From contig CANHSF010000006.1 of the NCBI GenBank assembly GCA_947463065.1, forward strand, positions 1 through 39,757: DNA of 39,757 nucleotides, written 5' to 3'. Origin of the DNA: Flavobacteriales bacterium (GTDB taxonomy: Bacteria > Bacteroidota > Bacteroidia > Flavobacteriales_D > Sanyastnellaceae). Position 1 is the first letter of the stretch, and every line of letters begins with the position of its first letter. This document shows positions 1 to 39,757 of this stretch, piece by piece. Made by a program: the position numbers and the translations under genes. Under the pieces are notes generated by a model. That model had not been told where the DNA came from. It searched no databases and saw nothing but the letters and a program-made list of their open reading frames with translations.

Positions 1-1206
1 GTGCCTGACATTGGTCCTTTTTCCACGGGAGGAGGACAAGCGGCCCTTGGTGCTATTTCAAGCGCTTGGGTCAGTGGCGCTAGCTACAATGTAACCATAG
101 AAGTGCAGGCGAACGATGCCGAGTGTGGGTTGATTTGGTGGGGCTATTCGATCCCTCGAACTATTGCGTTTTGCGGGGTTTGCGATCTACCATGGACGGG
201 GTCCAGCATCATACCCAACAACCAGACTTTGAGCAGTATTTGTTCTAACTTCAGTGTGACGCCATTTTTGGGCAATTATCAATTCAGATATCGCTTCCAA
301 ACAAACAATGGCAACACTGAGTTTTGTTCAAATTGGGCGACTGGTGATTTGACTACATGCAGCTCCACAATATTCGATTGTTTGCGTTACAACAAGACGT
401 ATATGGTCAGTTTTGGGGCTCGGTTTGTTCCTACAGATCCAATTTGTTGGTATGGACCGACCACGATTGTTACCCCTACCATGCCATATACGAATGTGAC
501 TTCTTCCACATGCTGCAGGTGGCGCAATGCCAATGCCGGGAATATTTCTGGATCAGTCATTTCGGGTTACGATCAATACCGTTTTCGCTTGACCCCAATA
601 AATCCTTGCAATGCATCTGGCCCATTGATGCCGATAGGTCCAGCCATTACTACCGGTTGGGGCACTACATCAGCGTTCAACCCATCAGGTATTACAACCC
701 CGGGTACGATTTATTTGGTTCAGCAACAAGGTAGAATTTTAAGCAACTCATGTCCAAACTGCTCGGGGGTTAATTCCACAATTCCAGGTCAGCAAACAGA
801 TTGGGGTAGTTTGTGTATTGTCGGTATTCGCGCATTGAGCAGCCCTGCCGCGGGCTCACCAATTGGGTGTTTTTGTACACCCGGACTCGCTGCTCCTTTC
901 GAAGAATTGGACCTCACCTACGATTTGGATTATGTGACCGCCAACAAAACATCCATTATTACAGTGAGCCAAACTGGCCACAAACTCTTGTCTGTTGACC
1001 TGAAAGCAGCCAATGCAATGGGAAATGGTAAAATTCTCATGCATAACTTGTCGGGACAACTCGTTCTTGAACAAGTAGTTCAAACGGATGAGGAACAAAT
1101 TGAAATAAACTTGAATGAGTTGAACGAAATGAGCACGGGGGTTTATGTGCTCACTGTTCAAACAGAAAGCGGTGTTTTCACAGAGAAACTGTTTATTCAC
1201 TTTTAA
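1..1206 (+). CDS. T9SS type A sorting-domain protein, Cys-rich, probably 5'-truncated by the window edge
   Basis: ORF open from base 1. The C-terminus 'GKILMHNLSGQLVLEQVV...LNELNEMSTGVYVLTVQTESGVFTEKLFIHF' has the type A CTD pattern. Upstream there are repeated YxFR.. beta-rich, Cys-rich segments. No signal peptide is visible, so the true start is likely upstream. Confidence 0.8.
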   Translation: MPDIGPFSTGGGQAALGAISSAWVSGASYNVTIEVQANDAECGLIWWGYSIPRTIAFCGVCDLPWTGSSIIPNNQTLSSICSNFSVTPFLGNYQFRYRFQTNNGNTEFCSNWATGDLTTCSSTIFDCLRYNKTYMVSFGARFVPTDPICWYGPTTIVTPTMPYTNVTSSTCCRWRNANAGNISGSVISGYDQYRFRLTPINPCNASGPLMPIGPAITTGWGTTSAFNPSGITTPGTIYLVQQQGRILSNSCPNCSGVNSTIPGQQTDWGSLCIVGIRALSSPAAGSPIGCFCTPGLAAPFEELDLTYDLDYVTANKTSIITVSQTGHKLLSVDLKAANAMGNGKILMHNLSGQLVLEQVVQTDEEQIEINLNELNEMSTGVYVLTVQTESGVFTEKLFIHF

Positions 1207-1247
1207 CAAGATCTTTCGAACTGTTCGGATTATCTACATAACGCCGT

Positions 1248-2687
1248 ATGCTCTTTAACTCATTTGAGTTCCTTGTTTTCTTTCCGATCGTTACGATCAT
1301 CTATTTTCTTCTCCCGCAAAAACTTCGCTGGTTGCATTTGTTGGTAGCCTCCTGCGTGTTTTATATGTTTTTCATTCCATATTATATCGTTATTTTATTT
1401 GTCACGATCATCATTGATTATTTTGCGGGAATATGGATTGAGGATAGCACAGGCAGACGGCGTAAGTTGTTTCTATGGGGCTCCATCGTTTCGACTTGTC
1501 TCGTTCTATTTGTCTTCAAGTACTACAATTTCTTCATTGGTAATTTTAACGATATTGCGGCTCTCACGGGTTGGAACTATTCGCTGGATTTACTGGGAAT
1601 CATTTTGCCCATTGGCTTGTCCTTTCACACCTTTCAAAGTTTAAGCTATGTCATTGAGGTCTATAGGGGCAACCAAAAAGCCGAACGCCATTTTGGAATT
1701 TATTCGCTGTATGTGATGTTTTATCCGCAACTGGTGGCTGGACCCATCGAGCGTCCACAGAATGTATTGCATCAATTTTATGAAAAACATCAGCTCAATT
1801 ACCAAGATGTATCGGCCGGCATCAAGCTGATGATTTGGGGGTTGTTCAAGAAGGTCGTGATAGCCGACAATATCGCTGGAATAGTGGATATTGTTTACGC
1901 CAATCCTGAAGGCACCAGTTGGCAATGGCTGTTGATCGGATCTTACCTGTTCGCTGTGCAGATCTATTGCGACTTCAGCGGTTACAGCGATATGGCGATC
2001 GGGGCCGCAAGGGTGATGGGTTTCCGACTCATGGAAAATTTCAATACGCCTTATATCGCCAATAGCATCAAAGCATTTTGGAGTAGATGGCATATCTCGC
2101 TCAGCACTTGGTTTCGCGATTACTTGTACATTCCCATGGGCGGCAATCGTGTTGAAGGTTGGCGCAAACACTTCAATTTGTTTACCGTATTTGCCGTCAG
2201 TGGCTTCTGGCACGGTGCAAATTGGACCTATATCGTATGGGGTTTGTTGCACGGTTTTTACAACGTGTTGGAGAATGTCCTGAAAAAATTTGCATGGTTC
2301 AAGGCCTGGATAGAAACCCAAGTGCCCATGAAAAAACGCCTCGGCGCCTTTGTTGTGTTTCATCTGGTGGTTCTGGGGTGGATCTTTTTCAGGGCGGAAA
2401 GCGTGAGCGATGCCTGGGTGGTCATCAAAGGTATTTTTACGGGACAAGGATCTTCGTGGGTGCCGCCCGATGAAATCATGACGTTTGGGTATTTGTCATT
2501 GGCCTTTAAGTTGGGGTTAGTGCTTGTGTTCATGGCTGTCGACCTAACTATGCACCGATTCTCTCGTGGGGTGTATGATCATCGCACTGGGCATTGGTTT
2601 AGACTCAGTCTTTTTGCTTATTTGGCAGCACTCATTTTACTTATTGGCTATTGGGGGGATGTGGAATTTATCTACTTCCAATTCTAG
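1248..2687 (+). CDS. MBOAT family O-acyltransferase (AlgI-like)
   Basis: 479 aa multi-TM protein with 'MFYPQLVAGPIERPQNVL', 'FCDFSGYSDMAIGAARVMGF'-like text and 'FWSRWHISLSTWFRDYLYIPMGGNR...SGFWHGANWTYIVWGLLHG'. These are characteristic MBOAT/AlgI motifs. Confidence 0.95.
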   Translation: MLFNSFEFLVFFPIVTIIYFLLPQKLRWLHLLVASCVFYMFFIPYYIVILFVTIIIDYFAGIWIEDSTGRRRKLFLWGSIVSTCLVLFVFKYYNFFIGNFNDIAALTGWNYSLDLLGIILPIGLSFHTFQSLSYVIEVYRGNQKAERHFGIYSLYVMFYPQLVAGPIERPQNVLHQFYEKHQLNYQDVSAGIKLMIWGLFKKVVIADNIAGIVDIVYANPEGTSWQWLLIGSYLFAVQIYCDFSGYSDMAIGAARVMGFRLMENFNTPYIANSIKAFWSRWHISLSTWFRDYLYIPMGGNRVEGWRKHFNLFTVFAVSGFWHGANWTYIVWGLLHGFYNVLENVLKKFAWFKAWIETQVPMKKRLGAFVVFHLVVLGWIFFRAESVSDAWVVIKGIFTGQGSSWVPPDEIMTFGYLSLAFKLGLVLVFMAVDLTMHRFSRGVYDHRTGHWFRLSLFAYLAALILLIGYWGDVEFIYFQF

Positions 2688-2854
2688 AGCCATTGGCCCG
2701 TATAGGACTGGTTGGGATAGGCCGCATGCCTATATGGCTAGGCCCCGAGTTGAATTGTTTACATAGAGGGGTAAATATGTAGATTTGTATAGTTGATAGA
2801 CAGCTCCAATCGCGCAAGTGCCTTCGGTTTGCTAACAAAAAGGATTAACCTAGA

Positions 2855-3814
2855 ATGGACAACAATCATAAGAAAATTGTTTTGAAGACGTTGTTTTTCG
2901 CAGCGCTATTGGGATTTTTTTATTTAGCGACCGCTTTTGTTCTGAGCCGCACCATTGTAAAAGGGAGACGTCTAATGGCTTATGTCAACCCCATGGCGGT
3001 TAGACTTGGCGGGCAAGAGCATAAAATGACACGAGAGTTCAATGGCAATGCAAAATACGATGTATTTGTTCTTGGCTCTTCCCATGCTTATCGAGGTTAC
3101 GACCCTCGGGTGTTTAAATCGTACGGATATGAGCTCTTTAATGCCGGTTCTTCGGCACAACATCCTTTAATTTCTGCTGTGTTATTGTCCAATATGGCTG
3201 AACAACTCGAGCACAAACCGCTAGTGATTATAGACGTGTATGATCGGATTTTGGAAATGGATGGCGACGAGAGTGTCGGGCGGGTAATGCTTAATTCTGC
3301 CGATATCGGCATGGCGTGCGAAATTTTCTGTGCCAAACCGAATATCGTTGCTTTCAATACTTTAGTCGGGCGATGGCTGTTGCCGGATGACTTTATTGAA
3401 GTTGAAGCAAAGGACTATGTGGGAAGTGGATATTGCATGCGCACCGATAGCTTGGACGAGGTTTTGCCCCCGTTGAAAGAAACTTTTACAATGGATGATA
3501 GAGCTAAGGGCGGTATTGTTGATATGGTCGCTTGGTTAAAAGAAAATCATTGTCCTTTTGTTTTTGTGAGTCATCCGATGCCGCCTCGGCAAGGGCGCGA
3601 GACGTATCATGAATTTGCGGTGAAGGAATTGGAAAGTATTGTCGGCACTGAGCAATTGGTGTATTTGGATTTCAATAATTTTGATTTTGGTCCGCAATGG
3701 CGAGCGTATTTTGGCGATGCTGCGCATTTGAATCAAGCGGGCGTTGATCTTTTTAATGACATGCTGATTGATTCACTTGAAAGTCGCGGCATGCTGCGCA
3801 AGGCGCCCATGTAA
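2855..3814 (+). CDS. SGNH-hydrolase-like protein, likely partner of the MBOAT acyltransferase
   Basis: N-terminal TM segment, 'DVFVLGSSHAYRGYDPRVF' (block I-like GSSH) and a late 'DAAHLNQAGVDLFNDML' (D-x-x-H catalytic block). Confidence 0.75.
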   Translation: MDNNHKKIVLKTLFFAALLGFFYLATAFVLSRTIVKGRRLMAYVNPMAVRLGGQEHKMTREFNGNAKYDVFVLGSSHAYRGYDPRVFKSYGYELFNAGSSAQHPLISAVLLSNMAEQLEHKPLVIIDVYDRILEMDGDESVGRVMLNSADIGMACEIFCAKPNIVAFNTLVGRWLLPDDFIEVEAKDYVGSGYCMRTDSLDEVLPPLKETFTMDDRAKGGIVDMVAWLKENHCPFVFVSHPMPPRQGRETYHEFAVKELESIVGTEQLVYLDFNNFDFGPQWRAYFGDAAHLNQAGVDLFNDMLIDSLESRGMLRKAPM

Positions 3815-3895
3815 TTCCTAATCTGGGCGGTGTAGATATTTTGATTTATTTTTGTTCGTTGGTTTGCGCCTTTTGGCAACGACCTTTACCTGCAT

Positions 3896-5293
3896 ATGGA
3901 ATTTAAACCCTTTTCCGTCGTTAATCAATTTCTTAAGGAGAAACTTATCCTAGCTAGCCGATATAGCAATAAGGAGATTTCACTGCTTAAGATTTTTCAG
4001 CATGCCCTGTCATTCGCCATAGTCGGCAACGATGAGAAATTGATCAAGAATTACCTCCATCTTCCACTGTTTGTGCAAATTTTTATCTATCGGCTAAAAG
4101 GTTGGACCCGCCGCACAAGCAGATCAAAGGTGGCCTTGAAGTCAACGGTTATTTTGGATCCGGTGCGTTTGGTCAAAGACGAAAAAGGCGCATACCGATC
4201 CATCTATTTTGATCGCGTAGTAGCGGCATTGGGGCGTTCGCAAGTCAGTATTTTGCACCAACGTTCCAGCGATTTGATCCAAGGCGATTGCGATGTGACA
4301 CAATTGGACCGCAACTGGCCGGCTTTGGATGATGTGGAAAAAGAAGTGCTGAAACAAATCATCGGTGTGGTGAAGCGCAACAACAGCTTTCATTATTACA
4401 CCGCTTATGAGAAGAAGCACATCCTCTCGGCCCTTCATATTTTCTATGAGGATTTTCGGTTTTATTATCAATTGTTCAAAGGACAATCCATTGAACGCCT
4501 CATTTTTATTTGCCACTACCACAACGAAGGCTTATTGGCTGCTGCCAAAGCGTTGAATATTTTCACCATCGAGTTGCAGCATGGATTGATTGCGGACAAT
4601 GACTTGTACTATGTATATCACGAACAATTTGCGGGAAGTGTTCAGAACGCATTTTTCCCCGACCGCATCTTGGTGTACGGCCAGTATTGGAAGGGAATTT
4701 TGGAAAAAGGATGTGAGTTTCGCCCTAAGCAAATTCTCATCGGTGGAGATTATTTGTTTCGACTTCATGAACGGCGCGAGGACGCTTCGAAAAAGGAAAA
4801 TTTAATTTTGGTGTGTGCGCAAAAAACCTTGCACGAAGACTACGTGGGCTATGGTCGAATTTTGGCCAAACACGTGCAGGCTCACCCCGATTGGAAGGTG
4901 ATTGTGAAGTTGCACCCTCTGGAAAAAAACAAAGAAGAATATGAAGTTCTTCGCTCTTTTGGCTTTGAAATCGTTGACTTGGAATGGCCACTGGATGTTT
5001 TGCTGATGCGGTGTAAAATTCAGATCAGCATTTATTCCACCACTTTTTTCGATGCCGTGGGTTACGATGTGGTCAATTTTTCTTTGCAACACTTTGGCGC
5101 CAGCAGCGATTATGCCGCCGATATGGTTACCGAAGGCGTGGCCTTGCCTTTGGAAGTCAATCAAAACCCCATCGATGCCTACCACAAGGCGCGCATACAG
5201 CAGCCTGCTGTGTTGGGCCGAGAGGATGTGTATGCGCCGTTTGATCGCGATGCTTTCGTGCGCATGCTGCAAGTTCCTGGAAAGTTGTTGTGA
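3896..5293 (+). CDS. Capsule/surface polysaccharide biosynthesis-type glycosyltransferase-like protein
   Basis: 465 aa, 'ALNIFTIELQHGLIADNDLYYVYH', 'DRILVYGQYWKGIL', 'HPDWKVIVKLHPLEKN', 'IYSTTFFDAVGYDVVNF': GT-B/capsule-synthesis-like motifs. Confidence 0.55.
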   Translation: MEFKPFSVVNQFLKEKLILASRYSNKEISLLKIFQHALSFAIVGNDEKLIKNYLHLPLFVQIFIYRLKGWTRRTSRSKVALKSTVILDPVRLVKDEKGAYRSIYFDRVVAALGRSQVSILHQRSSDLIQGDCDVTQLDRNWPALDDVEKEVLKQIIGVVKRNNSFHYYTAYEKKHILSALHIFYEDFRFYYQLFKGQSIERLIFICHYHNEGLLAAAKALNIFTIELQHGLIADNDLYYVYHEQFAGSVQNAFFPDRILVYGQYWKGILEKGCEFRPKQILIGGDYLFRLHERREDASKKENLILVCAQKTLHEDYVGYGRILAKHVQAHPDWKVIVKLHPLEKNKEEYEVLRSFGFEIVDLEWPLDVLLMRCKIQISIYSTTFFDAVGYDVVNFSLQHFGASSDYAADMVTEGVALPLEVNQNPIDAYHKARIQQPAVLGREDVYAPFDRDAFVRMLQVPGKLL

Positions 5294-5418
5294 GGTGCTG
5301 CTTAGTAGTTGCTTTGCGATGTAGTTTTTACTGTGCGTCGATCCATTGTGCATGCCGGCAAAGAATATCAGTAACCCGAGCAATCTTTTGCAATACTTTC
5401 GTACAACAACACATGTGA

Positions 5419-5841
5419 ATGTTCTTCAATATGGAATGGTCTTATCAAACAATAGGGATCCTGATTTTGATTGGCATCCTCGCTGGCATGCTCAGTGGAT
5501 TCGTTGGAGTGGGAGGCGGTTTGGTGATTGTGCCCGCACTGATGTACTTTTTATCGCTCAACCAGTTTCAGGCGCAGGGAACCAGCTTGGCAGTGCTGAT
5601 GTTGCCAGTGGGTTTTTTGGGTGTGATCAACTATTACAAAACGGGCAATGTACACGTATCCTATGCCCTCTTCATTGCTGGTGCTTTTATTTTGGGAAGC
5701 TATTTTGGGAGCAAAATGGCTTTGCGGCTGCCGGAGTACAAAGTCAAGTTTTTCTTTGGACTATTGATGCTGTACATGGCCATCCAAATGATTTGGAAGT
5801 CGGGTGCCAAATGGTGGGGTGAAGCCCAAACGCCTTTATAG
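5419..5841 (+). CDS. Half-length TauE/SafE (TSUP) family membrane protein
   Basis: 140 aa, 'GILAGMLSGFVGVGGGLVIVPALMYFL...QAQGTSLAVLMLPVGFLGVINYYKTGNV': one TSUP repeat. Confidence 0.8.
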   Translation: MFFNMEWSYQTIGILILIGILAGMLSGFVGVGGGLVIVPALMYFLSLNQFQAQGTSLAVLMLPVGFLGVINYYKTGNVHVSYALFIAGAFILGSYFGSKMALRLPEYKVKFFFGLLMLYMAIQMIWKSGAKWWGEAQTPL

Positions 5842-7014
5842 CCCTCGTCTGGCTTTCTCCTTGAGGATCAAGCTCAGCTCTCTGCCCGTTTGGCCTTTGA
5901 CGCTGGTGTTTTCCATCGCTCTTCGGATGAGGTAAGGAATCACTTCTTTGATCGGACCATACGGCACATATTTCGCCACATTGAATCCCAAATGAGCAAG
6001 GTTGTAGCTGATGTGGTCGCTCATGCCGTAGAGTTGGGCAAAGTAAAAACGGGTATCGTTGGGTGAGATCTTGTTTTCCTGCATCAAACGCGCGAGGTAC
6101 AAATTGCTGTTTTCATTGTGTGAGCCGCAGCAAATGCTGATGCGATCGCGGTGGGTCACGCAATAGAGCAGGGCGGCGTCGAAGTCCTGATCGCAAGCGG
6201 CTTTGGATGGCTGAATGGGATCGCGGTATTGCATGGATTGGGCGCGAGCACTTTCTTTCTCCATATAAGCGCCGCGCACCAATTTAAAGCCGCAGAAGTA
6301 GTTGCGCTCCACGGCCCGTTGGTGGCTTTGATGCAAAAAGTCCAGCCTGTCGTGCCTATACAATTGAATGGTGTTGTAGACAATGGCTTTGCGGGTGTTG
6401 TACTTTTCCATCATGGCATCGGCCAATTGATCGATGGCGTCTTGAATCCAACTGTCTTCGGCATCGATGAAAATGGGGGTGTCGACCTGCACCGCTAAAG
6501 CACAAATGGCATCTACACGATGGATGACCCGTTGCCAAGCGGCCTCTTCTTCGGTGGTGAGTGCTTGTTGGGCATTGACTTTTTCCAGCAACGCAAATCG
6601 GGCTATGCCAGTCACTTTGAATACACAAAATGGAATGTCGGCTTTGCCTTGTGATGCGCGCAAAGTGGCCAAGGTTTCTTCGCACGTGGCGTCAAAATCG
6701 GCCTCGCTTTCTTTGCCTTCCACCGAATAGTCCAATATGGTTCCAATGCCGGCCTTGGAAAGAGCTGCTGTCGCTGAGGCGCATTCGGCGATGGTCTCGC
6801 CGCCGCAGAATTGTTTGAATATGGTGCCTTTGATGGCCCAGCCAATGGGAATGCCAAGGCGAATCGCTGTCTCTGTAGCCACCTTGCCCACCTTGACCAG
6901 GGTGGGGTTGGCAATTAGCTTGAAGAGATAGTACGACCGAGTGAGTTCCTTGTTGGATTTGCCGCTAAAGGCGACTTCCGTGTTTTCGAATAGTTGTGTT
7001 GGGAATGGTTCCAT
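5836..7014 (-). CDS. Proline dehydrogenase family protein
   Basis: 392 aa with 'TILDYSVEGKESEADFD', 'FIDAEDSWIQDAIDQL', 'GFKLVRGAYMEKE', 'GSHNENSN', 'FYFAQLYGMSDHISYNLA..G.NVAKYVPYGPI...PYLIRRAMEN': PRODH motifs. Confidence 0.95.
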   Translation of the reverse strand: MEPFPTQLFENTEVAFSGKSNKELTRSYYLFKLIANPTLVKVGKVATETAIRLGIPIGWAIKGTIFKQFCGGETIAECASATAALSKAGIGTILDYSVEGKESEADFDATCEETLATLRASQGKADIPFCVFKVTGIARFALLEKVNAQQALTTEEEAAWQRVIHRVDAICALAVQVDTPIFIDAEDSWIQDAIDQLADAMMEKYNTRKAIVYNTIQLYRHDRLDFLHQSHQRAVERNYFCGFKLVRGAYMEKESARAQSMQYRDPIQPSKAACDQDFDAALLYCVTHRDRISICCGSHNENSNLYLARLMQENKISPNDTRFYFAQLYGMSDHISYNLAHLGFNVAKYVPYGPIKEVIPYLIRRAMENTSVKGQTGRELSLILKEKARRGL

Positions 7015-7178
7015 TGGTGGCGCGAATTTGTGTCCGAACGCTCAAATCGCCAATTAAAATGACGAAAATCTTTTGCCTGCATCGGCGCGATGGTTTGATT
7101 CCTTAACGATCAGGGCGAATGGAGCAATCATGAGCAACGGCATGCTATTAACTATTGCCGCCAGCAACTTGTTCGCTG

Positions 7179-7808
7179 TTATTCGTTGATGCGCATGACT
7201 TTGGTCAAGGGGTGAAACAAGTACAGGTGTCCGCTGTCGATGCAGGTGCATTGGTAGCGGGTGCGGACTTTCAGGCCCCGAGCAAAACGGCGTTTTTCGC
7301 GGCCATAGAGGAATTTATCTCCCTTTTGCAGATCGTCTACCATACAAATATTGGGATGGCTTTTTTTGTCGTATCGGGCCAGAACTTTGGCCATGGTATG
7401 GTCGCTGCACGAAGTTGCTCCGGGATTTTGAAGATATCCGTGGATGGCCAATTGCAAATCTTCGGGGAATATATTGCGACGAAGAAAGGGTCCAAGGGTG
7501 CGTTTGAAGGCGCTTTTCCATTCGTCGCCATGCGGTTTGACGTGCCAACCGTGCTCCACGTGGGTGATCAAATGCGCCAATTCGTGCATCAGGGTAACCA
7601 AAAAGGCGTAAGGATTGAGGTTGCCGTTGACGGTCAACTCCAACCTACCGGTCCTGGAGTCGGCCTTGAAATCGCCGTGTTTGGTAGCGCGAGGGGGAGT
7701 AATGACCAAGTGATGTGGATAGGCTCGGAGTTTCTCGCATACCAATTCCACCGATCCTTCGGGCAAAAATGGCTCAAGGGCGTTCTCTAAATCCGTGCGC
7801 TTCTGCAT
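7179..7808 (-). CDS. SprT-like zinc metallopeptidase-domain protein
   Basis: 'LVTLMHELAHLITHVEHGWHVKPHGDEWKSAFKR' HExxH...H pattern. The start was set to MQKRTDL (7808) rather than the longer ORF start at 7892, which runs through the upstream lipoprotein. Confidence 0.8.
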   Translation of the reverse strand: MQKRTDLENALEPFLPEGSVELVCEKLRAYPHHLVITPPRATKHGDFKADSRTGRLELTVNGNLNPYAFLVTLMHELAHLITHVEHGWHVKPHGDEWKSAFKRTLGPFLRRNIFPEDLQLAIHGYLQNPGATSCSDHTMAKVLARYDKKSHPNICMVDDLQKGDKFLYGREKRRFARGLKVRTRYQCTCIDSGHLYLFHPLTKVMRINE

Positions 7809-7953
7809 CGATCTCAATTTTATCTTCCCATTTTGGGCATGTGCGGCATTTGGGTTTTTTGCCGTGACCTCCTTTGCCCGATGTGCAGCCAACCCCTATA
7901 GCACAAAATCCGACAATGGTCAGGACAAGGAGATTTCGCATTGCAGTTTTCAT
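7774..7953 (-). CDS. Small putative lipoprotein
   Basis: 'MKTAMRNLLVLTIVGFCAIGVGCTSGKGGHGKKPKCRTCPKWEDKIEIDAEAHGFRERP': signal and lipobox-like 'GVGC', with Cys-rich CRTCP. Overlaps the SprT-like gene by about 35 nt. Confidence 0.55.
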   Translation of the reverse strand: MKTAMRNLLVLTIVGFCAIGVGCTSGKGGHGKKPKCRTCPKWEDKIEIDAEAHGFRERP

Positions 7954-7976
7954 GATTGACGAATAATGTGTGATCT

Positions 7977-8324
7977 TTGGCGAAGATAATTCGAAAAAAA
8001 CCGATAATCGTTCATCCAAACGCAATGGTACTCAATTTATTTTTTTTGGTTTTGGGATTGGTGGGATGGTATTTTTTCTCATTTCGTGTTTTGCGTTATA
8101 TGGTGGATGCTTCGGAAGGACGGTGGAAGTGGGAGTTGGCCCTGTACCTGTTGCTGTTGTGCGCCACTATTTTTTTGATCAAATTTGCGATCTACGCCCT
8201 CACGGGCTACCCCGCGCCAGGCAGTTGGGCCAGTCGTCTTTTTTTAGGTTTTGGCTTGGTGTGCTCCTATCTTGTGCCTTTTGCCAACGAGTACATCAAA
8301 CATTTTTTCAAGCGCAAAAAGTAA
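7977..8324 (+). CDS. Hypothetical membrane protein
   Basis: 115-aa ORF (TTG start; alternative ATG at 8025) with three hydrophobic segments. Divergent from the lipoprotein gene. Confidence 0.55.
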   Translation: MAKIIRKKPIIVHPNAMVLNLFFLVLGLVGWYFFSFRVLRYMVDASEGRWKWELALYLLLLCATIFLIKFAIYALTGYPAPGSWASRLFLGFGLVCSYLVPFANEYIKHFFKRKK

Positions 8325-8408
8325 AAATCGAACAATCAACGACGCAATGCCAACAACATTTTTTGCCGCATTGGGTTAGAGGATAATGTCAGACGTAAGT
8401 TTGCTTCA

Positions 8409-9152
8409 ATGAGCGGATTATTTTCACATATCGGAAGGTACAGCATCTTATTGGGGCAAGTCTTCACCCGGCCTGCCAAAGCTTCTGAATACCGCCGTTT
8501 GATCGTGGATGAATTGGACAAAATCGGTCTGCAATCCTTGGGTATTGTGGCGCTACTCTCTTTTTTTATGGGCGCCGTAGTCACCATCCAAACTGCAGCC
8601 AATATCGATAGCGGTTGGATTCCCAAATGGACCATCGGATTTACAACCCGTCAAACCATGATTTTGGAATTTTCAAGTACCATTGTCTGCCTGATTCTAT
8701 CGGGCAAAGTGGGTGGCAACATCTCCTCCGAAATTGGTACCATGCGCATTACCGAGCAAATCGATGCCATGGACGTGATGGGCGTGAACTCTGCCAGTGT
8801 CTTGATTTTACCCAAAATAATCGCGGCCATTTTCATTTTCCCCTTTATGGTTATCGGCTCTATGTTTTTGGGTATTTGCGCCGGTGCTATCGTGGGTACG
8901 GGTCAGGGTGTGATTTCGCTCACGGATTATATTTATGGTCTGCAATATTACTTTGAGCCCTATCAGGTGAGTTATACGCTGATTAAAACGGTGGTATTTG
9001 CTTTCATCATCACCAGCATCAGTTCGTACCACGGTTATTTCACCAAGGGTGGCGCGCGCGAGGTGGGCCAAAGCAGCACCAAGGCAGTCGTGTATTCCAT
9101 GGTGTTTATCTTATTGTCGAATTATATTTTAACCCAGTTGTTGCTCCTTTGA
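8409..9152 (+). CDS. MlaE-family ABC transporter permease
   Basis: 247 aa, 'ALLSFFMGAVVTIQTAANI', 'SGKVGGNISSEIGTMRITEQIDAMDVMGVNSASVLILPKIIAA', 'YHGYFTKGGAREVGQSSTKAVVYSMVFILLSNYILTQLLL': MlaE/YrbE signature. Confidence 0.92.
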   Translation: MSGLFSHIGRYSILLGQVFTRPAKASEYRRLIVDELDKIGLQSLGIVALLSFFMGAVVTIQTAANIDSGWIPKWTIGFTTRQTMILEFSSTIVCLILSGKVGGNISSEIGTMRITEQIDAMDVMGVNSASVLILPKIIAAIFIFPFMVIGSMFLGICAGAIVGTGQGVISLTDYIYGLQYYFEPYQVSYTLIKTVVFAFIITSISSYHGYFTKGGAREVGQSSTKAVVYSMVFILLSNYILTQLLLL

Positions 9153-9916
9153 TCGAGGTAAAAAACATATCAAAAAGTTTTGATGGCAACACGGTTTTGC
9201 ACGATGTCACCACAGAGTTTCTGCCCGGTAAAGTCAACTTTATCATCGGTCGAAGCGGCTCCAGAAAATCGGTGCTGACCAAGTGCATTGTTGGCTTGAA
9301 CGAGGTGGACAAAGGAGAAATCTTTTTCGATGGACGCAATTTTACTTCACTCAACAAATGGGACCGAAGGAGCATTCGGCAAGAGATGGGCATGTTGTTC
9401 CAAGGAGCTGCGCTCTTTGATAGCATGACGGTGGAGGAAAATGTGATGTATCCGCTGCGCATGTTTAGCAAAATGACCAAAGCTGAATTGCAGAAAAGGG
9501 TCGATGAATGCCTGGAGCGCGTCAACTTGTCGGGAAAAAACAAATTGTACCCCAGCGAGATCAGCGGAGGTATGCAAAAGCGAACGGGCATTGCTCGGGC
9601 CATTGCCATGAATCCCAAATACTTGTTTTGCGACGAGCCCAACAGCGGCCTCGATCCTCAAACGGCCATCGTTATTGATAATCTCATCAAGGAAATTACC
9701 GTCGACTACAACATCACTACCGTGGTGGTCAGCCACGATATGGCCAGTGTCATCGAAATCGGTGACCTGATCAACTTCATCTACCAAGGTAACCTCTGGT
9801 GGCGAGGAAATCCCGCCAGCATTCTCAATAGCGACAATAAGGAAGTCACCGAATTTGTTTTTCCATCTGCATTTATGCAAGAAATTCGCGATGCATTGCG
9901 CCAGGGGCATAAATGA
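9149..9916 (+). CDS. MlaF-like ABC transporter ATP-binding protein with atypical Walker A (GRSGSRKS)
   Basis: Overlaps the permease stop as TTGA (TTG start). Signature 'SEISGGMQKRTGIARA', Walker B 'YLFCDEPNSGLDP', H-loop 'VVVSHDM'. The P-loop reads IIGRSGSRKSVLTK. Confidence 0.92.
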   Translation: MIEVKNISKSFDGNTVLHDVTTEFLPGKVNFIIGRSGSRKSVLTKCIVGLNEVDKGEIFFDGRNFTSLNKWDRRSIRQEMGMLFQGAALFDSMTVEENVMYPLRMFSKMTKAELQKRVDECLERVNLSGKNKLYPSEISGGMQKRTGIARAIAMNPKYLFCDEPNSGLDPQTAIVIDNLIKEITVDYNITTVVVSHDMASVIEIGDLINFIYQGNLWWRGNPASILNSDNKEVTEFVFPSAFMQEIRDALRQGHK

Positions 9917-9973
9917 CACAATCTTAATTGCACGCTCGGGTGTTGAAATCTTAAAAAAGTCTTGATCAATGTC

Positions 9974-9997
9974 ACTGCCTTTTGAGGCAGTTTTGTT
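9974..9997 (+). terminator. Putative intrinsic terminator after the ABC transporter pair
   Basis: ACTGCC-TTTTGA-GGCAGT followed by TTTGTT. Confidence 0.5.
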
Positions 9998-10071
9998 GGT
10001 GCCCTAGGCAAGCCAAATCATTTGATGCGGCACGCCTCAGCCAACTCTACGATCATTAATTGGACTATACA

Positions 10072-13000
10072 ATGATACCAAGCCTTCGTGTTCTTATTCT
10101 TTTGGTCACTTCGTTTCTATTTGTGCATCACGTGCACGCTCAGTTGACCTTTACGCCCAGCAACAACTACATTCTCGACACCATTTGCCAGGGCCAGAGT
10201 ATTGATCATTGTTTCAACGTCACCAGCGCTGGAACTTCGCACAGCATCATCAACTTCGTCAACAACGACGGCACAATTGTGATCGCTCCAGTGTCCAATC
10301 CTTTTCAACGATGCTTCAGATATACAGCGCCTTTTGGATTTACTGGCGCCGATGCAGTGACCTTCACGTTGCAGAATAACTTGGGGCAAACGGGCACCTG
10401 CACCGTTACGATTTTCGTTGCCAACCCCAGCACACCTATTAATGCAGGGCCTGATCAACAACTCTGCGCCCCCACTTCTTCGTCCATTATGTCCACCACA
10501 TTGACCGCGATCGCTCCTGATCCGTTGGCCGATGGGTATTGGACCAAACTCACCGGTCCGGGTGTGATTTCAGGTGGATTTGATTCGCCAGCCATCGCAG
10601 GAGTGGACGATGATGGCGGTCCCACTGTGACCATCACGGGGCTTACCTTGGGGCAACACATTTACATCTACCGACAGCGTTATCCATGTGCCAATAATCT
10701 TGATTTGGTCACCATCAATGTCTACAACGGCAGTCCGCCGGTTGCCGATGCCAATATTTGTTTCCCGTCGCCACTCAACCACGCCGAAGACACAATCACG
10801 CTATGCGGCAGCAATTCGTACACCCTATGCGCCAACAATCCCGGTACGGCTGCTACGGGAACGTGGACCATTTTCTGCGGTTCGGGCAGCATTGCCAATA
10901 TCAACAATGCCTCGGCTACGATCAATAACTTGGGTATCGGTTGCAACTGCTTGGAATGGAATATTGGCAATGGTCCGTGTCCGGGTGGTGAAACCAAAGA
11001 CACCTTGACCATTTGCACTTATCCCACTGTTCAACCTGCTGTTTTGGGTGCCGATCTTGTGCGCTGTCTGGGTTCGTTTGCCAATGTAACGCTCTCCGGG
11101 AATACCCCGTCGGGTGCCAATACGGGTTTGTGGACATATGTGAGTGGTCCAGTTCCCATCAATATTGTGTCGCCCAACGCGGCAAATACGGTGACTACGG
11201 GATACACCGTGCCCGGGGTGTATTGCTTCAATTGGACCATTACCAGCGGACCGTGTGGAAGCAGTACCGATCAAATTTGTGTCTTGGTGCATGATCCCAA
11301 TACCCCCATTAATGCGGGACCGGATCAGACCATTTGTTTGCCGAGCAACGCCACCACAATGGCTGCCACTCCCTTGACTGGACCGGCCACCGGCACCTGG
11401 ACTGTCGTGCCTGGATTCGGCACAGGTTCTTTTGGCAATGCCAATTCACCCACCACTACCGTGACCGGCTTAAGCACAGGCATCAACCGATTCCGTTGGA
11501 CCGTGAGCAACGGAAGTTGTGCCAACAACGGAGCGAGTGACTTGATGGATATCTTGGTATATCCCGCTGCCCAACCCACCCCCAATGCAGGGGTTGATCA
11601 GTATTTGTGTTTTACAGGAACGCCCATGTCAACTTCGGTAACGGGTACTGCGCCAATAGCCCCAGGTACTGGGCTATGGACCATTTCACCATCGGCACCC
11701 ATCACTCCTTCGCCGTCTGCCTCTACCATTTCGGTCAGTGGACTTACACCCGGCGAATACACCTTGACTTGGACATTGAACAATGGTTCGTGCAGCCCAA
11801 GTGTAAGCGATCAAATGAAAATTTTTGTGTACAACAATACCGTTACAACCACCAATGCTGGACTCGATGTGAATTTGTGTACGCCTACCAATAGCGCCAA
11901 TATGGCCGCAACTCCCGCAGTTACTCCAGCTATCGGCACTTGGTCTGTAGTGCAGGGCGGCGGAACGTTCATCAGTCCAAATAGCCCTACGTCTGAAGTT
12001 ATTGCCATTCCGGTCGGCATTAATCGTTACCGTTGGACCATCAACACCATAGCCAATGCATGCGGTAGTTACTTTGATGAAGTCGTGGTCAATGTATTCG
12101 ACAATACGGCTACCACGGCCAATGCTGGGCCAGATCAAGAGTTTTGTAATTCCGGTGGATCGGTCAATGCCGTCATGGGGGCCAATGCGCCTGTCTCTCC
12201 AGCTACTGGTTCATGGAGCGGCTCACCATCTGTGTTGCCCGCCAATAGCAATGTAGGCGCAGTATCAGGTCTTCCTGTGGGGACCAATGTGTATACTTGG
12301 ACCATCAACAACGGTGCATGCGGATCATCCAGTGACAACGTGTCGCTGTTGGTTTATGGCCCTGGACAAACTGCTGCCAATGCAGGTGCAGATCAAGAAT
12401 TGTGTAGCAATAACCCAACGGCGGTTTTATCGGCCAACGCATTGGTGAATCCTGCAACAGGTCTTTGGCAAATTGTAAGTGGCGGCGGAACGCTGACCAC
12501 CCCCAACGCATCAAGCACCACCCTCACCGGCATTCCGGTTGGAATTACCACGTTGACGTGGACCATTGATAATGGACCTTGCGTTACTCCATCTGTATTG
12601 GTGGATACGGTGCGTATATTTATGTATAGCGTTGCGCAAACGCCTGCCAATGCAGGTTTAGACATCAACGAGTGCAGTACATCGGGCACCATCGCACTCA
12701 ACGGCAATAGCATCATTTTCCCTGCTGTTGGAACATGGACGGTAACACCGGCTGGTCCTGTTTTCGTTAATGCAAACGACCCGCAAACGACGGTGAGCAA
12801 TCTTACCCCGGGCACAACCTATACATTTACATGGACCATTGATAACGGTAATTTGTGTGGAACAACCAGCGATCAGGTGGTGGTCAATTACTACAACAAT
12901 GCGCAGTCCATTGCAAATGCTGGTCCCGACCAAGAACTTTGTACGCCAACCGCATCGACTGTTTTGGCGGCCAATGTCCCCGATAGCCCAGCAACAGGGA

Positions 13001-16000
13001 TATGGTCTGTTATCAGCGGACCCAATTCGCCCGTTTTCGGCGATGTAATTTCTCCAACGTCATCTTTGAGTAATCTTATCGTCGGCACGTACATCTTGAG
13101 ATGGACCACCAACAATGGCCCTTGTAACCCATCCATTACATTTGATGAAGTGTCCATATTTGTGTTTCCAAATGGAGGCAACGTGGCCACTGCTGGTGCT
13201 GACCAAGAAGTGTGTGAGCCAGTGAGTTCGGTGACACTTACGGGCAATGTATTGATAGGACCAGCAACAGGCACATGGTCGCAAGTATCAGGACCCAATG
13301 CGGCATTGATCAATAATCCGAATTTGAATCAAGTCACAGCTTCGAGTTTGATTGTTGGCTGCTATGTTTTCCGCTGGACGGTAGACAACGGCTCTTGCGC
13401 GGGCGCCATTACTTCCGACGATGTTCAGATTTGTGTGTTCGATGATAGCAACTTGATAGCGAATGCAGGGCCAGATCAAACGCTTTGCACCCCTGCCACG
13501 AGTACGACCTTAGCAGGCAGCGCGGTAATTTCACCTGCAATAGGTACATGGACTTTGGTAAGCGGCCCAAATACTCCTGTGTTCAGCGTCAATCAAAACA
13601 ACACGGCCATCAGCAATCTTATCGTAGGGACATATGTCATGCGGTGGACGGTGGACAACGGCCCCTGCTTCAATGGGCTGACCACCGATGAAATGACCAT
13701 TGAGGTCTTTAATTCTGCGGCTGCTGTGGCCAATGCGGGTATCGATCAGGAGATCTGTTCGCCGAATTCGCAAGTGGTGATGTCGGCCAATGCTGCCGTC
13801 TCTCCTGCTGTTGGAACTTGGACCCCAGTAATTGGTTCGGGTTCCATCGATGCGGTGAATGCCCCCAATACCGCAATTACGAACATCTTTGTAGGAACGA
13901 GCTGTTTTCAATGGACCATCGACAATGGCGGTTGTGGCAGCGGAACAACCTTCGATCAAGTGTGTATCGATGCATTTGGCAATCAACCTCCGGCCGATGC
14001 AGGCGTGGATCAAGATCTGTGCACGCCGCAATCAACAACGGCGTTGGAAGGAAATGCATTAATCGCTCCCGCTACTGGGCAGTGGACACAGATTTCTGGT
14101 CCGAATACCGTGACCTTTGCCAACGATGCAGACCCCTTGACCGATGTTTCTGGACTCACCAATGTGGGTTGTTATGTTTTTGAATGGACTATTTCCAACG
14201 GGGTGTGCGCCGATCCTATCACACGCGACACTGTTCAGGTTTGTGTGTTCAACAGCGGTTTTGACCCCGCTGACGCGGGTCTTGACCAAGAATTGTGCTC
14301 GCCTACTTCGACTACCGTTTTTGCCGCAACTGCCGCTGAGCCTCCTGGCCAAGGAACATGGACCGCCGATCCTGCAAACCCTTCCATAGCTACTATTGCC
14401 AACATCAATGATCCCAATAGCGCTGTTTCCAATCTCTCGGTTGGGGTATATACCTTTTATTGGGCTTTGAATTACGCTGCATGCGGTAGCGAAGATGACG
14501 CCGTTACCATTACGGTTTACAACAGCAATCAAACGGCTGCTGATGCTGGTGATGATGTGAGCCTATGCACACCTACGAGTTCGCAGGTTCTCGCGGCCAA
14601 TGCAATTCTACCTCCCGCCATAGGCACGTGGTCTACTCCCAATGGCGGTGTAGCATTCATCGATGCCAACGATCCCAATACAACGGTATTCAACCTCATT
14701 CAAGGCGTTGACACACTCATTTGGACCATTGATAACGGCTCTTGTTTGAGCCCCGAATTGTCGGTGGATACCATGTTGATTTTCCTCAATGATGTCAATC
14801 AACCTCTTGCCGATGCTGCACTCGATCAAGATTTTTGTACACCAACATCCACAGCGGTTTTGTTAGGCAGTGCGGTGATTTACCCCGGAACTGGTGTTTG
14901 GACATCAGTGGGTTCGGCTACTGTGGATAATCCCAATAGCAACACAACGGGTGTGAGCAATTTGGTGGTTGGTACAAATACGTTCTGCTATGAAGTGGAG
15001 AATGGAGCTTGTGTGCCGCCTTCGTCGCAAGATTGCGTTGATATCTTCATCAACGATGCCGATCAACTGCCTGCCAATGCAGGTCCCGATCAAGAGTTGT
15101 GCAGTAATCTTACAGATTGCGCAACGCTTGCAGGAAATGGTTTAATCTTTCCCGCAGTTGGCACTTGGACTGTGCTTGGCGGTCCGTCGCCATTGACATT
15201 TGCCAATGCCAATGATCCCACCACACAAGTCTGTGGATTGATGCCAGGAGTATATACTTTGGAATGGTGCATTGACAATGGATCGTGCGGTCCCATCACC
15301 TGCGATCAAATGACCATTACGGTATTTGACGATAGCGCTGAGCCCTCATCGGTGGGCGCAGACATTGAATTGTGTTCGCCCACATCCTCTCAAGTCATGA
15401 ATGCCAATGCGGTGCCGCTTCCCGGTTTTGGAGTATGGAGCGTAGTCAGCGGTGCGGGTGTTATATCTGCCGACGATGTGGATAATCCAGAGGCCTTGAT
15501 TACCGATATTCCAATCGGGATCAACGCATTTAGCTGGTGCATTTCCAACGGTGTATGTCCCGATGCCAACTCGTGCGACACACTGCTGGTGACCATTTAC
15601 GATGAAAATGCATTGCCCGCTGATGCCGGTGATGATCAGGATTGGTGCGAACCCACCTCGTGCGTAACAATGACGGCTGCTGTACCTACTTATCCAGCCG
15701 TTGGTACTTGGACAAGCCTCTCGGTGGGACCAACTGTTTCTGACCCGAATGATCCTTCGGCTGAAATGTGCAACCTGGGTGTTGGGGAATACTATTTCCT
15801 TTGGTCAGTGTACAATGGTCCATGCGACAACAGTGTCACCACTGATTTGGTGCGCATTCGAATTTTTGAAGAGAATCAACCTGCGGCCGATGCCGGTCCG
15901 GATTTCAATATTTGCACGCCGCAGTCGGTGGTAGATATGGTGGCAAACAGCCCCATTTTCCCAGCTACAGCTTCTTGGAATGCTTTGCCGGGAGGCAACG

Positions 16001-19000
16001 GAAACATTGCCGGTATTTCCAATCCCAATGCACAGATTACAGGTCTGTTGCCCGGCGAAAGTTGTTTTGTCTGGACCATCGACAATGGTCCATGCCTTCC
16101 ATCTATCACGTCGGATGAGGTGTGCATTCATGTGTTTGATGCGAATTTGCCTGAGGCCAATGCAGGAGAAGATATTTTCTTGTGCGCACCTGCAGGTGGT
16201 GCTTTCCTCAATGGATTTTTGACAGGTTCTGACTTGGGCGATGATCTGGCAACGGGTTTGTGGGAACAGGTCAGTGGCCCCAATACGGCGGTAATTTTGA
16301 GTCCTACCGAGAGCAACACGGTGTTGAATGGATTGACCATCGGAGATTATGTGTTTCGTTGGACCGTGGACAATGGAAGTTGTGGAACAACATCGGATGA
16401 GGTGGTGCTGCACGTCAACAATTCCAATGCGCCTCCTGCAGAAGCGGGCGAGGACGCTTACTATTGCACACCCGAGGATTGCCATGCGCTGAATGCCAAT
16501 GTTCCTGAGAACAATTCATTCGGCTATTGGAGCACATTGCCCGGAACGTCAGCATGTTTTACAGACATCAATAACCCAGGTTCGCAGGTGTGCTGCCTCA
16601 ATCCCGGTCAAACCATCTTCTTTTGGAATATCGACAACGGAGCGTGCGGACAAACCGTGGATGTGGTATCGGTCTTTATCTATTTTGAATTTAATCCCGA
16701 TGCCAATGCTGGTGTGGATCAAGAGATTTGTTTGCCGGCCACAGAGGTCACAATGAATGCCGAAGTGCCTCTGTTTCCTGCCCTTGGTGATTGGCAAGCC
16801 ATAGATGCTTGCGGCACCATTGGTGACTTGAATAGTCCAACATCGCTCATTTCCAATTTGTGTTTGGGAACGCATTGCTTTGTTTGGCGCGTTGACAATG
16901 GGCCATGCCCCAATGGAATCACCACCGATACCATGTGCGTGCGCGTATTTGATCCTTCTCCATCTGTTGATGCTGGCTTGGACTTGGATATCTGTACGCC
17001 GCAGAATTCGGTAGTGATGAACGCGAGCCAACCCAATGATCCCAATGTAGGAACATGGTATCTCATCAGTGGTGGAGGCACCATTGTGAACGCCAATGAT
17101 CCTGCTACTGAAATCACCGATCTCCCCGTGGGCATCAATTGCTTCCGCTGGGAGTACGACAATGGCCCGTGCGACATTGGTCTGCCTGCCGATGAATTGT
17201 GCATTGCGGTGTATCCCAATGATCATCCTGCGGCCGATGCAGGCGATGATGTCGAAATGTGCTTCCCCATCAACGATACTGTTCTAACAGCCAATACACC
17301 TATTGTTCCTGCTGTTGGATTCTGGACATTGATTCAGGGCAGTGGCACCATTGAGTCGGTCAACAACCCCACCACGGCTCTGACCGATATGGCGGTGGGC
17401 GACAATCTTTTGGTGTGGACCATTCTCAACGGCCCTTGCGAAAATGGCGTATTGACCGATACGGTCTTGGTGAAGGTGTTTCCCGAAAATCCACAAATTG
17501 CGAATGCCGGTTTGGATCAGTTCTTATGCACCCCGGAAAATCAAGTGTTGATGACTGCGACTGCACCAGTGGCACCGAGTTATGGTTTTTGGGAGGTGGT
17601 GTCTTTGGGCGGATTGCTCTTGGACTCGACCAATGCCACCGCGGAAGTCAGCTTCCTCGCTGTGGGCGAACACATTCTCCAGTGGCATGTGTACAATGGA
17701 CCATGTGATCCCGAAAGCGTTGACCCGATTACCATTTTGGTCAACGACAGCACGGCAGCACCCGCCGACGCCGGCCCGGATCAAATGCTGTGTGCACCGG
17801 ACAATGTGGTCACGATGGCTGCAAACGATCCCACATTCCCAGGATTTGGATATTGGACGCTGGGCAGTCACCCCGGCGATCCAGAAATTTTAACGGTGAA
17901 TAGTCCGACCTCGGAAATATTCGGATTGGAGATTGGAATTACAGAATTGATTTGGAATTTGGACAATGGAGCTTGTGGCATTACACAAGATACGGTGATC
18001 ATTATGGTCAACGATCCGCTTTCGCCTTTGGCCAGTGTGGACGAAGACCAGTTCTTGTGCGACATTCCAGCCAATGGATGTGTCGACCTGATTGGTTCGC
18101 AACCTTCCTTCCCCGCCTTTGGTTGGTGGGAACAAATTGCCGGTGACAATGTCGCCGATATTGCCGACACCTCTGCTTTTGGTACTTCGGCATGTGGACT
18201 TGCACTCAACGAATCGGCTTTTGTATGGAACGTTGCCAATGGCGCATGCAATGCTTTGTCTTCCGATACCATTTGGTTCTACATTTATGACAGTGCCATA
18301 GCAGGTGCCAATGCAGGCGCCGATACGGCTTTCTGTGGTGAGCAATCGATCTTCCAAACTTCAGGAAGTCAACTTACCGGAACGGTAACGGGATTGGCTT
18401 CGGGATTGTGGTTGCCCGTGGATGATGCGCCACCAATCGACAGCCAAGAGGATATGCCCGATGCCATTGTACTCAACTTGCCCGTGGGCGTGCATTGCTA
18501 TACGTGGAATGTAGACAATGGCGCATGCGGTGTCTCTTCCGATGAAATGTGCATCAGTATCTTCGATGATGGACTTGTACCTGCCAACGCGGGCCAAGAC
18601 ATGGATTTCTGCTCTTCGGATTTTGTGGAGTTTGCCCTCAATGGAACTCTGCCTGTCGCTCCGGCAACGAGCTCGTGGTCTGTGATCGAAGGACCTGCCG
18701 CTCTGCAGAATCCCAATCAATTTGATGCGACTGTATTGTCGCTGGGTGCGATTCAAACGGAGTTGGTGGATGTGATCAGCGTTTTACAATACACCGTGGA
18801 CAATGGCATTTGTGGCGTGACGTCGGATACGCTCTTGCTTGTGCTCAAGGATTGTGAGACGATTAAAGTCCCCGATGCCTTCTCGCCCAATGACGATGGC
18901 ACCAACGACGCGTTGGTGATTCCAAACATCGAATACTATCCACAGAATAGTATGAAGATTTTTAACCGTTGGGGCAATTTGGTGTACGAAGCAGCGCCGT

Positions 19001-19152
19001 ACAAAAATGAATGGCAGGGCGAATGCAATCAAACCGCCAGCTTGGGCGAGGAACTCCCAACCTCAACCTATTACTATATTCTTGATTTGGGTGAAACCAT
19101 GGAAGATGGACAGAAAATGGTGTTCAATGGATTTATTTACCTCAAACGATAA
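10072..19152 (+). CDS. Giant multi-module T9SS type B (gliding-motility-associated CTD) surface/secreted protein
   Basis: About 3,026 aa from ATG 10072 (the track uses TTG 10060). Signal peptide 'MIPSLRVLILLVTSFLFVHHVHAQ', an N-terminal Ig/cadherin-like domain 'FTGADAVTFTLQNN', about 31 tandem modules, and the C-terminal 'VPDAFSPNDDGTNDALVIPNIEYYPQNSMKIFNRWGNLVYEA..Y.NEWQG...TSTYYYILDLG......FNGFIYLKR', a type B CTD. Confidence 0.93.
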   Translation: MIPSLRVLILLVTSFLFVHHVHAQLTFTPSNNYILDTICQGQSIDHCFNVTSAGTSHSIINFVNNDGTIVIAPVSNPFQRCFRYTAPFGFTGADAVTFTLQNNLGQTGTCTVTIFVANPSTPINAGPDQQLCAPTSSSIMSTTLTAIAPDPLADGYWTKLTGPGVISGGFDSPAIAGVDDDGGPTVTITGLTLGQHIYIYRQRYPCANNLDLVTINVYNGSPPVADANICFPSPLNHAEDTITLCGSNSYTLCANNPGTAATGTWTIFCGSGSIANINNASATINNLGIGCNCLEWNIGNGPCPGGETKDTLTICTYPTVQPAVLGADLVRCLGSFANVTLSGNTPSGANTGLWTYVSGPVPINIVSPNAANTVTTGYTVPGVYCFNWTITSGPCGSSTDQICVLVHDPNTPINAGPDQTICLPSNATTMAATPLTGPATGTWTVVPGFGTGSFGNANSPTTTVTGLSTGINRFRWTVSNGSCANNGASDLMDILVYPAAQPTPNAGVDQYLCFTGTPMSTSVTGTAPIAPGTGLWTISPSAPITPSPSASTISVSGLTPGEYTLTWTLNNGSCSPSVSDQMKIFVYNNTVTTTNAGLDVNLCTPTNSANMAATPAVTPAIGTWSVVQGGGTFISPNSPTSEVIAIPVGINRYRWTINTIANACGSYFDEVVVNVFDNTATTANAGPDQEFCNSGGSVNAVMGANAPVSPATGSWSGSPSVLPANSNVGAVSGLPVGTNVYTWTINNGACGSSSDNVSLLVYGPGQTAANAGADQELCSNNPTAVLSANALVNPATGLWQIVSGGGTLTTPNASSTTLTGIPVGITTLTWTIDNGPCVTPSVLVDTVRIFMYSVAQTPANAGLDINECSTSGTIALNGNSIIFPAVGTWTVTPAGPVFVNANDPQTTVSNLTPGTTYTFTWTIDNGNLCGTTSDQVVVNYYNNAQSIANAGPDQELCTPTASTVLAANVPDSPATGIWSVISGPNSPVFGDVISPTSSLSNLIVGTYILRWTTNNGPCNPSITFDEVSIFVFPNGGNVATAGADQEVCEPVSSVTLTGNVLIGPATGTWSQVSGPNAALINNPNLNQVTASSLIVGCYVFRWTVDNGSCAGAITSDDVQICVFDDSNLIANAGPDQTLCTPATSTTLAGSAVISPAIGTWTLVSGPNTPVFSVNQNNTAISNLIVGTYVMRWTVDNGPCFNGLTTDEMTIEVFNSAAAVANAGIDQEICSPNSQVVMSANAAVSPAVGTWTPVIGSGSIDAVNAPNTAITNIFVGTSCFQWTIDNGGCGSGTTFDQVCIDAFGNQPPADAGVDQDLCTPQSTTALEGNALIAPATGQWTQISGPNTVTFANDADPLTDVSGLTNVGCYVFEWTISNGVCADPITRDTVQVCVFNSGFDPADAGLDQELCSPTSTTVFAATAAEPPGQGTWTADPANPSIATIANINDPNSAVSNLSVGVYTFYWALNYAACGSEDDAVTITVYNSNQTAADAGDDVSLCTPTSSQVLAANAILPPAIGTWSTPNGGVAFIDANDPNTTVFNLIQGVDTLIWTIDNGSCLSPELSVDTMLIFLNDVNQPLADAALDQDFCTPTSTAVLLGSAVIYPGTGVWTSVGSATVDNPNSNTTGVSNLVVGTNTFCYEVENGACVPPSSQDCVDIFINDADQLPANAGPDQELCSNLTDCATLAGNGLIFPAVGTWTVLGGPSPLTFANANDPTTQVCGLMPGVYTLEWCIDNGSCGPITCDQMTITVFDDSAEPSSVGADIELCSPTSSQVMNANAVPLPGFGVWSVVSGAGVISADDVDNPEALITDIPIGINAFSWCISNGVCPDANSCDTLLVTIYDENALPADAGDDQDWCEPTSCVTMTAAVPTYPAVGTWTSLSVGPTVSDPNDPSAEMCNLGVGEYYFLWSVYNGPCDNSVTTDLVRIRIFEENQPAADAGPDFNICTPQSVVDMVANSPIFPATASWNALPGGNGNIAGISNPNAQITGLLPGESCFVWTIDNGPCLPSITSDEVCIHVFDANLPEANAGEDIFLCAPAGGAFLNGFLTGSDLGDDLATGLWEQVSGPNTAVILSPTESNTVLNGLTIGDYVFRWTVDNGSCGTTSDEVVLHVNNSNAPPAEAGEDAYYCTPEDCHALNANVPENNSFGYWSTLPGTSACFTDINNPGSQVCCLNPGQTIFFWNIDNGACGQTVDVVSVFIYFEFNPDANAGVDQEICLPATEVTMNAEVPLFPALGDWQAIDACGTIGDLNSPTSLISNLCLGTHCFVWRVDNGPCPNGITTDTMCVRVFDPSPSVDAGLDLDICTPQNSVVMNASQPNDPNVGTWYLISGGGTIVNANDPATEITDLPVGINCFRWEYDNGPCDIGLPADELCIAVYPNDHPAADAGDDVEMCFPINDTVLTANTPIVPAVGFWTLIQGSGTIESVNNPTTALTDMAVGDNLLVWTILNGPCENGVLTDTVLVKVFPENPQIANAGLDQFLCTPENQVLMTATAPVAPSYGFWEVVSLGGLLLDSTNATAEVSFLAVGEHILQWHVYNGPCDPESVDPITILVNDSTAAPADAGPDQMLCAPDNVVTMAANDPTFPGFGYWTLGSHPGDPEILTVNSPTSEIFGLEIGITELIWNLDNGACGITQDTVIIMVNDPLSPLASVDEDQFLCDIPANGCVDLIGSQPSFPAFGWWEQIAGDNVADIADTSAFGTSACGLALNESAFVWNVANGACNALSSDTIWFYIYDSAIAGANAGADTAFCGEQSIFQTSGSQLTGTVTGLASGLWLPVDDAPPIDSQEDMPDAIVLNLPVGVHCYTWNVDNGACGVSSDEMCISIFDDGLVPANAGQDMDFCSSDFVEFALNGTLPVAPATSSWSVIEGPAALQNPNQFDATVLSLGAIQTELVDVISVLQYTVDNGICGVTSDTLLLVLKDCETIKVPDAFSPNDDGTNDALVIPNIEYYPQNSMKIFNRWGNLVYEAAPYKNEWQGECNQTASLGEELPTSTYYYILDLGETMEDGQKMVFNGFIYLKR
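10438..18852 (+). repeat. Array of ~31 protein-level tandem modules (~80-100 aa each) inside the giant CDS
   Basis: Recurring A(N/D)AGxDQxLC...(P)A(T/V)GTW...NPxxxxxxxL.xGxYxFxWTxDNGxC......D.V.IxVF. All modules counted have the 'xxC' after GxDQ and the NGxC cysteine. Diverged at DNA level. Confidence 0.9.
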
Positions 19153-19156
19153 TCAA

Positions 19157-20110
19157 ATGCAGACCAAAAAAATGAAAAAGAATACGATTGTTGGTTTACT
19201 CTGCTGTGCATGTGCACTATTGGGTCAATTGCGTTTGACGGCTCAACAAGATCCCATGTTTACCCAATATATGTTCAACACTTTGAGCATCAATCCGGCT
19301 TATGCGGGGAGCAAGGACTTTTTGAGTGCCACGGCCATTCACCGCTCGCAATGGGTCAATTTTGAAGGTGCGCCTGTGACGCAGTCGGTAACGGTACATT
19401 CTCCATTGCGCAACGAGAGCATCAGTTTGGGCGGAACCATCATCAACGATGCATTCGGGCCCGTCAAACAATCAGGGATTTACATCGATGCGAGCTACCG
19501 CATTTTTATGGGCAACCGTCGCTTGGCATTCGGTATCAAAGGGGGCTTGAATTTGTTCAGCGCGAATTTGATGGACTTGAATCCGTTGGAAGAAAACGAT
19601 GCCTCTTTCGCCGGCAACATTGCCAATAAACCCTTGCCGAATTTTGGGGCAGGCGTGATGTATTACACCCGACGTTGGTACGTGGGCGCCAGTGTACCCA
19701 AATTGTTGTCCAACAAATTGCTCAGCGGCGATTTGCCCGATTACAGCGGGGTCAATAACAAAGAAATTCCACATGCTTTTTTGATTGCCGGCGGTGTGTT
19801 TGATGTCAATCTGTACACCAAATTCAAGCCGACCATTTTGGTGAAAGCCGTCAGTGGTGCACCTATCGCGGCAGAAGCGACCGGTCAATTTTTGTTCTAC
19901 GATAAGTTTTGGGCCGGATTGATGTACCGTTGGCAGGATGCTGCTGGGGTCTTGTTGCAATACGAAATCAATCGCATGTTCAAAGTGGGCTATGCGTTTG
20001 ATTACAGTTTATCCGATATCCGAAAATACAGCGACGGTTCACATGAAATTATGCTGGGATTCGATCTCAACCGCGGCAAAACTGGCGATGTTTCACCGCG
20101 TTATTTCTAA
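19157..20110 (+). CDS. PorP/SprF-family type IX secretion-associated outer membrane protein
   Basis: 'QQDPMFTQYMFNTLSINPAYAGSKDFLSATAIHRSQWVNFEGAPVTQSVTVHSPL' is the hallmark PorP/SprF N-terminus. Start reset to the ATG 5 bp after the giant gene. Confidence 0.93.
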   Translation: MQTKKMKKNTIVGLLCCACALLGQLRLTAQQDPMFTQYMFNTLSINPAYAGSKDFLSATAIHRSQWVNFEGAPVTQSVTVHSPLRNESISLGGTIINDAFGPVKQSGIYIDASYRIFMGNRRLAFGIKGGLNLFSANLMDLNPLEENDASFAGNIANKPLPNFGAGVMYYTRRWYVGASVPKLLSNKLLSGDLPDYSGVNNKEIPHAFLIAGGVFDVNLYTKFKPTILVKAVSGAPIAAEATGQFLFYDKFWAGLMYRWQDAAGVLLQYEINRMFKVGYAFDYSLSDIRKYSDGSHEIMLGFDLNRGKTGDVSPRYF

Positions 20111-20122
20111 AGACACATTATC

Positions 20123-22336
20123 ATGAGCACATCCATTCTCAACCGTATATCTATGATCCATTGGAGAGTTGTCATTCTTCTTGTTGCATGCCTCACGTCG
20201 GGTGCTGCTCACGAATGCGCAGCCCAAAAGGGCAAACTCAATATTGCAGACCAGTACTTCATGGCGTTTGATTTCAAAAGCGCTGAAAAGGTGTATGCCG
20301 ATATCTTGGCATCGGCCAAACACGCCAACGATACATTGCCATTGCGACGCATTGCCTATTGCCAAACCAAAACCGGCAATTGGGTAAAAGCAGAAGCCAA
20401 TTACAAACGTTTGATCGCAATGAACATGGGCAAGCCAACCGATTATTTGGGGCTGGCCGAAGTGCTCAAACTGCAAGGAAAATACACGGAGGCGATAGAG
20501 GTTTACAATAAGCTGTTGGTTGTACAGCCCGACAACGGTATCGCCAAAGTATACAAGAACAACGTCGATTTTGCGGAGCGCATCGTCCGAGACAGTGCCA
20601 TTTACCGATTGCGTTGTGCCAACATCAATTCGCCGTATTCCGATTTTGGTCCGGGCTTTTTTGTGGATGGCAAGGTACTTTTTGCATCCAGCCGCGGTGA
20701 TGGTTCAAAAAATCAGTCCATTTATGCTTGGAACAATCAGCCTTTTCTCAATATGTTCATGTGCGACGTGTCGGCGGATACCACATTGCAAAACGCAAAA
20801 CCCGTTGCGGATGAAATGATCACCCGCTTGCACGAGGGAACCATGACCTATGCGCCTTCCTCCAATACGATTTACTATACTAAAGAAAATTTGCGCAAAG
20901 GAGATTTTGATAAGATCAAAGGTGGACGCCGCAATCTGGGCATCTACAGCATCACATACAATACATCAGAAGGAAAATACGGCGAGGAAAAGGACTTCGC
21001 CTTCAATAATCGCAATTACTCACTGGGCAATCCCACACTCACTCCCGACGGAAAACGCCTGTACTTTGTCAGCGATATGCCAGGTGGTTTCGGTGGAACG
21101 GACATCTATTATTCCAATTGGAACGATTCGGTGTGGAGTGCACCCGTCAATTGCGGCAACAAGATCAACACCCTCGCCGATGAGCTTTTCCCTTTCGCAG
21201 TGTCTTCCGATATGTTGTACTTCTCATCCAATGGGCATTTGAGCATCGGTGGATTGGATGTGTTTTATACCAACCCGAATGATAGTTCGGTTGTGAAAAA
21301 TATCGGATACCCGGGCAATTCGCATTACGATGATTTTGCTCTGATTTGTTATCCCAATGAAACCAAAGGCTTTATCTGTAGCAATCGCCCTGGTGGCCAA
21401 GGCGACGACGATATTTATGAGTTTACCATCAAACCGGTCGATGAGGTTTTTGTATCGGGCGTGGTCACCGATAAGAATACCTTAGAACCTGTAGTCAATG
21501 CGACTGTGATGGTGCCCGCGGAAGACGGTTCGATGATCGAAGTGAAAACCGACGACAAAGGCCGCTATCAAATCACTGTGCCCTACAAGGATATCATTGA
21601 ATTGGAAGCCAGCAAGCCCATGTATCTGAGTGGAAAATCATCGCGGAAAGCTGACCCGCGTTCCTCCTACATGGACGGTTTCAATATTGAGATGCAAAAA
21701 ATCGATTGGATGACATCGGGTCGGGTGATTTTCGATGCTGATGGGAAGCCGGCTGTAGGTGCTATTGTGATTTTGAACGAATTGTTGGGCAACGATACCT
21801 TGGCTGTCGATACCATTACCATTGGTGCCGATGGCAAATACATGTGGCCATTGCAAGCGAATAAATCGTATTTGACCGTGGCATTGAAGGAAGGCTACAG
21901 CCGCATGACCGAACGTTTTGCGACCAACAATCCTTCGCAAAAAGTGCATACCCGCGACTTTAAATTGTTCAAGTTGGAAAAAAACACTACAGTAAAAGTG
22001 GAGAATATCTACTACGACTACAACAGTGCTGTTCTCAAACCGGAGTCAGCGGTGGAATTGAATAAACTTGTCAATATTCTGCGCGACAATCCAACCATGC
22101 GAATCGAATTGGGCTCACACTCGGATTCACGCGGTGGCGATGCCTACAACCTTACCTTATCCGAGAAGCGTGCGAAAAGTGCTGTGGATTATCTTGTGGG
22201 ACAAGGCATTGCCAAGGATCGCATGGTGAGCAAGGGCTATGGTGAAACCGGGCTGCTCAATCGCTGCGATGATGGTGTGACCTGCACAGATGAAGAACAT
22301 GCAGTGAATCGCCGAACTGAATTTAAAGTCCTTTAG
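20123..22336 (+). CDS. TPR - PD40 beta-propeller - carboxypeptidase-regulatory-like - OmpA domain protein (PorE-like architecture)
   Basis: TPR-like N-terminus, 'NPTLTPDGKRLYFVSDMPGGFGGTDIY' propeller motif, 'GVVTDKNTLEPVVNATVMV...DDKGRYQITVP', and OmpA 'NIYYDYNSAVLKPESAVELNKLVNILRDNPTMRIELGSHSDSRGGDAYNLTLSEKRA'. Confidence 0.9.
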   Translation: MSTSILNRISMIHWRVVILLVACLTSGAAHECAAQKGKLNIADQYFMAFDFKSAEKVYADILASAKHANDTLPLRRIAYCQTKTGNWVKAEANYKRLIAMNMGKPTDYLGLAEVLKLQGKYTEAIEVYNKLLVVQPDNGIAKVYKNNVDFAERIVRDSAIYRLRCANINSPYSDFGPGFFVDGKVLFASSRGDGSKNQSIYAWNNQPFLNMFMCDVSADTTLQNAKPVADEMITRLHEGTMTYAPSSNTIYYTKENLRKGDFDKIKGGRRNLGIYSITYNTSEGKYGEEKDFAFNNRNYSLGNPTLTPDGKRLYFVSDMPGGFGGTDIYYSNWNDSVWSAPVNCGNKINTLADELFPFAVSSDMLYFSSNGHLSIGGLDVFYTNPNDSSVVKNIGYPGNSHYDDFALICYPNETKGFICSNRPGGQGDDDIYEFTIKPVDEVFVSGVVTDKNTLEPVVNATVMVPAEDGSMIEVKTDDKGRYQITVPYKDIIELEASKPMYLSGKSSRKADPRSSYMDGFNIEMQKIDWMTSGRVIFDADGKPAVGAIVILNELLGNDTLAVDTITIGADGKYMWPLQANKSYLTVALKEGYSRMTERFATNNPSQKVHTRDFKLFKLEKNTTVKVENIYYDYNSAVLKPESAVELNKLVNILRDNPTMRIELGSHSDSRGGDAYNLTLSEKRAKSAVDYLVGQGIAKDRMVSKGYGETGLLNRCDDGVTCTDEEHAVNRRTEFKVL

Positions 22337-22338
22337 GA

Positions 22339-22602
22339 ATGAAATTTCTCCTTGCGTTTTTTTTGGTAGCAGTGACTGTTGCAGGTTGCCGATCGCCATG
22401 GAACGATGACGAACAAAAGCAGGTGTACGACAAATGCGTGCAGGTGAACACGCCGCTCTATCCCAATGGTGTGGCGGACAGTATTTGCGCATGCTACATC
22501 GAAAAATTGGTGCAGCGATTTCCTCAAAACAATCAGCGCCCCGAAGAAATTTTGGACGTGATCAATGAATGCGCAGAACAGTATCCGTTGCAAAAGCAAT
22601 GA
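22339..22602 (+). CDS. Small Cys-containing lipoprotein
   Basis: 'MKFLLAFFLVAVTVAGCRSPW...' signal plus lipobox AGC. Starts 2 nt after the OmpA-gene stop. Conserved-looking Cys pattern C..ICAC..C. Confidence 0.7.
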   Translation: MKFLLAFFLVAVTVAGCRSPWNDDEQKQVYDKCVQVNTPLYPNGVADSICACYIEKLVQRFPQNNQRPEEILDVINECAEQYPLQKQ

Positions 22603-22652
22603 TGGCTTTTCCAGCTGCCATGCCCATTTAGTTTGGTGGTTTCAAATTGCAC

Positions 22653-22689
22653 ATAAAAAAGGCTGTCTCAGCATTGCCGTGACAGCCTT
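22653..22689 (-). terminator. Intrinsic terminator of the trigger factor gene
   Basis: On the minus strand: AAGGCTGTC-ACGGCAATGCTGA-GACAGCC-TTTTTT, just past the trigger factor stop. Confidence 0.8.
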
Positions 22690-22717
22690 GGTATGTGTGT
22701 TTTGCAAAAGGATCGAA

Positions 22718-24091
22718 TCAATGCTGAGCAGCGTGAACAAACTCATCAAAGCTCACCGACTTTTTATTGATGGTGCATTTTTCGCGAATCATTTCCATCA
22801 AACGTTCTTCGAACAATTGTTCGTAAACCTTGCGGATTTCCTCGTTTTTCGACATCGTATTTTTGGCATATTCTTCCAAATTTTCGTCGTCAACCGGAAT
22901 GCCGTATTGCGCAAAGTTGGCGGCGATACTGGCTTTTACCTTGTTTTTTACATCCTCATGCGTCACCTTGATGTCGTTGGATTGAATCAAGTGATTCTCG
23001 ATCAACGTCCAACGCAATTGACCGGCGTACATGGGGTATTCGTACTCCAATTGTTCCAATGAGAGCGGCTTTTCGTTGGTGGCTTGGATCCAACGTTTGA
23101 GGAACGCGTCGGGCAACTCCAAAGTAACCCCTTCGATCAATTGACGCTTGGCATTGCGGGCAAACATCCATTGGGCGTCCATGGTGAATTGTTCTTGCAA
23201 ACCCTCGCGCACTTTCGCACGCAATTCGTCTTCGTTGTTGACTACGCCAGGGCCGTACATGCGGTCGAAAAGCTCTTGGTTGAGTTCGGCCAATTCCATG
23301 TGCTGAATGCCTTTGACGGTGATTTGCACCATGCTTTCCATGTGGTGAACAGCCTCATGCGTGATGCCCAACAATTTGGCTAAATCGTTGTGGTTTTCGG
23401 CCAAATGGTGTGGGTTGACAATGGCGGTGTCGTCCTTTTTAAGACCAACCAATTTGCTCTTGGTGTCGGCGTCTTTGATGAACTCGACAAATACGCTGCC
23501 TTCGCTTTGGATACCGCCAGTTACAGGCTGCTGGTTGGCATCGATCTCTACGATGGCAACAGACAACATGTCTTCATCACCGCACGATTCGGCTTCGCTC
23601 ATTTTGCCAAAACGTTTTGCGAAATCGCGCACTTGGCGGGTAACCAACGCATCGTCTACTTCGGCTTCAAGATGAGTGAAGGTAAGGGATTGATCGAGGG
23701 TCAGGTTGACATTGGGAGCTAGGCCCAATTCATAGAAGAATGTGAATTGATCAGGATTTTCCCAATTGGCTACTTCGCGGTTATCGGCTTTGGGCATTGG
23801 GCTTCCGAGCACATTGAGTTTGTTTTCGCTGATGTATTGGTGCAAGCTGCGCTGAAGAACTTGATTGATTTCTTCTGCGAGGATGCTTTTTCCAAAACGT
23901 TGTTTGATCAGGCTCATGGGCACTTGACCAGCTCGGAAACCGGGCAGTTGAGCGGTTTTGCGGTATTTTTTGAGTGCTTTTTCTACGTTTTCAGCGTAGT
24001 CCGTTTTGTCCAATTCGATGCTGATTTCAGCGTTCAATGCATCAATGTTGTTTTGCGTGATGTTCATGTCAACGTTTGTATTGAGGGCCAT
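22718..24091 (-). CDS. tig: Trigger factor
   Basis: 'MNITQNNIDALNAEISIELDKTDYAENVEKALKKYRKTAQLPGFRAGQVPMSLIKQRFGKSILAEEINQVLQ' plus the characteristic C-terminal domain. The upstream 52 codons of the ORF are non-conserved extension, so the start was placed at MALNTN. Confidence 0.92.
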   Translation of the reverse strand: MALNTNVDMNITQNNIDALNAEISIELDKTDYAENVEKALKKYRKTAQLPGFRAGQVPMSLIKQRFGKSILAEEINQVLQRSLHQYISENKLNVLGSPMPKADNREVANWENPDQFTFFYELGLAPNVNLTLDQSLTFTHLEAEVDDALVTRQVRDFAKRFGKMSEAESCGDEDMLSVAIVEIDANQQPVTGGIQSEGSVFVEFIKDADTKSKLVGLKKDDTAIVNPHHLAENHNDLAKLLGITHEAVHHMESMVQITVKGIQHMELAELNQELFDRMYGPGVVNNEDELRAKVREGLQEQFTMDAQWMFARNAKRQLIEGVTLELPDAFLKRWIQATNEKPLSLEQLEYEYPMYAGQLRWTLIENHLIQSNDIKVTHEDVKNKVKASIAANFAQYGIPVDDENLEEYAKNTMSKNEEIRKVYEQLFEERLMEMIREKCTINKKSVSFDEFVHAAQH

Positions 24092-24260
24092 GCAATTGGC
24101 CTGTTCGTTCGTGTACTTTTTAAAAAGGGGTGCAAAAATACAACATTTTGTTCGATTTTGCGCTAGTGCCTTTGTAAATGACTGATAAATAACGATGTAG
24201 AGGGATTGTAGGCGCTGTTGGGAACAAAAAAAGCAACGCTCTCGCATTGCTTTTGTTTTG

Positions 24261-24342
24261 TCCGGGTGGAGGGACTCGAACCCCCATGCCTCGCAGCGTC
24301 AGATCCTAAGTCTGATATGTCTACCAATTTCACCACACCCGG
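24261..24342 (-). tRNA. tRNA-Leu (anticodon UAG)
   Basis: Minus-strand CCGGGTGTGGTGAAATTGGTAGACATATCAGACTTAGGATCTGACGCTGCGAGGCATGGGGGTTCGAGTCCCTCCACCCGGA. 7-bp acceptor CCGGGTG/CACCCGG, anticodon loop CTTAGGA, long variable arm, TTCGAGTC. Confidence 0.95.
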
Positions 24343-24470
24343 CTGAATTGGTTTTTCTCTTTTGGAGGCCGCGAATATACTATGATTTTTTTAATCCCAC
24401 ACAAAGGTTTTTTTTGCAAAAGGGGAAACCACTTTTTTTGTGCTATTTTGCAACGCTTATCCCAACCAAG

Positions 24471-25304
24471 ATGCTGACTCGTTACTTATGGTCTTTTGTG
24501 GTGCTGTTTGTTGGCACAGCGTTCTTCCTCTCAGGCAATGCCCGGGGTCAGGAACTGTATGGCGCACCGTCAGCTGCTATGGCCAATACCATGGTCACCG
24601 ATACCAATGTGTGGGCGGCTTCTAACAATCCCGCGGGCATGCCGTGGCTAGCCAAAGGGGGAATTGCCGCCGGGTACAGAAATGCTTTCAATATTCAAAA
24701 ACTGGGAACAAGAAGCATCGCAGCGGTTCTGCCTTTTCGCAACAGTGCTTTTGGGGTTTCTCTTCAAAGCTATGGTTTCGAAGCTTTTTTGGCCAACCGA
24801 ATCGGCTTATCCTATGGCATTCGATTGGGTGAAAAGTTGTCGCTGGGGGCACAAATGCACTACCACGCGCTCACGCTCAGCGAGATGTACGGCAGAACTT
24901 CTTTTATGACCATAGCCTTGGGCGCGCGGTTCAATGCCACACGAAAACTCACCCTCGGTGCCTATATCAACAATCCCAATCAATCCAAAATTGCAGACTT
25001 CAACGATGAACGTTCGGTGTCGCGCATTGCTGCGGGGATGTCCTATGCATGGTCAACGCGATTGCGCATGACGGCCGAGGTGCAACAAGAAAGTGGACAA
25101 ACGGGTGGCGTGCGCGCGGGTTTGGAGTATGTGCCGGTGCCGTCGATTGTTTTGCGCTGCGGAGGAGGTACTGGTCCTGCATTGTTCAGCTTTGGTTTTG
25201 GTTGGCACCGCAAAGCCATTCACCTCGATGTGGCTTCCTTCTATCACAACGTTTTGGGCTTTAGTCCGCAAGTCGCATTGGCCTGGGTGCCCGGCAGAAA
25301 ATGA
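24471..25304 (+). CDS. Outer-membrane beta-barrel-like hypothetical protein
   Basis: ATG at 24471 with signal peptide 'MLTRYLWSFVVLFVGTAFFLSGNARGQ'. 'YGAPSAAMANTMVTDTNVWAASNNPAGM' resembles the PorV/PorQ/FadL-like N-terminal segment, with alternating beta-barrel strands. The upstream ORF portion overlaps the tRNA and was discarded. Confidence 0.7.
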   Translation: MLTRYLWSFVVLFVGTAFFLSGNARGQELYGAPSAAMANTMVTDTNVWAASNNPAGMPWLAKGGIAAGYRNAFNIQKLGTRSIAAVLPFRNSAFGVSLQSYGFEAFLANRIGLSYGIRLGEKLSLGAQMHYHALTLSEMYGRTSFMTIALGARFNATRKLTLGAYINNPNQSKIADFNDERSVSRIAAGMSYAWSTRLRMTAEVQQESGQTGGVRAGLEYVPVPSIVLRCGGGTGPALFSFGFGWHRKAIHLDVASFYHNVLGFSPQVALAWVPGRK

Positions 25305-27373
25305 GGGGCTGGATCAAATATAGCTGTGTCATGTGCCTGCTGTGCTCAGCATTCGGCCTGGTTGCTCAAAGCGAGGAACTCAAAAACAATATCATCGAAC
25401 AACGCATCGAAGTCATTGTAGCCAATCTCGAAGAAGGTGTGGATTTGGATTACACCACCTTGTTGGAGGACCTGCAAGGGTTTTACGACCAACCCCTCAA
25501 CCTCAATTCCGCAAGCATTGAAGACCTTCGGGAATTGTATTTGCTTTCCGACTTGCAGATTGTTGCGCTGCAAAATCACATCGCTCAATTTGGCGCTTTG
25601 AAGAGCATCTATGAATTGCAGGCTGTCGCTTTGTTTGACCTCAATACCATTCGTCAGATCGAACCCTTCGTTGCGGTAGGGCCCACAGGCATGCTGGAAA
25701 AAGTGAGTTTTCGCACGATTTTCAACGAAGCCAACAGCGACCTGATGATGCGCTACAGAAGGGAGTTCCAAACGAGACAAGGTTATCTGCGCGATCCTGA
25801 AACCGGCGAAACTCCCTATGCGGGTTCTCCCGATTACATGTACGCCAGGTATCGTTTGCAATTCAGAAAGGCATTGCAATTGGGCTTCACGATGGAAAAG
25901 GATCCCGGTGAATCCCTCGCCAATGGTCCTGATTTTTCTAGCGCACACGTGATGTACAACGACAATCGTTTTGTGCGAAAAGTCATCGTGGGCGATTTTC
26001 AAGCCATGTTTGGTCAGGGCCTGACGTTTTGGAATGGTCTGGGCTTTGGCAAATCGCCGTTTATTCTCAACACCAAAAAGAACGCGTTGGGATTCAGGCC
26101 CTACACCAGTGTCCAAGAAGGGCAATTTATGCGGGGCGCAGCAGCTACTTTTGGGTATAAAAAATGGTCGCTGTCTCTTTTTGGTTCGCAAAAAAACATG
26201 GATGCTTCGGTGCAAACCGACAGTACCTTGACCGAAGCTGTGGACGATGGCGTGTTGGTCTCGTCCATCAATGCGGCGGGACTGCACCGAACGGCTTCTG
26301 AAATCGCTAAGCGCGGTGCTTTGCGCGAGACGGTGGTGGGCGGCAACATTGATTATCGTGCAGCAAAAGGTTCCATAGGCATCACTGCTGCTCAGGTGCA
26401 ATACAATGCTCCTCTCGCCTTGAATCTTGATCTTTACCGCTATTACCGTCCTGCCGGTAGTGCGTTTACAACGGTGGGGGTCAATTATCAAACGGTTTGG
26501 CGAAATGCCAATTTTTTTGGAGAAGTGGCACGCAGCGGAAACGGCGGTTGGTCGGCCTTGAACGGTATGGTGGCATCGCTGCATCCTGCTGTGGCTGTGA
26601 GTTTGCTGCACCGTCATTTCTCCAACGATTACCAGGCGCTTTATGCCAATGTGTTTGCCGAGAATCAAGACAATCCGGCCAATGAGCGCGGTCTATTTGC
26701 CGGCGTACAAACCACTTGGCCAAAGGGCTGGACGCTCACTACCTACATCGATTTGGTCAAGTATCCGTGGTTGCGCTACCGTGTGGATGCACCCAGTTCG
26801 GCCACCGATTTTTTGGTACAGCTCAACTATAAACCCAATCGCAAGGACGAGTTTTATGTGCGGTTTCGTCGGCGAGGCGATGTGCAAAATGCAGCAAGCG
26901 CCGATCAGCGGATTACACCGCCTGTGGACTTGGAGCGCGATGTCTTCCGGGTCAACGCATCGTATATGATTCATCCCAATGTGCAGTTGAAGTCGCGTTT
27001 GGAGTGGGTGTTTTACCGCAAGGAAAATCTCAATCAACAAGGCTATTTGGCTTACCAGGATGTGGCGTTCAAAAAAATCGGATGGCCGGTGCAGTTGGTT
27101 GCACGTTATGCGCTTTTCAAAACCGACGATTGGAACGCCCGTGTTTATGCCTACGAAAACGATGTGCTTTATGCATTCAGCATTCCAGCGCACAATGGAG
27201 TGGGCAGCCGCATGTACGGTATGGTGAGTTGGGACATCCGCAAGGGGTTGGAACTTCAGGTGCGTTTTGCGCGGTGGCTTTACAGCGATAAACGAATCAT
27301 TGGTTCGGGCAATCAAGAAATTCGGGGCAATCAGCTCAGCGATGTGCACGTGATGCTGCGTTGGAGGTTTTGA
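25301..27373 (+). CDS. Helix-hairpin-helix domain plus outer membrane beta-barrel protein
   Basis: Signal peptide, then 'YDQPLNLNSASIEDLRELYLLSDLQIVALQNHIAQFGALKSIYELQAVALFDLNTIRQIEPFV' (ComEA-like HhH), then a long strand-rich barrel ending in aromatic F. ATGA overlap with the upstream gene. Confidence 0.8.
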   Translation: MRGWIKYSCVMCLLCSAFGLVAQSEELKNNIIEQRIEVIVANLEEGVDLDYTTLLEDLQGFYDQPLNLNSASIEDLRELYLLSDLQIVALQNHIAQFGALKSIYELQAVALFDLNTIRQIEPFVAVGPTGMLEKVSFRTIFNEANSDLMMRYRREFQTRQGYLRDPETGETPYAGSPDYMYARYRLQFRKALQLGFTMEKDPGESLANGPDFSSAHVMYNDNRFVRKVIVGDFQAMFGQGLTFWNGLGFGKSPFILNTKKNALGFRPYTSVQEGQFMRGAAATFGYKKWSLSLFGSQKNMDASVQTDSTLTEAVDDGVLVSSINAAGLHRTASEIAKRGALRETVVGGNIDYRAAKGSIGITAAQVQYNAPLALNLDLYRYYRPAGSAFTTVGVNYQTVWRNANFFGEVARSGNGGWSALNGMVASLHPAVAVSLLHRHFSNDYQALYANVFAENQDNPANERGLFAGVQTTWPKGWTLTTYIDLVKYPWLRYRVDAPSSATDFLVQLNYKPNRKDEFYVRFRRRGDVQNAASADQRITPPVDLERDVFRVNASYMIHPNVQLKSRLEWVFYRKENLNQQGYLAYQDVAFKKIGWPVQLVARYALFKTDDWNARVYAYENDVLYAFSIPAHNGVGSRMYGMVSWDIRKGLELQVRFARWLYSDKRIIGSGNQEIRGNQLSDVHVMLRWRF

Positions 27374-27607
27374 TCGCGAATCCCTGTATTGGTGCATGGA
27401 ATATGTTGCCACATGGAATTTTTTGGCTTTCCATTGAAACTTTCTTATATTTGTTAGGTAAACACTTGGAAATCACGGGGTATTCGGTGGCTGTTTTTCG
27501 CCGCAGTGCGCGGTACCTCTCGTTTGAAACCTCAGCCTCGATCGATTGAACGGCTTTGCCCAATGCGGCAGGATTTTTGTCTTCCGACGGCTAACAAAAA
27601 CGGAACA

Positions 27608-27946
27608 ATGATGAAGAAATTTGTACTTGTATTCCTCGCCTCCTGCTTCTGGACCATTGCAGCACTGCAAGCGCAGTCCAATGAGCGTCATCCGATTAGC
27701 ACAGCATCTATTGCCTCCAACGATGGCAAAATTGAGTTGTTTTTTGACGAGCCGGTCACCGAACATTTTACGGTGGAAGTGCGCGATTTAACTGGCAAAA
27801 CCGTGTACGTCTTGCACAGTGAACTGCACAATGGCGGTTGCCAAAACCTAGATTTACCAGCCGAAAATTTGCGCAAAGGCATCTACATGGTCCTAATAAC
27901 TGGGGTATCGGGCAAAACCAAAACGCTCAAACTTCAACGCAACTAA
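27608..27946 (+). CDS. Small secreted protein consisting of signal peptide plus T9SS type A-like CTD
   Basis: 'MMKKFVLVFLASCFWTIAALQAQ' signal, then 'KIELFFDEPVTEHFTVEVRDLTGKTVYVLHSELHNGGCQNLDLPAENLRKGIYMVLITGVSGKTKTLKLQRN'. Confidence 0.7.
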   Translation: MMKKFVLVFLASCFWTIAALQAQSNERHPISTASIASNDGKIELFFDEPVTEHFTVEVRDLTGKTVYVLHSELHNGGCQNLDLPAENLRKGIYMVLITGVSGKTKTLKLQRN

Positions 27947-27997
27947 GCGGTCCATCATTACCCGTTGGCCCAAGTCCATTGACAAATGATATTGCTA

Positions 27998-28029
27998 CTC
28001 GAAGCGCCTTTGCTTCGGGTTTTTTTTTG
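27998..28029 (+). terminator. Intrinsic terminator
   Basis: CTCGAAGC-GCCTTT-GCTTCGGG followed by a T9 tract. Confidence 0.8.
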
Positions 28030-28148
28030 AAGTTGCTGAATTCGACAATTTCAACAAGATCGCCACATCCTTGCGAATTGGTGGCCCATGCACGTCGGAT
28101 TTCGAGATAAATCACTTTCCTTTGCATTACCAAAAGGGACAATAGCAA

Positions 28149-28889
28149 ATGGTTTTAAAAGCCGATCATATCGTACGCCGTTACGGCCAGCGCACCGTTG
28201 TGAAGGGGGTGGATTTCCACGTCAGTCAGGGAGAAATCGTTGGGCTGCTCGGACCCAATGGTGCCGGCAAAACCACCAGTTTTTACATGGTCGTGGGCTT
28301 GGTCAAACCCAATGAAGGTCGAATCGTTTTGGACGGCTTGGACATCACCCACGAACCCATGTACCGCAGAGCACAATTGGGAGTGGGCTATCTGCCGCAA
28401 GAAGCCAGCATCTTTCGCAAACTCAGCATCGAAGACAACATCAAGGCGGTTTTGGAACTTACCCAATTGTCCAAGGCCGAGCAAAGGCTCAAATTGGAAT
28501 CGCTGCTGGAGGAATTCGGACTTGCCCACAAGCGCAAGTACATAGGAAATCACCTCAGCGGTGGAGAGCGTCGGCGCACCGAAATTGCCCGCGCTTTGGC
28601 GACCGACCCCAAGTTTATTCTTTTGGACGAACCTTTTGCCGGTGTGGACCCCATTGCCGTGGAGGATATCCAAAAGATCGTGTGGCAACTCAAGTCGCGC
28701 AACATCGGCGTGCTCATCACCGATCACAATGTACAAGAGACCTTGAGCATTACCGATCGGGCTTATCTCCTGTACGATGGAAGCATCCTCAAAGCGGGCA
28801 CTGCCGAGGAATTGGCGGCCGATGAACAAGTGCGTCGGGTGTACCTGGGCCAAAACTTTGAGTTGCGTCGGGTTAAAATGGGCGTGTGA
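28149..28889 (+). CDS. lptB: LPS export ABC transporter ATP-binding protein
   Basis: '[26 protein letters not shown]', '[25 protein letters not shown]', '[40 protein letters not shown]', '[25 protein letters not shown]': LptB. Confidence 0.95.
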
Positions 28890-29020
28890 TCGGCGCGTCA
28901 AAAAACTGACGATTGTCATGTTTTTGTTTGAGTGTTCTCATTTTTACAAGCGCCGTGCAGTTTTTTGATATTCCTTTGGCTCCATGAAGTTCATCGCCCA
29001 TCCCATTGGGTGCTTTATCT

Positions 29021-30235
29021 ATGCTAAGTCGAAGTGAATCACGGTTTGAAAATGTCTTTCATCATGTCAATGAAGGCATCTTGATCTGCAACCACAAAGG
29101 GCAGATCATCTTGACCAATCCCAAATGCAATGTGCTTTTTGGCTATGACACCGATGAGCTCAATGGGGCGCAGGTCGAAATTTTGATTCCCTCCAAATTT
29201 GCCGAACGCCACGTGGAGCATCGCGATAGCTTCATGAAGCATCCCGTGCGCCGTCCTATGGGCAACAACATGACGCTCTTTGGAAAACGCAAAAACGGCG
29301 ATGAGTTTCCGGTCGAGGTTAGTCTGAGCCATTACGAAACGGCTGAAGGCATGTTTGTGATCGGTTTTGTCATCGATGTTTCTGAGCGTTTTGAGCAACA
29401 AAAACGAATCATGCGCATCAATTCGGAACTCAAGTTGCTCAATGAAAATCTGGAAAACAAAGTCAGTGAACGGACCTTGGTGCTTCGTGAGGCGCTCAAT
29501 GCCCTCGAAGCATCGCGCGATGAATTGGAGCAGGCCCTGGAAAAGGAAAAGGAATTGAATGAGATGAAGTCCAGGTTCATCACCATGGCTTCGCATGAGT
29601 TTCGTACACCTCTCAGCACCATTCTTTCATCGGCTTCATTGATCAGCAAATACATGGAGACCCATCATCAAGAGCAACGCGAAAAGCATGTGGGTCGAAT
29701 CAAATCGGCGGTGAATGGGTTGACTGAAATTCTCAATGACTTTTTGTCCATCGGCAAGTTGGAAGAGGGTAAAATTCAAGTGCAATGGATGCCAGTAGAC
29801 GTGGTGACGCTTATCCAAGAGGTGATCGACGATTTGCATGTGCTGTGTAAAGAAGGTCAGCAGATTCACTTGGAGCACAACGTGGATACCCCATGGATTA
29901 CAGACAAAGCCTTGTTGCGCAATATGATGGTCAATCTGATCTCGAATGCCATCAAGTTCTCGAATGATCATTCGGTTATTCATGTTCGGGTCGAAGTCTG
30001 CGATGATGGCCTATGCCTGGAGGTGAAAGATCAGGGCATTGGAATTTCCGAAGAGGACAAACGCCACTTGTTTGAACGTTTTTTCCGCGGAAAGAATGCT
30101 CAGAACATACAGGGCACCGGATTGGGACTCAACATCATCACTAAATATTTGGAACTCCTCAACGGAACGATCCACGTGGACAGTGAATTGAACGTTGGCA
30201 CTACATTTCGCATTCAAATCCCACAAAAAAAATAA
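29021..30235 (+). CDS. PAS-domain sensor histidine kinase
   Basis: PAS segment 'FENVFHHVNEGILICNHKGQIILTNPKCNVLFGYDTDELNG', coiled coil, HisKA 'MASHEFRTPLSTILSSASLI', HATPase 'NLISNAIKFS', 'DQGIGISEED', 'GTGLGLNIITKY'. ATG 29021 preferred over TTG 29006. Confidence 0.95.
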   Translation: MLSRSESRFENVFHHVNEGILICNHKGQIILTNPKCNVLFGYDTDELNGAQVEILIPSKFAERHVEHRDSFMKHPVRRPMGNNMTLFGKRKNGDEFPVEVSLSHYETAEGMFVIGFVIDVSERFEQQKRIMRINSELKLLNENLENKVSERTLVLREALNALEASRDELEQALEKEKELNEMKSRFITMASHEFRTPLSTILSSASLISKYMETHHQEQREKHVGRIKSAVNGLTEILNDFLSIGKLEEGKIQVQWMPVDVVTLIQEVIDDLHVLCKEGQQIHLEHNVDTPWITDKALLRNMMVNLISNAIKFSNDHSVIHVRVEVCDDGLCLEVKDQGIGISEEDKRHLFERFFRGKNAQNIQGTGLGLNIITKYLELLNGTIHVDSELNVGTTFRIQIPQKK

Positions 30236-30241
30236 GGCACT

Positions 30242-31297
30242 ATGAAAAACATCTTATTGATTGAAGACAACCCCGATGTTCGGGAGAATTCAGCCGAAAT
30301 CTTGACCATGGCGGGTTATCAGGTACGCACCGCCGAGAATGGAAAAGTGGGCGTTGAAATGGTCAAACTCGAGCGACCAGATTTGATCGTGTGCGATATC
30401 ATGATGCCGGTTTTGGATGGTTTTGGTGTGCTTCAAGTCCTCAGTATGTCGGAAGAAACAGCGGCGATTCCGTTCATTTTTCTTACCGCCAAGACAGAAC
30501 GTGCCGACGTACGCAAAGGCATGGAAATGGGCGCCGATGATTATCTCACCAAGCCATTTGACGATGTGGAACTGTTGAAGGCGGTAGAAAGCCGATTGAA
30601 TAAGGTGCGCCAGCGTCAGAACGATCCACTGCAAAACGCTACCATAGAGCATATGCTCGGTCAATTGCACGGTTTGGAAGACATCGCCACCGTGGCCCAG
30701 CGTACCCAAGTCAAAAATTACCGCAAACGAGAGGTTATCTTTACAGAAGGCGATACTCCTCAAGGACTGTTCTATCTCAAATCAGGCAAAGTGAAGCTGT
30801 ACAAGAGCCATGAGTTGGGAAAAGATTTGATCACACATCTCTTGCAGCCGGGCGATTTTTTTGGCTACCTGTCCTTGTTGCAAGGCACACCGTACAACCA
30901 AAGCGCCGAAACCATCGAAGAATCCGAGGTCGTGATGTATAGCGTAGAAGACTTCATGCATTTGATCACGGCTTCGCCTCAAGTCGCTGAGCAATTCATA
31001 CGGTTGCTGGCAGGCAATGTGCAAAAGGAGCACGATCGACTGATTGCATTGGCTTACAGCAGTGTGCGCAAACGCACGGCCGAAGCGCTGCTCACGTTGA
31101 AGGACCGATACCATACCGATACCGAGCGTCCATTCGGTATGTCGATTTCACGCGATGATTTGGCCAAATTGGTCGGTACAGCTACAGAATCGCTCATTCG
31201 CACCATCAGCGACTTCAAAGAGGAGGGATTGATTCAGGTCAACGCCTCCAATATTACCATTCTCAATGTGAAAAAATTGGAACAAATGCGCAATTGA
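30242..31297 (+). CDS. Response regulator: REC fused to CRP/FNR-type cNMP-binding and HTH domains
   Basis: REC 'ILLIEDNPDVREN...DLIVCDIMMPVLDGFGVL...FLTAKTERAD...GADDYLTKPF'; cNMP domain 'REVIFTEGDTPQGLFYLKSGKVKLYKSHELGKDLITHLLQPGDFFGYLSLLQG'; HTH 'MSISRDDLAKLVGTATESLIRTISDFKEEGLI'. Confidence 0.93.
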   Translation: MKNILLIEDNPDVRENSAEILTMAGYQVRTAENGKVGVEMVKLERPDLIVCDIMMPVLDGFGVLQVLSMSEETAAIPFIFLTAKTERADVRKGMEMGADDYLTKPFDDVELLKAVESRLNKVRQRQNDPLQNATIEHMLGQLHGLEDIATVAQRTQVKNYRKREVIFTEGDTPQGLFYLKSGKVKLYKSHELGKDLITHLLQPGDFFGYLSLLQGTPYNQSAETIEESEVVMYSVEDFMHLITASPQVAEQFIRLLAGNVQKEHDRLIALAYSSVRKRTAEALLTLKDRYHTDTERPFGMSISRDDLAKLVGTATESLIRTISDFKEEGLIQVNASNITILNVKKLEQMRN

Positions 31298-31314
31298 TGC
31301 AGCGGCGCATCAAT
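31293..31314. terminator. Inverted repeat spanning both stop codons of convergent genes (possible bidirectional terminator, no T-tract)
   Basis: ATTGATGC-AGCGGC-GCATCAAT, 8-bp perfect stem. Confidence 0.45.
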
Positions 31315-32722
31315 GCCCACCGCTCACTGGCGCAGCATCCAAATGGCGAGTGCGCCAAGCGTAGTAGGCGAGATAGATGAAGCAGACAATCCCAACCCAA
31401 TAGCTTTGCTGGATGCCAACCACTTGTTCCGACAAGTAGCCTTGGGTGTAGCTCACCAATCCGCCGCCCATGATCATCATGATCAGCAACGAAGAGCCCA
31501 CGTTGGTATGCCGGCCCAATCCAGAAATGGCAATGGTAAAAATACAAGGCCAAAGCGTACTGCAGAATAGTCCCACGGCTATGAAAGCATACGCACTCAC
31601 CATGCCTGTTCCGTAGATGCCAATCAAAAGGGAAATGATCGCTGCGGCGGAGAACAACAACAATTGACGCGATGGCAATCCTTTGCTGAGGTAATCGAGC
31701 CCAATAAGTACTACGATGAGTCCAGCATAACTGTAAAATTCCTCCACGGGATGTTCAGCGATTTTGTTGGCCAGAATAAAAATGCCAAAAGCAACAAAAG
31801 GCAATACCACGTTGAATACTTGTTTGAGGGTATTGCTCACCCCAAATGCACCTGCCGCTGAGGTCCAACGGCCAATCATCAAGCTTGCCCAGAACAGCGA
31901 AACATAGGGCGCAACGGCATCTTCGCTCACTCCGAGTTTTTGCTTGAGGAAGTCGGGCAAGTTACTCGCTGTTGACACTTCGACACCGACATAGACAAAT
32001 ATTGCAATCATGCCCAGGGTGAGTTGAGGATATTGGAATACGCTGGATTTGGCGGGTGTTGCGCCATTGGTGGTTGCATCTTCTTCGGTGATCACATCGG
32101 GCAAACTCGACCATTTAATCAGCGCTGCAGCCAATACGAATGCACCCCCTAATGCGATGTAAGGAATTTGTACGTTGGACAATTCCATGGCAGCTCCATC
32201 GCCTTTGGGCGCTCCAAAAATTGCGAAGGCCACGATGACAGGGCCAATGGTGGTGCCGATGTTGTTGATGCCGCCCGCAAGACTTAGCCGTTGTGATCCG
32301 GTGCTTGAGTCTCCCAGCCGAATAATGAGTGGATTGGCAGCAATCTGTTGCATCGAAAATCCTAGGCCTACGATGAACAGCCCACTGATCAGTAAGGTGA
32401 ACGACTGGCTGTTGGCTGCAGGAATAAAGAGTAAGGAGCCAAAGGCCGAAATGAGCAGACCCAAGGCCATTCCGTTGCGGTAGCCGATGCTATTGAGGAT
32501 ATCGCTTTTGCGCACATACGACAAACCAAAATAGATCAACGATCCCACGGTATAGGAAATATAAAAAGCGACCGAGATGAGCTGCACTTTGCTTTGGCTC
32601 AGGTTCAGGGCCTTTTTGAATACCGGAATCAAGATGTCGTTGCTGGCGGCTACAAATCCCCAAAAGAAAAAAATGGATATGAGCGTAATGAATGCCGCAA
32701 TGTTGGTCTTTGGTTTAGTCAT
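31310..32722 (-). CDS. Sugar MFS transporter (FucP-like)
   Basis: 'MTKPKTNIAAFITLISIFFFWGFVAASNDILIPVFKKALNLSQSKVQLISVAFYISY', 'GFSMQQIAANPLIIRLGDSSTGSQRLSLAGGINNIGTTIGP': FucP/glucose-galactose MFS. The upstream 118 codons of the ORF are not part of it. Confidence 0.9.
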   Translation of the reverse strand: MTKPKTNIAAFITLISIFFFWGFVAASNDILIPVFKKALNLSQSKVQLISVAFYISYTVGSLIYFGLSYVRKSDILNSIGYRNGMALGLLISAFGSLLFIPAANSQSFTLLISGLFIVGLGFSMQQIAANPLIIRLGDSSTGSQRLSLAGGINNIGTTIGPVIVAFAIFGAPKGDGAAMELSNVQIPYIALGGAFVLAAALIKWSSLPDVITEEDATTNGATPAKSSVFQYPQLTLGMIAIFVYVGVEVSTASNLPDFLKQKLGVSEDAVAPYVSLFWASLMIGRWTSAAGAFGVSNTLKQVFNVVLPFVAFGIFILANKIAEHPVEEFYSYAGLIVVLIGLDYLSKGLPSRQLLLFSAAAIISLLIGIYGTGMVSAYAFIAVGLFCSTLWPCIFTIAISGLGRHTNVGSSLLIMMIMGGGLVSYTQGYLSEQVVGIQQSYWVGIVCFIYLAYYAWRTRHLDAAPVSGGH

Positions 32723-32867
32723 GGTGGTAGGCTCAAGTTGGTTTGAGCGCCCCAATGATACGCAAAATTGGTTTAACCTCCTTTCTTTGTTGTCAAGATA
32801 TTGTGCTTTTGACAATAAGCCCCCCATCCAAGCCCATTTAAGGACGGAAGGATGAATGATTTGTCTT

Positions 32868-32927
32868 GCGACGCAATGCTTTGTTGAGCGGCGCATGCTT
32901 TGATGAGCGACGCAATGCCTTGCGTCG
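32868..32927. repeat. Three ~20-bp degenerate tandem units ending in a perfect hairpin
   Basis: GCGACGCAATGCTTTGTTGA / GCGGCGCATGCTTTGATGA / GCGACGCAATGCCTTGCGTCG. The last unit contains CGACGCAA-TGCC-TTGCGTCG. Confidence 0.6.
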
Positions 32928-33063
32928 ATACAGCATTTTCGGATGGAATATGCTTCGGCCGCACAGTGATTTTCCCTAGACCCCGAATCTCTCAGCGGCC
33001 GCGTTGGTGGATGGTTCTCGCGTGAATGTTTTTTTGGACTTCGGATCATCGTTTTTACAAAAC

Positions 33064-33259
33064 CTCGCACCTCCAACCTCCAACCTCCAACCTCTTACCT
33101 CCAACCTCGCACCTCCAACCTCCAACCTCTCACCTCCAACCTCCAACCTCCAACCTCTCACCTCCAACCTCACACCTCCAACTTCGCACCTCCAACCTCA
33201 CACCACCAACCTCGCACCTCCAACCTCCAACCTCTCACCTCCAACCTCACACCTCCAAC
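33064..33259. repeat. Heptanucleotide tandem array, 28 units of 7 bp (CTCCAAC and variants CTC[GC/TC/AC/TT]AC)
   Basis: Direct reading in steps of 7 from 33064 to 33259. Nearly all units fit CTCNNAC (exceptions TTCGCAC and CACCAAC). Confidence 0.97.
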
Positions 33260-33263
33260 CGTT

Positions 33264-33947
33264 TCACCGGTGGCAACACGAATGTTGGGTGTCGGATAAT
33301 TTGGGACTCACCATGGGGATGCCGAGGCCTGCGCCGCGCAGAACGATGAGCAATGCAAAGGCCATCAATACGATTTGAATTTGGCGTTTGTGGCGCTGTC
33401 CGAAACGCTCTTGAAGGGCACGGATAATGTGTGAAGAGAAAAACAATGCGGGTGTATTGGCCAATCCAAACAGGGCCATGAATAAGGCCCCCATCCACGG
33501 TGAGGCGGTGATAATGGAGGCGGCCAATGCGCTGTAGACTAGTCCACAGGGCAAAAAGGCGTTGAGCAGTCCCATGCCAAGGACGATGCCGGGGTGTCCT
33601 GTGTGCCACCATTGCATCCATTGTTGCCGAAGGTTGCGCATGGGCTGCCCCCACCGTGCAGGGAGGCGCTGAATGGTGGTGGGCCACAAAAATGTGAGCA
33701 ACAACAGCGATCCAGCTACCACCGCCAACCACTCTTGGGTGATCACCAAGCGCATGCTGTAGCCGATAAGACCCATCAGCGCTCCGAATAGGGCATAACC
33801 CAAAATCCTTCCGCTGTGGTAGATCAACGAGCGTTTCATGTGCAATCGCCCACCCACGTGCAAGGCCGCCACCAACGGGCCACACATGCCGATGCAATGT
33901 AGGCTTCCTGCGAGGCCAATACTCAGTGCAATGAGGAGGTGATGCAT
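33264..33947 (-). CDS. Sulfite exporter TauE/SafE-like membrane protein of the cbb3 cluster
   Basis: 'MHHLLIALSIGLAGSLHCIGMCGPLVAAL...YHSGRILGYALFGALMGLIG...GMGLLNAFLPCGLVYSAL...MALFGLANTPALF'. Start codon abuts the fixH stop. Confidence 0.88.
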   Translation of the reverse strand: MHHLLIALSIGLAGSLHCIGMCGPLVAALHVGGRLHMKRSLIYHSGRILGYALFGALMGLIGYSMRLVITQEWLAVVAGSLLLLTFLWPTTIQRLPARWGQPMRNLRQQWMQWWHTGHPGIVLGMGLLNAFLPCGLVYSALAASIITASPWMGALFMALFGLANTPALFFSSHIIRALQERFGQRHKRQIQIVLMAFALLIVLRGAGLGIPMVSPKLSDTQHSCCHR

Positions 33948-34382
33948 CTAGTGAACGATGACGGATTGTTCGAAGGCGTATGGAATGTGATCTTTGACCC
34001 AGTCGATCTTGAGCATGTATTTCCCTTGCTCCAAAACGGATTTATCGATGTGCAAAATGCCTTTCTCATCGGGTTGGATATCGAATACTTTGTCGGCCTT
34101 GGCGTTGTCGGGTTTGTACATGAAGATACTGCGGCTGTCGACTTGCCAATGTCCAATGGGCAAAGCGATGTCGATGGATGCCCCTTTTTGTACCATTTCG
34201 ATGCCCGATGACAAGGCGTAATAATTTTGCAACGCGCGCATGCGATCGCTGTATTTCAACTCTTGTTCGTAGTAATCTTTGCGCACCAGCGAGACATCTT
34301 TGCCGTGTGACTTGACGACGAGCAAAACAATACCTGCTACAAATGCGAGGTAGATGAATAATATGCGTTTTCCCCAGTTCAT
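33948..34382 (-). CDS. fixH: FixH family protein
   Basis: 144 aa, N-terminal TM 'MNWGKRILFIYLAFVAGIVLLVVKSHGKDVSLVRKDYYEQELKYSDRM', in the position expected after ccoG. Confidence 0.85.
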   Translation of the reverse strand: MNWGKRILFIYLAFVAGIVLLVVKSHGKDVSLVRKDYYEQELKYSDRMRALQNYYALSSGIEMVQKGASIDIALPIGHWQVDSRSIFMYKPDNAKADKVFDIQPDEKGILHIDKSVLEQGKYMLKIDWVKDHIPYAFEQSVIVH

Positions 34383-34383
34383 G

Positions 34384-35787
34384 TTATTGTTTTTTAAATT
34401 GTCGATTGGATGGACCTAAAAAGGTTGTTTTTTCTCGGCTGATGCATTGGCCATGGGCTTCAAAGCACAACCTGATATTGGATTTTTGTTGTGTGATACG
34501 AGACACCGGAAGGATCACAAAGAGCTGAACATCGATCACGGTGTCGGGAGGAATGACCAGCAACGAATCTCCGACATGTTGTATCTGTGCGTGCATTTTT
34601 TCTTCGTGCACAACAACAGGTAAGGCGGCACGTGTTTTATTCACGATTTTGATGTTGTACAAATTGCTGATGGTGCTGTCGGTGGGGCGATAAAACAAGG
34701 TGCCTTTGGGTCGGGCTACGTTCACATCCAAGTCGCTGCGGGTGATGAGCAAGAAACTTTCCAACGAAATCAACACGCCCAACACCGCAGTGTATGCAAT
34801 AATGCGGGGAGTGAAGCGCAACCGTTGGCCCTTTGCAATGGTGTTTTCGCTGGCATATCGGATGAGGCCTTTGGGCTTGTTTAAACCTTGCATGATGTGA
34901 TCGCACGAATCGATGCAGGCCGTGCAGTTGACACATTCGAGTTGCGTGCCATTGCGGATGTCGATACCGGTCGGGCATACGCGCACACAATCACCGCAAT
35001 CGATACAATCGCCTTTGCCCGTTTCTTTGCCCTTGTGCCGCGGTTCGCCACGCACATAATCGTAGGCGACTACGATGGAGTTTTTGTCCAACAATACACC
35101 TTGCATGCGGCCATACGGACATACGACTAGGCAGGCTTGCTCGCGGAACCAATAGTACACAAAGAAGAAAATCACGGTAAATGCAATCATTGCGATGAGC
35201 CCACCGATATGCTGGCCCGCCGGTTCGGTCATGATTTTCCATACTTCTTTGACCCCAATGATGTAAGCCAATAAAGTGTGGGCCACCATGAATGCAACGA
35301 TAAAAAACAAAACGATTTTTAATGCGCGCTTCTTGATTTTTTCGTTGGTCCAAGGGCCATTTTGAAGTTGTTTTTGTCGTGCCGCATTTCCTTCAATGGC
35401 GTATTCAATCTTGCGGAATATCATTTCCATAAAAATGGTCTGAGGGCAAACCCATCCGCAGAAAACTCTTCCGTACACCACCGTGAATAGCGCGATGAAC
35501 ACAATGAAAATGATCATGCCCAACATGAAGATGAAAAAATCTTGTGGCCAAAAGCGGACGCCAAACAAGATGAATTTCCGCTCAACAATATTGAACAAAA
35601 ACAGCGGATCGCCTTTCCATTCGATGAAAGGCAGGGTGAAAAAAATCACGATGTAAATCCAACTTACACGCGTGCGCCAGTTGTAGAACGTGCCCGATGG
35701 TTGTTTGGGAAAAAACCATACGCGCTTGCCCTGCTGGTCGATGTGGCTGACGCTGTCGCGAAAACTTTCTTCTGCGTAAGTGGACAT
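34384..35787 (-). CDS. ccoG: Cytochrome c oxidase accessory protein CcoG (FixG)
   Basis: 'GRVFCGWVCPQTIFMEMIFRKIEY', 'CLVVCPYGRMQG', ferredoxin-type 'CIDCGDCVRVCPTGIDIRNGTQLECVNCTACIDSCDHIM'. Confidence 0.95.
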   Translation of the reverse strand: MSTYAEESFRDSVSHIDQQGKRVWFFPKQPSGTFYNWRTRVSWIYIVIFFTLPFIEWKGDPLFLFNIVERKFILFGVRFWPQDFFIFMLGMIIFIVFIALFTVVYGRVFCGWVCPQTIFMEMIFRKIEYAIEGNAARQKQLQNGPWTNEKIKKRALKIVLFFIVAFMVAHTLLAYIIGVKEVWKIMTEPAGQHIGGLIAMIAFTVIFFFVYYWFREQACLVVCPYGRMQGVLLDKNSIVVAYDYVRGEPRHKGKETGKGDCIDCGDCVRVCPTGIDIRNGTQLECVNCTACIDSCDHIMQGLNKPKGLIRYASENTIAKGQRLRFTPRIIAYTAVLGVLISLESFLLITRSDLDVNVARPKGTLFYRPTDSTISNLYNIKIVNKTRAALPVVVHEEKMHAQIQHVGDSLLVIPPDTVIDVQLFVILPVSRITQQKSNIRLCFEAHGQCISREKTTFLGPSNRQFKKQ

Positions 35788-35796
35788 AGGACGGTA

Positions 35797-36945
35797 TTAT
35801 TTCGCTGCTACAGTATTCAGAGTGTCTGTTGCCACAGTGTCTTGGGGTGCGCTGCCAGCTGCGGCATACAGATCGCCTTCAGGGGCTTTTGGATTGGAGG
35901 GATGGGTGCCTTGCAAACTCATGACGTAGTTGGCTACTTGCGCAATTTCGGCAGCCGACAACTCTTGTTGCCACGACTTCATGCCTTTGCCTTGTACTCC
36001 GTATTTGATGGTTTTAAATACATCTTTGATATCGCCACCATGCAGCCAATACGAGTCGGTGAGGTTGGGTCCTACAATGCCTTCGCCCGAACCTCCGTGA
36101 CATACTTTACACAGTTTGGTATAATGCGATGCGCCTTGTTGGAGAATGGTGGCATCGGCCTGCAGTGTAATGGTCGTTTCATCTACTGCATCGGCCGCTT
36201 TGGCTTTGTAGGCTTCGATGGCCAGGCGTGCTGTTTCCATTTCATTGGTGTATTCGGTGGCTTGCAATGCACCTTCTTTGACCACATGGAAATACGTCAA
36301 ATAAATACCTGCCCAAACGATGGACACATAGAATCCATATTTCCACCAGGGCGGCAATGCATTGTCCAATTCGCGGATACCATCGTAATCGTGATCGGTC
36401 ATGATGGCTGCTTCGGCCTCAATAGCTACACTTTTGTTCATGCGGTCCCAGAAGTAACTGCGGCGTTTGGCAGGCGCTACCTCAGCGATGTGTGCGTTGG
36501 TGTAACTGCGAATGAGCAACATGTAATACAACACCACGGCCAATTCGATTGCAATGATCACCACGAGCGCGTTGATGGCAGTATGTCCAAATCCTTCGTG
36601 CAAAAACATCGCTTGCTTATGCGGTTCGGGCATTTTGAGTTGAGCCTGTGAGGGCAGAGCCACGCTGCTTAATGCTATCAATGCGGCAATGGTTTTAAAT
36701 CCTTCCCAGTTTTTTTTAGCTTGATCCTTGCCGTATTTCAAGGCAATCGCACTGAAGACTTTGCCCAATTGGACAATGAAGATCAGCAGCACGACAGCTA
36801 CGAAGATGAGGGCATAAAACACGGGGGATTGGTAAATGCTCGGCTCTTGAAGTTTTGCCGCTTCAACTATTGCTGGATTGGCTTGTGCCCAACCGCTGTG
36901 AACAAAGAGTGCGATAAGGCTGGTCGTTATGGTTATTCTTTTCAT
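35797..36945 (-). CDS. ccoP: cbb3-type cytochrome c oxidase diheme-subunit homologue CcoP, here with a single CxxCH
   Basis: FixP-like 'DHDYDGIRELDNALPPWWKYGFYVSIVWAGIYLTYFHVV', heme site 'LCKVCHGGSGEGIVGPNLTDSYWLHGG', preceded by an additional TM N-terminus. Start at MKRITITT. Confidence 0.92.
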   Translation of the reverse strand: MKRITITTSLIALFVHSGWAQANPAIVEAAKLQEPSIYQSPVFYALIFVAVVLLIFIVQLGKVFSAIALKYGKDQAKKNWEGFKTIAALIALSSVALPSQAQLKMPEPHKQAMFLHEGFGHTAINALVVIIAIELAVVLYYMLLIRSYTNAHIAEVAPAKRRSYFWDRMNKSVAIEAEAAIMTDHDYDGIRELDNALPPWWKYGFYVSIVWAGIYLTYFHVVKEGALQATEYTNEMETARLAIEAYKAKAADAVDETTITLQADATILQQGASHYTKLCKVCHGGSGEGIVGPNLTDSYWLHGGDIKDVFKTIKYGVQGKGMKSWQQELSAAEIAQVANYVMSLQGTHPSNPKAPEGDLYAAAGSAPQDTVATDTLNTVAAK

Positions 36946-36952
36946 CGCTATG

Positions 36953-37111
36953 TTATTGTAGTGGTAAGTTTTTTTGTTCTTGAATGCTCTCGCGGGATTG
37001 GCGAAAGACTTGCCACAATGCCAAGCCAAACACCCCGATGAAGAGCAACATGGAGATCAGCGGATAGATCGCTATTCCCGAAATGGATTCGAGATAATTG
37101 ATGAATTTCAT
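36953..37111 (-). CDS. ccoQ: cbb3 oxidase small subunit CcoQ/FixQ-like (not in supplied ORF track)
   Basis: 52 aa read directly: MKFINYLESISGIAIYPLISMLLFIGVFGLALWQVFRQSRESIQEQKNLPLQ. One TM, ATGA overlap with the ccoNO stop. Confidence 0.85.
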   Translation of the reverse strand: MKFINYLESISGIAIYPLISMLLFIGVFGLALWQVFRQSRESIQEQKNLPLQ

Positions 37112-39273
37112 TTCTGTGCTTGTTGAGTCGGTTTAACTTCTATGTCGGTGCCCAAGCGTTGGAGATAGGCAATCAACGCTATGATTTCATGATCGGGGCT
37201 TAGGCCTTCTTCTCCAATGAGCAATTGGTCTTGTTGGGCCACTAACTCATCATAAATGCCCATGGCTTGTTTTTGCATTTCACTCACCGCGACCAAATCA
37301 AATCCGGTGGGATACGGAACTCCCATGGTTTGCATGGCGCGAATTTTTCCTGCCGTCAAACTGGTGTCGAGCGTGCTGGTGTGCAACCAAGGGTAACGCG
37401 GCATGATAGAGGTAGGTGATGTAGAGGTGGGATCGGCCATGTGGTTGTAATGCCACGCATGGCTCTTGCGGTTGTTGCCGTATCCCGCGCGCGCCAAGTC
37501 GGGACCGGTGCGTTTGCTGCCCCATTGGAAGGGATGATCGTAGACGAATTCGCCGGCTTTGCTGTATTCGCCATAGCGTTCGGTTTCGGCGCGGAAGGGG
37601 CGCACCATTTGCGAGTGACAGGTATAACATCCTTCGCGCACATAGATGTCACGACCTTCTAACTCCAACGGTGTGTACGGTTGCACGGCAGCGATAGTGG
37701 GGATGTTGTCCTTGATGAGGAAGGTCGGAATCAATTCGAGGATACCGCCTATGCCCACAGCAACAAGGGCGAACACCAACATCTGAACCGGTTTGCGTTC
37801 GATCCAACGGTGCCAGTGTTCTTTGCCGTGGATGCTGTAAGCCTTGGCCAAGCCAGGTGCTTCGGCTTCTTCATTGGCCAGAAAGGATCCTGCTTTGGCC
37901 GTTTTGTAGAGGTTGACAATCATGATCAACGCACCGATCAAGAACAATGTACCGCCCAAGGAGCGCAACGCATAGAATCCTTGCATACCGTTGACCATGT
38001 CTAAGAACTGGTATTGCAAACGGCCGTCTTCGGTGAATTGCGTCAACATTTCATTGTGGCGCCATCCTGCCCAATACATAGGTACTGCATACAATACGAT
38101 GCCGAGCGTACCAATCCAAAAGTGCCAGTTGGCTAGCTTTTTCGACCACAATGCGGTGCGCCACATTTTGGGCACCAACCAATACAATACGCCGAAGGTG
38201 AGGAAGCCGTTCCAACCCAATGCGCCAACATGCACGTGTGCAACGATCCAGTCGGTGTAGTGAGCAATGGCATTGACACTCTTGAGGGACAGCATCGGGC
38301 CTTCGAACGTGGACATACCGTAAGCGGTAACAGCTACCACCATGAATTTGAGCACGACATCTTCGCGCACTTTGTCCCACGCACCGCGGAGGGTAAGCAA
38401 GCCATTGATCATGCCGCCCCACGATGGCGCGATGAGCATAACACTGAACACCACACCCAAAGATTGCGCCCAGTCGGGCAATGCGGTGTACAATAAGTGG
38501 TGAGGACCTGCCCAGATGTAAATGAAGATCAATGCCCAGAAGTGAATGATCGACAAGCGGTACGAATACACTGGACGGTTGGCTGCTTTGGGAATAAAAT
38601 AGTACATCAATCCCAAGTACGGTGTGGTCAAAAAGAATGCGACGGCGTTGTGACCATACCACCATTGCACCAAGGCGTCTTGCACACCGGCGTACCAAGA
38701 GTAGCTTTTTAATAAAGACACAGGCAGTTCGATGCTGTTGACGATGTGCAACATGGCTACAGTAATCCATGTGGCGATGTAAAACCAAATGGCCACATAC
38801 AAATGGCGCTCGCGGCGTTGGATGATGGTCATGATCATATTGAGTCCGAACACGACCCACACCAAGGTGATCATGATGTCGATGGGCCACTCGAGCTCGG
38901 CATATTCTTTACCGGTGGTATATCCAAATACCAAGGTGAGCGCTGCGGCCACAATGATGAGTTGCCATCCCCAAAAATGGATGTTGGACAATCGATCGCT
39001 CCACATGCGGGCTTTGCACAAGCGTTGCAGTGAATAATAGACGCCCATGAAGATGCCGTTGCCCACAAAGGCAAAAATCACTGCATTGGTATGCAATGGG
39101 CGAAGGCGGCCATAGGTGGTTTGTGCCAGGTCGAAGTTGAGCGCAGGAAATACAAGTTGCAGCGCTACGATTACGCCCACCAGCATGCCAACGGCCCCCC
39201 ATAGTGCGGTGGCGATGGCAAAGTTCTTTACGATGCGATTGTCGTAAGCGAATTTTTCGATCGTGGAATTCAT
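37108..39273 (-). CDS. ccoN: Fused cbb3-type cytochrome c oxidase subunits I and II (CcoN-CcoO)
   Basis: 721 aa. CcoN 'QTTYGRLRPLHTNAVIFAFVGNGIF', 'QWWYGHNAVAFFLTTPYLGLMYYFIPK', 'VAHVHVGALGWNGF', then CcoO 'LELEGRDIYVREGCYTCHSQMVRPFRAETERYGEYSKAGEFVYDHPFQWGSKRTGPDLAR'. Confidence 0.96.
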   Translation of the reverse strand: MNSTIEKFAYDNRIVKNFAIATALWGAVGMLVGVIVALQLVFPALNFDLAQTTYGRLRPLHTNAVIFAFVGNGIFMGVYYSLQRLCKARMWSDRLSNIHFWGWQLIIVAAALTLVFGYTTGKEYAELEWPIDIMITLVWVVFGLNMIMTIIQRRERHLYVAIWFYIATWITVAMLHIVNSIELPVSLLKSYSWYAGVQDALVQWWYGHNAVAFFLTTPYLGLMYYFIPKAANRPVYSYRLSIIHFWALIFIYIWAGPHHLLYTALPDWAQSLGVVFSVMLIAPSWGGMINGLLTLRGAWDKVREDVVLKFMVVAVTAYGMSTFEGPMLSLKSVNAIAHYTDWIVAHVHVGALGWNGFLTFGVLYWLVPKMWRTALWSKKLANWHFWIGTLGIVLYAVPMYWAGWRHNEMLTQFTEDGRLQYQFLDMVNGMQGFYALRSLGGTLFLIGALIMIVNLYKTAKAGSFLANEEAEAPGLAKAYSIHGKEHWHRWIERKPVQMLVFALVAVGIGGILELIPTFLIKDNIPTIAAVQPYTPLELEGRDIYVREGCYTCHSQMVRPFRAETERYGEYSKAGEFVYDHPFQWGSKRTGPDLARAGYGNNRKSHAWHYNHMADPTSTSPTSIMPRYPWLHTSTLDTSLTAGKIRAMQTMGVPYPTGFDLVAVSEMQKQAMGIYDELVAQQDQLLIGEEGLSPDHEIIALIAYLQRLGTDIEVKPTQQAQK

Positions 39274-39434
39274 AGTTCGGTTGTTATGGTTGATTGTGTT
39301 TTGATTTCATCGTCTTTTAACATGCGCAAAGAAGGCGTGGTGGAATCGTCGAATTGTCCGCGCTTTGCACTGTAGATAAAGGCCAACAGAAAGAGTCCCG
39401 CGATGGGGATACTAACACAGATGAGAATATACAT
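39270..39434 (-). CDS. ccoS: cbb3-type oxidase assembly protein CcoS (not in supplied ORF track)
   Basis: 54 aa read directly: MYILICVSIPIAGLFLLAFIYSAKRGQFDDSTTPSLRMLKDDEIKTQSTITTEL. 'SAKRGQFDD...P..RML.D' is CcoS-like. ATGA overlap with ccoNO. Confidence 0.9.
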   Translation of the reverse strand: MYILICVSIPIAGLFLLAFIYSAKRGQFDDSTTPSLRMLKDDEIKTQSTITTEL

Positions 39435-39490
39435 GGTGCCCATAGGTCTTCTGATGATCGTTGGTCCAAAGAAAGGGACGGGGTATAGTG

Positions 39491-39506
39491 TGTGATGTGA
39501 CTCACA
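39491..39506. promoter_or_regulatory. CRP/FNR-superfamily-like dyad TGTGA-N6-TCACA upstream of ccoS
   Basis: TGTGATGTGACTCACA. Confidence 0.5.
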
Positions 39507-39517
39507 TTAGATCGATG

Positions 39518-39533
39518 ACTGATGCGCGTCAGT
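39518..39533. promoter_or_regulatory. Second dyad with the same TGA-N6-TCA core
   Basis: ACTGATGCGCGTCAGT, 14/16 palindromic, centre 27 bp from the first dyad. Confidence 0.4.
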
Positions 39534-39673
39534 TTTGAACCTGATGTGTGTTTGGTGACGGCTGCGTGTGTTTTCGCTTCGCTCAAATATGGAGAGCTGC
39601 GCTCTTTTCACCGCGGAGGCGCAGAGATTTCTATGTTAATTGTCAAGTGTTTTTTCTAATTTGTTAGAAACTC

Positions 39674-39757
39674 TTATCGAACGGTATAGGGTGATTGTCT
39701 ATGGATTACAGCCCAGATGCGGTGTACGAGCTTGTTGCGCACCGCATTGATCACGGA
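39674..39757 (-). CDS. C-terminal fragment (cut by window edge) of a possible IS110-family transposase
   Basis: Minus-strand reading to the edge: ...SVINAVRNKLVHRIWAVIHRQSPYTVR*. The 'NAVRNKLVHRIWAVI' ending resembles IS110-type C-termini. Only 27 aa visible. Confidence 0.4.
   Translation of the reverse strand, partial: SVINAVRNKLVHRIWAVIHRQSPYTVR

Follow-up and report, generated by a model that had tools for sequence, protein, structure and literature searches.

As a rule, a protein fold has its disulfide bonds at fixed positions. The closest analogue in design of the array described here is the cysteine triad of the titin I-band immunoglobulin (Ig) domains, where buried cysteines occupy strands B, F and G, and 24 of 101 domains carry only one of the three (PMC5766482). 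Like the protein encoded in the window, by which we mean the whole stretch of 39,757 nucleotides analysed, the titin I-band strings Ig-like domains together in a giant tandem array, and extra, variable, disulfide-capable cysteines, including an F-G pair, are carried by some of its beads; however, the titin cysteines occupy three fixed core positions, whereas those in the window array lie on the outer face, in about nine slots, and are practically always paired. A survey of 300 families found that coil connections dominate among non-conserved disulfides, of which 3% have both cysteines aligned in conserved regions (Thangudu 2008, PMC2628669). Disulfides turn over between homologues in those families, as they appear to do in the arrays described here, but the facing cysteine pairs, or rungs, of these arrays lie on or beside aligned strands, unlike the coil-dominated disulfides of the survey.

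With regard to fold, the K319L-like PKD domains (PF22352; 2yrl, and the AAVR PKD structures 6nz0/7kpn) belong to the same family as the modules of the window array, at TM scores of about 0.7-0.8, but human PKD domain 2yrl aligns without a cysteine at the column-6 position, unlike these modules, and variable facing cysteine pairs are a trait of the bacterial arrays. The grappling hook protein GhpA from Aureispira sp. CCB-QB1 (structure 9flp; base 9fly) contains eleven homologous modules at 4764-5726, and its C-terminal end beyond them is homologous too; the significant match is confined to 4651-5898, with none to the first about 4600 residues, and this homology, limited to the C-terminal part, should not be taken to make the window protein a grappling hook or a heptamer. 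In the literature searched, mostly outside subscription journals, we did not find the paired-cysteine staple pattern described.

The window comes from contig 6 of a 3.06-Mb metagenome-assembled genome (MAG), 87% complete, and a two-module query identified Flavobacteriales MAGs as its nearest named relatives. The giant ORF (10060..19152, plus strand; 3030 aa, likely start ATG 10072) begins with a stretch that is hydrophobic as judged by eye (MIPSLRVLILLVTSFLFVHHVHAQ), and consists of an N-terminal domain with four cysteines (C43, C51, C85, C114), 31 PKD-like modules (266.7 bits to PF22352 in the Pfam search, against a cut-off of 27), and a CHU_C domain, the sorting domain of type B cargo of the type IX secretion system (T9SS), at 18862..19149 (plus strand; aa 2935-3030), with a lone Cys 2932 just ahead of it. 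NCBIfam agrees with Pfam on the type B assignment (CHU_C / TIGR04131: 57.4 bits against a cut-off of 35, and 92.3 against 27). Adjoining the giant ORF is a gene for a carrier of the PorP/SprF family (19007..20110, plus strand; 259.3 bits against a cut-off of 90.55), the real start of which is probably at about 19157-19172, past the giant ORF, followed by a gene for a PorE-like protein (20123..22336, plus strand) with TPR, PD40, carboxypeptidase-regulatory and OmpA domains, whose best NCBIfam matches fall under their cut-offs. The CHU_C domain and the PorP/SprF neighbour together imply export via the T9SS. The SprB repeat is absent among the Pfam matches of the giant ORF at E 0.01. The protein appears to be a T9SS-exported, cell-surface, bead-on-a-string array of PKD-fold modules, with a putative role as an adhesin.

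Module cutting and alignment place the 31 modules, of about 90 aa each, at about 10450..18870 (plus strand). In our profile numbering, the reference Trp is column 58 (Tyr in module 17) and the aromatic residue of the next strand is column 79. All 31 aligned modules contain a core cysteine pair at columns 6 and 65, with the second cysteine of module 6 displaced by a loop indel to column 67. The AlphaFold2 (AF2) model of a module (pLDDT 92.5) has 2yrl as its best PDB match (E 7e-6, TM 0.78), and Foldseek groups it with PKD domains and the GhpA base 9fly.

The original prediction was that extra cysteines come in pairs at four alternative positions of one hairpin, counted from the Trp (W) and from the next-strand aromatic (F), all in a single antiparallel register. 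The alignment reproduces this exactly. W-5/F-2 pairs, equivalent to columns 53-77, are found in module 2 (C295-C319, discussed below), module 11 (C1101-C1125, 13360..13434) and module 14 (C1371-C1395, 14170..14244), all these features being, like those that follow, on the plus strand. W-3/F-4 pairs, columns 55-75, are present in modules 3 (C389-C407, 11224..11280), 13 (C1282-C1302, 13903..13965), 21 (C2002-C2022, 16063..16125), 24 (C2273-C2293), 25 (C2361-C2381, 17140..17202) and 30 (C2813-C2831, 18496..18552). The W-1/F-6 pair, columns 57-73, is that of module 17 (C1643-C1659, 14986..15036), and W+1/F-8 pairs, columns 59-71, occur in modules 18 (C1737-C1748) and 19 (C1827-C1839, 15538..15576). 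The four column pairs all sum to 130, and there are no half pairs: every one of the 12 modules with an extra F-strand cysteine also has the facing G-strand cysteine, against 1.8 expected when the G-strand cysteines are shuffled among the window modules (P about 1e-5, the lowest value that 100,000 shuffles can give). The register itself, conditional on the presence of both cysteines, has a permutation P value of 3e-5.

The prediction was not only right but understated, inasmuch as it overlooked further pair slots. A B-E pair at columns 11-47 is present in modules 18 (C1687-C1725; with the F-G rung, 15118..15303), 20 (C1868-C1904, 15661..15771), 23 (C2141-C2178) and 29 (C2674-C2712, 18079..18195). 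Module 23 has, in addition, a pair at 35.5-48 (C2166-C2179; both pairs within 16480..16596), module 24 a pair at 33-50 (C2251-C2268; with the F-G rung, 16810..16938), and module 2 a pair at 31-55 (C273-C297; with the F-G rung, 10876..11016). The last of these bears on an additional cysteine that had been noted in module 2 as an exception to the pairing: the residue is there, but it is not unpaired, being one half of the 31-55 pair, which occurs alone in module 2 of the related array L022. Counting all slots, about half of the modules in the window array carry one or more extra cysteine pairs; one more B-E slot, 13-45, is used in relatives, and C234 probably pairs with C257 at the module 1/2 junction.

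Whether the slot positions face each other was judged in two independent ways, from the DSSP register of AF2 models and from mean-field direct coupling analysis (DCA). Across the 766 modules without any extra cysteine, 57-73 is the first-ranked coupling, 33-50 the second and 53-77 the seventh, and the top 30 also contain 13-45, 31-55 and 55-75; 59-71 and 11-47 fall outside the top 30 once the cysteine modules are left out. The mean F-G score peaks at a column sum of 130 (1.73; next, 128, at 1.07) and the B-E score at a column sum of 58. Contacts at most slots in modules that lack extra cysteines thus indicate that these positions really face each other. In the models of module 11 (pLDDT 92.5; strands E54-63/E71-81 and E12-15/E45-49) and module 18 (pLDDT 92.7; strands E55-64/E71-81 and E12-16/E46-50), the predicted F and G strands, and likewise the B and E strands, end on the proposed registers, with C62-C73 of module 18 on register 64+71 and C12-C50 on register 16+46. 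Furthermore, columns 53/55/57/59 and 71/73/75/77 alternate with the core columns 56/58/60 and 74/76/78, so that, by position, the rung columns point outward, in accord with the claim of facing residues on one face of one antiparallel hairpin. Column 55 is hydrophobic (Val/Ile) in most modules, and column 77 is often Phe. Among the fillings of 57-73, Arg-Glu is enriched 4.4x, Gln-Gln 2.5x and Val-Thr 2.4x.

The same pairing, for which the original prediction proposed a search in homologous arrays, is found there. Drawing on the GTDB family of the window and on named genome contigs, we collected 850 modules in 28 arrays, that of the window among them, and reduced them to 326 non-redundant modules at <60% identity. 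In this set, extra cysteines are paired in 27/27 cases at F-G, 11/11 at B-E and 3/3 at 33-50. Cysteine faces cysteine 27 times versus 0.71 expected, the next best self-facing residue being Gln, at 38 versus 15.5, and no other residue type among the 326 modules self-pairs as cysteine does. The cysteine count is even in 817 of 829 modules when the cysteines of last modules are set aside. Among all 850 modules, exceptions are rare: lone extra cysteines in relatives occur at column 49 of module 3 in L011, L016 and L019, at column 54 in L069, and at columns 34 and 44 in L022, where a core cysteine is also missing from module 19; most arrays have a lone cysteine at column 81 of the last module.

The history of the rungs can be followed across the 18 arrays, the window included, that have exactly 31 modules. 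For 30 of the 31 window modules, the best match in L021 (from genome G008) is the same-numbered module, but this agreement drops to 13/31 with L011 and to 0-2/31 with the farthest tested arrays, so that number-based orthology is firm only among the closer arrays. When the eighteen arrays and the partial array L023 are placed on a tree, the 25 rung-in-module characters are explained by 25 changes, and a half-rung is absent from every leaf. L023, from a genus mate of the window, has identical rungs in all the modules that it covers; roughly half the rung characters are common to the window clade and L021, and the remaining ones are private to the window or L021 side, to L016, or to L011/L019. 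Same-numbered modules of these 19 arrays differ by the presence or absence of complete rungs. Read by parsimony only, from the absence of rungs in most arrays, polarity favours gain. The part of the original prediction that finds no support is that the rung had moved along the hairpin: no same-numbered module in the 19 arrays exchanges one F-G rung for another, and we accordingly discard sliding within a module and read the pattern as rungs installed independently at different slots.

Gene conversion offers another account of this history, in which a hairpin or a longer stretch is copied between modules, and the missing half-states reflect copying rather than selection against single cysteines. 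A single short tract could bring both F-G partners, which are no more than about 75 bp apart, and hairpins with a rung resemble each other slightly more (45-46%) than other pairs do (40%). However, hairpins with the same rung are about as alike as those with different rungs (46.1% vs 45.1%, a signal that age could erase), the 30 window modules closest to their own counterparts in L021 argue against copying, and the B-E pairs would require tracts of >100 bp. We consider this account unlikely, and reject gene conversion as the sole cause on hairpin likeness, a weak test that old events may escape. It is far less probable still that the co-variation is mere inheritance from a few cysteine-bearing ancestral modules copied through the array. 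The modules are, to be sure, paralogues, and the rung characters common to the window clade and L021 would fit such descent, but pairing is complete at at least six distinct slots, persists at <60% identity, and recurs in rung-poor arrays (module 27 of L011/L019, module 23 of L016, L012/L013, and L022), while same-numbered modules differ by whole pairs; on these grounds, pure shared ancestry is rejected. Binding of metal ions by pairs or sets of four cysteines, in place of disulfides, might be invoked for module 24, where the two extra pairs may share one edge, and for module 23, with adjacent cysteines at 47 and 48, but is barely credible, and we reject it, for an exported protein in which most of the modules concerned have just two extra cysteines, which sit on two adjacent strands and face the solvent, the many separate slots each fit one two-cysteine bond, and His never stands opposite His at rung columns. 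Disulfides between modules or chains, which the partnerless cysteine at column 81 of the last module and C234 at the module 1/2 boundary might suggest, are highly improbable given the even cysteine counts of single modules and the facing contacts inside one fold.

We consider it very likely, then, that the window encodes a putative PKD-module adhesin to which solvent-face cross-strand disulfides were added as whole pairs at pre-existing facing slots; the sequence pattern, the register, the coevolution and the turnover of whole pairs are directly observed, and that the extra pairs form disulfide bonds is what we infer from them. Under this scheme, the core disulfide would close each module, and in about half of the modules one or two extra disulfides would bridge facing residues of adjacent antiparallel strands on the solvent side, at F-G slots 53-77, 55-75, 57-73 and 59-71, B-E slots 11-47 and, in relatives, 13-45, C-F slot 31-55, and edge slots 33-50 and 35.5-48. 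The majority of these slots pre-exist as coevolving cross-strand pairs: modules without cysteine there have Arg-Glu, Gln-Gln, Val-Thr or another pair, and the cysteine pair would be one more filling, which many modules would have gained independently, at one slot or another, in the lineage formed by this genome and its closest relatives, half-pairs being either not tolerated or short-lived. A staple would likely shorten the unfoldable stretch and make the bead stiffer against pulling and proteolysis. It is also possible, if somewhat doubtful, that lone surface cysteines are purged from an exported array of >100 cysteines, such that disulfides could be added only as whole pairs.

As for the machinery of bond formation, the VKOR oxidase was not found in the 87%-complete MAG and is present in only one of 40 relatives. 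The only full DSBA match is FrnE-like, as judged by eye from the SDIACPFCLIGK motif, and not a periplasmic DsbA; the search for VKOR and DSBA located no periplasmic oxidase. Disulfides between SprF and GldK form in the T9SS/gliding apparatus of Flavobacterium (PMC12635249). The C-terminal tail of the PorP/SprF carrier in the window (P0002, ending ...RGKTGDVSPRYF) has no cysteine, and the SprF-type Cys-X-Cys motif is absent from it.

Taken together, these observations suggest that a single bacterial fold offers interchangeable stapling sites that are used differently from bead to bead, with the register of the beads kept across genera. The rung slots are candidate positions for engineered staples in PKD and Ig beads, and the arrays provide a dataset on the evolution of a two-residue feature without a visible half-step. 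If the purging of lone cysteines proves to be true, the orthologous 31-module arrays would amount to a natural experiment, with about nine facing slots stapled independently some 25 times, and the route by which disulfides evolve, be it a double step, copying, or fleeting intermediates, would become directly testable.

Since residues 4764-5726 of GhpA, the grappling hook protein of Aureispira sp. CCB-QB1, for which cryo-EM structures are available (9flp/9fly), are homologous to the modules of the window (12661-13740 among others), these modules have homologues with solved structures. In module 5 of the related array L021, the core cysteine at column 6 of the module profile has been lost and a new cysteine is present at column 81, which is possibly a rewired partner of the core cysteine at column 65. 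In direct-coupling analysis of the aligned modules, columns 7 and 81 are coupled.

Column 81 is also occupied by C2932 (18853-18855), directly N-terminal to the CHU_C domain; in nearly all arrays the final module carries a conserved lone cysteine at this position, immediately preceding CHU_C and without a partner inside that module. Within CHU_C itself, C2989 is an extra cysteine present in the window genus alone. Another unpaired cysteine, at column 49 of module 3, where modules otherwise have, as a rule, a buried leucine, is common to three arrays, L011, L016, and L019. The N-terminal domain of the giant protein (10138-10450), for which no Pfam match was found, contains four cysteines (43, 51, 85, and 114).

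Exactly 31 modules are present in eighteen giant arrays from many genera (L011, L016-L021, L057, L068-L076, and that of the window, 10450-18870), and a few relatives have other module numbers (38, 41, or 51). Such constancy is unusual among tandem repeats.
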